From Nodosilinea sp. FACHB-131 (lineage in GTDB: Bacteria; Cyanobacteriota; Cyanobacteriia; Phormidesmidales; Phormidesmidaceae): DNA of 64,000 nt. The position numbers and the translations under genes are program-made. Under the pieces are notes generated by a model. The model did not search any database, was not told where the DNA came from, and was given only the letters and a program-made list of their open reading frames with translations. Below are positions 1 to 64,000 of the stretch, piece after piece; position 1 is the first letter of the stretch; each line of letters begins with the position of its first letter. The stretch lies in contig NZ_JACJOF010000016.1 in the NCBI RefSeq assembly GCF_014695395.1, positions 1 to 64,000 of the forward strand. The letters are read 5' to 3'.

Positions 1-525
<525 letters not shown>

Positions 526-562
526 TCTTGACTGACTACTCCGCTGATTGATTAAGCAAAGA

Positions 563-589
563 GCGCTCCCCGCATGGGGGGCGCTTTTT
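563..589 (+). terminator. Rho-independent terminator of psbA
   Basis: A GC-rich stem (gcgctcccc pairing with ggggggcgc, loop of about four bases) is followed directly by five T residues. It lies about 40 bases after the psbA stop codon. Confidence 0.85.
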
Positions 590-755
590 GTATGCCTACC
601 AAGTGGTGCAGATTTGGTAGGTCAGGGTGCAGGATAGCTACGTCGGTTTAGGGGGCGATCGCAGTTACTCAAAGTGTTATCGAACTTGTCGTTGTCGCTT
701 CCCCTGGCTTTCAGCTGTTAGCTTGGTTGTAGTTTTCCATTAGTCTTTCGCCATC

Positions 756-1142
756 TCAGAGCTTCTTGCTAATTGAGGGAACTAAGAGCGTTTCCACTAC
801 AAACACTTGTACGGCTTCTGAAGCAGTTTTGGAATATTCCCGCAGCATCCAGCCAACGGCATTTTGGGTAAACAACTCTTTAGAGTCTTGGCTGTGCTTG
901 ATCAAGGAAAGGAGCAGAGCTTCATCAGTTTGGAGCTGATAGCCTAGTTGAGACAGCAGCCTGGTATGACAGAGCTAGACGTTATCTGAACCCATGCCAG
1001 ATGCTAACTACCAGGTTTCTACAGTCACGATGCTCCATGAGCAATTTGCCGACGTTGTGACTGGCGATAGAATCTACCGTGTCCCACCAACGACTTGGTC
1101 GTTCTAAACACTGTGGCAGGCGCACAACGCGGCAGCTAGCTG
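756..1142 (-). pseudogene. Decayed AlkD-type DNA alkylation repair (DNA glycosylase) gene
   Basis: No intact ORF exists, but the minus strand translates into recognisable AlkD-family blocks in the right order. Around 1030-1100 it reads RWWDTVDSIASHNVGKLL, matching the family's WWDTVD...A...VG block. Around 965-1000 it reads MGSDNV-stop-LCHTRLL, where family members have SDN-W-L-RRT, so the TAG looks like a TGG-to-TAG mutation. Around 790-870 it reads LFTQNAVGWMLREYSKT, matching the FFI-KAIGWALREYSKT block. A frame change near 1000 joins the first two parts, and the frame ends in TGA at 756-758. The N-terminal third of the family (expected beyond 1140) is not recognisable. AlkD enzymes excise alkylated purines; this copy cannot encode a full protein. 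I assigned it from family memory without an alignment. Confidence 0.75.
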
Positions 1143-1634
1143 CTTTTACTGCTGCTTAAAAGTGTCAGAGCCATGTATTAGCATAAGTCTCTAGGATTGT
1201 GCAGCTCAGGAGTTATGGACTGAACTCGGCGACAGCGATGGGATAGTGAAACAACTGCTTTCCTGCGACCTTTGCAATCGAACCGAAAGTCTGATCTTTA
1301 ACTTTCTTAATACATGCTGCAACTTGAGATGGGGCTGAAACGGCTGTTTATCGTTTGTAAGTCGTCAAAAGCGCTGCGATATGTAACAAAAGTTGCCTTG
1401 ACGCTCTCTAAAAGTTACGCGACACTACGTCTAATGGATGTGCCCACTTCCGGGATCAATGCATTAGATTGAGTTTCGTAATGAACAGTGGCGAATTACA
1501 CTACCCCTGCTGATTAAGATCGGGTTACTAATTTGGCGCCTGCCAACCTGACAGATCGCTGAGGAAGATGTTAACACCCACGATGTTTAAAGGTCACGAG
1601 TATCACCATCAATGGTGTTGAAACGAGCAGTCCT
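1143..1634. other. Non-coding interval upstream of the DUF2997 gene
   Basis: About 490 bases without a gene I recognise. A minus-strand open stretch of some 40 codons lies near 1233-1370, but it has no start or family resemblance I can name and may be more decayed sequence. The promoter for the 1635 gene presumably lies near the right end, but no clear -35/-10 pair stands out. Confidence 0.4.
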
Positions 1635-1850
1635 ATGGAAACGTTAGAGTTCATTATTTACCCTGACGGCCGGGTTAAAGAGACGGTGACTGGCATCGTG
1701 GGGGCCTCCTGTGCTGAGGTAACTGCGGCTATTGAAGCTCAGCTAGGTACCGTGGTGGCGCAGCAGCAAACCTCTGAGTATTTCGCTCAGCGGAATGAGC
1801 AGACGGCTACCGAAACTGTGGCTGCCCAAACTGCCTACAGTCAGTGGTAA
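1635..1850 (+). CDS. DUF2997 family protein
   Basis: A 71-residue soluble protein of unknown function. The N-terminal half (METLEFIIYPDGRV, then TGIVGASCAEVTAAIEAQLG) matches the short DUF2997 family, with a beta-hairpin-like start, a conserved Cys in SCAEVT and a helix. The C-terminal 30 residues are Gln/Thr-rich and look disordered. It sits 39 bases before ycf35 and upstream of a ferredoxin, a grouping I recall from many cyanobacteria, sometimes with an AAA ATPase that is absent here. Function is unknown; a link to a redox or protein-assembly role is only suggested by the ferredoxin neighbour. Confidence 0.85.
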   Translation: METLEFIIYPDGRVKETVTGIVGASCAEVTAAIEAQLGTVVAQQQTSEYFAQRNEQTATETVAAQTAYSQW

Positions 1851-1889
1851 TTTTTCGATTCTAGAGTCCCCTACTATCACCCCTAGCAA

Positions 1890-2282
1890 ATGTCACACTT
1901 TAGCCAAATCAAAACCAAAATTCGCAATCTAGATTCCCTAAAGCTGGCTTTGAATGACATGGGCACTGACTGGAAGTCTGGCCCATGTGATGTGCGTGGC
2001 TACCAAGGCCAAACCCAATCCGCAGATGTGGTAATCGCCCAAGACAATGGCTACGATATTGGCTTTCGCCGTAACCCCGAAACCAGTGACTACGAGCTGG
2101 TGGCTGATCTGCAATATTGGCAGCAACCGCTAACCGTTGAAGGGTTCCTCAGCCGGGTGACCCAGCGCTACGCCTATAACACCGTAGTCGCTGAGACCTC
2201 TCGCCAGGGCTTTCAGCTGTCTGAGGAGCAGGTGCGGGAAGATGGTTCTGTGCGGCTAGTAGTGCAGCGCTGGAACGGCTAA
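1890..2282 (+). CDS. ycf35: Ycf35 / DUF1257 family protein
   Basis: A 130-residue soluble protein with the characteristic start MSHFSQIKTKIRNLDSLKLAL, a central segment around YDIGFRRN, and the C-terminal motif RQGFQLSEEQVREDGSVRLVVQRW. Ycf35 is conserved in cyanobacteria and red-algal plastid genomes, and its function is not established. Length agrees with the family. It is probably cotranscribed with the DUF2997 gene 39 bases upstream, and a terminator-like hairpin follows within 25 bases of the stop, so the ferredoxin downstream may have its own promoter. Confidence 0.92.
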   Translation: MSHFSQIKTKIRNLDSLKLALNDMGTDWKSGPCDVRGYQGQTQSADVVIAQDNGYDIGFRRNPETSDYELVADLQYWQQPLTVEGFLSRVTQRYAYNTVVAETSRQGFQLSEEQVREDGSVRLVVQRWNG

Positions 2283-2304
2283 CCTATTGACCTTTTGAAT
2301 CTTG

Positions 2305-2330
2305 GAAAGGGGCTACTTGGCCCCTTTCTT
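2305..2330 (+). terminator. Terminator-like hairpin after ycf35
   Basis: The inverted repeat gaaagggg / cccctttc has an 8-base loop and is followed by a T-rich run. It lies between the ycf35 stop and the ferredoxin ATG, and argues against the longer TTG start at 2295 for the ferredoxin. Confidence 0.7.
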
Positions 2331-2378
2331 TGTATCAGCCCAGCATTTGGGCGTTCTAAAGCACGAGTAGCAACCACA

Positions 2379-2846
2379 ATGACACAGTTTGATGGGCAAC
2401 CTAGTGCGACCGGCTTTGAACCCGAACTCGGTGGCCACCTGCGCCAGACAGAAGACCGCACCGGCTATGAACCCGAGCTGGGCGGTCAACTGCGCCAAAA
2501 GGGCGTCTATGTTGACGAAATTACCTGCATTGGCTGTAAGCACTGTGCCCATGTGGCCCGCAATACCTTTTATATTGAGCCTGACCACGGCAGGTCGCGC
2601 GTTTACCGCCAGGATGGCGACTCTGAGGAACTCATTCAAGAGGCGATCGACACCTGCCCGGTAGACTGCATCCACTGGCTTGACTACACAGAGCTCAAGG
2701 AGCTAGAGCGCGATCGCAAGCACCAGGTCATTCCCGTCGCCGGGTTTCCGGTAGATAAAGCCATGTCAACTCTGCAAATGCGCAAGGCCAAGCGTAGGAG
2801 CCAGCGCCGGCCAGAGGCTGGTTCCCAAGGGGCAACTCCCCAGTAG
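2379..2846 (+). CDS. Ferredoxin with a single 4Fe-4S cluster
   Basis: A 155-residue protein. Cluster ligands are visible as CIGCKHC around residues 51-57, and a distal CPVDC about 40 residues later, the 4Fe-4S single-cluster pattern. The N terminus carries two near-identical copies of a short motif (GFEPELGGHLRQ and GYEPELGGQLRQ). The last 30 residues are strongly basic (RKAKRRSQRR). I chose the ATG at 2379 because the upstream in-frame TTG lies inside the terminator hairpin. It lies just downstream of DUF2997-ycf35, the usual context for this ferredoxin type. It is presumably an electron carrier; its partner is unknown. The basic tail could contact nucleic acid or an acidic partner protein (inference). 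Confidence 0.88.
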   Translation: MTQFDGQPSATGFEPELGGHLRQTEDRTGYEPELGGQLRQKGVYVDEITCIGCKHCAHVARNTFYIEPDHGRSRVYRQDGDSEELIQEAIDTCPVDCIHWLDYTELKELERDRKHQVIPVAGFPVDKAMSTLQMRKAKRRSQRRPEAGSQGATPQ

Positions 2847-2848
2847 TC

Positions 2849-4204
2849 CTAAGGGTTAGAAGCTTCGGGCGGCACCACGACGACTGCTCCGCTGGGCAGA
2901 AACTGCACTTCTACCGTGGTTGCTGCGTCTTTGATGACTCCAGGGATGGTGTCACCAACTTGAGGCAGGGTGGGATTGTTTTGGTAATTAGCCGAGAAGT
3001 CATTGAGAGGCTCTAGGGCGGTTACGGTGCCGTCGGGCTCAAGGGCAAGGCGGTAGCGCAGGGGCGCGGCTAGGTTTGCCGGGGGGCGCCACTGCTGCTC
3101 AAGGGCCTGGGTGAGGTTGCTAATCCAGGCGATCGCAGAGTCGGGGGCGGTCGTGGCGGCAATGCTGGGGCCAGTGTCGAAGGCTTCGGGGCTGGCCGGG
3201 GCCGTTCGGGCCTCGGGCGGGGCAGCATTGGGAGCCTGTTCGGCGACTATACCTGCGTCAGGTGCGGCTTGCCCCCCGGCCTGGGCTGGGTAGGCAGGGG
3301 CCGGAGCAGTTTCGGTTTGGGAGGGTTGAGCTGGGGCAGTGGCAGTAGAGGGCGGGGGCGATGCCTTGGGAGTTCCAGGCTCAGGTGCGCTGCCTGAGGA
3401 GGCCCCTGGTCCAGTCGCAGAGGGGACCGCTGGATTGGTCGGAGCTGTTGTAATGGGTGCTGGCAAAGCCTCGCCTGTGGCAGCAGGGGCAGAGTCTTCC
3501 GCCGTAGGAGCATTGGCGGCGGGGGGCACAGGTTCTGCTTGGGTGAGCGGTGGGTTATCGGCAGAATTCTGACCTGCTAACTCATCGGTAGGTTGAGACT
3601 CGCTAGGGGAAAGCACTACGGAGCTAGGGGCGGTGGTAAGCAGTTGGTTACCCAGCAGCGCCGCAATGCCCACCGCCGCTACGGACCCCAGCCAAAGCGG
3701 CAGTTTGGGGCGCACGCGACGAGCCTTGGGCGTCGCCGTGTCGGGCAGGATTTGAAGGTTGCTGTCGGCCTGCTCTAGGGCATCGGCCAGATCGGACAGT
3801 TGCAGGGTAGAAAGTTCCACTACCCGAGGTGGCTCTGGGGGCACAGTCAGGGTGAGTCGATGGCGGGTGAGCCCGACGGGTTGAAGCGAATTTTCCCCCC
3901 GAGCAACCGCTCCTCCAGCGGCTAGCGCATCGGCATTGAGATAATTCTGAACATAGGTTTGCACCAAATCTGCCAGGGCTGAAAACTGCGGCTCTCGGCC
4001 ACCGATCTCCAAAATCATGGCCTGGCTAGCGAGGGTTCTAGCTTCTCTGAGCGGATCGTCTCCCTGCACTTGCAGGTGAAACCGCGATCGCCCCAGTACC
4101 GGGCGGCCCGTCACCTGACTCAGGGGTGAAAGCTCTCCCACCAGCCGCAGAGTACAGGTGCCCGCTGCATATTCATAGGAGGTGACAGTGGCGATCGCAG
4201 CCAT
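2849..4204 (-). CDS. DUF4335 family protein, membrane-anchored with Pro-rich linker
   Basis: A 451-residue protein in four parts. An N-terminal soluble domain (about 1-165) starts YEYAAGTCTLRLVGELSPLS. One transmembrane segment follows a basic stretch (PKLPLWLGSVAAVGIAALL, about 167-190). A long Pro/Ala/Thr-rich low-complexity linker runs to about residue 350. A C-terminal globular domain (about 355-451) begins IAWISNLTQALEQQWRPP and ends in beta-rich sequence, loosely resembling TonB C-terminal domains. The likely topology is cytoplasmic N terminus, Pro-rich spacer and C-terminal domain in the periplasm. It lies 49 bases after a DUF3038 gene on the same strand, a pairing I recall as conserved in cyanobacteria. 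Function is unknown. Confidence 0.85.
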   Translation of the reverse strand: MAAIATVTSYEYAAGTCTLRLVGELSPLSQVTGRPVLGRSRFHLQVQGDDPLREARTLASQAMILEIGGREPQFSALADLVQTYVQNYLNADALAAGGAVARGENSLQPVGLTRHRLTLTVPPEPPRVVELSTLQLSDLADALEQADSNLQILPDTATPKARRVRPKLPLWLGSVAAVGIAALLGNQLLTTAPSSVVLSPSESQPTDELAGQNSADNPPLTQAEPVPPAANAPTAEDSAPAATGEALPAPITTAPTNPAVPSATGPGASSGSAPEPGTPKASPPPSTATAPAQPSQTETAPAPAYPAQAGGQAAPDAGIVAEQAPNAAPPEARTAPASPEAFDTGPSIAATTAPDSAIAWISNLTQALEQQWRPPANLAAPLRYRLALEPDGTVTALEPLNDFSANYQNNPTLPQVGDTIPGVIKDAATTVEVQFLPSGAVVVVPPEASNP

Positions 4205-4253
4205 AGCACTCAGCTCAAGAACACCTTAACCAATCCAAAATTCAAACGTCTCG

Positions 4254-4838
4254 TCACTGGCCAGCCCGCTCTAGCAGCGCCACCCACAGCTTACGGCTGC
4301 CGCCAGACCCGCTGTAGAACAATAGATCGACCAGCAGCTTCAGCCCTAGGGCGTTGATCTCGTCGGTGGTAGCGGTTTGGTCGCCCTCCATACGGTCTTG
4401 GTAGGCATTGCTAAAGGCGTCGAGGTAATCGCCTAGCTGCGCGGTGCGGTGTGGAAGCTGCCCCTGTTCGAGGGCTTTCTCCAGCCGCGCCACGGCCTGC
4501 CGAATGGGGTCGCGATGGGCGATCGCTAAATGACAACTCACCAGCACCAGGGCGCGGGCTTCGTCAACATCGAGCTTTTTGCGGCCCTGTCCCTTGCGCA
4601 GCGGACTGGCCTGGCGCAGTCGCCACAGGTTGACGCGATCGCTGAGCAAATCTGATACTCCTAGATCGTTTGCCGCTGCCAGCATGGCGTCTGACCCCAG
4701 GCCCGTGAGGGCTTCTAGGGCCAGCAGCACCAGGTCGAGCTGCGCTTTAATGCTGCTCAACTGCCGTGGGGTTGGTGGCCCCTGGGTTGAGCCTGGGTTG
4801 GGCTCACTGTTTGACGCACTGAGGGAAGACGGTTCCAC
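4254..4838 (-). CDS. DUF3038 family protein
   Basis: A 194-residue, mostly helical soluble protein. Family hallmarks include SIKAQLDLVLLALEALTGLG near residue 30-50 and the later DRVNLWRLRQASPLRKG. The start is GTG at 4836-4838; the N-terminal 25 residues are low in complexity, so a later start is possible. It is the upstream partner of the DUF4335 gene, with a 49-base gap, and the two are probably cotranscribed. No function is known. The conserved pairing suggests a shared process with the membrane protein. Confidence 0.85.
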   Translation of the reverse strand: MEPSSLSASNSEPNPGSTQGPPTPRQLSSIKAQLDLVLLALEALTGLGSDAMLAAANDLGVSDLLSDRVNLWRLRQASPLRKGQGRKKLDVDEARALVLVSCHLAIAHRDPIRQAVARLEKALEQGQLPHRTAQLGDYLDAFSNAYQDRMEGDQTATTDEINALGLKLLVDLLFYSGSGGSRKLWVALLERAGQ

Positions 4839-4964
4839 CGGGCTGCCCTGTTACTAACGTAGAGGATTGGGCTAATTGTGGCACGGGGGTTGCAGTTCTT
4901 GAAACGAGTTTGTGGATAGGCTGCGATCGCTAGACTAGAAGAAACCCAGCGAGGCAGAAACCTG

Positions 4965-5207
4965 ATGGCGCAGTGGCCGTTGACCGAGGCTCAAAGCAAC
5001 TTACAGCACCTAATCGATCAAGTAACCCAGTCTCACCAGCCGATTGTGATTACTGGGGCTGATAGTAATGCTGTGCTGCTGTCTGAAGAAGACTGGGCAA
5101 GCATTCAAGAAACGCTCTATTTACTGTCGGTGCCCGGTATGCGGGAATCGATTAAAACAGGACTGGCTACCCCTACCGACGCCTGCGATGAGGAGCTTGA
5201 CTGGTGA
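4965..5207 (+). CDS. YefM/Phd-type antitoxin
   Basis: An 80-residue Phd/YefM antitoxin. The N-terminal DNA-binding fold is recognisable from LTEAQSNLQHLIDQV, then PIVITGADSNAVLLSEEDW, and the acidic C-terminal tail (DACDEELDW) is the part that wraps the toxin. Its stop overlaps the toxin start in GTGA, the usual arrangement for translational coupling. Such antitoxins bind their own promoter with the toxin and repress it; a HIP1 octamer lies about 40 bases upstream. Confidence 0.92.
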   Translation: MAQWPLTEAQSNLQHLIDQVTQSHQPIVITGADSNAVLLSEEDWASIQETLYLLSVPGMRESIKTGLATPTDACDEELDW

Positions 5208-5467
5208 GTTGGCGGCTAGTTTTCACAAAACAAGCTCAAAAAGATGCCAAAAAGCTGGTGGCTAGCAACCTTAAACAAAAGGCCCAGGGCCTCCTGGATG
5301 TGCTTCAAGCTGATCCGTTTCAGAACCCTCCGCCCTACGAAAAATTGATGGGGGACTTGGCCGGAGCCTATTCTCGACGCATTAATATTCAGCATCGGCT
5401 AGTTTACGAAGTGATTGAGGCTGAGCACACCGTCAAAATTCTGCGGATGTGGACTCACTACGAGTAA
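5204..5467 (+). CDS. YoeB/Txe-type mRNA-interferase toxin
   Basis: An 87-residue RelE-superfamily toxin of the YoeB type, a ribosome-dependent endoribonuclease. Typical blocks are FTKQAQKDAKKL, the central PPPYEKLMGDLAGAYSRRI and the C-terminal RMWTHYE, whose terminal His-Tyr pair corresponds to the catalytic H83/Y84 of E. coli YoeB. Start is GTG at 5204, overlapping the antitoxin stop. Length and residues look intact, so the module is probably functional. Confidence 0.93.
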   Translation: MSWRLVFTKQAQKDAKKLVASNLKQKAQGLLDVLQADPFQNPPPYEKLMGDLAGAYSRRINIQHRLVYEVIEAEHTVKILRMWTHYE

Positions 5468-5511
5468 CTGCTGATAGATTTGCTCGTCAGCCTTTAATTG
5501 CGATCGCCCCT

Positions 5512-6156
5512 TCAAAGTCCCAAGAATCCCTGAGTGTGCTGCCAAATCTCTTTCTCCACATCTGTCAGGGCGTGGTCGCTGAAAAGTTCTACTAGGCGCA
5601 CCCAGGGGCGAGGGGCCGCATAGGCGCGGCTGGCTTCTATAGATATAGTCTCGTCATTGGTGCCGTGGAGAATCAGGGTCGGGATCGGGGCGTTTAGGGC
5701 ATCGTCGCTGTAGCCTTGGGCGTCGGTAATAAAGTCATAGGCCAAGGGTAGGGTGCGCTGCTCGGTGTAGTGGTAGACGGGGAGGGTGCCCTCGGTGCGC
5801 CAGGTATTGAGTTGATCGGGGCCGAGGCGGGGCAGCCACTGCTGGAGAAAGTCAAAGGCGGGGGCAAGGAGCACCAATTTTTCGATGCGAGCTGTAATGG
5901 TGCTCTGCTGGGCAACCCAGGCGGCGGTGAGGCCGCCTAAGCTGGAGCCGATTAGCACCGTGGACTCAGACTGAGACTGAATCAGGGTGCTGACCTGTTG
6001 AATTTGGCGGCTGAGGGTGAGGTGGCCAAAGTCGTCCTGGTTGAGGTCGGGGATTGTGAGATCGAGGCCGAGGGTGGCGAAGCGGGCTTTCATCGCCTGG
6101 GCTTTGGCCGACTGGGGGCTGGAGGCGAAGCCGTGCAGGTAGAGGTATTGGGGCAT
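5512..6156 (-). CDS. YqiA/UPF0227-type alpha/beta hydrolase (esterase)
   Basis: A 214-residue alpha/beta hydrolase. It opens with MPQYLYLHGFASSPQSAKA, typical of YqiA-like esterases. The nucleophile elbow is GSSLGGLTA, an acid residue lies in the LHGTNDE segment, and the catalytic His is in DHALTD near the C terminus. The frame is open further upstream to 6264, but that part translates into a Pro/His/Thr-rich string coming from the intergenic C-rich repeat, so I take the ATG at 6154-6156. That repeat abuts the start codon. The substrate is unknown. Confidence 0.88.
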   Translation of the reverse strand: MPQYLYLHGFASSPQSAKAQAMKARFATLGLDLTIPDLNQDDFGHLTLSRQIQQVSTLIQSQSESTVLIGSSLGGLTAAWVAQQSTITARIEKLVLLAPAFDFLQQWLPRLGPDQLNTWRTEGTLPVYHYTEQRTLPLAYDFITDAQGYSDDALNAPIPTLILHGTNDETISIEASRAYAAPRPWVRLVELFSDHALTDVEKEIWQHTQGFLGL

Positions 6157-6215
6157 AGGGGGTGGATGGGTAGGAGGGTGGGCGGGTAGATGGGTGGATG
6201 AGGGGCGGTGGGGTT
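6157..6215. repeat. G-rich dispersed repeat with G-quadruplex motif, copy 1
   Basis: The plus strand is a run of GGGTGGATGGGT-like units. Bases 6168-6186 form G3-N5-G3-N1-G3-N1-G3, a canonical quadruplex pattern. It lies immediately upstream of the esterase start, with the C-rich strand as the coding strand. Related copies lie at 24129-24180 and 34475-34531. Confidence 0.75.
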
Positions 6216-6455
6216 TTATTGGGAGACTGGGACTTTGATCAGAGCAGGAATTTTGTAGGGGCAAACGGTTGTTGGCCCGTGTAGAGTATCGACCATCAGC
6301 TGAGGGCTGGGTGGGTCGGATTGGGGACGGGTGAGTTGGGGAAAAGCGGGCGGGGCGGGGTTGGTCCCTGGGGGTATGATATTGAATCGGTGCGCTTTCC
6401 AGGCTGGCTGGGGGGTGGTGCCGGCCCTATTTTCGATCCATCTTTTGCAAACGCT

Positions 6456-7538
6456 ATGACTTCGACCTATCGCATTACCCTGCTGCCCGGCGACGGCATT
6501 GGCCCTGAGATTATGGCGGTGGCGGTGGACGTGCTCAACACCGTGGGCCGCCAGATGGATCTGGCTTTTGAGTTTGAGGAAGCGCTGATTGGGGGAGCCG
6601 CGATCGATGAAACCGGGGAGCCGCTGCCGGAGGAAACGCTGAAGACCTGCAAGGCCAGCGATGCGGTGCTGCTGGCGGCGATCGGCGGCTATAAGTGGGA
6701 TACGTTGCCCCGCCACCAGCGACCTGAGACCGGGCTGCTGGGTTTGCGATCGGGGTTAGAACTTTTCGCCAACCTGCGCCCGGCTACCATTCTGCCGCAG
6801 CTAATCGACGCCTCTTCGCTCAAGCGAGAGGTGGTGGAAGGGGTCGATATTATGGTGGTGCGGGAGCTGACTGGGGGTATTTACTTTGGTAGCCCTAAGG
6901 GGGTGTTTGAAACCGAGACGGGGGAAAAGCGGGGGGTCAACACCATGGCCTATACCGATCGCGAGATCGATCGCATCGGCAAGGTCGCCTTTGAGACTGC
7001 CCAGAAGCGCAAAGGTCAGCTGTGCTCAGTAGACAAGGCCAACGTGCTGGAGGTGTCGCAGCTGTGGCGCGATCGCATCACCGCCCTGGCCGCCGACTAC
7101 CCCGACGTTGCCCTGACGCATATGTATGTAGACAACGCCGCCATGCAGCTGATCCGCTGGCCCAAGCAGTTTGACACGATTGTGACTGGCAACCTGTTCG
7201 GCGACATTCTCTCCGATGCGGCGGCGATGCTCACCGGCAGCATTGGCATGCTGCCCTCGGCCAGCCTGGGGGCCAGCGGCCCAGGGGTCTATGAACCCGT
7301 CCACGGGTCGGCCCCCGACATTGCTGGCCAAGACAAGGCCAACCCCCTGGCTCAGGTGCTGAGCGCCGCTATGATGCTGCGCTACGCCCTCGATCAGCCC
7401 GCCGCCGCCGATCGCATTGAGCAAGCTGTCACCACAGTTTTAGATCAGGGTTATCGAACTGGCGATATCATGTCTGAGACTATGACCCAGGTGGGTTGCA
7501 AGGCCATGGGCGAAGCCCTATTGAGTGCCCTGTCATAA
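6456..7538 (+). CDS. leuB: 3-isopropylmalate dehydrogenase
   Basis: LeuB oxidatively decarboxylates 3-isopropylmalate to 2-oxoisocaproate with NAD+ in leucine synthesis. This 360-residue protein has the usual family length when started at the ATG at 6456 ([20 protein letters not shown]); the upstream in-frame extension is unlike any LeuB. Visible hallmarks are [21 protein letters not shown] (IPMDH signature), the substrate/Mg region [28 protein letters not shown], and the NAD-binding [12 protein letters not shown]. All catalytic blocks look intact. It stands alone, with no leuCD nearby, as is common in cyanobacteria. Confidence 0.97.
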
Positions 7539-7619
7539 AGTTCTTTCTAGAAGTCTTTCTAGAATGTGCTGCCCCTGAAAAGTCGAGTTAAAGTCTGTTC
7601 ATAAGCGCACAGGTGAGCC

Positions 7620-7898
7620 GTGTACGGTCTACAGCAACCCCCTTCTTCTAGCCCATTGCCCAGTCAGCTATCGGGGGCTGGTGCCCTGCCTATGGCGCTT
7701 AACCCGGCCCTGCTCAAGTCGGCCCGGCAAATTTACCGCACCTATTACGAAGTGCACCCCGAGGATGTGCAGCGCCCCATCGGCATTGCCATTAGCACTA
7801 AAACCCATCGCGGCAAGCTGATTTTTGGCGATCGCCCCGTGCTGCTGCCCACCGAGTGCTTTGTCCCCATCAGCCAGATCGAGCCGGGGCTGCACTAA
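7620..7898 (+). CDS. Small conserved hypothetical protein
   Basis: A 92-residue protein with no family I can name. The GTG start at 7620 gives a Pro/Ser-rich N terminus; an internal ATG at 7692 (MALNPALLKSARQIYRTYYE) gives 68 residues and may be the real start. The rest is well ordered: EVHPEDVQRPIGIAISTKTH and GDRPVLLPTECFVPISQIEP look like a small beta-rich domain. No signal peptide or membrane segment is visible. It lies 81 bases after leuB and 105 bases before the glycosyltransferase. Confidence 0.6.
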   Translation: MYGLQQPPSSSPLPSQLSGAGALPMALNPALLKSARQIYRTYYEVHPEDVQRPIGIAISTKTHRGKLIFGDRPVLLPTECFVPISQIEPGLH

Positions 7899-8003
7899 GC
7901 CAGCGGCCATTGCGGCTAGACTCAGCTACCAGCCGAGATATTGGGCCTTTCCCCACGGGCACACTGGGGAATGTCACCCAGTAGCGCAAAGGGTTTGGTA
8001 CCG

Positions 8004-9161
8004 ATGGCTGAGTCTTTTTTGGCGATCGCTGACTCGTTCTCTGCCGGTGTAGGCTCTCCCCCCGCTAAACGACTGGGCGCCTCAGACCTTCAGCGGCGGG
8101 CGATGGCCCACCGACCGCTGCCCAGCTACACCCAACGCCTGCTGCGGCGCCTGCGGCTAAAGCTGGCCAATGCGGCCCCTGGCAAAGAAGTTCTCGACCT
8201 ATCGGTGGTGATCTGCACCTACAACGGTGAGCACCGCCTGCCCAAGGTGCTCGACTGCTTGCTGGCCCAGCTGGGCACCGAGCACCTGGCCTGGGAGGTG
8301 ATTGTGGTTGACAACAACAGCACCGACGGCACCGCCCAGGTATTCAAAACCTATCAGCAGCAGTGGCCCCAAGACATTCCCCTGCGCTATGCCTTTGAGC
8401 CCCGCCAGGGGGCTGGCTATGCTCGCCAGTCGGCCATCACCCTCGCCCGCAGCCCCCTAATCGGGTTTCTAGACGACGACAACCACCCGGCTCTGGGCTG
8501 GGTGGTTGCGGCCCACCGCTTTGGCCAGATTCACCCCCAGGCGGGGGCCTTTGGCAGCCGCATTCGGGGAGATTTTGAAGTGACCCCACCGCCAAACTTT
8601 GGCCGCATTGGGTCGCTGTTGGCATTGACCGAGCGCGGCTCTGCCCCTCTGCTCTATGCCCCCAAACAGAAGGTGTTGCCGCCAGCGGCGGGGCTAGTGG
8701 TGCGGCGGCAGGCCTGGCTGGGCAGTGTGCCCGATCAACTGTCGCTGGCCGATGCCATTGGCTTTCGGGCTGCTGGGGAGGATCTGGAGGTGGTGCTCCA
8801 CATGCAGCGCCACGGCTGGGAGATCTGGTATAACCCGGCCATGCGGATGCAGCACGAGATTCCGGCCAGTCGGTTTGAGCGCGACTATCTGCTGCAAATG
8901 TTTCGGGGCATTGGCCTCAGCCGCCATCGCACGCGCATGCTCAGCGTGCCCCTGTGGCAGCGTCCGCTGGCGGCCCATGCCTATCTGGTCAACGATATTC
9001 GCAAAATTGTGCGCCACTTGGTCAAATACCAGGGCGAGGTGGTCAGCGATACGGTGACCGCCTGCGAAATGCGGCTCTATCTCTACAGTTTGATCAGCCC
9101 GTTTTATATTACCCAGCGGCTGTGGCGGCAGCGGTGGATGCGGTGGAGTTCTAAATCTTGA
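8004..9161 (+). CDS. hpsE: Family 2 glycosyltransferase, HpsE-like
   Basis: A GT-A fold glycosyltransferase of about 385 residues. It shows LSVVICTYNGEHRLPKVLD, the nucleotide-binding block WEVIVVDNNSTDGTAQV and the DxD-like metal site FLDDDNHP. A C-terminal half with AGEDLEVVLHMQRHGWEIWY and RGIGLSRHRTRML matches my recollection of HpsE, a hormogonium polysaccharide glycosyltransferase of filamentous cyanobacteria. The frame extends to a TTG at 7941; I prefer the ATG at 8004, but ATG 7968 is also possible. The HpsE name rests on motif resemblance only, and no other hps gene is in the window. The acceptor and donor sugars are unknown. Confidence 0.7.
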   Translation: MAESFLAIADSFSAGVGSPPAKRLGASDLQRRAMAHRPLPSYTQRLLRRLRLKLANAAPGKEVLDLSVVICTYNGEHRLPKVLDCLLAQLGTEHLAWEVIVVDNNSTDGTAQVFKTYQQQWPQDIPLRYAFEPRQGAGYARQSAITLARSPLIGFLDDDNHPALGWVVAAHRFGQIHPQAGAFGSRIRGDFEVTPPPNFGRIGSLLALTERGSAPLLYAPKQKVLPPAAGLVVRRQAWLGSVPDQLSLADAIGFRAAGEDLEVVLHMQRHGWEIWYNPAMRMQHEIPASRFERDYLLQMFRGIGLSRHRTRMLSVPLWQRPLAAHAYLVNDIRKIVRHLVKYQGEVVSDTVTACEMRLYLYSLISPFYITQRLWRQRWMRWSSKS

Positions 9162-9215
9162 GTTTTGAGTTGACTGGTGAACTCAAAACTGAGAACTAAG
9201 AACTCCAAACATGGG
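9162..9215. repeat. Hairpin-forming intergenic repeat after the glycosyltransferase
   Basis: gttttgagtt (9162-9171) pairs with aactcaaaac (9180-9189) across an 8-base loop, followed by related gaactaagaact units. It may act as a terminator, but there is no T tract. This kind of AACTCAAAAC sequence is common between cyanobacterial genes. Confidence 0.5.
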
Positions 9216-9261
9216 GCTATCCGCAATTCGGCCAACAGTGCAACAATAGGTCAAACTAGCG

Positions 9262-9286
9262 CCCGCCCAGCTATGTCCTGGGCGGG
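9262..9286 (+). promoter_or_regulatory. Strong GC hairpin in the ycf23 leader
   Basis: cccgcccag (9262-9270) pairs perfectly with ctgggcggg (9278-9286) across a 7-base loop, ending 28 bases before the ycf23 ATG. No T tract follows, so it is either a leader structure or part of the end of the upstream transcript. Confidence 0.45.
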
Positions 9287-9314
9287 TCACTGCCCAATCT
9301 TGAGAGATAGACCT

Positions 9315-10058
9315 ATGCGCTCTGACTTACAACGCGCCCTCGATACCCGCAGCGCCCTTAAAATTATTAGCGGTCTCACTAACTTTGACCCCGAGCGGGT
9401 GGTGGCCGTGGTGAAGGCCGCCGACCAGGGCGGTGCCACCTTTGTGGATATCGCCGCCGATGCCGAGTTGGTTCGCTTGGCCAAGGCCGCCACGACTCTG
9501 CCCATCTGTGTTTCTGCCGTCGAGGCCGAGGTGTTTCTCGCCCCTGTGGCGGCTGGGGCCGACCTGATCGAAATTGGCAACTTTGATGCTTTTTACGCTC
9601 AGGGTCGGCGGTTTGAAGCGCCCGAGGTGCTCGAACTGACCCGCCGCACCCGCGCTCTGCTGCCCCAGATTACGCTGTCAGTCACGGTGCCCCACATTTT
9701 GGCGCTGGATGAGCAGGTGAGCCTGGCCGAAGCTTTGGTGGATGCTGGGGCCGACATTATTCAGACTGAGGGGGGCACCTCTAGCCAGCCGACTCACCCC
9801 GGCACCCTGGGGTTGATTGAGAAGGCGGCGCCGACGCTAGCTGCCGCTCACGCGATCGCTCGGGCTGTGTCGGTGCCGGTGCTCTGCGCATCGGGCCTGT
9901 CAGATGTGACCGCACCGATGGCGATCGCCGCCGGTGCGGCTGGCGTTGGCGTGGGCTCTGCCGTCAACCGGCTCGACAATTCTCTGGCTATGGTTGCCGT
10001 GGTGCGCCAGCTGGCCGAGAGTCTGCAACGGGTGCGAGTCTCGGCGGCGGTGCAGTAG
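9315..10058 (+). CDS. ycf23: Ycf23 / DUF561 family TIM-barrel protein
   Basis: A 247-residue predicted TIM-barrel protein, conserved in cyanobacteria and some algal plastids, with unknown function. Phosphate-binding-type barrel features are visible: KIISGLTNFDPERVVAVVKA at the start, DLIEIGNFDAFYAQGRRF, AGADIIQTEGGTSS, then VLCASGLSDVTAPMAIAAGA and GVGVGSAVNRL at the C-terminal phosphate-site position. The upstream open frame (to 9177) runs through hairpins and is not family-like, so the ATG at 9315 is the start. It is monocistronic as far as I can see. Confidence 0.92.
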   Translation: MRSDLQRALDTRSALKIISGLTNFDPERVVAVVKAADQGGATFVDIAADAELVRLAKAATTLPICVSAVEAEVFLAPVAAGADLIEIGNFDAFYAQGRRFEAPEVLELTRRTRALLPQITLSVTVPHILALDEQVSLAEALVDAGADIIQTEGGTSSQPTHPGTLGLIEKAAPTLAAAHAIARAVSVPVLCASGLSDVTAPMAIAAGAAGVGVGSAVNRLDNSLAMVAVVRQLAESLQRVRVSAAVQ

Positions 10059-10083
10059 ACGCCTGCGCTAATCTGTCAACTGG

Positions 10084-10106
10084 GGTCAAGGTTATTACCT
10101 TGGCCT
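10084..10106 (+). terminator. Hairpin downstream of ycf23
   Basis: ggtcaaggt pairs with accttggcc (one mismatch) across a 4-base loop and is followed by an A-rich stretch rather than T. It is a weak terminator candidate. Confidence 0.4.
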
Positions 10107-10289
10107 CAGTAAAAATATGTAATGCTAGTGCTAGCGGCTGTCAATAGCGTGGATCAGCCCTCTTGTTTCGAACTAAAACTTAGGGTGCGTCTGCGCTCTG
10201 CCCCTCGAGCCCTCAGCCGATATTTCGTGGGGTGGATGCGGTGATAGGGCAATGGCGGCAGACTGAGCGAATAGCTGAGAGGGGGCTTT

Positions 10290-11648
10290 GTGAGTGTGGC
10301 AAGGGACGAGGTGTTTACTCGCTATATTGAGAACGTTCAGACTCGGGTGACAGCGCTCTATGAAGAAACCCGGCAGCTTCCTTCAAACGAATCTCAGCAA
10401 TTAACCACAGCTCTATTAGAAGAACTGGGCCTAGCGGTAGAAGAACTCCACATTGCCGAAGAAGAGCTGTTGGCCCAAAACGAACAGCTCGCTGCCGCTA
10501 ACCACATTGCTGAGGCCGAGCGCCAGCGCTACCAAGATCTGTTCAATTTTGCCCCCGATGGCTACCTCGTAACCGATATGAACGGGGTGGTGCAGGAGGC
10601 AAATCATGCTGCCGTTGCGTTGTTGAATCTGGAGCAGCCCTACCTGATTGGCAAACCCCTGGTTACCCATGTGCCCCCGGCTGAACGGGTGTCCTTTCGC
10701 ACGCTGCTGAGCCAGATTGCGACGTCGCATCGCATCGAGGGCTGGGAGCTGACGCTACAGAGGCGGAAAGCCGCCACCATCACCGTCTCGACAACGGTTG
10801 AGATCGTCAAAGATATCGAAGGCAATGGGGTTGGGCTGCGATGGCAAATGCGGGATATTAGCGATCGCAAAAGAGCCGAAGCCACCCTGCGCCAGCTGCA
10901 AGTTGAAAATCTAGAACTGTTAGAGGCCGATCGCCTGAGAGCGCAGCTGCTAGCCACGGTTTCCCACGAGCTCAAAACGCCGATGAACGCCATTTTGGGG
11001 TTTTCTCAGGTGTTGATGGCGCAGTTTGACCCCAAGCGCGACTCTAAAACCGTCAGGATGGTGCAGCGCATCTTTCACAACGGGCAGCACCTGCTCGGCA
11101 TGATTGAAGACATGCTCAATTTTTCGCGGCTGCGGGCAGACCAGGTTGAGCTAAAGCTCGAACGCTTTGACCTGACCGACCTGATTGTGACCACCATAGA
11201 CGAACTGGACACGTTGGCCGACCAAAAGGCCCTGACTCTAGAGGCAGACCTGCCCGATCGCCCCGTGGTGGTGGTCAACGATCGCAACCGGCTGCGGCAA
11301 ATTTTGACCAACCTGATCTCCAACGCCATTAAGTTTACCGATGCCGGGCGAATTGTGGTGAGCCTGGACCCCCTGCCCGCCGACCGACTGCTGCTACAGG
11401 TCAAAGACACGGGCTGCGGCATCAGCCTAGAAGATCAGCCCCACATTTTTCAAGAGTTTTGGCAGGTGCACGACGCTCGCAGCGCCGCCAAAGGCACCGG
11501 CTTGGGGCTGGCCATTGTCTATGCGTTGGTGCAGGTCATGCAGGGCACGATTACCGTCAACAGCGAGCTAGACCAGGGCAGTGAGTTCACCATTGAACTA
11601 CCGCAGAGCGTCAGCCCCAGCCAAGAGACCCCCGCCATCTGCCGCTGA
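10290..11648 (+). CDS. PAS-domain sensor histidine kinase (cytoplasmic)
   Basis: A 452-residue kinase without membrane segments. An N-terminal coiled coil (about 30-75, rich in EELHIAEEELLAQNEQL) is followed by a PAS domain from about 78 (QDLFNFAPDGYLVTDMNGVV), the HisKA H-box SHELKTPMNAILGF with His226, then the HATPase: N-box NRLRQILTNLISNAIKFT, G1 KDTGCGIS and G2 GTGLGLAIVYALV. All catalytic motifs are intact. The start is GTG at 10290 with a purine-rich GAGAGGGGG ribosome site just upstream. There is no response regulator next to it. The CheB and CheR-PAS genes that follow (from 12539) have a similar coil-plus-PAS style, so they may share one pathway (inference). Confidence 0.93.
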   Translation: MSVARDEVFTRYIENVQTRVTALYEETRQLPSNESQQLTTALLEELGLAVEELHIAEEELLAQNEQLAAANHIAEAERQRYQDLFNFAPDGYLVTDMNGVVQEANHAAVALLNLEQPYLIGKPLVTHVPPAERVSFRTLLSQIATSHRIEGWELTLQRRKAATITVSTTVEIVKDIEGNGVGLRWQMRDISDRKRAEATLRQLQVENLELLEADRLRAQLLATVSHELKTPMNAILGFSQVLMAQFDPKRDSKTVRMVQRIFHNGQHLLGMIEDMLNFSRLRADQVELKLERFDLTDLIVTTIDELDTLADQKALTLEADLPDRPVVVVNDRNRLRQILTNLISNAIKFTDAGRIVVSLDPLPADRLLLQVKDTGCGISLEDQPHIFQEFWQVHDARSAAKGTGLGLAIVYALVQVMQGTITVNSELDQGSEFTIELPQSVSPSQETPAICR

Positions 11649-11651
11649 GCG

Positions 11652-12266
11652 CTAGCCGCGCACTTTTGTGGTGACTTCGGCTACCCGCTGCCCCAGGGTG
11701 CGGGCGATCGCCAAATCTTCTGGCTGGGGCTGGAGTTCGCCCTGGCCACCGGTGATGGTGCTGGCCCCATAGGGGGTGCCGCCTCGGGCCTCGGTGTGAA
11801 TCATGCCGGCGGTTGAGTAGGGCACGCCCACCACGAGCATGCCCAGGTGCAGCAGGGGCACCATCATGGTGAGCAGGGTGGTTTCCTGGCCGCCGTGGGT
11901 CGAGGCGGTGGCGGTGAAGACCCCGGCAGGTTTGCCCTCCATGTCGCCGTTGAGCCAGAGGCTGGCGGTTGAGTCAAACAGCTGCTTCATCTGGGCGGTC
12001 ATGTTGCCGTAGCGGGTGGGCGAGCCAAACACCACGCCGTCAGCTTGTTTGAGGTCGTCTACGGTGCATACCGGAATCTGCTGCTGCTGCTCTCGCACCG
12101 CGCGGGCGGCCTCGTTTTGGTCAATGATTTGGTTGACAGCGTCGAACTCCTGCACCCGGCGCAACACCACCTCTACCCCGGCCACCTGCCCCGCGCCCTC
12201 GGCCACCGCCTGGGCCAGCTTCAGGGTGTGGCCATACATAGAATAGTAGACGACCAAAACTTTCAT
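11652..12266 (-). CDS. wrbA: NAD(P)H:quinone oxidoreductase WrbA
   Basis: A 204-residue flavodoxin-like enzyme that reduces quinones by two electrons using FMN. Diagnostic segments are the N-terminal FMN loop YYSMYGHTLKLAQAVAEGA, FGSPTRYGNMTAQMKQLFD, and the long WrbA-specific TASTHGGQETTLLTMM. Length is typical. It is convergent with the PAS kinase (stop codons 3 bases apart) and divergent from the CheB gene, so it is its own transcription unit. Confidence 0.96.
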   Translation of the reverse strand: MKVLVVYYSMYGHTLKLAQAVAEGAGQVAGVEVVLRRVQEFDAVNQIIDQNEAARAVREQQQQIPVCTVDDLKQADGVVFGSPTRYGNMTAQMKQLFDSTASLWLNGDMEGKPAGVFTATASTHGGQETTLLTMMVPLLHLGMLVVGVPYSTAGMIHTEARGGTPYGASTITGGQGELQPQPEDLAIARTLGQRVAEVTTKVRG

Positions 12267-12538
12267 AAATTCTCCAAATTTCGGCGTTTTAGCGCGTCAG
12301 GTCAAGGTTGCTCGCTCCTGTTAATGCTAATGCTGCGGGCACGGGTTGACAATTTTTATCTCTCCAGAGGGTGATTTTGGGCGATCGCGCCCTCGGCAAA
12401 ACGGCGGCCCTCAAAGGCTAGCGGTCTAACCATATACAGGCCCAGGGGAGATGCTGATCTGCGACGGTTTAGTTAAGCTTTGAATTTGGAGAAACTGTTG
12501 AACTAGTTGTTTGTGGACGCCGCTGGTAGGAGCAGATT

Positions 12539-13615
12539 ATGACCAATTGTCGTGTTGTTGTCATTGGTGCTTCAGCCGGTGGAGTTGAAGCGTTGATGCA
12601 GCTAGTTGAACAACTACCCCCTCAGCTCAACGCCGCGGTTTTTGTAGCAGTCCATTTTCCGGCTGGTAGTGTGAGCTTTTTGCCTGATATTCTTAGCCGT
12701 GCCAAAACCCTGCCCGCCGCCCATCCCCACAGCGGCGAAACCATTCAGCCAGGGCGCATCTATGTGGCCCCGCCCGACTATCACCTGCTGGTTCATCGCG
12801 GCACCATAGAGCTGAACCGAGGCCCTAGGGAAAACGGCCATCGCCCCGCCATCGACGTGCTGTTTCGTTCGGCGGCTCAGGCCCATGGCCCCTACACCGT
12901 GGGGGTGGTGCTCACGGGCATGTTAGACGACGGCACAAATGGTCTACAGGTGATTAAGGCCGAGGGCGGGGTCGCCCTCGTGCAAGACCCTGACGAGGCG
13001 ATGTTTAGAAGCATGCCTGAAAATGCGATCGCCCATGTCGCCGTCGATCAAGTGCTGCCAATTACCGCTCTAGCCAACCACATTGTGGATTTAGTGGCAG
13101 ACGCCAGGCAGGAATCTCCTATTACGCAGGAATCTCCTATTACGCAGGAATCTCCTATTACGCAGGAATCTCCTATGACCAGTAATCCACTCGTACCCGA
13201 AGAGAAAATTGTTGCCGAAGAGAAAGCCGCCGCCGAAGAGGGCCAGCGACCCAACGCTGCCTCTCCATTCACCTGCCCCGACTGTGGTGGCGTGCTGTGG
13301 GAACTGCGGGACGCCTACAGTCTGCTGCGGTTTCGCTGCCACATCGGCCACGCCTACTCCCTCGACAGTTTGATGACGCTCCACGGTGAAAACCTAGAGC
13401 GCGCCCTGTGGACGGCGGTGCGGGCGATCGAAGAGCGAGCCGCCCTGTCTCGCCGGCTGATGGCCCACGCCCATCAGCAAAATCGAACCCAATCAGCCGA
13501 ACAGTTTTTAAAACGGGCTCGGGAGGCTGAAGAAGACGCTCGCCTCGTCAGGCAGCTAATTCTCAATCAGAAAGAAATTCATCTTCAAGGAGACACTATT
13601 CCTGAGCCTTTTTAG
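12539..13615 (+). CDS. CheB-type methylesterase with C-terminal zinc ribbon
   Basis: A 358-residue protein. Residues 1-185 form a CheB methylesterase domain with the catalytic Ser loop GASAGGVEAL, a His in AVHFPAG and the Asp in TGMLDDGTNG. There is no receiver domain. Residues 191-214 are four tandem copies of QESPIT (last copy QESPMT), encoded by 18-base repeats. A charged linker leads to a zinc-ribbon-like C-terminal domain from Cys246 (CPDCGGVLWELRD, then FRCHIGHAYS) and a helical end. An AGGAG ribosome site precedes the ATG. CheB enzymes remove methyl groups from chemoreceptor glutamates; no receptor gene is in the window, so the target is unknown. Confidence 0.92.
   Translation: MTNCRVVVIGASAGGVEALMQLVEQLPPQLNAAVFVAVHFPAGSVSFLPDILSRAKTLPAAHPHSGETIQPGRIYVAPPDYHLLVHRGTIELNRGPRENGHRPAIDVLFRSAAQAHGPYTVGVVLTGMLDDGTNGLQVIKAEGGVALVQDPDEAMFRSMPENAIAHVAVDQVLPITALANHIVDLVADARQESPITQESPITQESPITQESPMTSNPLVPEEKIVAEEKAAAEEGQRPNAASPFTCPDCGGVLWELRDAYSLLRFRCHIGHAYSLDSLMTLHGENLERALWTAVRAIEERAALSRRLMAHAHQQNRTQSAEQFLKRAREAEEDARLVRQLILNQKEIHLQGDTIPEPF
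13109..13180 (+). repeat. 18-bp tandem repeat inside the CheB gene
   Basis: Four head-to-tail units of caggaatctcctattacg: 13109, 13127 and 13145 are identical, and the unit at 13163 differs at the end. The unit is a multiple of three, so changes in copy number lengthen or shorten the linker without changing the frame. Confidence 0.95.
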
Positions 13616-14086
13616 ACGGGGTAAACACGTTTTCTAAGCATCTAAGCGGGCGTTTTAACAGCGATTTTCTGTAGCTTTAACTGCCGACTAATTCTTCCTA
13701 CTCCTGTCAAAGAGACAGTTAAAAGTCTTTCTTTTAAGAGAGGTTAAGGAAATCTTTACTTTCGTTTGGGAAGCAGAACTTTTTCTAAATAAGCCGCTGG
13801 AATCATCGACCTCTGGATAGAAGAGAGACGAAATCAACGTGACTGTTTATTTCATTTAATTAACTAAAATTAGAGCGCTGTCTCTGGCGGCAGAACGAGT
13901 CTAAACTGATTCAGAGGTGGGCATCTGTACCCCTTTGCTAGCTGCTTGGCGGAACTGGCGATCGCGCTCCAACCCTTTCGAAGTTGAGCCGTGCCTTACC
14001 ACAGTCTATTGTTTGCCCTGGTTAGGCCTAGGTCGTCATTTCGCCGTCATGCTAGACCAGACACTGGGCTATTGGCCTAAAACCCT
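13616..14086. other. Intergenic region between the two CheB genes
   Basis: About 470 bases, AT-richer than the flanks, with no ORF I can support. A small inverted repeat (ttaaaag / cttttaa, 13719-13737) is the only structure seen. It probably holds the promoter for the CheB-CheR pair. Confidence 0.5.
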
Positions 14087-14698
14087 ATGAACGCTTCGCC
14101 GTCCTCGGTGCCATCTTCAGCGGCGCGGTTTGACATCGTGGCGATCGCGGCCTCCGCTGGGGGCATCAAAGCGTTGGCGCAACTGCTGCCCCAGCTACCC
14201 GCCGATTTTGCCGCCGCCATTGTCCTGGTCATTCACCTTGACCCCAACATGGCTAGCCTGCTGCCCCAAGTCTTAAAGCCTATGACGTCGCTCACCGTCA
14301 AAGACGCCAAAACCGGAGAGTTGTTGCAGGCCGGGACGATTTACACAGCCCCCCCCGACCACCATCTGCTGATTGGGGCCGGTCGCACCCTGCGCCTGAC
14401 CCACACCGCCAAAGTAAATTACTCTCGGCCCGCCGCCGACTGTACTCTAGTATCGGTGGCAGAGCGCTTTGGGGAGCGGGCGATCGCCGTCGTTCTAACC
14501 GGCTATGGTCGGGATGGCGCTGCCGGCATTCAGGCCATTAAGCAGCACGGCGGTCGGGTGATTGTGCAAGATCCGGCCACCGCCAATGTGGCCAGCATGC
14601 CCCAAACGGCCATTGATACCGGCCAGGTAGACTGGGTTTTGCCCCTAGAGACCATTCCCCAAACCCTGATCAACCTGGTGCAGCAAGCAAGGATGTAG
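14087..14698 (+). CDS. CheB-type methylesterase (single domain)
   Basis: A 203-residue CheB catalytic domain without receiver or ribbon. Visible are the Ser loop AIAASAGGIKALAQLL, the His in VLVIHLDPN, IYTAPPDHHLLI, and the Asp-containing LTGYGRDGAAGIQAIK. The stop (TAG, 14696-14698) is followed after one codon by the GTG of the CheR gene in the same reading frame. In many bacteria these two domains are the start of one long CheB-CheR-PAS protein. An AAGGA just before the stop serves as ribosome site for the next gene, so the two are translationally coupled. Confidence 0.92.
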   Translation: MNASPSSVPSSAARFDIVAIAASAGGIKALAQLLPQLPADFAAAIVLVIHLDPNMASLLPQVLKPMTSLTVKDAKTGELLQAGTIYTAPPDHHLLIGAGRTLRLTHTAKVNYSRPAADCTLVSVAERFGERAIAVVLTGYGRDGAAGIQAIKQHGGRVIVQDPATANVASMPQTAIDTGQVDWVLPLETIPQTLINLVQQARM

Positions 14699-14701
14699 TC
14701 T

Positions 14702-16552
14702 GTGGTCTCAAATTTAGAAAATTCTGACGATGCCGCCTTTAGAACTTTATTAGACTACGTTCGCAGCACTCGGGGGTTTGACTTTACGGGCTACAAGCGG
14801 CCCAGCCTGATGCGGCGCGTCACCCGCCGCATGCAGACAGTCGGTGTCACCGGTTTTAGTGACTATATCGACTATTTAGAGGTGCATCCCGATGAATTTC
14901 AGCAGTTGTTCAACACACTGCTGATCAACGTCACCGCATTTTTTCGCGATTCCACCAGCTGGGATGCCCTGCGCACCGACGTCTTACCGGCAATTTTTCG
15001 CTCCAAGGCAGAAACCGAGCCCATCCGAGTCTGGAGCGCTGGCTGCGCCTCCGGCGAGGAAACCTACTCCATTGCCATAATGCTGGCAGAGCTGCTGGGC
15101 CTTGAGCAGTTTCAGGCCAGAGTCAAAATCTATGCCACCGATCTAGACGAAGACGCTCTGGCAACGGCGCGCCAGGCCACCTACTCTGGCCACAAGATAG
15201 ACGGCCTATCAGAGATTCAGCTCAGCACATTTTTTGACTACAAAGACGAAATCTACACCTTTAGCAAAGAGCTGCGGCGATCGGTCATTTTTGGCCGCCA
15301 CGACCTGGTTCAAGATGCCCCGATCTCCAAGATTGACCTGCTGCTGTGCCGCAACACGTTGATGTATTTCAACGCTGAAACCCAGGCTCGAATTTTGACC
15401 CGGTTTCACTTTGCCCTCAATGACAATGGCTATCTGTTCTTAGGCAAAGCCGAAATGCTGCTCACCCACAGCAAACTCTTTAGCCCAGTGCAGCTAAAGG
15501 GGCGCATCTTTACCAAGGTGCCTCAGTTGAGCGGGCGCGATCGCCTGCTGATTATGGCTCAAACCGGTCACGAAGGCACTGCCGATGACCTGACCGACCA
15601 GCTCCGCCTGCTAGAGACCGCCTTTGACGTCAGCCCGGTGGCCCGCATTGTGCTCAAGCACAACGGCGTGTTGGTCTTGGCCAACCAGCGTGTCAAGGTG
15701 CTCTTTGGTCTCTCCCAGCAGGATATCGGCCGCCCCCTGCAAGATTTAGAACTCTCCTACCGCCCCGTAGAGCTGCGCTCTTGCCTAGAAGAAACCTACG
15801 AACGCCGCCGCACCGTCAACCTGCCCGATGTCGCCTGGCAAAATCCTCGAGGTGATTCTATTTTCTTCGAGGTGCAGATCACCCCGCTGTTTGGCAGCGA
15901 CAGCGCCATTCTCGGAGCCAGCATTAGCTTTGTCGATATTACCCAGTTCAAACGGTTGCAGGCCGAGCTAGAGCACGCCAACCAAGAACTAGAGATGGCC
16001 TACGAAGAGCTGCAATCCACCAACGAAGAACTAGAAACCACCAATGAAGAGCTGCAATCCACCAACGAAGAACTAGAAACCACCAATGAAGAGCTGCAAT
16101 CCACCAACGAAGAGTTGGAAACCATGAACGAAGAACTGCAATCGGCCAACGAAGAACTCCAAACCCTCAACGAAGAACTCCAGCGCAGCAGCGGCGACCT
16201 CAATCAAAGCAACACGTTTTTAGAATGTGTATTCACTAGCCTCAAGGGCGGCGTGGCGGTGGTCAACCGCGACCTGCAAGTGCAAATTTGGAACAACAAA
16301 GCCGAAGACCTCTGGGGCCTGCGCCCTGAAGAAGTCGTCGGCCAATATTTCCTCAACCTAGATATGGGTCTGCCGGTAGAGCAGCTGCGCCAGCCCATTC
16401 GCGACTGCCTAACCTCAGCCGGCGTCGGCTCCGTCGAGCTGACCATCGAGGCCGTCAACCGCAAGGGCCGCAGCCTGAGCTGCCACATTACCTGCACCCC
16501 TCTGGTAAACGCCAAAAAGCAGGTGCAGGGCGTAATCCTAATTATGGAATAG
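14702..16552 (+). CDS. CheR-type methyltransferase with PAS, heptad coiled coil and second PAS
   Basis: A 616-residue protein starting at GTG. Residues 1-270 are CheR: an N-terminal helical domain (YKRPSLMRRVTRRMQTVGV), the SAM-binding IRVWSAGCASGEETYSIA and LLLCRNTLMYFN. A PAS domain follows (about 305-415; AFDVSPVARIVLKHNGVLVL). Residues about 420-500 are a highly regular coiled coil of repeated EELQSTNEELETTN units. A second PAS closes the protein (about 505-616, SLKGGVAVVNRDLQVQIWNN). Related fusions often continue into a histidine kinase; here the chain stops after the PAS, so output may pass to a separate kinase such as the one at 10290 (inference). Confidence 0.92.
   Translation: MVSNLENSDDAAFRTLLDYVRSTRGFDFTGYKRPSLMRRVTRRMQTVGVTGFSDYIDYLEVHPDEFQQLFNTLLINVTAFFRDSTSWDALRTDVLPAIFRSKAETEPIRVWSAGCASGEETYSIAIMLAELLGLEQFQARVKIYATDLDEDALATARQATYSGHKIDGLSEIQLSTFFDYKDEIYTFSKELRRSVIFGRHDLVQDAPISKIDLLLCRNTLMYFNAETQARILTRFHFALNDNGYLFLGKAEMLLTHSKLFSPVQLKGRIFTKVPQLSGRDRLLIMAQTGHEGTADDLTDQLRLLETAFDVSPVARIVLKHNGVLVLANQRVKVLFGLSQQDIGRPLQDLELSYRPVELRSCLEETYERRRTVNLPDVAWQNPRGDSIFFEVQITPLFGSDSAILGASISFVDITQFKRLQAELEHANQELEMAYEELQSTNEELETTNEELQSTNEELETTNEELQSTNEELETMNEELQSANEELQTLNEELQRSSGDLNQSNTFLECVFTSLKGGVAVVNRDLQVQIWNNKAEDLWGLRPEEVVGQYFLNLDMGLPVEQLRQPIRDCLTSAGVGSVELTIEAVNRKGRSLSCHITCTPLVNAKKQVQGVILIME
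16004..16129 (+). repeat. 42-bp repeats encoding the CheR coiled coil
   Basis: Two identical 42-base units (16004-16045, 16046-16087) and a diverged third encode two heptads each (EELQSTNEELETTN). Nucleotide identity rather than just protein similarity points to recent duplication. Confidence 0.9.
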
Positions 16553-16559
16553 CCGGTCT

Positions 16560-16663
16560 GATGCGAAATCCCGAATAAATACCCTCGGTTTGTAGGGGCA
16601 TAGCATGCAAACCTACGGAGTTCCTGATCAGGAATCGGGGTTTACCAAATCGGATTTCGTATG
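16560..16663. mobile_element. MITE-like inverted-repeat element
   Basis: gatgcgaaatcc (16560-16571) and ggatttcgtatg (16652-16663) are inverted copies with two mismatches. The roughly 100 bases between hold nested palindromes: gtagg...cctac and the perfect 14-base ttcctgatcaggaa at 16621. There is no coding capacity. It sits between the CheR stop and the Uma2 gene. The terminal sequence resembles ends of cyanobacterial insertion elements as I recall them; no transposase is near. Confidence 0.5.
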
Positions 16664-16753
16664 GCTGGAGCAGCCTGCATCCAGCAGCAAAGAAGCGACA
16701 GATTAGGATAGAAACAGACAACAGCCGCAAACGGTTTTGCTTGAGGAGCGACC

Positions 16754-17496
16754 ATGGTTCAAGCTCAGCCCCGCACTGGCCCCCCCTGCCCGCCGACTTT
16801 GTACTGCCCGACGATCCGGCGGAAAACATTCAACAGCCGCCCCTAGCCGCCGCCCTCACCGATGCCCTAGGAGCGGCCCAGCGAATTCGGTCTGAGATGC
16901 TAATTGGCTCCAACTTCGGTTTGGTGGTCAGAATGAACGGTGAAATTGTTGTCAAAGCACCCGACTGGTTCTACGTGCCTCGGGTCAACCCCTACCCTCC
17001 AGAGTTAGTTCGCCGCAGCTACACCCCCCACTTGGAAGGCGACCCCGTAGCGGTGGTTATGGAGTTTCTTTCAGCGGCAGACAATGGTGAGCTGTCGATT
17101 CGAACCACTCAGCCCTACGGCAAGCTCTACATCTATGAGCAAATTTTGCGAATCCCCACCTACGTCATCTACGATCCAGCGGTTGCCAAGCTCGAAGTAC
17201 GGTGCCTAGAAGCGGGGCATTACGTATCCCAACTCCCCAATGACCAAGGCCGCTTTTGGATTCCGTCACTAGACCTTTTTCTAGGGGTTTGGCCAGGAGA
17301 ACGCTTGGCCCAAACCCTCAACTGGCTGCGCTGGTGGGATGCCGAGGGCAACCTGCTGCTCTGGAGTTCTGAACAAGCCGAGACAGAGCGCCAGCGAGCT
17401 GAGATCGAACGCCAGCGAGCTGAGACAGAGCGACAGCGGGCCGATCGCCTAGCCGCCCTACTCCGTGCCCAGGGGATTGATCCAGACCAACCCTAG
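16754..17496 (+). pseudogene. Uma2 family (DUF820) protein, apparent 1-bp frameshift near the 5' end
   Basis: Uma2 proteins are PD-(D/E)XK nuclease-fold proteins, abundant in cyanobacteria and of uncertain role. The body is intact: PPDFVLPDDP-like start, IVVKAPDWFYVPRV, GDPVAVVMEFLSA, IPTYVIYDP, and a C-terminal charged coil of repeated AETERQR units. The natural start, ATG at 16754 with GAGGAG just upstream, reads MVQAQPRTGPP and then leaves the main frame at a run of seven C at 16779-16785; one more C would restore it. The main frame can only start from the TTG at 16741, within the same ribosome site. This is either a sequencing/assembly indel, a real mutation, or TTG use. Confidence 0.75.
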
Positions 17497-17500
17497 GAAC

Positions 17501-17568
17501 TGGGGTTGAGGGTTTAAGGTGTCGGGTTCAAGGCAGGTCACGAACCTAAGACCCTAAACCTTGAACCC
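17501..17568. repeat. Inverted dispersed repeat (TTTAAGG/CCTAAA type)
   Basis: ggggttgagggtttaagg-like sequence is followed by its approximate inverse ending ccctaaaccttgaacccc. It lies between the convergent Uma2 and hydrolase genes and could serve as a bidirectional terminator. A related element lies at 29760-29870. Confidence 0.6.
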
Positions 17569-17601
17569 CTACTCACCCATCACCTTTGGCTTGGCAGACT
17601 G

Positions 17602-18270
17602 CTAGGCCAAGTGGGTGGCGAGAAAGGTGAGCGATCGCTCCCAGGCTAGTTTCGTGGCCTCGGGGTCGTGGATGTCGTTGTTTTCGTTGCCAAAGGCGTG
17701 GTGGGCGTCATACCAGTAAGACTCATAGTTCACGCCGCCCTCCCGGAGTCGCGCCTCAAAGGCCTTCACCTGGTCAGGTGGAAAGAACTCGTCCTGCTCG
17801 GCAAAATGCCCCTGAAAGGGAATCGAAATCGTGCGGGTGTCGGCGGCCTCAGCGGGCGGCACCCCATACCAACAGACCGCCACGTCGGCCTCGGGCACAT
17901 AGACGGCGGCCAGCACGGTGAGCGCGCCGCCCATGCAGTAGCCCAGCACCGCCACCTTGGGGCTGTCGGCCTTGAGGTGCTGCACCGCACCGCGAATGTT
18001 TTGGGTAGCGGCATCGCCGAAGTCGAGGTTGCCCATCAGGTGCTCGGCCTCGGCGGTTTCGACGGTGACTTCGCCTTTGTAGAGGTCGGGCACCAGCACC
18101 CGGTAGCCCTGCTGCACCAGCTGGTCGGCCACGCCCTTAATCTGGTCGTTCAGACCCCACCACTCCTGAATCACGACAATGCCGGGGGCAGTGCTGCCGC
18201 TGGCTGGCTCGACGTAGTAGCCCTGGCACGATTGGCCATCGGGTCGATTAAAGCTAATCATGTCGCCCAT
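17602..18270 (-). CDS. Dienelactone hydrolase family protein
   Basis: A 222-residue alpha/beta hydrolase using a Cys nucleophile. Cys112 is in GYCMGGAL, Glu36 in QEWWGL, and the acid and base partners are in AEQDEFFP and HHAFGNE, the Cys-His-Asp arrangement of dienelactone hydrolases. The true substrate is unknown in cyanobacteria, where such proteins are common. It could start at MISFNRPDG (residue 4). It is transcribed towards the Uma2 gene and lies downstream of dnaB on the same strand with a 170-base gap. Confidence 0.93.
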   Translation of the reverse strand: MGDMISFNRPDGQSCQGYYVEPASGSTAPGIVVIQEWWGLNDQIKGVADQLVQQGYRVLVPDLYKGEVTVETAEAEHLMGNLDFGDAATQNIRGAVQHLKADSPKVAVLGYCMGGALTVLAAVYVPEADVAVCWYGVPPAEAADTRTISIPFQGHFAEQDEFFPPDQVKAFEARLREGGVNYESYWYDAHHAFGNENNDIHDPEATKLAWERSLTFLATHLA

Positions 18271-18439
18271 GGGAGGTCTCCTAAGGTTGAGTCGCGATTC
18301 TCTAAAAGAGAGGCTGCGCGATCGCTACATTACCTCTCAAAGGAGCAAAATATAAGCCCCCGAGGTTGGGTGCCACAACTCCCAGTGGAGTTTACGCCCA
18401 ACGCTCTCCATCGGCTTAAGGCCAGCCCAGCGGCAACCG

Positions 18440-21037
18440 CTACATCCCCGGTGTAGCCAGGTTGCGGAAGCGGGTAAACTGCGGCTCGAACAGCAGCTTG
18501 ACAGTGCCGGTGGGGCCGTTGCGGTGCTTGGTGATGATGATCTCGGCAATGCCGCGATCGGGGGTGTCGGGGTCGTAATACTCTTCGCGGTAGAGCATCA
18601 TAATCAGGTCGGCGTCCTGCTCGATCGCACCCGAGTTATGGGACACAATGCCGTCAGCTAGCCAGGAAGCAGGCCCCGGTACAGTCAGGTCATACACGGG
18701 TTCTTCCCCCGCAGGCTCAATAGAAAGCACTTCATCCCAGAAAATATCTGCTGCGGCAATTTCCTTAAGGGATTCATTGGCCAGAATCTCTGCGTAGCTG
18801 AGGAGTGTTTGCCGAGAAGGAGCAAATTTGAAGTGTGATGTCCCGCCGTAGGAGGTGCCTCGCAAGGCTGCCATTTGGCGTTGACTAATGCCCTGGGCTC
18901 TCATATCAGCTTTGACTCGATCAAAAACTTCCTTGGGCAAGGTGTCTCGGTTGGGATTTGAGACGATGCCCTCAAGTTTGAGCCGTAGAGCAGCAGCGGG
19001 TTCTACCCTAGGGCCAAAAGCCCCAACCTGAGCTAAAAACCTCAGCTGGTTGACGCTACCCTGAACGTTGACGGTAAAGCACTGACTTGGCTGCCAAAAC
19101 ACGGAGGCCCAAATGCCGAGCCTTAGGAGTAGAGCGGCAACATCGCGGGCCAAGCCCTCACTGCTGGTGGAGAAGAATACGGCATCTCCCCCTCTGCCCT
19201 TCCGTACAGAGATACAGCCATCGGTCGCCCACAGGTGTTTTAGGAGAAGACCGACCTGCTGATTGGAGAGCTGAAACACTTCGGCAGGAATGCGTTTCTC
19301 CCGAGAAGGCTGGTTAAAGATGCCAAGCTGCCGTAACCAACAATTTACCCCGGCAGGGCGCCAGCGATTGCCGTTACCAGAGATCAAAAGCTGATGCCAC
19401 TGCCCTCTGCCCCTGTAGCGCTTTACCTCACAGCCAAATTCTTGCTCAGCAGCTAATTTGACGATCTGGCTATTGTCTTCGGAGCTGGTGGTGTATCGAA
19501 GGGGCTGCCCCTTGAGGTAGCTACCATCGCCAATTAGCTGCCCTAGTAGTGCCAGCCTTAACTCAGGCCAGGTCTCGGCAACAGCAGGTTCGGGCAGATG
19601 CTGAGCCACACCAATACGGCTCCCCTTCTTCAACTGCTCTAATCGCTGCCAGCCATCGAGGGTATAGAGTCGGTGCTTTTCAGTCGCGCGAATTTTGCGT
19701 CCGCTGGCTGTGGTCAACTCATAAATTGGGCGAGTACCCACCTGCCAAACTAAGTCGGCCTGAGCCTGGGTCAACTTACCCTGTTCATCTAAACTCACCA
19801 CGTCTGGGGTGCTGCCTACCAACTCCTGAATCGGTACTCGTCGACCGTCTGCGAGGACAACCAGGGTATCGCCAGTGACGCACTCCCGTAGGTCGCTCAT
19901 CATTGGACGCTTGTTGGTGCGCGATTCGACGCCCCGGCTGAGCTGGGAGAGGGCGATGATCGGTACGTTGAGTTCGCGGGCGAGACCCTTGAGCGATCGC
20001 GTCATCTTCGACAGTTCCTGCACCCGGTTGTCGCCGCCACCCTCCATCAGCTGGAGATAGTCGATCAAAATCAGCCCCAGGGCACCGCCCTGCTCGGCCT
20101 GGAGGCGGCGGCAGCGAGAGCGAATCTCGGTCACTGAAATGCTGGGGGTATCGTCGATGAAAATCGGCATCTGGGAGAGAATGCTGATGGCGTGGCCCAG
20201 TTTTTCCCACTCGTTCTGGGCAATGCGTCCGGTGCGCAGGCGACTGCTCTCCATCTCCACTTCGCTAGAGAGCAGGCGATAGACCAGCTGCACTTTAGAC
20301 ATTTCTAAGCTATAAATAGCTACAGGAAGCTTCTGTAAAGCAGCGATATTGCGAGCTATATTGAGCACGAAGCTGGTCTTTCCCATTGACGGACGGGCAG
20401 CGGCGATAATCAGGTCAGAACGCTGAAAACCCTGGGTCATGGCGTCTAGGTCATAGAAGCCGCAGGGGATGCCGGGCAGCACAACACCGAGCGATCGCTG
20501 CTCGATCTCTGAAAACGTCTCAATCAAAATATCGGACGTGGAGGTCAACCCCCCCTGGGGCCGCGACTGGGTAATGCCAAACAGCCGCTGCTCCGACTGA
20601 TCCATCACATTCTCAATGGGCAGTGTAGTGTCGTAGCCCAGCTGAGAAATTTCGCCCCCGGTTTGAATCAGCAGGCGGCGGGTGTACTTGTCCATCACCA
20701 GGGTGGCGTACTGGTCAATGTTGGCGGCGCTAATGGTGCGATCGACCAGCTGAGCCAAGCGGGTTTGGCCACCCACCTGTTCGAGCTTGCCGTTGTCCTT
20801 CAGCCACACGGCGATCGTCATCAGATCGGCAGGCTGCCCCTTGGCGTGGAGGGCCAGCGCCCCCTTATAAATATCCCGGTGGGCACCGATGTAGAAGGCG
20901 TCGGGGGTGAGAATCTCCATCACCCGGTTAATGGCTTCAGGGTCGAGCAAAATACCGCCCAGAATGGCCTCTTCGGCCTCGATGTTTTGGGGTGGCAGGC
21001 GATCGCTGACCGCATCAAACTTGAGATTCTGAACCAT
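18440..21037 (-). CDS. dnaB: Replicative DNA helicase DnaB containing an intein
   Basis: DnaB is the hexameric helicase of the replication fork. The N-extein (residues 1-385) holds the N-terminal collar (PPQNIEAEEAILGGILLD) and the RecA core with Walker A in ARPSMGKTSF and Walker B in LILIDYLQL. A 416-residue intein occupies residues 386-801, and the C-extein (802-865) resumes at SGAIEQDADLIM. Splicing would give a helicase of 449 residues, the usual length. The junctions RE/C and HN/S are both intact for splicing. ATG start with a GGAGG-rich leader. It is the only replication-fork gene here. Confidence 0.97.
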   Translation of the reverse strand: MVQNLKFDAVSDRLPPQNIEAEEAILGGILLDPEAINRVMEILTPDAFYIGAHRDIYKGALALHAKGQPADLMTIAVWLKDNGKLEQVGGQTRLAQLVDRTISAANIDQYATLVMDKYTRRLLIQTGGEISQLGYDTTLPIENVMDQSEQRLFGITQSRPQGGLTSTSDILIETFSEIEQRSLGVVLPGIPCGFYDLDAMTQGFQRSDLIIAAARPSMGKTSFVLNIARNIAALQKLPVAIYSLEMSKVQLVYRLLSSEVEMESSRLRTGRIAQNEWEKLGHAISILSQMPIFIDDTPSISVTEIRSRCRRLQAEQGGALGLILIDYLQLMEGGGDNRVQELSKMTRSLKGLARELNVPIIALSQLSRGVESRTNKRPMMSDLRECVTGDTLVVLADGRRVPIQELVGSTPDVVSLDEQGKLTQAQADLVWQVGTRPIYELTTASGRKIRATEKHRLYTLDGWQRLEQLKKGSRIGVAQHLPEPAVAETWPELRLALLGQLIGDGSYLKGQPLRYTTSSEDNSQIVKLAAEQEFGCEVKRYRGRGQWHQLLISGNGNRWRPAGVNCWLRQLGIFNQPSREKRIPAEVFQLSNQQVGLLLKHLWATDGCISVRKGRGGDAVFFSTSSEGLARDVAALLLRLGIWASVFWQPSQCFTVNVQGSVNQLRFLAQVGAFGPRVEPAAALRLKLEGIVSNPNRDTLPKEVFDRVKADMRAQGISQRQMAALRGTSYGGTSHFKFAPSRQTLLSYAEILANESLKEIAAADIFWDEVLSIEPAGEEPVYDLTVPGPASWLADGIVSHNSGAIEQDADLIMMLYREEYYDPDTPDRGIAEIIITKHRNGPTGTVKLLFEPQFTRFRNLATPGM
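18635..19882 (-). mobile_element. DnaB intein with LAGLIDADG homing endonuclease
   Basis: Begins with Cys (CVTGDTLVVLADG, block A), has the block B-like TEKHRLYTLDGW, and ends VSHN followed by Ser, the full set for protein splicing. The central part carries two LAGLIDADG-type helices: LLGQLIGDGSYL and LLKHLWATDGCIS, with acidic Gly-Asp-Gly / Thr-Asp-Gly ends. It therefore looks like a complete homing element rather than a mini-intein. The insertion point, between SDLRE and S-IEQDADL, is the same site as the well-known Synechocystis DnaB intein. Confidence 0.95.
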
Positions 21038-21289
21038 GACCTTGGAGGAGGGGAGTAGATTAATTGTGCTTTAAACCCGTCTTTCCTGGGGGTGCTTAGC
21101 CAAACTTAGCGACATGGGCCTAGACTCCCGGTGCGCCCATGGCGCAACAACTCAGGCCTACAACGCAATGGGGCGGATGGCCTTTGATCCAGCTTTTCGA
21201 AGGCTGATTTCGTGGGACCAAAAGGCCGCAGCAAACGTTAGCTAGAGCGCCTCGCCTGGGCGGGGTACCCCAAGGCAATGGGGTCTAAA

Positions 21290-22402
21290 TTAGCCCGCGT
21301 TAACGGTATCAAACACCTCTTGAATCCGCTCCACCAAAGGCTCAGGCAGAGGCACATAGAGCAGCTCTTCAGCAATGGCGCGGCCTTCGGGGCCGAGGGA
21401 CCACTCAAACACGTCGCGCATGGCGTTCCACTTGGCTGCGTCTTCGTAGTTCTTATAGAGCAGAATCCAGGTTAGACCGACGATGGGGTAGGCGTTTTCG
21501 CCAGTGGGGTCGGGAACAAGCAGGGCAAAGTCGTCCGGTATCGCTTCATCGAGCAGGGCATTGCCTGCGGTTTCGGGGGAGGGCTCGACGTAGTTGCCAG
21601 CGTTGTTTTCTACCAGCGCTGAATCGATGCCCTTGAGGGCAGCATAGGCGTAGGACAGATAGCCAATCGCGCCCTCAGTTTGCTGAATCGTAGCGGCTAC
21701 CCCCTCATTGCCCTGGCCGCCAATGCCCACGGGCCAGTCAACGGAGGTGCCAACGCCGCCTGTCCAGCCGTCGCAGACGGTGTCAATGTGGTTGACAAAG
21801 ACAAAGGTGGTACCCGAACCGTCAGAGCGGTGAGCCCAGGTGATGGGCAGGTCAGGTATCTCTAGATCGGGGTTGATCGCTGCGATCGCAGGGTCGCTCC
21901 ACTGGGTAATTTCGCCCGTGACGATGCCGCAGTAGACCTCGCGGGAAAGGCGTAGTTCTCGATCACCAATCCCAGGCAGGTTATAGGAGAACGATAGAAA
22001 ACCGCCAGTTATCGGCACCTGAATGGGGCTGTAGCCAAAGGCATCGACGAAAGCCTGGGTGCGCTCTGCGGAAGCGGTAATAGGGGCTTCAGACGCGCCA
22101 AAGTCTACGGTGCCGGCAATGTACTGCTCCAGGCTAGCGCCACTGCCCACAGCCCGGTAGCTAACCTGCACATCGAAGTCCACGTGTCGGCTATAGGCGT
22201 CGAACCAGCGTTGAAAAATCGGCGCGGGGAAGGTCGCCCCAGCACCGCCGATCGGAATAGTGGTGCCGCTGCCGTCGCCAGCGGACATCGGAGCAGGTTT
22301 GGGGGTGGTGTCAGCGGTAGGAGAAGAGCCGCCATTGCAGGCTGCGATCGCCAAAACCATGGGCAGAGACGCCGCTAGCCCTACTTTGCGACTAAAGATC
22401 AT
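21290..22402 (-). CDS. pstS: Phosphate ABC transporter substrate-binding lipoprotein PstS
   Basis: A 370-residue periplasmic phosphate-binding protein. A lipoprotein signal ends at AIAAC with Cys22. Phosphate-site segments are GGAGATFPAPIFQRWFDAY, GSGASLEQYIAG, FGASEAPIT and HRSDGSGTTFVF. No pstCAB follows, so this is a solitary or distal copy. A histidine kinase gene lies 103 bases upstream on the same strand, which could mean co-expression. I saw no convincing Pho box (tandem 8-base repeats) in the short gap. Confidence 0.95.
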   Translation of the reverse strand: MIFSRKVGLAASLPMVLAIAACNGGSSPTADTTPKPAPMSAGDGSGTTIPIGGAGATFPAPIFQRWFDAYSRHVDFDVQVSYRAVGSGASLEQYIAGTVDFGASEAPITASAERTQAFVDAFGYSPIQVPITGGFLSFSYNLPGIGDRELRLSREVYCGIVTGEITQWSDPAIAAINPDLEIPDLPITWAHRSDGSGTTFVFVNHIDTVCDGWTGGVGTSVDWPVGIGGQGNEGVAATIQQTEGAIGYLSYAYAALKGIDSALVENNAGNYVEPSPETAGNALLDEAIPDDFALLVPDPTGENAYPIVGLTWILLYKNYEDAAKWNAMRDVFEWSLGPEGRAIAEELLYVPLPEPLVERIQEVFDTVNAG

Positions 22403-22505
22403 AGGAACAACACTCCGGACAGTTTTTGACGGTCAACGGTAGAACGAGGGTTTCAGACATTTGCCGGAGTAATCTGGCCGACGAAAGATCTGTGTAGGGT
22501 TGGGT

Positions 22506-23819
22506 CTAACACCTCGCCTTGTGGCCCGAGGTCTGCGGGGAAGCCGGTTGCCCCTGGTCGCTGGCGGGCAGGAGTAACGGCAGGGTAATGGTGAAGGTTG
22601 ACCCCTGGTTTTCGGTGCTGACTACAGTCAGTTTGCCCTGGTGCGCCTGAACGATTTGCTGGGCGATCGCCAGCCCTAGCCCGAAGCCGCCGGTGTCGAG
22701 CGATCGCGTCTTGTCAACCCGGTAAAAGCGGTCAAACACGCGGGGCAAATCGGCCGCCGGAATGCCGATGCCACTATCTTGCACAGTAATAATAATCCGG
22801 TCGAGGCGGTGGCTGAGGGAGAGGGCGACCTCTCCCCCGGTAGCGGTGTAGCGGCAGGCATTGCTGAGCAGGTTGGCGATCGCCTGCCGGAGCAAATTGG
22901 CGTCTCCATTGACCCAGAGGGGGGCCTGGGGCAGCTCTAGCCGCCACCAAAGCCCCTTAGCCTTGGCCTGAAGCTGATACTCGCGGGCGAGGTCTTTCAC
23001 CAAGAGGGTGAGGTTACACCGCTGGGTGCCCGGCCAGCGATCGGCTGACACCAGCACCAGCAGGCTGTTAATCAGCCGCCCCATCGACTGGGCCAGCTCG
23101 GCAATGTGCTGGAGCCGCGCCACCTGCTCTTGGGGCGAAGCCGTCATCAGCCCCAGCTCGGCCTGATTGAGAATGGCGGCCATGGGCAACCTCAGCTCGT
23201 GGCTGGCATCGGCACTAAACTGTTCTAATCGCTGGTACGACAACTGAATGGGCCGCATCACCTGGCCCGCGAACCACCAGCTCAGCAGCCCAATCAGGCC
23301 CACTCCCACCGGCAGGCCCAGGCTTAAAACCAGTCGAACTTGGTTGAGGGCGGTTTCCACCGGCACCAGGGTAGTGGCCAGTTCTAGGTGGCCCAGGGTT
23401 TGCCCCTCCGACTCAATGGGCACCGTCATTTGGCGCACGCGTTGGCCCTCGTGGATCAGAGTCTTATAGCCAGGCTGAACGTCGCGGCGATCGCCCGACA
23501 AGGGTCCAAAAAACATCAGCAGATGGTTGTTGGTGTCGTACCAGCGGGCGTAGACCAGATCCGAGGTAATGCTGAGGGTGCTGCCCCCCAACAGCGGCAC
23601 CGTTTTGATCTGAAACTGCACGGGGTAGGCCGGGTTAGGCGACGAGTCGGCGCCGCCGCTGCTGATCATTAGCTCCGCTTCGCGGTAGAGCTGCTGGTCG
23701 AGTTTGTTGAGTTCTCGCTCTACCTCAATCACGTAGAGCAGCCCGCCAAACACCACAAAAACGCTGCCCATAGTCAGCATGAGCCACTGGGTAAGATGTT
23801 TGCGGCTGCGAGTAAACAT
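22506..23819 (-). CDS. Membrane sensor histidine kinase
   Basis: A 437-residue kinase. A transmembrane helix near residues 13-30 ([19 protein letters not shown]), a periplasmic sensor domain to about 145, and a second helix ([19 protein letters not shown]) are followed by HisKA with [15 protein letters not shown] (His207) and an HATPase with [24 protein letters not shown] and [12 protein letters not shown]. Layout and length recall the RppB/NrsS group of cyanobacterial kinases. I use ATG 23817-23819 rather than the TTG at 23837. No response regulator is adjacent, which is unusual for this group. pstS is next downstream. Confidence 0.92.
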
Positions 23820-24249
23820 GGGGATATGGGGAGACAAGTGAATGGGAGGTGAGTCGATGGAATAAGACGGGCTTAGGTGCGGAGTTCACGAATGCTGAAG
23901 CGATCGCACTTGCCTTTGATGGGTGCGAGTCAGGTGTCGCACGAGCTTAGCGAGGGCATTGTCAGGGCTCGGTGCCTAGGGCCTACAGGGCTTGTTCTAG
24001 CTGGCTGTGGGTTGGCACCTATTGGGATAACGCAGCAAGTGTTGTCAGGGCTACAAATCTCGCTTTGCTAGCTTAACCTGCTGTTTACCATTAATTAGTT
24101 TACCTAAGGGAAGTGTGAGGAGGAGAGGGGTGGATGGGCAGGTGGATGAGTGGGCGGGTGGACGGGTAGATGGGTGGATGTGATGCTGGTGACGTTAAGC
24201 TTGAGAATCATCCCCTACATTACCCACTTCCCAATTTTCCCCATCGCCT
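23820..24249. other. Intergenic region with G-rich repeat copy 2
   Basis: About 430 bases between divergent genes. Bases 24129-24180 are the second copy of the GGGTGGATGGGT repeat, with a G3-N1-G3-N5-G3-N5-G3 quadruplex pattern at 24152-24174. The rest contains no ORF I can support and presumably the two promoters. Confidence 0.6.
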
Positions 24250-24660
24250 ATGCCTGCGCTCAAACGTCTCCTTACTCACTCTGGCCTTGAGTTTTGGCTA
24301 CCCCTGGGGCTGTTGGGGGCCACATTTTGGCTGGCTGGCTATGGTTGGACTCATCACTACCTGGGGGTGGCAGGCCGGGCGATCGCTCCTCTGGTCTTGG
24401 CGACCAATGCAGCGGCGCAGGACGAAGGCATTCTCAGCATTCGCGCTGTCATCGACAACGATGGTCAGGATCCGGCTGCTGAGGGCGATCGCCGGGCGAC
24501 TCGGGTTGAGGTGATTGTGGTGAAGCCGGTGCCTCGCACCCTCGACTTTTACCTACCGCTGCGATCGCCATCGGCCATTGAGGCAGAAATGGCGCAGCGG
24601 CTGAATGTTTCTACAGACACCATTCGTCGCCTCATTCGCTACGAAACCGCACGTCCATAA
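24250..24660 (+). CDS. Hypothetical membrane-anchored protein
   Basis: A 136-residue protein I cannot assign. An N-terminal hydrophobic segment (about 12-30, LEFWLPLGLLGATFWLAGY) is likely a membrane anchor. It is followed by a soluble domain with VEVIVVKPVPRTLDFYLPL and a C-terminal helix-turn-helix-like stretch (IEAEMAQRLNVSTDTIRRLI) that resembles a sigma-factor or regulator helix pair, though too short to call. It is convergent with the MATE gene. Confidence 0.65.
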   Translation: MPALKRLLTHSGLEFWLPLGLLGATFWLAGYGWTHHYLGVAGRAIAPLVLATNAAAQDEGILSIRAVIDNDGQDPAAEGDRRATRVEVIVVKPVPRTLDFYLPLRSPSAIEAEMAQRLNVSTDTIRRLIRYETARP

Positions 24661-24707
24661 ACTATCCTCAGTAGATCACAAAGGCCTTGCTAACCCTCTC
24701 CCCCAGT

Positions 24708-24775
24708 CCCTCTCCCAGGAAGGAGAGGGGAGACGGAACTAGACTTCAAAGTCTCTCTCCCAGCTTGAGAGAGGG
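24708..24775. terminator. Paired hairpins between convergent genes
   Basis: ccctctcc / ggagaggg (24708-24729) and tctctc / gagaga (about 24752-24773) lie in tandem between the 24250 gene and the MATE gene. CCCTCTCC repeats of this type are common in cyanobacteria and here probably end transcription from both sides. Confidence 0.5.
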
Positions 24776-24887
24776 ATTTAGGGTGTAGCTTGCTTCCCGC
24801 AGGGTGGGCTGGATTATGGCAAGAAAACGTGTTTGTGATCTACTGATCCTGGCTCACCATGGCCCTGGATCTTTTGCTCCGCCACCG

Positions 24888-26267
24888 TCAGACCGTCCGG
24901 GTGGGGCCGGTCAAACGATGGAAGCGCACCACAAAAATGATGCCGGCGGTGGCCACCCCAATGGACTGACCAATCCACAGCCCGACCCCGTCGAGGCCAA
25001 GCCAAAACCCCAGGAGGTAGCCCGTGGTCAGCCCCACACCCCAGAAGGCTAGCCCGCTGAGCACCATGGGCATGCGGGTATCTTGCAGCCCGTAGAGCGC
25101 TCCCGAGGCGACCCGCTGAACGCCATCGGTGACCTGGGCCAGGGCCGCGACAAAAAGCATCGGCAGGGCCAGGGCGACTACCGGGCCATTGGCCGGGTCG
25201 CGCAGATCTAGATATAGGCCAATGATGGACTGGCGAAACAGCAGTAGCCCCAGGGTGGCCAGCAGCATAAAGGCAGCGGCGATCGCCATCGCCACATACC
25301 CCGCCCGCCTTGCCGCGTTCATATCCTGCTGGCCAAACGCCAGCCCCACCCGCGCCGTCGTCGCGTAGGACATGCCTAAGGGCACCATAAAGATTAGATA
25401 AATGGTTTGGTATACGGTTTGGTGGGCGGCCAGCACCTCAGGGCTGAGTATCCCCATCAAAAACGTCACCACGGCAAACAGGCTGAATTCTAGAGCGATG
25501 GTGACGGCGATCTCGCCCCCCATGCCCATCAACCGACCGACTAGCCGAGGTTGCACTCGGTGCCACCCGCGCCAAAAGCGGTATGCCTTCAAATTGGGGT
25601 GCCTGAGGGTGTAGAGCAAAAACAGCCCAAACATCAGCCAGTAGCTTAACCCGCTAGACAGCCCCAACCCTCCCAGCCCCAGAGCCGGGAAGCCCCATTT
25701 GCCAAACCCCAGGGCATAGTTGCCCACAATGTTGAAGACCGTGCCCACTAGCACAATCACAATCACCACCTGGGCCTCGGCCAGGGCCGCCGCGTAGCCC
25801 CGCAGCATGGCAAAAGCCAGGGCCGGAAACGCGCCCCACAGAATTCCTTGAAAGTATGGGGTGGTGAGGGTGGCTATCGCCTCGGGCTGCCCCAGCCCCA
25901 GCAGCACCCGATCGAGCTGGCTCAGCACCGCCATCATCGGCAGACTCAGCCCTAGCGAGAGCCAAAACCCCTGCCGGGCGATCGCCTCAACCTGATCCTT
26001 TTCACCCGCCCCAAAGGCTTGAGCCACCAACGGCCCCACGGTCATCACAAACCCGCCGATCACCGCCAGCAGTAGCTGAAAGCTAATGGCCGCCAGGCCG
26101 CCAGCGGCGAGGGTCTCGGCCCCCAGCCGCCCCATCATTAGGGTGTCGACGAAGCCGACGGCAGCCTGAGCCACTTGGGCTCCGGCCAGGGGCACCGCCA
26201 GGGTTAAAAATGCTCGTACCTCTGAGCCAGTTTTGACTCGGGCAACGAATCTGCTCTGTGTACGCAT
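24888..26267 (-). CDS. MATE family (NorM-like) multidrug efflux transporter
   Basis: A 459-residue polytopic inner-membrane protein with about 12 hydrophobic segments. MATE features are FLTLAVPLAGAQVAQAAVGFVDTLMMGRLG at the N terminus (split here across helix 1 and the following loop) and the pseudo-repeated second half starting near GEIAVTIALEFSLFAVV. NorM-type MATEs use Na+ or H+ gradients to expel cationic compounds. It is monocistronic; valS ends upstream with a gap of 145 bases. Confidence 0.94.
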   Translation of the reverse strand: MRTQSRFVARVKTGSEVRAFLTLAVPLAGAQVAQAAVGFVDTLMMGRLGAETLAAGGLAAISFQLLLAVIGGFVMTVGPLVAQAFGAGEKDQVEAIARQGFWLSLGLSLPMMAVLSQLDRVLLGLGQPEAIATLTTPYFQGILWGAFPALAFAMLRGYAAALAEAQVVIVIVLVGTVFNIVGNYALGFGKWGFPALGLGGLGLSSGLSYWLMFGLFLLYTLRHPNLKAYRFWRGWHRVQPRLVGRLMGMGGEIAVTIALEFSLFAVVTFLMGILSPEVLAAHQTVYQTIYLIFMVPLGMSYATTARVGLAFGQQDMNAARRAGYVAMAIAAAFMLLATLGLLLFRQSIIGLYLDLRDPANGPVVALALPMLFVAALAQVTDGVQRVASGALYGLQDTRMPMVLSGLAFWGVGLTTGYLLGFWLGLDGVGLWIGQSIGVATAGIIFVVRFHRLTGPTRTV

Positions 26268-26412
26268 GCAAAGATTGAGCCCAGTTTGGTGAGATGCCCT
26301 ATGGCTCAGTCAAAATTCCCAGTCCTTTGCGGTAGCGCCTTCCGTAAGGCTTTCCGGGGCAGGGGAAATCGTTCGGGGATTTTGCCGTCAAAGGATTGAG
26401 TCCCATTGCCCC

Positions 26413-29400
26413 TTACAGCATCGCCAGCCGCGCCTTGAGAATTGTCGCCTGAGCCTCGGCCTCGGCTAGGGAATTGCGGGCTCCCTGCACCACATCGGCG
26501 GGGGCTTTATCCACAAAGCCGGGGTTGCTCAGCCGCCCCGAGAGCGAGTTGATCTCCGCCTCCACCTTGCCCAGGTCTTTTTCCACCTTGGCTCTGAGGG
26601 CATCGACATCTACCACGCCCGTCAGAGGAATGAGTACCTGCACGGTGCCGGTGACCCCAGCAAACAGCTTTTGGTTCTGCTCCCCATCCCCTCTAACCGT
26701 GTCGCGACCCTCATCGTGGGGGGTGGGGGCACCGTCGTCGCTGCCTTCTTGGGGCACGGGCGCAGGCAGCAGGCCCGGGGTGGGAGCTGGCGCTGCGATA
26801 TCGGGGTCAAGCACCTTGTGCCGCCACTGCTGGTAGGTCTGATTGAGGCGGGCGCGATCGCCCCCGCTGAGCAAGTTCTGCCGCACAAAGTTAACCGTCA
26901 CCCACAGCCCCACCAGCTCCATCAGGGCACCAAAGATGGGGGTGCTGTCAACCGCGCTCACCAACGCCCCCGTAAACTTGAGGGCCACCAAACCCACCAA
27001 AATCCAAAGCATGGTAAAAGCGGGACGGCGCAGAGCGGTAAAAAACAAGTCGCCGTAGTGCAGAGGGTCGTCAAGCAGGGGCAGCAGGTTGTGCCAGAAG
27101 CCTTGCCCTTCGGCCACCACTGGGTTGTCGCTCAGCTCCGTTGAGGAATTCAGCGATGTAGCGCTCGTTTCACCGCTGTGGGCTGTAGAAACCGGCTGCT
27201 TTCCGCCCAAAATCACCAAAGTGTCGATTTTGCCTAAGTCTTTGATGTAGTCGGCGGTGGCTTGCAGAATGTGGCGCTCGTCGTCGCTCTCACTTTCGAG
27301 AATGGTCTCGATGCGCAGGCTGGGTTTGATGCCCGCCTCAGCCCGCAGGTTGCGCACGGTGCGCACGGTGTTAAACACCAGGGCAAACTGCTGCTCTAGA
27401 GCATCATCAATGAGGCCAGGCTGCGCCGTGGGGTAAGGCTGCACGGCCAAAAACTCGTCGTCGCCAACCTGGTTGAGGGTGTGCCACAGCTCCTCGGTGA
27501 TGTGGGGCATAAACGGGTGCAGCAGCTTGAGAATGCCGTCGAGCACAAAGGCCAGGGTCTGCTGAGCCGCAGTAAACTTCGACGAGCCTTCCCCCTGTAG
27601 ACGAGGCTTGACCAGCTCGATGTACCAGTCGCAAAAATCGCCCCACACAAATTCGTAGAGGTCTTTAGCGGCTTCGCCCATGCCGTACTGGTCGAGGTTG
27701 CCGCGCACGCTCTGCACAACTCGGTTAAAGCGAGACAAAATCCAGCGATCGGCTAGCTCCAGACTGGCCACATCGGGCATGCCTAGGCTGGCGGGAGACT
27801 GCCCGCCCAGGTTCATCATCACGAAGCGGGAGGCATTCCACAGCTTGTTGGTGAAGTTGCGAGAAGCTTCCACCGAAACTGACTCGTCGGTGGTGCGATC
27901 GTACTCCAGGCGAATATCCTGACCCGCCCCAGTGACTTCGCGAATCAGGGTGTAGCGCAGGGCATCGGTGCCGTACTTGTTGATCAGCACCAGCGGGTCA
28001 ATGCCGTTGTTGGACGACTTCGACATTTTTTTGTTGTTTTCGTCCCGCACCAAGCCGTGGATGTAGACGGTCTCGAAGGGCATAGTGTCGGTAAAGTGCC
28101 CCGCCATCAGGGTCATGCGGGCCACCCAGAAAAAGATGATGTCGAAGCCGGTGACCAGGGTGGTAGTGGGGTAGTAGGTCTGAAAATCCTGGGCCGATTC
28201 GTCGGGCCAGCCCATGGTTGAGAAGGGCCACAGGCCTGACGAAAACCAGGTGTCGAGTACGTCGGGGTCGCGCACCAGTTCCACCCATTCGCCGTAGCGA
28301 TCGGTGGCCTTTTCCCTAGCCTCTGCTTCGGTGGCTGCCACGAAAAAGGGAGTGTCGTCAGTGATTTCGCCGTTGGTTTCGCTGACGGCGTACCAGGCTG
28401 GAATTTGGTGGCCCCACCACAGTTGGCGCGAGATGCACCAGTCTTTGAGGTTGACCAGCCAGTCGCGGTAGACCTTGGTCCAGCGCTCGGGCACAAACTT
28501 GGGCTCTTGGCGGTTGTCGAGATAGTCCAACGCTTTGTCTGCCAAAGGCCGAATTTTGACGAACCACTGAGTGGAGAGCAGCGGCTCGATGGGCACCTTG
28601 CCGCGATCGCTATAGGGCACCGTGTGGTGGTAGTCCTCGATGCGTACCAGAAAGCCTTCGTTATCGAGCTGACGCACCACCGCACTGCGGGCCTCAAAGC
28701 GGTCTAGCCCCTGAAAATGGGCGGTGTTTTCGTTCATGGTGCCGTCTTTGTTCATGACGGTGATCATGGGCAGGTTGTGGCGCTGGCCCATGGCAAAGTC
28801 GTTGAGGTCGTGGGCAGGGGTGACCTTGACACAGCCAGTGCCAAACTCCGCATCCACGTACTCGTCAGCAATCACCGGAATCTCGCGGTTGACAATGGGC
28901 AGCGTCAAAGTTTTGCCCACCATATCCCGGTAGCGATCGTCGTTAGGGTTGACCGCCACCGCTGTGTCGCCCAACATAGTTTCGGGCCGGGTAGTGGCCA
29001 CTTCCAGGTAGCCCGAGCCGTCGGTAAAGGGGTAGCGGAAGTGCCACAGATGGCCGTCCACCTCCCGCTGCTCCACCTCCAGGTCAGACACTGCCGACTG
29101 GCTGGCGGGGCACCAGTTGACCATGTAGTTGCCCCGGTAGATCAGCTCCTCGTCGTAGAGCTGAGTAAAGGCGGTCAGCACCGCAGTATTGAGCCCTTCA
29201 TCCATTGTGAAGCGCTCCCGCGACCAATCCACCGAAACGCCCAGCTTGCGCAGCTGATTGACGATAGTGCCGCCTGACTCAGCCTTCCATTCCCAGGCGC
29301 GCTCCAGGTAGCGATCGCGCCCCACATCCTCCTTCTTCAACCCCTCGGCCTGGAACTGCCGATCTAAAATCGTGCTCACCGCAATGCTGGCGTGGTCGGT

Positions 29401-29655
29401 GCCCGGCAGCCACAGGGTATTGCGCCCAGCCATGCGCTGGTAGCGCACCAGGGTGTCAATTAGCGCATTCTCAAAGGCGTGGCCCATGTGCAAGCTGCCG
29501 GTCACGTTCGGCGGCGGAATCACCACGCAGTAAGGCTCGCCGGGGTGGTCGGGGTCGGCTTTAAAGACCTGGTTCTCTTCCCACTGGGCCTGCCACTTGG
29601 TTTCGGTCTGCGTGGGGTCGTACTGGGCGGAGAGAGCGGGAACGGTGGCCGTCAT
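26413..29655 (-). CDS. valS: Valyl-tRNA synthetase with CAAD membrane domain
   Basis: Charges tRNA-Val. The class I motifs are [12 protein letters not shown] (HIGH box) and [10 protein letters not shown] (KMSKS); the editing domain follows [18 protein letters not shown]. At about 1080 residues it is longer than normal because roughly 165 residues (about 823-990) are inserted between the anticodon-binding region and the C-terminal coiled coil. That insert holds two transmembrane helices and matches CAAD, the domain appended to some cyanobacterial synthetases that anchors them in thylakoid membranes. The C-terminal coil ([20 protein letters not shown]) is intact. The GTG at 29658 precedes an ATG at 29655; the latter is used here. 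Confidence 0.97.
26689..27192 (-). other. CAAD domain insertion in ValRS
   Basis: Encodes two hydrophobic helices ([20 protein letters not shown] and [18 protein letters not shown]) followed by [11 protein letters not shown], flanked by Ser/Thr- and Pro-rich linkers. CAAD is found in ValRS, IleRS, LeuRS or GluRS of certain, mainly filamentous, cyanobacteria. Confidence 0.9.
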
Positions 29656-29759
29656 CACAAAACCTGGAGCGGGGGGACTATTGCATTAAAGACAGTGTAC
29701 CTAGGGATTCTGTCATTTTGATGGGGAACCTGGGGAGTTGCCGGGTATCAGGGGCTGAC

Positions 29760-29870
29760 GGGTTTAAGGTGTCAGGTCCAGGGTCTAAGGCCGGTCTGAG
29801 GTCTAAGGCCGGTCTGAGGTCTAAGGTGCAGCCCTGAACCCTGAACCTCAAACCCTAAACCCTATCCGCT
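29760..29870. repeat. Direct and inverted dispersed repeats between valS and the toxin gene
   Basis: Two tandem copies of a roughly 18-base unit (gtctaaggccggtctgag) are followed by inverse-type ccctgaaccctgaacc / ccctaaaccct sequence. It is related to the element at 17501-17568 and has no coding capacity. Confidence 0.7.
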
Positions 29871-29876
29871 GCCGCC

Positions 29877-30365
29877 TTAGATTTCATCAACAAACTTAAG
29901 AACCTTTTGGTAAAGCTGGTGGCTGATGCGAAAACCAGCTAGCTCCACTAGGGCATCCATCACCCGCCGCACGCTGGGAATCAGCGCCCGCTGCTTGGCG
30001 ACGATAACAATGCCGACGATGCCAATGGCTGACAACTCCAGCGCTTGGGCGACCTGCCGTCCTCTGCGCTCGTTGATCAACAACTCGTCGGCGTGGAGTT
30101 GGAGGGCTAGGGCCAGGGTTTGGGTTTCGCCCAGGTCGAACTGCTTGCCCTGTTGCTGAACCTGGGCGATCGCGCTCTCTGTCGGCACCTGCACCTTAAC
30201 CCAATTGACCGACAGCACCGCTTGAATGCGAGCATTTTTAGCCGTTGCCAACTCCTGCGCCACCACCTCTGAAATCACCACAGTGCCGTAGAGCGCCTCC
30301 AGCAGCCAGAGATAGTCAACCAGAGCCAAGCTGCCCAGGGATGAAGCATCGCTCACAATGGTCAT
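29877..30365 (-). CDS. DUF3368 PIN-like toxin
   Basis: A 162-residue PIN-domain-like protein of the DUF3368 group, paired with UPF0175 antitoxins. The first acidic site is VSDASSL; others are in GETQTLALALQL and the DELLINERRGR segment. PIN toxins are RNases. ATG at 30363-30365 overlaps the antitoxin TGA as ATGA; the TTG two codons earlier is less likely. All expected acidic positions seem present. Confidence 0.9.
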   Translation of the reverse strand: MTIVSDASSLGSLALVDYLWLLEALYGTVVISEVVAQELATAKNARIQAVLSVNWVKVQVPTESAIAQVQQQGKQFDLGETQTLALALQLHADELLINERRGRQVAQALELSAIGIVGIVIVAKQRALIPSVRRVMDALVELAGFRISHQLYQKVLKFVDEI

Positions 30366-30613
30366 AGCCAACCCCGGCTGCGCAGGTTTTTAATGTCGTC
30401 AGCAAATTCTTCGGCATCGTAGTGGGCACAAACGCCGCGACTGCCGATGATTTTTTGAAACTCCATCAGGTGAATGCCTGCAATCTGGCTGGCGATGCCC
30501 AAGGTAACCCGCTCCTGCTCAAACAGGGAAATTGCCATTTCCCGCAGCCAATCGGACCTAGAAAAGGTTGGACACTGGGCGACTTCGTCAGGAATATTCA
30601 GGTTGATGCGCAT
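30362..30613 (-). CDS. UPF0175 family antitoxin
   Basis: An 83-residue protein with the UPF0175 pattern: a ribbon-like N terminus (MRINLNIPDEV), then LREMAISLFEQERVTLGIAS, a helix-turn-helix (ASQIAGIHLMEFQKIIGSRG) and an acidic C-terminal part. It is directly upstream of, and overlapping with, the DUF3368 toxin, so the two form a toxin-antitoxin operon. Confidence 0.9.
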   Translation of the reverse strand: MRINLNIPDEVAQCPTFSRSDWLREMAISLFEQERVTLGIASQIAGIHLMEFQKIIGSRGVCAHYDAEEFADDIKNLRSRGWL

Positions 30614-30703
30614 AGAGGGTGGTTACCCTAAGGATTGTCTTTGAAAGTCTGCGGGCAGGGCGCGATCGGCGATTACTACAACTGCACCTCTAACTATGGC
30701 GTC

Positions 30704-31282
30704 CTATTCTGGCAACCCCGCCGCAAAAAGCTGAGCGGCGGTTAGGGTGACGGCAAACTGGGCTGACTCTATCCGTTGCTCTCTAGCAAAGGTTCCTACC
30801 GGGGCAAACCCCTGATCCTGCTGCGCCAGCACCAGCACTGTGCGATCTTGGGGGTTGATAATCCAGTACTCAGAAATACCTAAGTCTTCGTACTGGGCAC
30901 GCTTGGCCACATAGTCGCGCTCCCACTGCAATTCTCCAGGGCTGACTACCTCGACCACTAGCGCTGGGGGTGGCATTGTCAGGCGAATGGTGTTGCGCTT
31001 CGCCAACAGCTCAATGTGTTCAGGCTGAATCACCGTCAGGTCAGGAAAACGATTCTTCGGTTCGCCCCTGACCTCAAGCTCTAGACCGTGAAGCCTTACT
31101 CTCAAATGTCCCACCAGAGCCGCTAGCTGAATAGATAGAAAAAAAGCAACGCTGGTGTTGTAGCCCGACTCTGGCGGCACCTCGATCAGTTCTCCATTAA
31201 ATAGCTCGTAAAGATGTTCCGTGCCGTCGTCGTAGGCCAGATACTCTTCAAAACTATAGAACCTGGGCCGCGTCTGCACCAT
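30704..31282 (-). CDS. Uma2 family (DUF820) protein
   Basis: A 192-residue PD-(D/E)XK-fold protein. The core is intact: YSFEEYLAYDDGTEHLYELF, the acidic site PDLTVIQPEH, VVEVVSPGELQWERDYVAKR and ISEYWIINPQDRTVLVL. ATG at 31280-31282 (MVQTRPRFYSF) is preferred over the upstream in-frame start. It is the second Uma2 gene in the window, of a different subtype from the one at 16754 (no charged coil). Function is unknown; such genes are numerous in cyanobacteria. Confidence 0.9.
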   Translation of the reverse strand: MVQTRPRFYSFEEYLAYDDGTEHLYELFNGELIEVPPESGYNTSVAFFLSIQLAALVGHLRVRLHGLELEVRGEPKNRFPDLTVIQPEHIELLAKRNTIRLTMPPPALVVEVVSPGELQWERDYVAKRAQYEDLGISEYWIINPQDRTVLVLAQQDQGFAPVGTFAREQRIESAQFAVTLTAAQLFAAGLPE

Positions 31283-31543
31283 AAACCAAAGAAGGCTAAG
31301 CGCTCTCAAGATAGCTCCAGTCTAGGCCATTCCCAGGCTCAGAGATACCGATAATCCAATCACTCCCCTCAGCTCCCTTTCTACCCTAACCAAGCCTCCA
31401 AAAGCCGTGCGGTAGAATCTAGGCCAGCCTGTGACAGACTATCATTAAGAAAGTTGATGTAAGTAGGTTGGCAGAAGCGATGCCCCCTCGGTGCTAACCT
31501 TCATTGAGCACGCAGTCCGACAGATAAGGAGACGCCAGAGCGC

Positions 31544-34423
31544 ATGGGAAAAGTAGTTGGCATCGACCTGGGTACGACCAACTCCGTGGTCTCTGTAATG
31601 GAGGGCGGCAAGCCGGTAGTTATTGCCAACGCCGAAGGGATGCGGACTACGCCTTCGGTGGTGGCCTTTAGCAAGGAGGGCGAGCGGCTGGTGGGGCAGA
31701 TGGCCCGTAGGCAGGCAGTGCTCAATCCCCAAAACACCTTCTATAGCGTTAAGCGCTATATGGGGCGTCGCTACGCTGAGCTTGACCCATCGTCTAAGCG
31801 AGTGCCCTACACTATCCGCCGCGATGATCTGGGCAACGTTAAAATTCGCTGCCCCCGCCTCGAAAAAGACTTTGCCCCTGAAGAAATTTCGGCCATTGTG
31901 TTGCGCAAGTTGGCAGATGAGGCCAGCCGCTACCTGGGCCAGCCGGTGACCGGGGCGGTGATCACCGTGCCCGCCTACTTTAACGACGCCCAGCGCCAGG
32001 CCACCCGCAACGCCGGGCGGATTGCTGGGCTGGAAGTCAAGCGCATTTTGAATGAACCGACGGCAGCGGCGTTGGCCTACGGCCTCGACCAGGTGCAAAA
32101 CGAGACCATCCTAGTATTTGACCTAGGGGGTGGCACCTTTGACGTGTCGATTCTCGATGTGGGCGATGGGGTATTTGAGGTGCGATCGACCTCGGGCGAT
32201 ACCCAGCTAGGGGGCACCAACTTCGACACCAAAATTGTCGACTGGCTGGCCGATGAGTTTCTTGAAAAAGAAGGCATTGACCTGCGTAAAGATCGCCAGG
32301 CCCTACAGCGACTAACTGAGGCGGCTGAGAAAGCGAAGATTGAGCTGTCGGGCGTGGCCAGCACCGAGATTAGCCTGCCGTTTATTACCGCTAGCCCTGA
32401 AGGCCCTAAGCACATCGAGACACGCCTGAGCCGATCGCAGTTCGAAGGCCTCTGTGGCGATCTGGTCAGCGCTCTGCGCGCTCCCCTCAAGCAGGCGCTC
32501 AGCGATGCAGGCCTCACTCCCAATGACATTGACGAGGTAGTGCTAGTGGGGGGCGGCAGCCGCATGCCCATGGTGCAGGACCTGGTGCGCGGTCTGATTG
32601 GCCTCGAGCCCAGCCAGAATGTGAACCCTGACGAAGCTGTGGCTGTGGGCGCTGCCGTGCAGGCGGGCATCATCACCCAGGAAGTGCAGGACATCATGCT
32701 GCTGGATGTCACGTCGCTGTCCCTGGGGCTAGAGACCATCGGCGGCGTGATGAAGAAGGTGATTCCGCGCAACACCACGATCCCGGTGCGGCGATCGGAT
32801 ATTTTCTCTACCTCTGAGAACAACCAAACCTCAGTGGAAGTACACGTGCTCCAGGGCGAGCGCGAGATGGGGGCTGACAACAAGTCCCTGGGGCGCTTCA
32901 AGCTGATGGGCATTCCCCCCGCGCCGCGCGGCGTGCCCCAGGTGTTGGTGTCCTTTGACATCGACGCCAACGGCATTCTGCAGGTGTCGGCGATGGATAA
33001 GACCACTGGACGCGAGCAGAGTCTGACCGTGCAGGGCGCTTCTAATCTAGAAGAAGGCGAAGTGCAGCGGATGATCCGCGAGGCGGAGGAGTTCGCTGAA
33101 ACCGATCGCCTCCAGCGCGAGCGAGTTGAAAAGCGCAACCGAGCCGAAGCGCTGACTTTCCAGGCCGAGCGACTGCTGCGGGAGGTGGCCCTCGACTTTG
33201 GCATGCAGTTTGCCCGCGATCGCCGTCGCCGTATCGAAGGGTTAGTGCAAGAGCTGCGCGACTACCTCGAGAAAAGCGACGAGCGCGGCATCGATATTGC
33301 CCAGGCCGAATTGCAAGACGAACTCTACGACCTCAACCGCGAGGCTTACCTCTACGAAGCTGAAGATGCTCCTGAAGGCGGTATTTTAGGCCAGATCGGC
33401 AATACCTTGAAGAAGACCTTCTCCTTCGACGATGACCTGGATGCGCGGCCCAACTACGGCTACCAGGGCTCCACCTCTTGGGGCAATTGGGATGAAGATT
33501 GGGACTACGACAATCGTGGTGGAGCGGGCGGCCAACGCTACGGTAGCCCAGCCTACGACAACCGTGCCTATGGTACGACCGGCTACAACGGCCAGGGCTA
33601 CAACAACCCAAACTACGGCAGCCCAGGCTACAGCGATCAGGGCTATGGCAGTCAGGGGTATAGTGAACGCCCCAGCGGCGGCTCTAGCTACGGCAACTCT
33701 GGTTATGACAGCCAGGGCTATGGCAATGGTTACGACCGTCCTCAAGAACCTAGCCGTCCCCAGCCCCCCGCCTCGGACTACGGTCGCCAAGACTATGGGC
33801 AACCTGGCTACGATCGCCAGGATTACGATCGCCAAGACTACAGACCATCAGGCGATACTCAATCCGCTGCCGGCGACTATCGTGGCTACGACCAGTCCAG
33901 CTATGGCCGTCAAGACTATGGGCAAGACTACGGTCGATTCCCCGCAGAGGACGCCCCCAGAACGCAAAACCCTGAACCTGCTCGCCCCAGCTATAGCGAT
34001 GCTGACTACGGTCAAGCGGGCTACGATGACCCACGCTACGACCGACCTAGCCCCCCTGAGCCAGGCTACGGCGATGCCGGCGATCGCGATGCCAGAGCAG
34101 AGCGCTCTGGGAACCGTAGCTACGACAATCAGGGCTATGACCCTTACGCTCGCAACCCGTCTCCGCCAGAGCCTAGACCAGAAGCTCGATCCAATACCGC
34201 CCCTGCTGCCCCTCGCCAAGACAACAGCTGGGAGGATGACCTCTGGGGGCCGCCCACGTCGAACCGCCCTGCTGAAAATCCAGCGCCAGAGAATCGCTCC
34301 CGGTCCGCACCCCTCGAACGAAGGACTGATGCTGCTAGACCGGAGCCCCCACGCCAAGACAATCGCCGCCCTGCCCCCCGCTATGACGGCGACAACTGGA
34401 GCGATCGCGACGAGTGGCTCTAA
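31544..34423 (+). CDS. dnaK: DnaK (Hsp70) chaperone with long Tyr/Gly-rich tail, DnaK3-like
   Basis: A 959-residue Hsp70. The nucleotide-binding domain (1 to about 385) has [34 protein letters not shown] and [11 protein letters not shown]; the substrate-binding domain and lid run to about 620. Normal DnaK ends there. This one adds about 325 residues almost wholly of Tyr, Gly, Asp, Gln, Arg, Asn, Ser and Pro, first in [17 protein letters not shown]-type repeats, then more charged YDRQDY-type repeats, then Arg/Pro-rich. Cyanobacterial DnaK3 also has a long tail and is followed by dnaJ, as here, and in Synechococcus it associates with thylakoids. Assignment to DnaK3 rests on tail and neighbour. 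Confidence 0.95.
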
Positions 34424-34474
34424 ACCACCCTTCACCTCACCCTGCCAAGTAGGGGGATGAATCGGCAAACAAGA

Positions 34475-34531
34475 CCATCCACCCCCTACCCGCCCACCCC
34501 ACTCTTCTACCCCGCCCACCCATCCACCCTG
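34475..34531. repeat. C-rich dispersed repeat with G-quadruplex motif, copy 3
   Basis: CCATCCACCCCCTACCCG-type sequence, the inverse of copies at 6157 and 24129, fills most of the dnaK-dnaJ gap and ends just before the dnaJ ATG. The complementary strand at 34511-34529 has G3-N5-G3-N1-G3-N1-G3. Confidence 0.75.
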
Positions 34532-34532
34532 C

Positions 34533-35483
34533 ATGGAGAACTTTCGGAACTACTACGACATTCTGGGGGTTTCCAGAGAATCAACCTTTAGCGACATCAA
34601 GCAGGCCTACCGCAAGCTAGCCCGGCAGTACCACCCCGACCTCAACCCCGGCGACCAGGCGGCAGAGGATCAATTTAAGCTGCTCAGCGAAGCCTACACC
34701 GTGCTCTCCGACGACGAAAAGCGCGCTCAGTACGAGAAATTTAGCGAGTACTGGCAGCAGGAGGGCTTTAAGAAAGGCCAGGGCAAATCGGTCGTCAGCG
34801 ATCTTTTCGGCGGGCGGATTTCCTTAGAAGACTTTGGCTTTGGCGAATTTCCCGACTTCAACGTCTTTGTCGACCAGCTCCTCAACCGTCGCCCGCCCCG
34901 TCGTAGTGCTAGCGACGACGATGGCTACCCTGCCAACACCGCTACCTACAGCCCGCCCACCAGCACCGGCCGCCGCGATGCCGAGGCCGACCTCACCGTG
35001 CCCCTCGAAAAAGCCTTTCGGGGCGGGCGAGAGCGCATTCGTTTAGAGGATGGGCGATCGCTAGAGGTCAATATGCCCGCTGGTATGGTCACCGGGCAGC
35101 GCATTCGCCTGCGAGGCCAGGGCGTAGGCGGTGGCAACCTGTACCTGCGCATTCAGGTTGATCCGCACCCGTTCTACACCCTTCGGGGCAACGATGTGTA
35201 CTGCCGGCTGCCTATCACCCCTAGCGAGGCTGCCCTGGGCAGCACCATCGATATCCCCACGCTGGATGGCCCCGTGCGCACCACTCTGCCCCAGGGGGCG
35301 CAGACTGGGCAAGTCCTTCAGCTGCCGGGGCGGGGCTACCCCGTTGGCAAAGAAGGCCGGGGCGACCAAATTGTGGAGCTAGAGGTAGTGGTGCCGACGG
35401 GGCTAAGCGAGCGCGAAAAAGCCCTCTACGAAGAGCTCCGCCAAACCGAACGCTTCCGCCCCCGTGCTGACCTTTTCACCTAG
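34533..35483 (+). CDS. dnaJ: DnaJ (Hsp40) co-chaperone without zinc finger
   Basis: A 316-residue J-protein. J domain at 1-75 (YYDILGVSRESTFSDIKQAY, HPD in YHPDLNPG), a short Gly/Phe region (DLFGGRISLEDFGFGEFPDF), no Cys-rich finger, and the two C-terminal beta domains (DLTVPLEKAFRGG, VDPHPFYTLRGNDVYCRLP). This is the CbpA/type-II plan. It is the immediate downstream neighbour of the tailed DnaK on the same strand (109-base gap), so it is very probably its J partner. It stimulates Hsp70 ATP hydrolysis through the HPD motif. Confidence 0.95.
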   Translation: MENFRNYYDILGVSRESTFSDIKQAYRKLARQYHPDLNPGDQAAEDQFKLLSEAYTVLSDDEKRAQYEKFSEYWQQEGFKKGQGKSVVSDLFGGRISLEDFGFGEFPDFNVFVDQLLNRRPPRRSASDDDGYPANTATYSPPTSTGRRDAEADLTVPLEKAFRGGRERIRLEDGRSLEVNMPAGMVTGQRIRLRGQGVGGGNLYLRIQVDPHPFYTLRGNDVYCRLPITPSEAALGSTIDIPTLDGPVRTTLPQGAQTGQVLQLPGRGYPVGKEGRGDQIVELEVVVPTGLSEREKALYEELRQTERFRPRADLFT

Positions 35484-35710
35484 CCAATTGTTGCAAAAGC
35501 GTTACGAAAACGCCCTACATTCTCACCAGAAGAACACTGAGCAATCCCTAAAAATTCCCCATAGAATGGACGTTTTAGCTTGGTTGTCGTCTCAGTTAAC
35601 CCATCTGGAGCGCCTTTGACATTGGCAACTAAATGAGAATTTAACTTTCCCTGATGACCCCCAAGTCGTTAAACTATCTATGGAAAAAGGTCATCCCGTC
35701 ATTTTTAACT

Positions 35711-36196
35711 ATGTCTGTTGTTAGCCAAGTTATTTTGAATGCCGACGACGAGCTGCGCTACCCAACCACCGGCGAGCTCAAGGCCATCGAAGAATTTTTG
35801 AAGACTGGCGAGCAGCGCACCCGCATTGCCGCTACCTTGTCTGAGAACGAGAAAAAGATTGTTGACCAGGCCAGCAGAGAGCTATGGCGGCGACGGCCCG
35901 ACTTCATCGCCCCCGGCGGCAATGCCTATGGCCAAAAGCAGCGCGCCCTCTGCATTCGTGACTACGGCTGGTATTTGCGCCTAGTCACCTACGGTGTGCT
36001 AGCGGGTGATCAGACCCCCATTGAGGCCATTGGCATCGTAGGCGTCCGCGAAATGTACAACGCTCTAGACGTGCCCGTGCCCGGTATGGCTGAAGCCATT
36101 CGCTGTCTGAAAGAGGCTTCCCTCAATCTGCTGTCTGACGAAGACGCTGCTGAAGCTCAGCCCTATTTCGACTACATCATCCAAGCGATGTCATAG
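35711..36196 (+). CDS. apcD: Allophycocyanin-B alpha subunit
   Basis: ApcD is a terminal emitter of the phycobilisome core, passing energy mainly to photosystem I. The 161-residue chain starts [19 protein letters not shown] (ATG at 35711; the longer frame to 35654 is not family-like). It has the chromophore Cys in [20 protein letters not shown] and ends FDYIIQAMS, the ApcD ending. It is a solitary gene, as usual, not in the apcABC cluster, and has a strong terminator downstream. Confidence 0.96.
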
Positions 36197-36218
36197 CCCT
36201 AGAAAAGTCTTTCTAGAA

Positions 36219-36261
36219 AAAACTAAACCCCGGACTCTTGAGGAGTTCGGGGTTTAGTTTT
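36219..36261 (+). terminator. Terminator of apcD (possibly bidirectional)
   Basis: A long near-perfect inverted repeat (aaaactaaaccccg / cggggtttagtttt, with gactc/gagtt extending the stem) ends in a T run. The mirror A run on the left would also serve the convergent hemL. Confidence 0.88.
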
Positions 36262-36320
36262 AGGTAGGCTCATTGTCCTGGGGTTCGTCACCGCTCAGAG
36301 TGACGAACCGACAGAACAGC

Positions 36321-37622
36321 TTACAGAGCTGTCAGCACGTCGCGAGCGGCTGCGATCGTAGCGTCAATATCGGCATCGGTATGGGCTAAGGAGGTAAACC
36401 CAGCTTCAAACTGCGATGGTGCTAGATAAACTCCGCGCTCCAGCATGCCCCGGTGGAAGCGGCTAAACTTCTCCAGGTCAGCCCCCTTGGCATCTTCAAA
36501 ATTGCTGATCGGCCCCGCATGGAAGAACATGCCAAACATGGCGCTGATGTGACCACCATACACAGCATGGCCCGCATCCCGCGCCACCTGAAGTAGACCA
36601 TCGATGAGCTTCTTCGTCAGGCGATCGAGCTCGTCGTAGGTACCAGGCCGCTGGAGCAGCTCCAGGGTTTTGATGCCTGCCGTCATGGCCAGGGGGTTGC
36701 CCGATAGGGTGCCCGCTTGGTAGACCGGCCCAGCAGGGGCAATCATTTCCATAATGTCGCGACGACCGCCGTAGGCACCTACGGGCAAACCGCCCCCAAT
36801 CACCTTACCTAGAGTAGTGAGGTCGGGAGTGACGTTAAATTTGGCCTGAGCCCCACCGTAGGCAATGCGGAAGCCGGTCATCACTTCGTCGAACACCAGC
36901 AGCGCATCGTTTTCGCGGGTGATTTCTCGCAGCCCTTCTAGAAAGCCGCCATCGGGGGTGATAAACCCAGCGTTACCCACCACCGGCTCTAGAATCACCC
37001 CAGCAATTTCCCCAGGGTTTTGGGCAAAGAGGGCCTTAACCGCTTCAAGGTCATTGTAGGGAGCGGTAAGAGTGTCGCTGGTGGCTGATTTGGGCACCCC
37101 TGGAGAGTCAGGCAAGCCTAAGGTTGCAACCCCAGAGCCCGCCTGCACCAAGAACATATCGGCATGGCCGTGATAACAACCTGAGAACTTAATGATTTTG
37201 TTGCGGCCGGTGTAGGCCCGCATTAGCCGCAGCACGGCCATACAGGCTTCGGTGCCAGAGTTGACAAAGCGCACCATCTCAATGCTGGGCACCGCCTGAA
37301 TCACCATTTCAGCCAGCACGTTCTCAAGGTAGCAGGGGGCGCCAAAACTGGTGCCCTTCTCTAAGGCCGCTGCCAGAGCCGCCAGCACTTCGGGGTGGGC
37401 ATGACCGCAGATAGCAGGTCCCCAGGTGCCGACATAGTCAATGTACTGGTTACCGTCGACATCCCAAATATAGGCGCCCTTGACGCGGTCAAATACGATG
37501 GGCTGCCCGCCCACCGACTTGAAGGCTCGTACCGGAGAGTTAACGCCGCCCGGCATGAGGTTTTGGGCAGCGGAGAAAATTTCTTGTGATTTTGCTGTTT
37601 TAAACGGGGCTGTACTGACCAA
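36321..37622 (-). CDS. hemL: Glutamate-1-semialdehyde 2,1-aminomutase
   Basis: A PLP enzyme making 5-aminolevulinate, the precursor of chlorophyll, haem and bilins. The 433-residue chain shows [67 protein letters not shown] and the PLP-lysine block [18 protein letters not shown]. The start is TTG at 37620-37622, giving [16 protein letters not shown], which lines up with family N termini; a GAGAGGA ribosome site lies nine bases upstream. Co-location with apcD fits tetrapyrrole demand but they are convergent, not an operon. Confidence 0.97.
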
Positions 37623-37745
37623 AGCACGTTCCTCTCAGAGTCCAAAGTCATTCAGCGGCCTAGGTTGAAAACCGCCTGAATGTTAGCTCTGATCATTATC
37701 CTATTGATTGGATAAGGCGCACCTGTTGATGTTAAGGAACGTAAA

Positions 37746-38585
37746 CTACCGGCGCAGGTGATGCAGGCGACCGTTCTTAATCTGCACCACTGGGTGGTTT
37801 GAGATGCGGACTAGATGCTCATCGTGGGTGGTGACGATGACAGTAATGCCGATGGAGTTGAGCTTTTTGAGGATCTTGATCACCTGAAGGGAGTTCTCCG
37901 CATCTAGGTTGCCGGTGGGCTCGTCGGCCAGCAGCAGCGGGGGAGTGCTGACTACGGCACGGGCAATGCTGACCCGCTGCTGCTCACCGCCAGAGAGCTC
38001 GTCGGGGAAGCACTGGGCTTTGCCCTGGAGACCAACCATTTTGAGAGTGGGCCAGAGGCGGCGGTGAATTTCTTTGCGGGTAAAGCCCTGGGCCCACAGC
38101 ACAAAGGCCACATTCTCGGCCACAGTGCGCTTAGGAATCAGCTTATAGTCTTGAAATACGACGCCAATACGGCGGCGCATCATGGCTAAGCGGTTGCCCC
38201 GCAGCTCAGAAATGGGTTCATCGCCCACGAGAATGTTGCCGCCTGTGGGGCGTTCGTAGCCGTAGAGCAGTTTGAGCAGGGTCGATTTGCCTGAGCCCGA
38301 GGGGCCAGTGACGAAGAGAAAGTCGCCGGGATTGACGGTTAGATTTACACCTGCCAGAGCCTTGCTGCCGTTGGCGTAGACCTTCTCAACGTTGTTGAGG
38401 GAAACGATCGGCTGAACATTTGGGTCTTTGGGGGGAGCGGCGTCGAGCACGGGGGCAGGAGAGGGGTCGGCGGCGGAGCGGGCGGGCACTACAAGCTTGA
38501 AGCGGTCTTGCAGCCTAGCCCTGACATCTTCAGGAAGATCGGACAGTTTGGCGTCGTCGGTGGGGCGATGGAGCACAGAAGTCAT
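37746..38585 (-). CDS. ftsE: FtsE-type cell-division ABC ATPase with N-terminal extension
   Basis: About 279 residues. The ABC domain is complete: [18 protein letters not shown] (Walker A), the Q-loop [28 protein letters not shown] signature and [11 protein letters not shown] (Walker B). These match FtsE, which with FtsX controls septal peptidoglycan hydrolases. E. coli FtsE is about 220 residues. Here some 60 extra residues lie before the ABC fold ([20 protein letters not shown], then Pro/Asp-rich). ftsX is not adjacent. The ATG at 38583-38585 is used; 38636 is another option. Confidence 0.88.
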
Positions 38586-38798
38586 GGAACGTCCTAACTG
38601 AGATGGGCTAGACAGACTCAGGGCTGAGGCTGACAAAAACGTATGAACTGCGCAGCCAGCACCGAGGACTGGGCTGACGGGGCTTTTGGGTGGTCATTGT
38701 ACCGGAAAGACCGTATCCGGTAAAAGGCATATTTGTTTTTTCAATAATCGTTATGGTTTGTTACTGAGCGAACAGCGCGACTGAAGGTCTTTAACTAA

Positions 38799-39602
38799 CT
38801 AGGGCTCTAGAAGAGTACCGCAACGTTTGCAAAATTGGGCATCGTCATCGTGGAGGGTGAGGCCGCAGCCAGGGCAGGGCAAGTGCTGCGGTTGGGAAAC
38901 TTTGCCCAGTTGCCGAATCAAGCTGCTGATTTGAGCGGGGATGAGGGCAATGCCGGTCAGAATCATCATCACTGTGAGCCCTCGCCCGGTTTCTGAGATC
39001 GGGGTAACGTCGCCGTAGCCTACAGTAGTCATCGTGACCACGGCGAAATAGAGCGCGTCTAGAAACGTGCCAAAAGCTTCGGGGTTGCTGGGGTGCTCGA
39101 CCTGAAAAATTAGGCCGGAGTAGATAAAAATAATTGCTCCCAGGGTGAGCAAAATGCGAATCAAGATTAGGCTGTCGGTGCTGGTTACTTGGCCGAACCA
39201 GAGCCGGTCGTTGAAGATGCGCACTAAGCGCAAAATTCGCAGTGACCTAAAAAAGCGCAGAAAGCGAACGTCAAAGACGCCAACCCAAGAGGGCAGAATG
39301 GCGATTAGGTCGATCAGGCCGTAGAGGCTAAAGGCATACTGCCATGGGCGTGGGGCTGTCCAAAGGCGCAGACCGTACTCGAGGGTAAACGCCAGCACGA
39401 TTAGCCAGTCGAGAACGTCCAGCCATTCATCTAAGGCCGAAGAGATGGGGTAGCTTTTAATGACAAAAATGGCGGCTGATAGAAAGATCAGCAGCACGAT
39501 CGCGCCATTGACTACCCGCCCAGGCATCGTGTCGGTGGTATCTAAGTGGCCGCGCAGACGATCGCGCCAGGTTTCCTGCTTTTCGTTGGTAAGTTCTTCC
39601 AT
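38799..39602 (-). CDS. Voltage-gated-type potassium channel with C-terminal zinc ribbon
   Basis: About 267 residues with six hydrophobic segments. The S4-like segment RFFRSLRILRLVRIF has regularly spaced Arg, and the pore filter is TMTTVGYGDVTP, a K+ selectivity sequence. After S6 (MMILTGIALIPAQISSLI) the chain ends in a short cytoplasmic zinc-ribbon-like CPGCG...FCKRCG. The ATG at 39600-39602 (MEELTNEKQ) is used; an in-frame GTG at 39617 is possible. No partner gene is adjacent. Confidence 0.9.
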   Translation of the reverse strand: MEELTNEKQETWRDRLRGHLDTTDTMPGRVVNGAIVLLIFLSAAIFVIKSYPISSALDEWLDVLDWLIVLAFTLEYGLRLWTAPRPWQYAFSLYGLIDLIAILPSWVGVFDVRFLRFFRSLRILRLVRIFNDRLWFGQVTSTDSLILIRILLTLGAIIFIYSGLIFQVEHPSNPEAFGTFLDALYFAVVTMTTVGYGDVTPISETGRGLTVMMILTGIALIPAQISSLIRQLGKVSQPQHLPCPGCGLTLHDDDAQFCKRCGTLLEP

Positions 39603-39864
39603 AGTGGTAATGCCCACCCCCAGGATGGTTCTATGCTCTGGCCTGGGCTAAGATAACCAAGCAGACTGAATTTTATCTGGCTGCGATTTTATAGTCATTT
39701 TGCCCCTGGCTTTGAATTATCCAACGGTCAATTTGGCTTTGAGGGTTGAACTGGGTCTAGGTTAGCGTTTGCTCCTAGGCTGCTGTGGGCCAAATTTTCA
39801 CTAGTGATATCGTTAGGCTGGACTGAGGGTTAGATTTAGTATCACTGCGGCATTTTGAGCACCT

Positions 39865-40911
39865 ATGGCGATCGCACCGATTATCACTACCCCCAATGAT
39901 TTTTCGCCCAGCGCTATGGGTACTTGGTCGCCGCTGCCGACTCAGCGACCGCTGCTGCTGGTGGGCCATGGTAGCCGAGATACGGAGGGGCGCGATCGCG
40001 TTCTAGAATTTGCTGCCGCCTACCAAGAACTCGACACCTCTCGTCCCGTAATTCCCTGCTTTTTAGAGTTAACAGAACCGACGATTCAAGACGGAGTAGA
40101 TCTGTGTGTGGAGAAGGGCTACACCGACATTTCGGTACTGCCAATTTTGCTGTTTGCCGCTCGCCACAACAAGTTTGATGTCACCAACGAATTGGATCGG
40201 GCTCGCCAGCGCCACCCCCAGGTAACCTTTCACTACGGTCGCCACTTCGGCATTACCCCGGCCATCATTCAGCTTTGGCAGGAGCGGTTGGCGGAGCTAG
40301 ACAGTCCTAGATTTAACCCAAATAGCATTGCCCGCGAAGACACGGTGCTGCTGTTTGTGGGCCGGGGAGCCAGCGACCCGGATGCCAACGGCGATGTCTA
40401 TAAGCTAGCCCGCATTGTATGGGAGGGCAGCCGCTATAAAACTGTTGAAATCTGCTTTATCGGCATTACCCATCCCCGCTTAGAAGAGGGATTTCGCCGC
40501 GCTCGGATGTATGAGCCGAAACGCATTATTGTGCTGCCTTACTTCCTCTTTACAGGGGTACTGATCAAGAAAATTATGGGTATCTGTGAGCAGGAGCAGG
40601 TAGCCTATCCAGAGCAGATGGTGAGCTATTTGCCAGAGATGGGAAGCCATCCTCAACTGATGCAGATTTTGCGCGATCGCGAAGTCGAAACTCATCTAGG
40701 CCAGGTGGCAATGAACTGCGAAATGTGCAAATTTCGCCTTGCCGCCGGGGGTGGTCAGCCCGGTCACGGGCATGACCACGGGCATGCTCACGCACAAGGT
40801 CATGGCCATAACCACGGGCACGGCCATGACCACGGGCATCACCATGGCGAACCCGTTGATCTTTTTCCCGAACCCGACGATTATCACCAGCGCGCCTGGC
40901 AGGTTCCCTAG
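39865..40911 (+). CDS. Sirohydrochlorin chelatase (CbiX/SirB type) with His-rich tail
   Basis: A 348-residue long-form class II chelatase that inserts Fe2+ (sirohaem) or Co2+ (cobalamin) into sirohydrochlorin. Two tandem halves are visible. The first starts [20 protein letters not shown] with the metal-site His, and has [14 protein letters not shown]. The second has [19 protein letters not shown] and [19 protein letters not shown] Cys pair (NCEMCKF) follows, then a tail of some fifteen His alternating with Gly/Asp ([20 protein letters not shown]), likely a metal store. Whether Fe or Co is inserted cannot be read from sequence. Confidence 0.93.
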
Positions 40912-40989
40912 GCTAAGCACCTTGGGAATATTAGAAACAGCATCCGGGCAACAGCCTGGGTAAGTTTTTAGCACTTTCAGGGGGTAGCC

Positions 40990-41874
40990 ATGTTCAAATC
41001 CGTTGGTCGGCACGTATGCGCCTTTGACTTGGAATGGGTGCCTGACCCAACATCGGGACGGCGTGTGTATGGCCTGCCAGCAACGCTATCGGATGCTGAG
41101 GTATTTGAGGTGATGTGGGCTAAGGCTGGGGCCACTGCAGAAAAACCTCGGCCCCATCTCAAAACAGCACTGTGCCGTGTGGTGGCTGTCTCAGCGGTGG
41201 TGCGAGAGCAGCAAACCAACGGTGAGATTAATTTGCGTCTGACTACTCTACCCAGACAGCCCGATCGCCCCATGGATGAAGGAGAACTCATCTCGACTTT
41301 TCTGGGCTATCTGGGGCAACACCATCCTCAGCTGGTGGGCTTTAATTCTCAAACTGCTGACCTGCCAACTTTGCTTCAGCGCGGGCTAGTGGCAGGCATT
41401 GCAGCGGTAGATTTTTGCCGCCGGGCCGACAAAGGCTGGGGCAGCGATTACTTTAGCCGCCACGGCGATGCCCATATCGATTTGAAAAGCGTGCTCAGCG
41501 GCTGGGGAATTGCTACCCCTACCCTGCATGAGCTGGCGGCGGCAATGGGCATTCCTGGACAGGTGGGGCTAGAGCCCCATGATGTGGTGAACTGGTGGGT
41601 TGACGGGAATCTGCGCTCCATTGTGGAGCAGAACCAGTACGATGCGCTGAGTACCTACCTGGTATGGCTGCGAACGGCGAGGTTTGCCGGCTTCTTTAGT
41701 GCAGAGCAATATCTGGAGGAGGAGGAGCGAGTGCGGGAGGTGGTGGGCGATCGCATCACTGAGGGCGATCGCCACCTCACTGCATACCTCAACCAGTGGA
41801 ACAGCTTCACTTCTCAGTCTGCCCCTGTTATTCCCCTCGCCACAACTGCCGAAGCGGTAGAACAGGCAGCCTAA
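40990..41874 (+). CDS. Predicted 3'-5' exonuclease, PolB-like
   Basis: A 294-residue protein of the DEDD exonuclease superfamily (PolB exo-like group). Exo I is CAFDLEWVPDPTSGRRVYG, with Asp and Glu. Exo II lies around LVGFNSQTADLPTLLQRG, where the usual Asn/Asp pair can be seen. Exo III is YDALSTYLVWLR. The middle segment HIDLKSVLSGWGIATPTLHELAAAMGI is typical of the family. The last 40 residues are unlike the family core. It lies 78 bases after the chelatase gene on the same strand. Cellular role unknown. Confidence 0.88.
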   Translation: MFKSVGRHVCAFDLEWVPDPTSGRRVYGLPATLSDAEVFEVMWAKAGATAEKPRPHLKTALCRVVAVSAVVREQQTNGEINLRLTTLPRQPDRPMDEGELISTFLGYLGQHHPQLVGFNSQTADLPTLLQRGLVAGIAAVDFCRRADKGWGSDYFSRHGDAHIDLKSVLSGWGIATPTLHELAAAMGIPGQVGLEPHDVVNWWVDGNLRSIVEQNQYDALSTYLVWLRTARFAGFFSAEQYLEEEERVREVVGDRITEGDRHLTAYLNQWNSFTSQSAPVIPLATTAEAVEQAA

Positions 41875-41952
41875 GGTGGCAGCCGGTTACACTTAACGCT
41901 CAGCCGTCAAGAGCACCTACCATCGCTGGTACGCTCGTCAAGCTGTGGGAAT

Positions 41953-42387
41953 TTAAGGGCAATGGCCATTAATTTGGTCTTGCTTCACGGCCAGCCCGAT
42001 TTCTTGCCCATAGGAGAGTTCTAGTGTGTGACCATCGGGGTCGCGCAAAAAGGCCCAGTAGCCCACCGGGTAGCCAGAATCCTCAGGGTCTTGCAGCAGA
42101 CAACCCTCCTGCCGAGCCAGGTTGCACAGCGTATCCACTGCCTCGCGGCTCTTGCAGCCAACTCCTAAGTGGGCCAGGGGCGTCAGCAGAGGCTGCACCG
42201 CAGCCTGCTCAATCAGCACGATCGCAAACGGGCGCGTTTGATCAGACAACCACACAACCCTGACCCCGGTCGCCTGATCGACCCGGTGATGAATCACCTC
42301 CATCGCCGCATAGGCTTTATAGAACGCAATGCTTCGTTCTACGTCAGCAACGGGCAGGGCAATGTGGGTTAACCCCAGATCCACCAT
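41953..42387 (-). CDS. VOC (glyoxalase/bleomycin-resistance) family protein
   Basis: A 144-residue single VOC module-pair protein. Start LGLTHIALPVADVERSIAFYK with a metal-type His, HLGVGCKSREAVDTLCNLA, and end FLRDPDGHTLELSYGQEIG with the conserved Glu. The ATG at 42385-42387 has a GGAAAGGA ribosome site. It lies 32 bases after gyrA on the same strand. Fold-level annotation only; activity is not predictable. Confidence 0.9.
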   Translation of the reverse strand: MVDLGLTHIALPVADVERSIAFYKAYAAMEVIHHRVDQATGVRVVWLSDQTRPFAIVLIEQAAVQPLLTPLAHLGVGCKSREAVDTLCNLARQEGCLLQDPEDSGYPVGYWAFLRDPDGHTLELSYGQEIGLAVKQDQINGHCP

Positions 42388-42419
42388 GGCGACTTCCTTT
42401 CCCAAAGGCGGGGCAGTAG

Positions 42420-45077
42420 TTAGATGGGTTCCTCAAGAGTGGCTTCGGTAGATGCCTCGGTAAGGATCACTTCGGTGGATACCTCAGTAGCCTCCTCGAT
42501 CGCTTCCACAATCGCTTCTACCGTGTCCTCGAAGGGTTCTTCTTGCAAGGCAGGGGGCACGACAGCGACGGCGGCGATCGCATCCTCTGCATCGAGCCGC
42601 TGCAACCGCACACCGGTTGCCGGACGCGACTGAATCGAGATATCGTTCACCCGCTGGCGAATGATAATGCCTCGATTTGTCACCAACATTAGCTCATCGC
42701 CCTCGCCCACCACCAGCAGCGAGGCCAAGGCGTCGTCGCGCTTGCGGAACTTAATCGCCATCAGGCCCATACCGGCCCGGTTCTGCAGGCGGAACTTGGC
42801 CACCGGCACCCGCTTGCCCAGACCCGACGCGGTAATCACCAGCACCCAGGGGCCACCCTCACTGCCGTTGGTCACGATATCATCGTCATCGTCGCTGTTG
42901 CTGCCTGCCTCCGTGGCCTGCACCACCGCTTCCACCACCTGGCTGGGCAGAATATCCATGCTGATCAGCTCATCACCGTTGCGCAGAGCCATAGCCCGTA
43001 CCCCACGCGTGGGGCGGCCCAAGGGCCGCAGCTGGTCGTCATCAGCCTTAAAGTGAATCGTCATGCCCCGGCGTGAGCCGATCAAGATGCTGTCAGTGTT
43101 GCGGGCCAAGCGCACCCACCTGAGGTGGTCGCCCTCTTCGAGGGAAATGGCAATTAACCCGTTGGTGCGAATATTGCTGAAGGCGGATAGGGCCGTTTTC
43201 TTCACAAAGCCGCCCTGGGTGAGCATCACCAGGTATTCTTCGTCGGTAAACTCGCGCACCGCTAGCACTGAGGTAATTGCCTCTTCTTTAGGAATGGGCA
43301 ACATCTGCACAATGGGCATACCCCGCGAGGTCCGAGAACCTTCGGCAATCTGATAAGCCCGCAGGGCGTAGGTGACGCCGCGATCGCTAAAGAACAGCAG
43401 GTAGTCGTGGGTGTAGCAGGTAATGAAGTGCTGCACGCCGTCGTCTTCCTTCATCTTGGCCCCGGCTTTGCCTCGAGTGGCGCGGCTCTGGGCCTCAAAG
43501 GTGGCCACCGGCATGCGCTTGATGTAGCCCTGGTCGGTGACCAAAATGACTACCTGCTCGTTGGCAATCAGGGAGATGTCGGTCAGTTCCGCATCATCCA
43601 TTTCAATGATGGTGCGGCGAGGGCTGTTGTGCTTGGCCTTGAGCTCACCCAGCTCGGTGGTGATGATTTCGAGCACCCGCTCGCGACGGGCCAAAATATC
43701 TTCCAGGTCGGTGATTTTAGCGACCAGCTCTTCGTGCTCCTGCTGAATTTTGTCGGCCTCCAGCGCGGTGAGGCGACGCAGCTGCATCTGCAGAATGGCG
43801 TCGGCCTGCAAGTCTGACAGACTATAGGTATCCATCAGCTCTTGCTTGGCTGCAGGGGTATCGGCCGCACTACGAATCAGCCCGATAATGGCGTCTAAAT
43901 TCGTCAGAGCAATCAGATAGCCTTGGAGAATGTGGTCTTTTTCTTGGGCCCGGCGCAGCTCGTACTGGGTACGGCGCACAATGGTCTCTTCGCGGAACTC
44001 AAGGAAGACCTCCAGCATGCGCTTAAGGCCCAAGAGCTGGGGTTCGCTGTTAACCAGGGCCAGCATGTTGACGCCAAAGTTGTTTTGCAGCGGCGTCTGC
44101 TTATAGAGGTTGTTAAGCACCACCCGAGGGTAAGCATCACGCTTCAACTCGATCACGATGCGCATGCCGTCGCGATCGCTCTCGTCGCGAATATCCGAAA
44201 TCCCTTCCAGGCGGCGCTCGTTCACCATTTCGGCGATGCGCTCGATCATCCCCGCCTTGTTGGTCTGGTAGGGCAGCTCGGTGATGATGATGGCTTCGCG
44301 GTCGGGCCGTCCCCGGTGCTCAATGGTTTCCATGCTAGCCACACCGCGCATAGTGACCGAGCCCCGCCCGGTCATATAGGCATCGCGAATGCCGCTGCGG
44401 CCCAGAATCTGCCCACCCGTGGGGAAGTCGGGGCCGGGAATGATTTCCATCAGTTCAGCGGTGGAAATGTCGGGGTTATTGATCAGCGCAATCACGCCGT
44501 CGATCAGCTCGCCGGGGTTGTGGGGCGGAATGTTGGTCGCCATCCCCACGGCAATACCCGAGGAGCCATTGAGCAGCAGCTGGGGCAGCCGTGACGGCAT
44601 TACCACCGGCTCTTGCTGGGAGCCGTCGAAGTTGTCGGCAAAATCGACGGTGTCAGACTCAATATCTTGCAGCAGCGAGTCACTGGTCAACGATTGCAGA
44701 CGACACTCGGTGTATCGCATCGCCGCTGGCGGGTCGTTGTCGATAGAGCCAAAGTTGCCGTGGCCGTTAATCAGCGGCATGCGCATGGAGAAGTCTTGGG
44801 CCATGCGCACCAGGGCGTCATACACCGCTGTGTCGCCGTGGGGATGATACTTACCCAGCACTTCTCCAACTACGCGGGCGCATTTACGAAAGGGGCGATC
44901 GGCAGCCAAACCCAGCTCGTGCATAGCATAGAGAATGCGACGATGCACTGGCTTGAGCCCGTCCCTAGCATCTGGCAGTGCCCGACCCACGATCACGCTC
45001 ATGGCGTATTCCAGGTAAGAGCTTTGCATTTCAACGCGCAGATCCGTGGGGACGATACGCTCTTCTGGGGTTGCCAT
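42420..45077 (-). CDS. gyrA: DNA gyrase subunit A
   Basis: The 885-residue topoisomerase II subunit that cuts and rejoins DNA. In E. coli numbering the catalytic Tyr122 is in [10 protein letters not shown], and the quinolone-determining region reads [14 protein letters not shown] with Thr83 and Asp87. The C-terminal beta-pinwheel has a GyrA-box-like [10 protein letters not shown]. The last 50 residues are an acidic tail of Glu, Val and Thr repeats ([20 protein letters not shown]) beyond the pinwheel. ATG start. Divergent from the deacetylase-like gene. Confidence 0.96.
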
Positions 45078-45324
45078 AGGCTAAAAAACTCCGAATTTGC
45101 GAACAACAAAGCGCTAGTCAGACCCTCGCACCGAGCGGTGCTGAATAGCGCTTAATCAGCATGTTTTTTGCGGACTCATGTGAGTTATATTTTAGCACGA
45201 ATTCCCCGGTTCAAATCAGCAGGCGCTATGGTGGATGAAGGGGCGCAAGAGGCTTGATTTAGCGACGTTTCACCGCCCTAGCTGAATCCTTAATTCGTAG
45301 TAGTTCACCACCCCTGAGTTTGCC

Positions 45325-46269
45325 GTGCACCACGCTCTCACCCTGGCCGATTTTGCCGTTATCTATTCGCCCGATTTTTTGGCCCACGATACTGGCAGTT
45401 TCCATCCTGAAAATGCGGGTCGATTGAAAGCGATTGTGGCTGTTTTAGAGACAGCCGCCTGGGCCGACCACCTCGACTGGCGCGAGCCCACCCCAGTGAA
45501 CCAGCGGGATGTGGATACCCTGATTGCCCAGATTCATAACCCCCGCTATGTCACGGCCCTGCGGGAAATTGCTCACTCGGGCGGTGGCTATATCGACGGC
45601 GATACCGTGGTATCTGAGACTAGCTACGCTGTGGCGCGGTTGGCGGTAAGCGCCTGGCTCGATGGCGTCGACTACGTGCTTGAAACAGGGCACTCGGCCT
45701 TTGTACTGGCGCGGCCACCAGGGCATCATGCAGTACGCGATCGCGGTATGGGCTTTTGTCTGTTCTCCAATGCGGCGATCGCGGCCCGCTATGCTTTAGA
45801 CCAACCTGCGATTGATCGCGTTGCTATCCTCGATTGGGATGTGCACCACGGCAACGGCACCCAAGCTTTGGTGGAGGAGAACAAGGCGATCGCCTACTGC
45901 TCTCTCCATCAGCTTCCCGCTTACCCCGGCACGGGCCACAGCAGCGAAACCGGTTTTCACCAAAACGTTTTGAACTTACCCATGCCCCCCGGCAGTGCCA
46001 GCGACGACTATCAGGTGAAGTTTGACCAAAAGGTGATTCCCTTCCTCAAGTCCTTCGCCCCCGACTTGCTCATCGTCAGTGCTGGGTATGACGCTAACGC
46101 CGCTGACCCCCTAGCCGGTGTTAACCTCTCCCCCAAAGACTTTGGCATCTTTACCCGCCAGTGCCTAAACGTCACCGACAAAATTTTGTTTGGCCTTGAA
46201 GGTGGCTATGACTACAACGCGCTTAGCGAGTCGGTGCTGGCTACCATTAGCGCCCGATTGGGATTGTAG
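45325..46269 (+). CDS. Histone deacetylase family (acetylpolyamine/acetoin-type) hydrolase
   Basis: A 314-residue zinc-dependent deacetylase-fold enzyme. Active-site pieces are [20 protein letters not shown] (His-His charge relay), [11 protein letters not shown] (zinc Asp and His), [22 protein letters not shown] (second zinc Asp) and [11 protein letters not shown]. All are intact. Bacterial relatives act on small acetylated amines or unknown proteins. The start is GTG at 45325. Divergent from gyrA across about 250 bases. Confidence 0.95.
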
Positions 46270-46996
46270 GGCTTTTGAATAACTAGCTAGCCACAAAACA
46301 TGCTGCGGACTTCTACCTAGTCAAGAGTGACTATCTTTTACTCGCAATCCTGCTTCTCCTATTATGGCTGATATTTTCTTTTCTCTTCAGGGTCGGTAAG
46401 TGTATACACTGATTAATTTTTGTTTATAAACAGTTTAAGTAATGGCAATGGGAAATCTACTCATGATTCCTGATTGCAATAACAAAAATAAGTAGCTAGA
46501 AATTGCTTAGGCTTCATAAAGCTTTTATCTGCCGAAGTAGAAATATAAATGAACTGTCTGTTTCTCATGTAAGCAGTTTGGCCGAAGCTTTGGCAGTGCA
46601 TATTCAGTATTGTCAGGCATATTTCATAAAGCGATTTTTAGCAAAACTCGATTAGGAGATTCCTCTCTTCAGCTGAGGTAACTTTGTACATCAATTCTTT
46701 TCAAAGTAACTAGCGCTTTTCTGCAACACTTCTAGCTGCCATCCTTTTTAAGCATTAAAAATTTCTCTTTGAGCCAAAGCTGAGATTTAAAAAATGTCTT
46801 GAAGTTCAAACTACTAATCTAATCTCATCAGCAAAACTAAAATAGTGATCTGTGTCACGATACGTGAAATTCTCAACTATTTTTTGAGATTGATGCTATC
46901 AACGCTTTGTTTTGGGTACTTTCTAGGTACGAGCTTTTGGGTAGATCTCTTTTGACGTATTTCCTTCACAGCACCTATTTCATTCAATAAATACTC
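46270..46996. other. AT-rich intergenic region at the left edge of the sugar island
   Basis: About 730 bases, markedly AT-richer than the sequence to its left, with stop codons in all frames. It probably holds the promoter of the sugar operon. A perfect palindrome, tcacg-ata-cgtga, lies at 46855-46867, about 140 bases before the first gene. No insertion sequence or tRNA is visible at the boundary. Confidence 0.6.
46855..46867. promoter_or_regulatory. Palindrome, candidate operator upstream of the sugar operon
   Basis: tcacg and cgtga flank the spacer ata. It resembles a compact regulator half-site pair. There is no evidence for the protein that binds it. Confidence 0.3.
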
Positions 46997-47011
46997 GTGA
47001 ATTTACACAAA

Positions 47012-48172
47012 ATGATATCTCTACCTCAAGAGCAAGCAATTAAAAATATCCCTTTCAGCAAGCTGAGCACCAATGGAGAAGAGCTTCTCCATATTAAAGA
47101 GGCAATTCTCAGTGGTTGTATCATAGGGGACGGCCAATACACAAAACTGTGCCAAACATGGCTAAAAGAGCATATCGGTGCAGAGAAAGTGTTGCTAACT
47201 CATTCATGCACAGCAGCCCTAGAGATGGCTTTTATTCTGGCTGGTATTGAACCAGGTGATGAAGTAATCATGCCATCTTACACATTTGTTTCCACTGCCA
47301 ATGCTGTCGTTCTTAGGGGAGGTGTGCCAGTCTTTGTTGATATTCGACCAGATACTCTGAACTTGGACGAAACTAAGCTTGAGGCTGCAATCACAACTAG
47401 GACAAAAGCGATCGCGCCTGTACATTATGCTGGTTTAAGTTGTGAAATGAACTTGATCCTAAAACTAGCTGATCAGTACGGGCTTCAAGTCGTTGAGGAT
47501 GCGGCCCAAGGGATCTGTTCTAAATATAATAATCAGCCAGTTGGAAGCTTTGGAAACATGGCTGCCTTTAGCTTTCATGGCACAAAAAATATTGTGTCAG
47601 GGGAAGGGGGAGCACTAGTCGTCAATGATTCTTCGCTAGTAGAGCGAGCGGAAATAATTTGGGAGAAGGGTACTAATCGCAGTCAGTTTTTTCGAGGTGA
47701 TGTGGACAAATACACATGGGTCGATATTGGTTCTTCTTATCTGCCTAGCGACATTCTTGCCGCCTTTTTGTGGTCACAACTTCAACATGCTGATAGCATC
47801 ATTCAGCGCCGGTTAGCTATCTGGAACCGATACCACCACGCTTTCGAAGCGCTTGAGAAGGACTACAAGGTACGGCGTCCTACCGTTCCTCAGTTGTGTC
47901 AGCATAATGCCCATATCTACTATCTCCTAGTAGATAGTTTAGAAACTCGTTCTAAAATCCTTACCAACCTAAAACGCTATGGTGTGCAGGCGACCTTCCA
48001 TTATGTTCCCTTGCATAGCGCTCCAGCAGGACAGAAGTACGGTCGGCAATCAGGTGAGTTAACAGTTACGGAGGATATTTGCGATCGCATCGTGCGACTG
48101 CCTCTCTTCGCCGATATGACCTTTGAAGAAGCAGACTCCATTATTTCCTTAGTTCATCAAACGTTGCTTTGA
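47012..48172 (+). CDS. wecE: dTDP-4-amino-4,6-dideoxygalactose transaminase (WecE/RffA type)
   Basis: A PLP aminotransferase of the DegT/DnrJ/EryC1 family that converts dTDP-4-dehydro-6-deoxyglucose to dTDP-4-amino-4,6-dideoxygalactose. About 386 residues. The match to WecE is close: LLTHSCTAALEMAFILAGIE, VIMPSYTFVSTANAVVLRGG, FVDIRPDTLNLDETKLEAAI, and TNRSQFFRGDVDKYTWVDIG. The PLP lysine is Lys192 in SFHGTKNIVSGEGG. The frame has a GTG at 46997 and ATG at 47012; the latter is used. First gene of the island and the step that consumes the RfbB product made by the third gene. Confidence 0.9.
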   Translation: MISLPQEQAIKNIPFSKLSTNGEELLHIKEAILSGCIIGDGQYTKLCQTWLKEHIGAEKVLLTHSCTAALEMAFILAGIEPGDEVIMPSYTFVSTANAVVLRGGVPVFVDIRPDTLNLDETKLEAAITTRTKAIAPVHYAGLSCEMNLILKLADQYGLQVVEDAAQGICSKYNNQPVGSFGNMAAFSFHGTKNIVSGEGGALVVNDSSLVERAEIIWEKGTNRSQFFRGDVDKYTWVDIGSSYLPSDILAAFLWSQLQHADSIIQRRLAIWNRYHHAFEALEKDYKVRRPTVPQLCQHNAHIYYLLVDSLETRSKILTNLKRYGVQATFHYVPLHSAPAGQKYGRQSGELTVTEDICDRIVRLPLFADMTFEEADSIISLVHQTLL

Positions 48173-48238
48173 AAGCTATAAAGCTAACTTAGCACTGCAT
48201 GAAAACCCTTTAAATTTTTTTAAGAGAGTGATTTTTAG

Positions 48239-49450
48239 ATGCGACTTTTAATCGTTAACTTTGCAGGAGATATTCGCACGGATTTTCACCGCCTTGCTTC
48301 TGGAGGTGACGAAACTTATTACGCTCAAAAGTATTCTCTTGAGGCCTACGCAGGGCTTAAAAAGTATGCAGATAAAGTTGCAACCCTCGTTTATATAACG
48401 CAAGAAGCCTATAACGTGGTATTACCTAACGGTGTTCAAACAATTGGCTGCGGGTTTCATGAGCACCACGATATTGACGTCAAAACAATAATTCAGCTTA
48501 TTGAAGAGTATAATCCAACTCATCTAATCCTGTCTCTATTTGATACGGACGTTTTGAACTGGGCCGTTAGTCATAATATCCCAACACTTACGACATTCCT
48601 TGGAACAGCTCCTACCCGAAATACCAGTGTTCTGCACAGAGCAGTCCGTAGAATCAAAAATCAGAAAATTGTCATGCTGTTGAACAAACCCGTTATTCAG
48701 TGGATTGGCAGCTATGGCATTAATTCATCGCGCAGACTCCAGCGATTAGGAGTCAGGCCGGAAAAAATTATCCCTTGGGACTTTTTGGTTGATTCTGATC
48801 CTGGAAGCTTTTCACCTAAGCCGTTGTCTTTTAATAGAAAAAACTGGAATTTATGCTACGTCGGCAATATCTGCGAAAGCAAAGGGGTTGGTGATTTACT
48901 TAAAGCAGTTAAGAGATTGAAAGAAAAGTCCCTACCTATCCATCTTGATATAGTAGGTTCGGATCATTCAAACTTTGCTAAAGACCTTATTTCAAAACTT
49001 GGTATACAAGACTGTGTGAATTTGTTGGGTTTTGTTCCCAACCATACGGTTGAGCCTTTGATGAACCAAGCTGATTTAGTCATTGTTCCCAGTCACCATA
49101 CATATCCGGAAGGATTTCCTTTGGTTATTCATCATGCATTAAGGGCTTGTACTCCTATCGTTGCCTCTGATCATCCAATGTTTGAAGGGTACCTACAGCA
49201 TGGTGTCAACGCTATGATTTTTCCTGAAGGTAATGTTCCAGCGTTGTCAAGCTGTATTGAGGAGGTGTTGACCAACGCGGAACTCTATGAACGTATTTCT
49301 AAGAATTCTCACGAGACTTGGCATCAACTGCGCTTGCCTGTGAAATGGGCTGATTTAGCTAATCAATGGCTTAGTCAAACTCCGAGTACTCAACAATGGC
49401 TAGCTAGCCACAGTTTGGCTAAGATTAACAAGCAGATGGCAATAGTATGA
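48239..49450 (+). CDS. Family 4 glycosyltransferase
   Basis: A 403-residue GT-B transferase. The C-terminal donor domain shows WNLCYVGNICESKGVGDLLK, then a Rossmann segment HLDIVGSDHSNFAKDLISKL and EGFPLVIHHALRACTPIVAS. The usual Glu-x7-Glu pair is here Glu...His-His-Ala-Leu, a departure at the second Glu. The N-terminal half has no close match. It sits between wecE and rfbB and is the best candidate for transferring the amino sugar they make (inference). Confidence 0.8.
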   Translation: MRLLIVNFAGDIRTDFHRLASGGDETYYAQKYSLEAYAGLKKYADKVATLVYITQEAYNVVLPNGVQTIGCGFHEHHDIDVKTIIQLIEEYNPTHLILSLFDTDVLNWAVSHNIPTLTTFLGTAPTRNTSVLHRAVRRIKNQKIVMLLNKPVIQWIGSYGINSSRRLQRLGVRPEKIIPWDFLVDSDPGSFSPKPLSFNRKNWNLCYVGNICESKGVGDLLKAVKRLKEKSLPIHLDIVGSDHSNFAKDLISKLGIQDCVNLLGFVPNHTVEPLMNQADLVIVPSHHTYPEGFPLVIHHALRACTPIVASDHPMFEGYLQHGVNAMIFPEGNVPALSSCIEEVLTNAELYERISKNSHETWHQLRLPVKWADLANQWLSQTPSTQQWLASHSLAKINKQMAIV

Positions 49451-49563
49451 TTTTGGCGATGTCGTAACTGCTTTGAGCAGATCAGTCTTCAGCGTAGTAT
49501 AGGCGATCGCGTCCTCTTTCAAATCTTTAAAATCCCTTGTTCTTTAATGCTAGTGAATAGCGT

Positions 49564-50640
49564 ATGAAAACTTTCTTAGTTACTGGTGGATGTGGTTTTA
49601 TTGGTTCTAACTTTGTTCTTAAAGCCCGACAAGAACAATGGGCTAACATTATCAATTTAGATCAGCTAACCTATGCTAGTAATCCAAATAGCCTGGACGG
49701 CTTGAAGAATGATCCGGGCTACCAGTTTATTCACGGAGATATTGGCAATCTTGAATTGGTTTCCAGTATTCTGCTTCGTTATCGTCCTGACGCCATTTTG
49801 AATTTTGCTGCAGAGAGCCACGTTGATCGCTCTATCGTTGGGCCTGAAGCGTTCATTCAGACTAATATTCTAGGCACTTTTCGACTACTAGAAGCTACTC
49901 GCAGCTATTGGAATGAACTGTCGCTAGAGAGCCAGAGAGCGTTTCGTTTCCTCCACGTTTCCACCGATGAGGTTTATGGTTCTCTTGGCCCTGAAGATGC
50001 ACCTTTTTGTGAAACTACTCCCTACGCACCTAATAGTCCTTACTCCGCGAGTAAAGCAGCATCGGATCATTTAGTTCGAGCTTATCACCACACCTATGGG
50101 CTACCTACCCTTACCACTAACTGCTCGAATAACTATGGCCCCCATCAGTTTCCAGAAAAGCTAATTCCTCTGACTATTCTTAATGCTCTTAAGGGTAAAC
50201 CACTGCCGATTTATGGAAATGGCCAAAATATTAGGGATTGGCTTTATGTTGAAGACCACTGTGATGCGATTCATCAAGTTATTCAACAAGGAACTGTAGG
50301 TGAAACCTATAACATTGGTGGTCTCAATGAGAAAACTAATCTTTCCGTAGTTGAATCCATCTGCACTTTGCTAGATGAGCTGGCACCCAAAGCTAATATT
50401 AAACATGCTTCATTGATTACTTTTGTCAAAGATCGCCCTGGACATGACAAGCGCTATGCCATTGACTGTAAAAAAATTCATGCTGAATTAGGTTGGGGGC
50501 CCAAAGAGAGCTTTGATAGTGGTCTGTTAAAGACCATTAAATGGTATCTCGAGAACATTGACTGGGTTAAACAAGTGCAATCCGATGATTACCATAACTG
50601 GATTCACAAGAACTATTTCAGTCGGTTGGTTAAAAACTAA
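49564..50640 (+). CDS. rfbB: dTDP-glucose 4,6-dehydratase
   Basis: RfbB makes dTDP-4-dehydro-6-deoxy-D-glucose. The 358-residue SDR protein begins [18 protein letters not shown] (NAD loop), has [31 protein letters not shown] (Asp-Glu acid-base pair) and the Tyr-x3-Lys in [20 protein letters not shown]. All catalytic residues are present. ATG at 49564. Product feeds RmlC/D or WecE; only WecE is here. Confidence 0.97.
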
Positions 50641-50697
50641 CAGAAATTCTGACAAAAACTTCCATCAATAATCTTATAAACTTTTGGAGTACTTCTT

Positions 50698-51612
50698 ATG
50701 AAGGGTATCATCCTGGCTGGTGGAACTGGAACTCGTCTCTACCCCCTCACGCTGACTGTAAATAAGCAGCTTATGCCTGTTTATAACAAGCCGATGATTT
50801 ATTATCCTTTATCGGTGCTGATGCTAGCTGGCATTCGAGAAATTCTGGTGATTTCTACCCCTGGCTCGCTACCTTTGTTTCAACAGTTATTTGGTGATGG
50901 TAGTCAATGGGGTTTGCAGTTTAGCTATATGGAGCAACCCTATCCCGGAGGCGTTGCCGAAGCTTTCATCCTTGGTCGCTCATTTCTAGATGGTGAGCCA
51001 GCTTGTTTGGTTTTGGGCGACAACATTCTCTACGGCGATGGCTTGGGAGGTCTGCTGCAGCAGGCCGCTCGACTGCAACAGGGAGCTTTAATCTTTGGGT
51101 ACCAGGTTGCGAATCCACAGCACTATGGTGTAATTGAGTTTGACCAAGGTGGGCGAGTGCTTGGCTTTGAAGAAAAACCTCAGTTTCCCAAATCGCCTTA
51201 TGCTATCCCGGGTATCTATTTCTATGACTCTCAAGCCTGCGATCTAGCGGCTACGCTAACGCCTTCTGCACGGGGAGAGCTAGAGATTACTGACCTAAAC
51301 CGTTGTTATCTTGAACAGGGAGAGCTTCAGGTTGAGCTATTGGGCCGAGGTTACGCGTGGTTAGATACTGGCACTCATGAATCTCTTCACCAAGCGTCTA
51401 GTTTTATTCAAACCTTAGAGGAACGCCAGGGCCTAAAGATTGCTTGTGTGGAGGAAATTGCCTATCAGAAGGGCTATATTTCTGGCGAACAGCTCTATCG
51501 CTTGGCGAAACCACTGACCAAAAGCGATTATGGTGCCTACCTCATGCAGTTGATAGACGACAACTCGTATTATTCTATCTCGGCGAAAGTGCCTGCTTTA
51601 GAAACCGTCTAA
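50698..51612 (+). CDS. rfbA: Glucose-1-phosphate thymidylyltransferase
   Basis: RfbA joins glucose-1-phosphate and dTTP to dTDP-glucose, the first step of the route. The 304-residue chain has [20 protein letters not shown] (nucleotide loop), [30 protein letters not shown] (metal Asp) and [10 protein letters not shown]. Length is typical. A 57-base gap follows rfbB. Confidence 0.97.
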
Positions 51613-51777
51613 CATGACGGCGACTGATGCGGTGAGCAAAATTGCTTATAAGCCGTCTATTCACTCCTTCTCTGAAGGAAGATTTCTTTTTGAAGATAGA
51701 TTCAAAAACCTAGAATAGCTACAGTTCTAATTTTTAGTTTGCATAGCCTGTCAAAAGTTGAATTAACGCCGCTCAGC

Positions 51778-52155
51778 TCACCTAAATAGCAGCACTGGAA
51801 CTTGACTGTTTTTCAGTAGTTGAGTTATAGTGCTGCCAATAGCTGCGTGAAGAATTTGACGATGACTATGGGCACCTATCAGTAATAGGCTAATGCTTTG
51901 CTCTTGAATGTACTGAGAAATCAACTTTTCGGGTTCCCCAACAAGAATATTTATCACGGGCTCAATGCCAGCTTGGTGTAGCAGCGACACTGCTTCGGCC
52001 ATGCACTCGGTCGTGGTGATGTCTGACTCAGCCTTGGAAACCATCAGCAGATGAATTCCAAGAAAGTGGAGACTGGGAATGTTAGCCAAAAAGGTGAGCA
52101 TGCGCTTTCCAGTAGGGCTGCCGTCGTAGGTTATTAACAGCCGTTCTACAGGCAC
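51778..52155 (-). CDS. Universal stress protein (UspA), short
   Basis: A 125-residue UspA domain: LLITYDGSPTGKRMLTFL at the start and a GxHSHRQILH...TQLLKNSQVPVLLF end, with the ATP-type loop in LLLIGAHSHRQILHAAIGST. Start is GTG at 52153-52155, with AGGA just upstream. It is the last gene of the SulP-Usp-Usp operon, six bases after the previous gene. Confidence 0.92.
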   Translation of the reverse strand: MPVERLLITYDGSPTGKRMLTFLANIPSLHFLGIHLLMVSKAESDITTTECMAEAVSLLHQAGIEPVINILVGEPEKLISQYIQEQSISLLLIGAHSHRQILHAAIGSTITQLLKNSQVPVLLFR

Positions 52156-52161
52156 AAATTC

Positions 52162-52641
52162 CTAGGGTGTGACTAAGCAGGGTTTAGTGCTGCTGCGCAC
52201 GATGCGATCGACATTGGTGCCTAGATGTTCTGGGGTAAAGTTTGCTGATTCCCCTTGCTTACCAATCACAATTAGTTCAGCGTCGGCTTCTAAGCTTTCT
52301 AAGCAGTCAACTAAAAAACCGGTTTTATGGAGTAGCTGTACTGACTTAATCCCATGGTTGGTGAGGGTCCGTTCGGCATTGGCCAGAATTAGTTTGGCCT
52401 GTTGGTGATTGCGCTTGGCCTGTTCGTGTTCTACTTCTACTAGCTTTTTAAGTAAGCTGTCTGAAGCTCCCAGGCCAATACTGCCGCTGAGATCAGTGGT
52501 TTCTGCGATGACTTCGCCTCGACTGTCGCTAACATATAGGACGTCTATGCTGGCTCCTAATTGATTGGCAAACCAGGCTCCGTAGTGATAGCTGCTCTGG
52601 GCAAACAGGGAGCCGTCTGTACACAGTAGGAGGCGCTTCAT
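52162..52641 (-). CDS. Universal stress protein (UspA)
   Basis: A 159-residue UspA-domain protein: [20 protein letters not shown], a helix-rich middle, and ELIVIGKQGESANFTPEHLG with a nucleotide loop, then VRSSTKPCLV. Its ATG overlaps the SulP stop (ATGA). Usp proteins bound to SulP carriers are seen in other bacteria, so it may regulate the transporter or sense energy state (inference). Confidence 0.93.
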   Translation of the reverse strand: MKRLLLCTDGSLFAQSSYHYGAWFANQLGASIDVLYVSDSRGEVIAETTDLSGSIGLGASDSLLKKLVEVEHEQAKRNHQQAKLILANAERTLTNHGIKSVQLLHKTGFLVDCLESLEADAELIVIGKQGESANFTPEHLGTNVDRIVRSSTKPCLVTP

Positions 52642-54161
52642 AAATGGCTTTCGGGTTGCGATTTGAGTAGAGATTGATTGAGTTGATTATGGGGAGTTAG
52701 CTTTTCGAATAGGGTAGCGCTGGCCTCGTTTAGGCCTACCACCTCCACCTCCGCTCCGGTCCGGCGAAATTTGTTTGCCACTTTATCTAAGGCGGCCACA
52801 GCTCCTTGATCCCAGAGGTGAGCGTGGGTTAGGTCAATGGTGATGCGATCGACAAATTCATTAAAGTCAAAGGCTTCTACAAACTCATCGACAGACACGA
52901 AAAAAAGCTGCCCCGATACGCTATAGATTCTGTGGCTACTATCATCGTGCAGCACCTTGTCAACAAATACTAGCCGGGCAATTTTGCGCGAGAAAAATAC
53001 TGTGCTCATCACAATGCCTGTAGCTACCCCCAAGGCAAAGTTGCGGGTAAAAATGGTGACTAACATAGTGGTCAGCATTACCGCTGTTTCGCTGCGCGGA
53101 ATGCGCGCCATGTCGCGAAACGAAGCCCAACGAAAGGTGCCAATTGAAACCATAATCATTACTGCCACTAGGGCGGCCATGGGCATCTGACGCACCCAAC
53201 CACTGAGGGCGAGAATAGCAAACAGTAAAAACACTCCAGCGCACAGAGTAGACAATCGCCCTCGCCCGCCTGACTGTACGTTGATCACTGATTGGCCGAT
53301 CATGCCGCAGCCAGCCATGCCGCCGAAAAAGCTGGTGATGATATTGGCAATACCCTGTCCCTTAGCCTCCCGATTCTTGTCGCTTGACGTATCGGTTAGC
53401 TCATCTACAAGTGATGCGGTGAGAAACGAGGCTAACAAGCCTACTACTGCCATAGTTAGGGAGTAGGGCAGCACAATACGTAAGGTTTCGAGTGTAAACG
53501 GTACTTTGGGTAGGGCAAAAATGGGTAGGGTGGTGGGCAACTCGCCCATATCGCCTACGGTAGGCACTTCGATGCCTAGGGCAATTACTGCTGTGGTCAT
53601 TACAAACAGGGCGACTAGGGGCGAGGGCACTGCCTTAGTGAACCGAGGCAGGCCATAGATAATGACTAGAGAAAGGGCCGCGATCGCATACACTGCCGGC
53701 GGGACATTGGTGAGCTGGGGCAGCTGGGCCAAAAAAATTAGCACTGCTAAGGCGTTAATGTAGCCTACCATCACTGCCCGAGGCACATAGCGCATCTGGC
53801 GCCCCAGTTTCAGCACCCCAAAAATTACCTGGAAAATGCCGGTTAGGAGAGTAGCCGCCAACAGGTACTCTAGTCCCCAGTCCCGCACTAGATCAATCAT
53901 CAGCAGGGCCATAGCCCCAGTGGCAGCTGAGATTGACCCCGGGCGTCCACCTAGAAACGCAGTGGTGACCGCAATAACAAACGAGGTGTAAAGCCCTACC
54001 TTAGGGTCAACTCCAGCAATGATCGAAAACGCGATCGCCTCCGGTATCAGTGCCAGTCCTACCACTGCCCCGGCCATAATGTCTGCCTTGGGGTTAGATA
54101 GCCACTCTCGTCTCACATTGCGAGGTTTTGGTCGTTGAAGCTTAAGACTATGAATATTCAA
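52638..54161 (-). CDS. SulP family anion transporter with STAS domain
   Basis: A 507-residue inner-membrane carrier for sulfate, bicarbonate or related anions. Hydrophobic N-terminal two-thirds: [36 protein letters not shown] (SulP signature) and [20 protein letters not shown]. The C-terminal STAS domain is at about 405-490 ([21 protein letters not shown]). Relatives in cyanobacteria include the bicarbonate carrier BicA, but the sequence does not settle the substrate. The start is TTG at 54159-54161, six bases after a strong GGGGAGG ribosome site. Confidence 0.93.
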
Positions 54162-54897
54162 TTTGCCTCCCCATAACCCACATAATCATCAAATGCTTTA
54201 GGCCAAATGCCTGCCCAGAGCGCCGACGAACTGGACAACCCCTCGCGACTTCGTTTTGGGCGTTGGATTTTAAGCCGTCCTAGCAAACCTGAGCTAGCTA
54301 GACGACTCACAGTCAAAGTATCGAGACAAGACAACCAAAAGACCTGATAGCGAAATGTTGACCTTGCCAACAGATTTTGCACCGTACTGTTTTCCCGTAC
54401 TTATTAACGAACGAACCTACACTTACTCTTGCCTTTCAAAAGCTTGCCCTTCCTACAGAAATGCTCTACAGCGAATGGGCTGTCCGCCAACAATCTTGGG
54501 AAAAGGCCTAGAAGGCCTACAGCTAGCGGTGTGCGAATGATTAAGTAAGTCCTTAATCCATGCCCATGTAAGGTGAAATCTGAACCAATGTCCAGGCTCT
54601 AAACAAAATTCACACATTTATAAGGAAAAGCAACACCTAAGCATTAAAAAATGCGACCTTGCCCTAGTCCGCTTACCACAACTGCCTAGCTTTATGGAAA
54701 TTGTTTTGCACCGGAGTTAAGGGGGCGGCAGGCCACCGGCAAAACTGCAAGAACACCCATAGGTCACCAGGTCCAAAGGGTTTACAAGGCAGAATAAAGG
54801 GGCTATTGTTTTTATACCGATCGTCCAACATAAAATTTGCGGTGATGGGATAGGCTTTTGAAGCTGCTTAGAGGTAGGCCGCAGCGCCTGAGCGTGT
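54162..54897. other. Long intergenic region between SulP and TetR genes
   Basis: About 735 bases between divergent transcription units. Short open stretches exist on both strands but none has family resemblance, a ribosome site or a credible start. ttttat (54810-54815) and ataaaa (54830-54835) are inverted around accgatcg, a weak candidate operator 60 bases before tetR. Confidence 0.5.
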
Positions 54898-55488
54898 ATG
54901 CCCAAAATCGTTGACCATGACGAGTACCGCAGGGAGCTGTTGAACCAATGCTTTGATCTATTTGCTGAAAAGGGCTACGCTGCGCTGACCATGCGCCAAA
55001 TCGCTCAAGGCCTAGGGGTGTCAACAGGTACGCTTTATCACTACTTTCCCAGTAAAGAAGGGCTGTTTGAACAACTGGTGCGTGAAACTACGCTACAAGA
55101 CATTCAAAGCGCGATCGCCGTTGCGAGCCAAGAAAAGTGCGTCTTGGGCCGCGTAGAAGCCGCCCTAGAGTATGTCGCTCAAAACGAAGACTTCTTAAGA
55201 AAGAAGACGCTGATTTGGATTGAGTTTTATCAGCATCAGCACCGAGAGAGCGGTGTCCCAACCGATGTATTTCATGAGGTTTGGCAAGAGAGCGAGCAGC
55301 AGGTAGCTGCCCTGCTAGGACTAGACGATCCAAAGTTGGTAGGTTTTCTCAGCTGCGTAGTAGACGGCATTTTGCTGCACCGCATCTACGAACCGCAAAG
55401 CTGCTCGTTTCGTGACCATGCCCGTTTGCTAATTGACCTGTTAAAGCTCTACCTTACCGACGGAGGTTCGCTACGCTCGCTGAATTGA
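54898..55488 (+). CDS. TetR family transcriptional regulator
   Basis: A 196-residue regulator: an N-terminal helix-turn-helix (LTMRQIAQGLGVSTGTLYHY) with the FPSKEGLFEQLV end of the DNA-binding domain, and an all-helical ligand domain with no named subfamily. It lies 112 bases before the RND efflux pair on the same strand, the classic AcrR-type layout in which the regulator represses itself and the pump. Confidence 0.93.
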   Translation: MPKIVDHDEYRRELLNQCFDLFAEKGYAALTMRQIAQGLGVSTGTLYHYFPSKEGLFEQLVRETTLQDIQSAIAVASQEKCVLGRVEAALEYVAQNEDFLRKKTLIWIEFYQHQHRESGVPTDVFHEVWQESEQQVAALLGLDDPKLVGFLSCVVDGILLHRIYEPQSCSFRDHARLLIDLLKLYLTDGGSLRSLN

Positions 55489-55600
55489 GCAACCCTGATT
55501 TTTCGACACATTGGAGAGGGCGGGACGTCGTCTGTGAGCCCAAGCGGTGACGACGCCATGACTCCAAGTTCTCTGAATTACTATTAAGCAATGGCATCCG

Positions 55601-56902
55601 ATGTCTAACCAGCACTCAAAGTTTAGTTATCCTATGCTGCCAGTGAATACTCGTCGATCGCGGCAGGTTTTGGGGGCCGCCCTCACCCTGTCGCTAGCTG
55701 TAGCGGCCTGTAGTCGACCGGCACCAGACGCTATGACCGGCCCCCCGGCGGTGCAGGTGCAGGTGCAGGAGCTTCAGCCCGGTACCTTCGAGGAAAGCTC
55801 TGATTTTGTTGGGGCTTTGGAGGCTGAGCAGCGCATTGAGCTCAAACCAGAGGTTGAGGGCCGCGTCACTCAGGTGCTAGCCGACTCTGGCAGTGCCGTT
55901 GCCAAGGGGCAGCCCATAGTGCAGCTCAGCACTAACCAGGTGCAGTCTGAGGTGGCGGCGAATCAGGCGGCTGCTCAGGCAGCTGGTTTTGGGCGCAATG
56001 CTGCTCAGGCCCAAGTCGATGCGGCTCAGGCAGAGTTAGCCCGTGCCCAGGCTGATGTCGAGCTAGCCACAGCTGACTTTGGCCGCACCGAACGCCTGGT
56101 GGGGGCCGGAGCGCTGAGCCGTCAAGAGTTGGACAATGCCCGAAACCAGCTAAACGTTGCCCAGGCTGCCCAACGCCAGGCCTCAGACAATGTGCGAGCT
56201 GCCCAGGCTCAGCTACAGCAGGCGCTCTCAACCTTTGAACAGGCCCAGGCTCAGGTGGACGTCAGCCAGGCAGATGTTGGCTTCAAGCAAGTAGTGGCTC
56301 CGGTGGCGGGCTTTTTGGGTGATGTGTCACTCAAGGTCGGTGACTATGTACAGGCAGGGGACACCCTGGCCACCATTACTCAGAACAGCGCCCTGCTTTT
56401 GCGCATTCAGGTGCCGACTACCCGAGCCAGCCAGTTGCGAACGGGCATTCCGGTAGAGCTGCTTAGCCCTGACACGGGTGAACCCCTGGCTACGGGAAGC
56501 GTCAGCTTTATCTCGCCTGAGGTGGATGGCGAGGGTCAATCGATTTTGGTCAAAGCTCGCTTTCCTAACGAGGCGGGCAATTTGCGCGATGGTCAGTTTG
56601 TGCGAGCGCGACTGATCTGGAGTACTACCGCTACGCTGCTGGTACCCACGGTGGCAGTTACCCGCATCGCCGGGCAGAGCTTTGTGTTTGTGGCCACCGA
56701 TCAGCCTCAGGAAGACGGTCAAACCCTGCGGGTAGCCACTCAGCGACCGGTACAGCTTGGGCCAATCCAGGGAGGAAACTACCAGGTGATTGAGGGTCTA
56801 GAAGCCGGAGACGAGGTAATTGTGACCAACATTCTACAGCTGCAAGACGGCAGGCCGATTGACTCTAAGGCCCAGGCTTCAGCTACGCCCTCGCCTGATT
56901 GA
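55601..56902 (+). CDS. RND efflux periplasmic adaptor (membrane fusion) lipoprotein
   Basis: A 433-residue adaptor linking the RND pump to an outer-membrane channel. A lipoprotein signal ends VAACSRP with Cys37 (or Cys26 if it starts at the ATG 55634). Then a biotinyl-lipoyl half (LEAEQRIELKPEVEGRVTQV), a long Ala/Gln-rich coiled-coil hairpin (about 110-230, repeated AQAQVD-type units), a second lipoyl half (VAPVAGFLGDVSLKVGDYV) and the beta-barrel. It precedes the pump by 110 bases. Confidence 0.94.
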   Translation: MSNQHSKFSYPMLPVNTRRSRQVLGAALTLSLAVAACSRPAPDAMTGPPAVQVQVQELQPGTFEESSDFVGALEAEQRIELKPEVEGRVTQVLADSGSAVAKGQPIVQLSTNQVQSEVAANQAAAQAAGFGRNAAQAQVDAAQAELARAQADVELATADFGRTERLVGAGALSRQELDNARNQLNVAQAAQRQASDNVRAAQAQLQQALSTFEQAQAQVDVSQADVGFKQVVAPVAGFLGDVSLKVGDYVQAGDTLATITQNSALLLRIQVPTTRASQLRTGIPVELLSPDTGEPLATGSVSFISPEVDGEGQSILVKARFPNEAGNLRDGQFVRARLIWSTTATLLVPTVAVTRIAGQSFVFVATDQPQEDGQTLRVATQRPVQLGPIQGGNYQVIEGLEAGDEVIVTNILQLQDGRPIDSKAQASATPSPD

Positions 56903-57012
56903 CGAAACTATTTGCTGCTTGACGACTGCTCGGCGTCTGCGTGGCGCAATTTGCAAAGCGATTTCTCAGGAATCAAAGCTCTTCTACCCCCTAAGCCCCC
57001 GGTATTTCACCC

Positions 57013-60000
57013 ATGGCGCTGTTCTCCATTGCTGACAACTTTATTCGTCGCCCGGTGCTCACTACCGTGTGCACCCTGCTAATTGTGATGGCAGGGGCGA
57101 TCGCGATTCCGCTACTGCCCATCGAGCAATTGCCCGAAATCGCGCCCCTACAGATCTCGGTAGCGGCCAACTACACGGGAGCCGATGCTGAGACCGTAGA
57201 AAACAACGTCACTACGGTGCTGGAGCGTGAGATCAACGGCGTGGAGGGGATGGAGTTCATCACCTCCAGCAGTACTAACACTGGCCAGAGCAGCATCAAC
57301 GTTGTGTTTCAGCCGGGACAGGATAAAGATTTTGCTCAGGTGAATGTGCAAAACCGAGTGTCTCGGGCTGAGCCCCAGCTGCCGCCGGAGGTGAGCCAGC
57401 TGGGGGTAACGGTAAACGCCCAGTCGCCTAGTATTTTGCTGGTGTATCGCTTCTTTACCGATGACGATCGCTACGACACACTGTTCCTGAGCAATTACGC
57501 CGATCTATTCATTCTCGATGAGATGAAGCAGATCAACGGTGTGGGTAACGCTGAGGTGTTTGGGGCGGGTCGTTATGCGATGCGCCTGTGGCTTGACCCT
57601 ACTGCCTTAGCAAGTCAGTCGCTCACCCCCGGTGATGTGGTAACAGCCCTGCAAGAGCAAAACGTGCAGGTGGGAGGCGGCTCAGTTGGGGCACCGCCGG
57701 TGGACAGCAGCCAAGCTTACCAGTACACGGTGCGGTTGCCCGGTCGCCTAGAGGAGGTGAGCGAGTTTGAGAATCTAGTGGTGAAGGTGGGCGAAAGCGG
57801 CAATCTGGTGCGACTGCGGGATGTCGGTCGGGCTGAGCTAGGTGCCCAGGACTACAGCTTTGATGCCAAAACGGGCGGCAAGCTAGCAGCCGGTCTGCTG
57901 GTATATCAGCTGCCGGGCAGTAACGCTCTACAGGTCGCTCAGGCCGTGCGCGATCGCATCGCTGAACTTCAGGCAAGCTTTCCACCGGGTCTCAGGGCCG
58001 AGCTGGTGTTCGATACCACTGACTTTGTGCGGGTATCCCTCGAAGAGGTGCTGATTACCCTGGTAACAGCGATCGTCCTGGTGTTGCTGATTTTGTTTAT
58101 CTTCTTGCAGGACTGGCGGTCGACTATCATCCCGGCGATCGCAATTCCCGTCTCGCTGATCGGCACCATGGCCTTTTTGCTGGTATTCGGATTTTCCATC
58201 AACACCTTGACCCTGTTTGGCTGCATTCTGGCCTCGGGCGTGGTGGTGGACGATGCGATCGTCATTGTGGAGGCGATCGCTGCCAAGATTGACCAGGGCA
58301 TGCGCCCCCGCTTAGCTGCCCTCGATGCTATGCAGGAGCTGGCTGGAGCGGTGGTGGCCACCAGTCTAGTGCTGATGGCGGTGTTTATTCCAGTGGCGTT
58401 TTTCCCGGGCAGCACCGGCAAGATCTACCAGCAGTTTGCTCTTACCATCGCCTTCGCTATTTTGGTGTCGACGTTTAACGCTCTCAGCTTTTCGCCTGCC
58501 ATGTCGGCCCTGCTGCTGCGACCAACGCCTCCCGGCCCACGCAGTAGCCTCTTGGGGCGGTTCTTTGATCGCTTCAACATCTTCCTGGGGTGGATAACTG
58601 AGCGCTACCGACGCTTGGTGCGAGTGCTGATTCGGCTGCGCTATGGGGTGTTGGCACTGTTTGCCGTGGGCCTGGTGCTAATGTTCTTCATGCTGCGCTT
58701 GGTGCCCACGGGCTTTGTGCCCGAAGAAGACCAGGGCTATTTTCTGGGCATTGTGCAGGCCCCTGACGGGGTCTCGCTGGAATACACCAAGCAGGTCATG
58801 GGGCGGGCCGATGAGCTAATCTCCCAATTTCCGGAGGTGACTAGCACCTTTATGCTGTCGGGGTTTGGCTTTGACGGACCATCGCCCAATCGGGGGGTAT
58901 TTTTTGCCACCCTGGCTCCCTGGGAGGAGCGGCGTGGCACTGAGTCGACCGTCGCGGGGTTATTGCCCAAGGTTAATGGAGCGCTATCTGGCATTCAAGA
59001 GGCGCTAGTAATTGCCTTTAACGCTCCACCCGTGCCGGGCTTTAGCCCCACAGGTGCGCTGGAGATGCAGCTGCAAGACCGCAGTGGCAACCAGATGACC
59101 ATCGACCAGTTTTTGGGCAACGCTTACGAAATTATGGGACTGGCTAACCAGTCACCCGCCTCCATGGGGGTCTTCACTCAGTTCACCGCCAGCTCGCCCC
59201 AGGTGCAGGCAGATATTAACCGCGATCGCCTTAAGGCGCTCGATGTGGACATTAGCGAGGCGCTGAGTACTGTGGGCACCTATCTGGGGTCCCGCTACGT
59301 CAACGACTTTACCAGCGGTGGGCGCAACTACCGCGTCTATGTGCAGGCTGAGCAAGAAGCCCGCAACGAACCGTCTGATGTCAATAATATCTACGTGCGA
59401 TCGCGTCAGGGTACTATGGTGCCCCTAGGAGAGGTGGTCACTCTGAGCGAGGTGGTCGGCCCATCTACCATCAACCACTTCAATCTGCTGCGATCGATCA
59501 AGCTAGAGGGGATGCCCGCGCCGGGGGCTAGCTCCGGCCAGCTGATCGCGGCTATGGGTGATGCCCATACCCAGGCGGCGCTACCAGTCGTAGCTCAGGA
59601 CTGGCAGGGCACTGCCCGCGAAGAAATTGCCTCTGGCGGCCTCTCAACCGTGATCTTTGGCCTTGGGGTGCTGGTTGTGTTTTTGGTGCTGGCAGCCCAG
59701 TACGAGAACTACATCGACCCGATTATTATTTTGCTGACGGTGCCGTTGGCAATTTTGGGGGCGCTGGTGTTTCTGTTTTTGCGCGGGCTAGAGCTCAATG
59801 TCTATGCTCAGGTAGGGATGGTCATGTTAATTGGCCTCGCCAGCAAAAATGCCATTCTGATTGTGGAGTTTGCTAACCAGGCCAGAAGTCAGGGTTTGGG
59901 ATTGGTGCCTGCTGCAATTGCCGCCGCCGAGCAGCGATTTCGCCCAATCATCATGACGGCGATTTCATCACTGGTAGGCTTCTTTCCGCTGCTGATCGCC

Positions 60001-60285
60001 ACTGGGGCGGGTAGCGCCAGCCGCTGGTCGGTCGGCTACACGGTGTTTGGGGGGCTGCTGGTAGCGACAGTGCTGAGCCTGCTAGTAGTGCCGGTGCTCT
60101 ACGTGCTGCTTAAGGGCCTAGAAGACCGGCTGTTTCGCGTTGGGCCAGGGGCACCGCCGACTGCGACTACCTCAACCAACTTCAGCAACGACGGCTCTCG
60201 TTCCCTAGACGAAGACGAGGCCATGGCACCGATGCGATTTGTGGAGCAACCCCCCCGGGAATCGCAGGGGGAGAACCCTGCTTAG
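57013..60285 (+). CDS. RND family efflux pump (HAE1/AcrB type)
   Basis: A 1090-residue inner-membrane proton antiporter of the hydrophobe/amphiphile class. It starts FIRRPVLTTVCTLLIVMAGA, and the transmembrane proton-relay Asp pair is in GVVVDDAIVIVEAIAAKI. The second half repeats the plan (LIGLASKNAILIVEFANQAR). Periplasmic docking and porter domains have the expected length. The C-terminal 45 residues are Ser/Asp/Glu-rich and look disordered. No outer-membrane TolC gene follows. Confidence 0.96.
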   Translation: MALFSIADNFIRRPVLTTVCTLLIVMAGAIAIPLLPIEQLPEIAPLQISVAANYTGADAETVENNVTTVLEREINGVEGMEFITSSSTNTGQSSINVVFQPGQDKDFAQVNVQNRVSRAEPQLPPEVSQLGVTVNAQSPSILLVYRFFTDDDRYDTLFLSNYADLFILDEMKQINGVGNAEVFGAGRYAMRLWLDPTALASQSLTPGDVVTALQEQNVQVGGGSVGAPPVDSSQAYQYTVRLPGRLEEVSEFENLVVKVGESGNLVRLRDVGRAELGAQDYSFDAKTGGKLAAGLLVYQLPGSNALQVAQAVRDRIAELQASFPPGLRAELVFDTTDFVRVSLEEVLITLVTAIVLVLLILFIFLQDWRSTIIPAIAIPVSLIGTMAFLLVFGFSINTLTLFGCILASGVVVDDAIVIVEAIAAKIDQGMRPRLAALDAMQELAGAVVATSLVLMAVFIPVAFFPGSTGKIYQQFALTIAFAILVSTFNALSFSPAMSALLLRPTPPGPRSSLLGRFFDRFNIFLGWITERYRRLVRVLIRLRYGVLALFAVGLVLMFFMLRLVPTGFVPEEDQGYFLGIVQAPDGVSLEYTKQVMGRADELISQFPEVTSTFMLSGFGFDGPSPNRGVFFATLAPWEERRGTESTVAGLLPKVNGALSGIQEALVIAFNAPPVPGFSPTGALEMQLQDRSGNQMTIDQFLGNAYEIMGLANQSPASMGVFTQFTASSPQVQADINRDRLKALDVDISEALSTVGTYLGSRYVNDFTSGGRNYRVYVQAEQEARNEPSDVNNIYVRSRQGTMVPLGEVVTLSEVVGPSTINHFNLLRSIKLEGMPAPGASSGQLIAAMGDAHTQAALPVVAQDWQGTAREEIASGGLSTVIFGLGVLVVFLVLAAQYENYIDPIIILLTVPLAILGALVFLFLRGLELNVYAQVGMVMLIGLASKNAILIVEFANQARSQGLGLVPAAIAAAEQRFRPIIMTAISSLVGFFPLLIATGAGSASRWSVGYTVFGGLLVATVLSLLVVPVLYVLLKGLEDRLFRVGPGAPPTATTSTNFSNDGSRSLDEDEAMAPMRFVEQPPRESQGENPA

Positions 60286-60421
60286 GGCTGCGATCGCGAT
60301 CATCGCGACCGGGCAATACTAGAATTTATAGCGTTGATCAAGTTCGTTTAGCATCTGGTGACCAAGGCGCACAGCCGTCCCAGAGCATGGCTCTGGCTCT
60401 CAATACTTCTAAGGAGTCGAT

Positions 60422-61012
60422 ATGGATGAAGGGTCGCAGGCTGACCTAGCTGCTCGCTTAGAGGCGCTAGAGGCCAGGGTAGAAGGCTTTATTCAGCAGG
60501 GGATAACGGAGCGCGTCGCTCGTCTGGAAGACGCGCTAACCCTTGTAACCGACGTGGAACGCTACCAACCCCTTCAGCGGCTGCTTAAGACGGGCAAGCT
60601 GAGGGAGGCTGACGAAGAAACCGTGCGGGTAATTTTGCAGGAGGCAGGCACCCCCGATCGCGAAGACCTAACTCCAGATGCCGTGCGCCTGTTTTCGTGC
60701 AACGTACTGCGGGTGGTCGATCGCCTGTGGACGACTTACACGGGCGGTCGCTTTGGCTTTAGCGTGCAGCTCCAAATTTACCAATCTGTAGGCGGCACCC
60801 TTGAAACAGCGCTGATTCAAGACACCGTCATCCTTAATCGCCTAGCCGAACAGGTTGGCTGGCGGCAAGACGATCAGTGGAAAACGATTGACCAAGCCCG
60901 CCACGATCTAGATGATCCCGTCGGCTGCTATCCCATTATCTGGTGGGATTCTCCCTATGGAGCCAAAATGGTCAACTATTTTCTCAGCCGTCTGTTCACC
61001 TGCCAGCTGTAG
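60422..61012 (+). CDS. GUN4 domain protein
   Basis: A 196-residue protein with an N-terminal coiled coil (about 5-50, LAARLEALEARVEGF) and a GUN4 domain: YQPLQRLLKTGKLREADEET, then LRVVDRLWTTYTGGRFGFSVQ, IYQSVGGT and VGWRQDDQW. GUN4 binds porphyrins and activates magnesium chelatase in chlorophyll synthesis; cyanobacteria also carry several GUN4-domain proteins of unknown role with varied N termini. This one has a coil in place of the usual N-terminal helical bundle, so it may be one of those. A strong AAGGAG ribosome site precedes the ATG. A terminator follows. Confidence 0.87.
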   Translation: MDEGSQADLAARLEALEARVEGFIQQGITERVARLEDALTLVTDVERYQPLQRLLKTGKLREADEETVRVILQEAGTPDREDLTPDAVRLFSCNVLRVVDRLWTTYTGGRFGFSVQLQIYQSVGGTLETALIQDTVILNRLAEQVGWRQDDQWKTIDQARHDLDDPVGCYPIIWWDSPYGAKMVNYFLSRLFTCQL

Positions 61013-61097
61013 CGGTTCGTGAATGGATTAAAAGCTTAGACACAGGGATACAAAGCTTTCATTCTGTCTTTCAGGCCGGTGCTCGAAGCAGCTAAAA

Positions 61098-61130
61098 AAC
61101 ATCGCCACCGAGAGTTCAGTGGCGATGTTT
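61098..61130. terminator. Terminator between GUN4 and the secreted-protein gene
   Basis: aaacatcgccac pairs perfectly with gtggcgatgttt across a 10-base loop, and a T-rich stretch follows. The symmetry (A run on the left, T run on the right) suits both convergent genes. Confidence 0.85.
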
Positions 61131-61187
61131 CGTTGTTTTGGGGTACGCCCATTTTCGAGGGCAAGCTATCTTTTGCCTAGAAGTGGC

Positions 61188-61565
61188 TTACTCTTCTCCG
61201 GTGGTGGGAGTGATGACCTCAGTCGCCTCAATCTGGGGCTGCTGGCGGCGCAGGGCATTTTGCTGCAGAGTGCGGAAATTGAGCGCCTCGTCGCTGATGC
61301 GGCCCCGATGCTGGCGGCTAAAGTCGGTAGAGCTGCGCTCATTCATCAGCACCGCCCGGTGAATCAAATCGAAGGGGCTGCTGCTTTCGCCAAAGATACC
61401 GCCGTTGGCATCGCTGTCCCCAAAGCCTTCATTGGTATCGACGCGCGGGGTGCGGGTTGGGTCGGTGTCCGTGGACTGGGCCAAGGCTGCCGGAGCCAGA
61501 ACTAACAGACTAGCTGCTGCGATCGCAACAGCTACCGGTCTAGAGAGAAAACTTGGGTAAGCCAT
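61188..61565 (-). CDS. Small secreted hypothetical protein
   Basis: A 125-residue protein with a classical signal peptide ending ALAQ (SRPVAVAIAAASLLVLAPAALAQ region, cleavage after ALA). The mature part of about 95 residues is polar: Asp/Thr/Gly-rich at first, then SPFDLIHRAVLMNERSSTDF and Gln/Arg-rich, with no family I know. The ATG at 61563-61565 has an AAGGAG-type site upstream; the in-frame extension before it is not signal-like. Likely periplasmic or exported. Confidence 0.75.
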   Translation of the reverse strand: MAYPSFLSRPVAVAIAAASLLVLAPAALAQSTDTDPTRTPRVDTNEGFGDSDANGGIFGESSSPFDLIHRAVLMNERSSTDFSRQHRGRISDEALNFRTLQQNALRRQQPQIEATEVITPTTGEE

Positions 61566-61706
61566 AGGAGCACTCCTTGACACCATAACAACTAAGACTT
61601 TGGGCACAGGGAAACTGTGCTGCCTACGCTTGCCATTGTAGCGGCTAACTCGCTAGCTGCCGACCCCTATCAGACCAGCTCTGTAACTGGTCGAGTAGAT
61701 CTGGCA

Positions 61707-62624
61707 CTAAGCAATCCGGCGGCGCAGCAGAGGCTGAATTAGCCCTAACGACAGACCACAGAAAACCACCAAAACCGCTAAACAAACCCCCAGTGAAACT
61801 GCCGCAAAAGGCGTTTGCAGCACTGTGTCACCGAAACCCCATGCTGGGTGCAGGTAGACATAGCGAATGGGCTCGATAGCGTAGGTGAGTGGGTTTAAGC
61901 TAGCCACTACCTGTAGCCACTGGGGCATGAACTCCAGCGGTACCAGAGCCGTACTGGAAAATAGCAGGGGCAGGTTTGTCACAAAGATCACCCCGATCAG
62001 CTCAATATGGCCAGGTAGCGCAAAGGTCAACCCTAAGCTGAGGGCCGTCACACCCAGCACCAGCGCCATAACAATAAACAGCACCAGCAGCAGCCCCGGC
62101 AGGCTGGGCAACCCTGCACCGAGCACAGCGCTAAGGCCTAAAATTGCCGCCGTTTGCACCAGGCTCAGGGCGGCAATAAACAGTGCCGACGCCACCACAA
62201 TGGAGTAGCGCGAGGCCAAAGGTGCCACCAAAAACCGGTTCAAAAAGCCAAACTCGCGGTCAAACATCACCGGTAGCCCGGCGTTGAGTGCCCCCCCAAA
62301 GGCGGTGAACACAATGATACCCGCCCCCAAAAACTGGCCGTAGTTGCGACTTTCGCCAAACAGCCCAGCCGGTACGTTTTGAAACAGCGCCCCAAACAGC
62401 ACCAGCCAAATCAGCGGCTGAATTACCCCGGCCACCAGGGTAGTCGGGCGACGCTGAAGCTGGATAAACAGTCGCCGGGTCATAGCTAGGGTCTCTTGCA
62501 CAAAGGCTCCAGAGACCAGCCCTTGGGATTTGATCAGGTCAGCCTTCCAGGCTTTGAGGTCTGAATTTTCAAGGCTGGGGGCAGCCTCGCGCCGGGGGGA
62601 TGGAGTGGGAATAGTGGTGCTCAT
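61707..62624 (-). CDS. ABC-2 type transporter permease (daunorubicin-type)
   Basis: A 305-residue membrane protein with six hydrophobic segments and the ABC-2 family run: FIQLQRRPTTLVAGVIQPLI, MFDREFGFLNRFLVAPLASR and VVASLNPLTYAIEPIRYVYL. It is the membrane partner of the ATPase encoded just upstream on the same strand (9-base gap). Substrate unknown; in cyanobacteria such pairs are often annotated as drug or lipid exporters. Confidence 0.93.
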   Translation of the reverse strand: MSTTIPTPSPRREAAPSLENSDLKAWKADLIKSQGLVSGAFVQETLAMTRRLFIQLQRRPTTLVAGVIQPLIWLVLFGALFQNVPAGLFGESRNYGQFLGAGIIVFTAFGGALNAGLPVMFDREFGFLNRFLVAPLASRYSIVVASALFIAALSLVQTAAILGLSAVLGAGLPSLPGLLLVLFIVMALVLGVTALSLGLTFALPGHIELIGVIFVTNLPLLFSSTALVPLEFMPQWLQVVASLNPLTYAIEPIRYVYLHPAWGFGDTVLQTPFAAVSLGVCLAVLVVFCGLSLGLIQPLLRRRIA

Positions 62625-62633
62625 GGTGTTATC

Positions 62634-63659
62634 CTAGCGTCCCTTCATGGCCTGTTTCTTTTCTTTCTTGAGGTCGCGCTGGCCTACGGCAGCCAGCTCC
62701 GCATCCATCAGGGTGCGGCCTGTGGCGGCCAGGTACACATCGTCAAGGCTAGGGCGCGATTGGGCAATGCCAAACACAGGCAGATTAGCGGCTTTGAGCG
62801 CCTGCTGTACCGTCAACAGCACGTCGGGCTGACGGTCAACTACTAGGTTGAGTGAATTTCCTTGGGCCGCGTTGACGATCACCTCGCGCACAAAGGGCAG
62901 CTCAGCCAGCATGGTGCGGGCGTTGGCAGCCTCCTGGTCGGAGGTGAATTCGCGAATGCGCAGGGTGATGCGATCGCCCCCAATCTTGTCTTTCAAATCG
63001 CTAGGGGTGCCCGCCGAAATCACTCGGCCTCGGTCAATAATCGCCACCCGGTCAGCCAGGGCATCGACCTCTTCGAGGTAATGGCTGGTAATTAAAATCG
63101 TGGTGCCGGCTGCCCGCAGCTGTCGCAGAAAGCTCCACACCGCCGATCGCGTCTCAATATCGAGGCCAACCGTGGGCTCGTCAAGCACCAGCAGATCGGG
63201 CTGATGCAGCAGCCCTAGAGCTAAATCTAGGCGCTTTCTCAAGCCCCCAGAATAGTTGCCGGTCTTTTTGTCGGCCCAGTCACCCAGCTCTAGCAGGTCG
63301 ATCATCTGGTCGATGCGAGGGCCAGACACACTTTTAGGCATGTGGTAAATATCGGCTTGAAGCCGCAATAGCTCGCGTCCGGTGAGTACCTTGTCTAGAG
63401 CAACTTCCTGGGCGATGTAGCCAAGATATTGGCGCACTAGCCGAGGCTGCTCGACTACCGAAACCCCCATTACTTCAAGCGTGCCGCTGTCTGGGGTGGT
63501 CAGGGTGCAGAGGCAGCGAATGGTGGTAGTTTTGCCCGCTCCGTTGGGCCCTAGCAGGCCAAAAATTTCGCCAGGCTCAATGGTGAGCGACACATCGCGC
63601 ACTGCCTCTACCGCCCCGTAGGACTTCTTCAGGTTTTGAATTGTTACCGCCGCGGCCAT
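62634..63659 (-). CDS. ABC transporter ATPase (daunorubicin-resistance DrrA type)
   Basis: About 341 residues. Walker A in LLGPNGAGKTTTIRCLCTL, the LSGG-type motif as NYSGGLRKRLDLALGLL (Tyr-Ser-Gly-Gly, a known variant), Walker B LLVLDEPTVGLD, and the H-loop ITSHYLEEVDALADR. A C-terminal regulatory domain of about 100 residues ends DVYLAATGRTLMDAE, as in DrrA. The ATG at 63657-63659 is used; the upstream TTG is unlikely. It forms a two-gene operon with the permease. Confidence 0.94.
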   Translation of the reverse strand: MAAAVTIQNLKKSYGAVEAVRDVSLTIEPGEIFGLLGPNGAGKTTTIRCLCTLTTPDSGTLEVMGVSVVEQPRLVRQYLGYIAQEVALDKVLTGRELLRLQADIYHMPKSVSGPRIDQMIDLLELGDWADKKTGNYSGGLRKRLDLALGLLHQPDLLVLDEPTVGLDIETRSAVWSFLRQLRAAGTTILITSHYLEEVDALADRVAIIDRGRVISAGTPSDLKDKIGGDRITLRIREFTSDQEAANARTMLAELPFVREVIVNAAQGNSLNLVVDRQPDVLLTVQQALKAANLPVFGIAQSRPSLDDVYLAATGRTLMDAELAAVGQRDLKKEKKQAMKGR

Positions 63660-63899
63660 CTGTAGAGCTAACCCCAAACGTATTGGTTCCTACATTGGTT
63701 ATTCTACAGAACTCCTTTAAGCGAAGGGGGGCAGGATTTTGTTTCTAAATTAGGAATTTGGATTTCGCTTAGCAACCCACCTACCCCTTTACCCTCACAC
63801 AGTGAAGGGTCTGCCGTGACGACATATTGTTCCTATGGGGCCGCTGACGGATTACTAAGCCTGTCTAAAGAAATGCAGAAATTGCTCCACCCATTCCAC
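63660..63899. other. Intergenic region near the right edge
   Basis: About 240 bases of AT-richer sequence carrying, presumably, the ABC operon promoter. A minus-strand stretch of 14 in-frame codons (63858-63899) follows the stop of the edge gene; see findings. Nothing else stands out. Confidence 0.4.
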
Positions 63900-64000
63900 C
63901 TAAAACGGCAGCATACTCACCAGCGGCTTTAAGTGACCCGATAGACTGGCCACTAGGGCACGAGTCATCGGCCAGCTATCGACTACCATGCCAGCCGATA
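63900..64000 (-). CDS. C-terminal end of an unidentified gene (5' end outside window)
   Basis: The minus strand is open from the right edge to a TAG at 63900-63902, giving at least 33 residues ending ALVASLSGHLKPLVSMLPF. The string is protein-like but too short to assign. It is the only open minus-strand frame here. Confidence 0.4.
   Translation of the reverse strand, partial: SAGMVVDSWPMTRALVASLSGHLKPLVSMLPF

Follow-up and report, generated by a model that had tools for sequence, protein, structure and literature searches.

Genes for CheR methyltransferases and CheB methylesterases are common outside chemotaxis clusters, where they are annotated as chemotaxis proteins. In methyl-accepting chemotaxis proteins (MCPs), the methylation helices are described as carrying Glx pairs seven residues apart (PMC2535941). 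A proven target other than a chemoreceptor is known from the sigma-B stress response of Bacillus cereus, in which RsbM methylates the S-helix of the sensor kinase RsbK and sets kinase activity; RsbM is described there as acting without a cognate methylesterase (PMC4574943). CheR proteins with an added regulatory domain, the CheR-TPR proteins, are described for alternative-function pathways such as Frz (PMC3447774). In the openly licensed literature searched, RsbK was the only non-MCP target of CheR-type methylation found, and no methylation substrate is reported there for CheB-CheR-PAS-coil proteins.

The window is the whole 64,000-nucleotide stretch of Nodosilinea sp. FACHB-131 DNA that was analyzed. 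Its open reading frames and domain matches confirmed that a PAS kinase, a CheB with a zinc ribbon, a second CheB and a CheR-PAS-coil-PAS protein lie within 6 kb, as had been predicted (Table 1). The accompanying statement that the cluster has no receptor, CheA or CheW also held: the domain scan of eight window proteins detected no CheA, CheW or MCP domain, nor a PP2C phosphatase, and none of the MCP and CheW matches of the genome lay on contig C8. Positions 10290-16552 do not form one operon, because the minus-strand WrbA-type gene intervenes and the two cheB genes are 471 bases apart. Other genes occupy the 3.1 kb between the kinase gene and the CheR gene downstream of it. In the window, an Rfam search gave no match, and the promoter and terminator scans gave a signal no higher than that of shuffled sequence. 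The description of the cluster as dispersed was not upheld: the separate genes recur as a set across cyanobacteria and in part at loci of Poribacteria, Acidobacteria and Hydrogenedentota, and this recurrence rules out a dispersed or decaying cluster. Repeats of 42 bp exist inside the CheR-PAS-coil-PAS gene of the window itself.

Table 1. Features at positions 10290-16552 of the window
Feature	Position	Strand	Remarks
PAS histidine kinase, cytoplasmic	10290-11648	+	ORF and domain scan; PAS 10527-10859, HisKA 10938-11138, HATPase_c 11277-11606
N-terminal helical module of kinase	within 10290-11648	+	Precedes PAS
N-terminal helix of kinase	10419-10490	+	Four EEL/EQL motifs at heptad spacing; candidate for methylation in trans
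WrbA-type quinone oxidoreductase	11652-12266	minus	Between kinase and CheB-ribbon genes
CheB-ribbon, REC-less CheB methylesterase (predicted)	12539-13615	+	C-terminal zinc ribbon and helical hairpin
Zinc ribbon of CheB-ribbon	13274-13351	+	CPDC...CHIGH; predicted strands, then two-helix hairpin
Second CheB, REC-less, single-domain	14087-14698	+	3 bases upstream of CheR gene
CheR-PAS-coil-PAS protein	14702-16552	+	CheR_N 14735-14890, CheR 14927-15496
PAS1 and PAS2 of CheR-PAS-coil-PAS	about 15599-15946; 16232-16546	+	
Coil of CheR-PAS-coil-PAS	15983-16201	+	About ten NEELQST/NEELETT heptads; proposed methyl-acceptor array

RsbM/RsbK is the nearest proven precedent for the module; in the window, too, a CheR-type methyltransferase is encoded near a sensor kinase. 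The window differs in encoding two CheBs and in its CheR, which bears PAS domains and a coil; its kinase consists of one PAS domain, HisKA and HATPase, whereas RsbK has the order CHASE3-HAMP-GAF-S-helix-HK-REC. Fused CheB-CheR-coil-PAS(-kinase) proteins contain the same domains and, on the C-terminal side of CheR, an EEL coil of the same kind, and this fused type is represented by two proteins in the same genome and by 11 of the 14 plasmid loci fetched. In the window, however, CheB, CheR and the kinase are separate polypeptides, and the coil, with about ten heptads, exceeds that of the fused proteins in length and regularity. The predicted contrast between fusion elsewhere and separation here thus applies to the locus but not to the genome, in which fused and split forms coexist. 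With the adaptation helices of E. coli Tsr and Tar, the module shares Glx pairs every seven residues, the enzyme families and the catalytic-type residues retained in CheR and CheB, but it has no CheW/CheA partner, no pentapeptide and no match to the strict consensus, and its CheBs have no REC domain. The extra regulatory domains of the window CheR are reminiscent of Frz-type CheR-TPR proteins, which, unlike the window CheR, belong to chemosensory gene clusters.

No segment of the CheR-PAS-coil-PAS protein is more conserved than the coil. Among 27 proteins, identity was 0.86 over residues 430-495 and reached 0.946 in 35-residue windows (pairwise), compared with 0.633 for CheR, 0.816 for the SAM motif and 0.49 and 0.495 for the PAS domains. 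Conservation peaked on faces that are normally free in a coiled coil: heptad positions f, g, b and e scored 0.93-0.99, while the core position d was lowest (0.65). The kinase helix, used as a control, displayed an ordinary heptad pattern (b 0.21, c 0.34). Synonymous codon divergence in the coil matched that in the rest of the gene (Leu, 0.25 vs 0.24-0.26), which rules out a DNA-level cause of the coil conservation, such as recent transfer or repeat homogenization, for the family. In an AF2 model with a pTM of 0.41, in which the position of the coil relative to CheR is not reliable, the coil is part of a single predicted helix of 99 residues (414-512) between the two PAS domains. Among solved structures, none covering the coil or the kinase module was found, the coil giving weak matches only, and the coil motif strings were absent from the openly licensed literature (CC0, CC BY, CC BY-SA) searched.

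The coil was also linked to CheR. All three coil matches in the genome were CheR proteins, and among 146 cyanobacterial genomes 43 of the 44 matches above 50 bits were in the same frame as CheR, with CheR/CheB in the adjacent frame in the remaining case; none of the 44 was away from CheR. This linkage could reflect shared descent of one architecture. R82, N218 and Y222 were present in all 95 CheR domains aligned (duplicates not removed, short alignments left out); as no catalytically degenerate CheR was among them, a comparison of co-loss of coil and catalysis had no cases.

The Glu-Glu pairs that recur every seven residues over about ten heptads resemble the methylation helices of MCPs. Of 35 CheR ORFs, 30 contained at least three copies of a relaxed methylation-site pattern that recovers the Tsr and Tar sites; none of 745 other ORFs did, and among 11 fused proteins from plasmids only 4 did. 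A match to this pattern is by itself weak evidence, because 468 of the 5040 residue orders of the heptad composition reached its count. The strict enteric consensus, [ASTG]2-xx-[EQ]2-xx-[ASTG]2, had four matches in Tsr, which are all four of its sites, and none in CheR-PAS-coil-PAS. After the permutation control and the failed strict consensus, the motif match was downgraded as proof of methylation.

We consider the chances about even that the locus encodes a chemoreceptor-independent, reversible glutamate-methylation module that acts on signaling helices, chiefly the CheR-borne coil. Methylation of the coil is plausible by precedent, given that RsbM acts on a helix of the kinase RsbK, and the best candidate target is the conserved coil. 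The module reading is also supported by the position of the N-terminal kinase module beside CheR in 40 of 72 matches. From the conserved gene set, the intact enzyme residues, the extreme conservation of the coil and its linkage to CheR, we infer candidate methylation of the coil, reversal by CheB and tuning of the kinase. CheR would methylate glutamates of the EE pairs, mainly those in the coil that it carries itself, either in cis or between the subunits of a dimer, and possibly also those in the N-terminal EEL helix of the partner kinase; the CheBs without a REC domain would take the methyl groups off. Methylation would neutralize charge and tighten the helix, and methyl loss would loosen it; the state of the helix may then change PAS signal transfer to the kinase, giving a graded, resettable adaptation like that of MCPs, without MCP, CheW or CheA. 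More tentatively, and with somewhat less than even probability, the ten-heptad coil between two PAS sensors may be a multi-site methyl-acceptor ladder carried by its own methyltransferase, written by CheR and erased by REC-less CheB, that provides a many-step, resettable kinase memory without a chemoreceptor. The candidate EE pairs in a near-invariant coil on the same polypeptide as the enzyme turn a vague question into a directly testable one. If the reading is true, reversible glutamate methylation would be a general adaptation route for bacterial kinases and not a chemoreceptor speciality; should fused CheB-CheR proteins in other phyla work on the same principle, ordinary signaling proteins would in general have a module for MCP-style adaptation.

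Another reading, which we consider unlikely, is an RsbM/RsbK-like system plus an esterase, in which the trans target of CheR and CheB is the N-terminal EEL helix of the neighboring PAS kinase and the coil is a docking or dimerization surface. CheR lay within 10 kb of 40 of the 72 genomic matches to the N-terminal module of the kinase (about 0.8 expected), and the three EE pairs were all retained in 25 of 40 CheR/CheB-linked module proteins vs 14 of 47 unlinked ones, kinship being uncorrected. Furthermore, a coil-less CheR and a CheB in the same genome adjoin a kinase with the RsbK-like order CHASE3-HAMP-GAF-coil-HK-REC, an order that the kinase on contig C41 has, and in one possibly incomplete metagenome-assembled genome (MAG), in which MCP and CheW were not found, the single, coil-less CheR adjoins a fusion of the module with PAS and a SpoIIE phosphatase. 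RsbM/RsbK-type systems signal to a PP2C phosphatase and a sigma-factor partner switch; a SpoIIE phosphatase was seen in the L072 relative only. However, in the close relatives L056 and L057 the EEL heptads persist in the kinase helix while the flanks examined contain no CheR (the contig of L056 is free of CheR ORFs, and the CheB-ribbon ORF of L056 has a length of only 192 aa), which downgraded the kinase helix as the sole target. The exposed positions of this helix are variable, and action in trans leaves the strong conservation of the coil unexplained. That conservation also bears on the improbable case in which the coil is merely a constrained signaling helix, in a dimer or higher bundle, and CheR and CheB are ligand-sensing or scaffold domains without turnover. 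Signaling helices are described as commonly placed between such domains (PMC1592074), as is the predicted helix between the two PAS domains here, but the SAM-site and esterase residues are retained, the faces that vary in ordinary dimer coils are invariant-like in the CheR-borne coil, and the strong coil matches were not found apart from CheR.

It is also rather unlikely, slightly more so than action in trans, that the window CheR and CheBs serve chemoreceptors of the genome, for example those of its three pilus-type MCP clusters or an orphan MCP. The three MCP clusters are without CheR and CheB, and neither enzyme is adjacent to the MCP clusters on contig C20 or the MCP on C41. A cyanobacterial genome with the coil but without MCPs would have proved a non-MCP target, and none was found among the 37 coil-carrying genomes checked; action on MCPs is possible, since all 37 have them. 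Against this, the complete Che pathway on contig C5, with MCP, CheA and CheW, is equipped with its own CheR-TPR and REC-CheB (354 aa, esterase domain from about residue 169, REC read by eye). The genome-wide receptor search called for in the original prediction found five MCPs, none with a C-terminal docking pentapeptide. A segment of three to four residues marks pentapeptide-dependent CheRs, and this segment of E. coli CheR is missing from all five CheRs of the genome. The missing pentapeptide is weak evidence, because such a motif is present in about 10% of bacterial chemoreceptors (PMC7390727). Synechocystis is described as having chemotaxis-like systems for its pili and as lacking CheR and CheB (PMC4758948); the control Synechococcus elongatus had an MCP match and no CheR match, and the above MAG has CheR and the partner module, with no MCP or CheW found. 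The predicted non-chemoreceptor target is thus the better reading than a chemoreceptor target on indirect evidence: the absence of receptors from the cluster and of pentapeptide receptors from the genome speaks for it, and the presence of MCPs in all 37 coil-carrying cyanobacterial genomes checked does not.

Both window CheBs, the putative erasers of the coil-methylation module, matched CheB_methylest only in the domain scan, with no REC domain, and retain the catalytic-type Ser, His and Asp in the alignment. They are 41% identical to each other, indicating separate lineages and not a recent duplication. An AF2 model of CheB-ribbon supports predicted ribbon strands followed by a two-helix hairpin, and the strong matches in a fold search with this model were CheB structures only. 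The C..C...C..GH ribbon motif was present in 19 of 20 CheB ORFs longer than 300 aa.

The original prediction suggested that four genes, encoding a PAS kinase, a CheB carrying a zinc ribbon (CheB-ribbon), a second CheB and a CheR-PAS-coil-PAS protein, form a methylation signalling system whose target is not a chemoreceptor. All four genes were found where they had been predicted, while the interpretation itself was supported in part. The stop of the second, single-domain cheB and the start of the CheR-PAS-coil-PAS gene are 3 bases apart, and these two genes are very likely cotranscribed. The kinase gene is set apart from the other three by a WrbA-type oxidoreductase gene on the opposite strand, which occupies the same place in two other loci (L055 and L056).

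Genes of the methylation cluster and the gene interposed in it
Feature	Position	Strand	Basis or placement
PAS histidine kinase	10290-11648	+	ORF and domain scan
WrbA-type NAD(P)H:quinone oxidoreductase	11652-12266	-	between kinase and CheB-ribbon genes
CheB with C-terminal zinc ribbon (CheB-ribbon)	12539-13615	+	ORF and domain scan
Single-domain CheB	14087-14698	+	ORF and domain scan
CheR-PAS-coil-PAS protein	14702-16552	+	ORF and domain scan

The domain scan detected no REC domain in either CheB of the window, so that neither would be open to the usual switching through phosphorylation by CheA. Ser, His and Asp at what we take to be the catalytic-triad positions are invariant in all seven CheB domains of the genome. 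In CheB-ribbon, an 18-bp tandem repeat (13108-13187, 4.5 copies) encodes QESPIT repeats within the linker that joins the CheB domain to the zinc ribbon.

In the Nodosilinea genome, searches gave five CheR, seven CheB, five MCP and nine CheW matches. Contig C5 encodes a complete pathway of REC-CheB, CheR-TPR, double CheW, MCP and CheA (TPR, REC and CheA were read by eye); a 279-aa protein, pentapeptide-repeat-like by eye, lies between its cheB and cheR-TPR (L027:5454-6293). C20 carries three MCP-CheA clusters without CheR or CheB, and C41 carries an orphan MCP apart from a row of genes that encode a CHASE3-HAMP-GAF-coil-HK-REC-REC-REC kinase, then CheR and CheB, and finally another hybrid kinase (L030:3337-10620). 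Fused CheB-CheR-coil-PAS proteins are encoded on C19 (1382 aa) and C16 (1007 aa), and a CheB-ribbon stands alone on C2. Receptors with a docking pentapeptide encoded elsewhere had been named as evidence against a non-chemoreceptor target; across the whole genome, none of the five MCPs has the pentapeptide at its C-terminal end. By sequence comparison, a segment of 3-4 residues of E. coli CheR, presumably involved in pentapeptide binding, is missing from all five CheRs of the genome.

The gene set recurs widely. When genome contigs were searched with kinase residues 1-187, 34 of the best 80 of 207 confirmed loci had CheB or CheR in their flanks (CheB in 29, CheR in 30), counts that are lower bounds, many contigs being short. 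In 57 genomes of the host's order, 72 matches to the N-terminal helical part of the kinase (the module) were obtained, and 40 of them (23 of 48 merged loci) have a CheR no more than 10 kb away, where chance would give about 0.011 per match. The typical order in many cyanobacteria is CheB-ribbon, CheB, CheR-PAS-coil-PAS and kinase, with the kinase first or last, and a core of CheR-coil and kinase also occurs in Poribacteria (L070), Acidobacteria (L093) and Hydrogenedentota (L126). The output joined to the module is a histidine kinase in the window and in these three loci, GGDEF on C16 and a SpoIIE phosphatase in L072; a REC-LuxR regulator comes next in L093 and L126. Two close relatives, L056 and L057, have kept the kinase and have no CheR in the flanks examined, and the CheB-ribbon ORF of L056 is only 192 aa long; these loci offer a natural comparison for mutants.

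The coil, a glutamate-rich helix of about ten heptads between the two PAS domains, is the most conserved part of the CheR protein. Among 27 CheR-PAS-coil-PAS proteins chosen by their coil string (of 28 in the size range, only that of L070 was excluded by the string), pairwise identity averages 0.861 across residues 430-495 and rises to 0.946 in the most conserved stretch of 35 residues, compared with 0.633 in the CheR domain, 0.816 in its SAM-binding stretch and 0.49 and 0.495 in the PAS domains. Across all 28 proteins, identity at heptad positions a to g is 0.955, 0.931, 0.898, 0.653, 0.929, 0.991 and 0.973, so that core position d is the least conserved, whereas positions b, c and e of the kinase helix, which served as control, reach 0.21, 0.34 and 0.50. 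Synonymous codon choice is not more conserved in the coil than in other domains. Together with the heptad values, this suggests selection on the protein and on every side of the helix, a pattern that a recognition surface would show. AF2 predicted a single helix at 414-512 (pLDDT 88-95 at 421-490, 72-86 at the ends), with unreliable domain placement (pTM 0.41). At the DNA level, 42-bp tandem repeats (15978-16176, 4.7 copies, 85% matches) code for the coil, although across phyla its protein repeat is retained while the codons have diverged; the DNA is homogenised locally on a protein pattern that stays fixed.

The coil is also linked to CheR. Its profile matched three places in the host genome, all in CheR proteins. 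In 146 cyanobacterial genomes, from which all non-own matches were fetched (57 stretches), CheR lies within 43 of 44 frames above 50 bits; in L206, the exception, it is an adjacent frame that carries CheR or CheB. Three of 18 weaker frames contain CheR; the other 15 are low-complexity repeats or other coils. One coil ORF without CheR in the first locus set (L104, 192 aa) is preceded by a truncated CheR ORF and looks like a broken copy.

MCP methylation sites are described in PMC2535941 as Glx pairs at seven-residue spacing, of which mostly the second residue is modified. A relaxed pattern, [ASTG][ASTG]x[EQ][EQ]xx[ASTG][ASTG], which was chosen after both helices had been seen, recovers two sites in Tsr and another two in Tar. 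At least three such motifs occur in 30 of 35 CheR ORFs versus 0 of 745 others, in 39 of 46 cyanobacterial CheR-coil frames versus 1 of 217 (L206), and in 4 of 11 CheR-coil ORFs from plasmids versus 0 of 76; they are absent from the 15 weaker frames without CheR. However, the strict consensus of enteric sites, [ASTG]2-xx-[EQ]2-xx-[ASTG]2, matches all four Tsr sites but has no match in the coil. Under the relaxed pattern, moreover, 468 of 5040 heptad reorderings equal the real heptad. Both results weaken the motif likeness, and the case therefore rests on conservation and linkage rather than on the motif. Three of ten annotated plasmid stretches (L137, L139 and L146; Azospirillum, Nitrobacter and Asticcacaulis) have ferritin-like genes in the neighbourhood of CheR or CheB-CheR genes, a hint of stress islands.

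A single CheR was found in an Armatimonadaceae MAG some 5 Mb in size. It has no coil, and its ORF overlaps one in which the module is joined to PAS and a SpoIIE phosphatase (L072:9079-11383). A search of this possibly incomplete genome gave no MCP or CheW match, whereas five of the six genomes in the same search have both. This supports a non-MCP target, though it points to the helix of the module and not to the coil. In B. cereus, according to PMC4574943, RsbM methylates RsbK, a hybrid kinase, on its S-helix and thereby represses sigma-B; RsbM has no partner esterase. That RsbK and CheR are associated in genomes was noted earlier by de Been and colleagues (cited in PMC12848376). The C41 locus, with the RsbK domain order and an adjoining CheR, is RsbK/RsbM-like, and its CheB is an added methylesterase. 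What sets the window system apart from the precedent is its CheBs and the coil borne by CheR. The most likely reading, to which we give an even chance, is that the window set is a receptor-independent, reversible module for protein glutamate methylation by CheR and CheB. We infer its mechanism; among candidate substrates the coil ranks first, ahead of the kinase helix.

Directly 3' of the CheR gene lies a gene for a Uma2-family putative nuclease (16741-17496), which is kept in L055 and has a 21-bp tandem repeat near the C-terminus. Further on, replicative helicase DnaB (18440-21037, minus strand) is split by an intein, which itself contains a homing-endonuclease domain of the LAGLIDADG type (Pfam matches Intein_splicing and LAGLIDADG_3).
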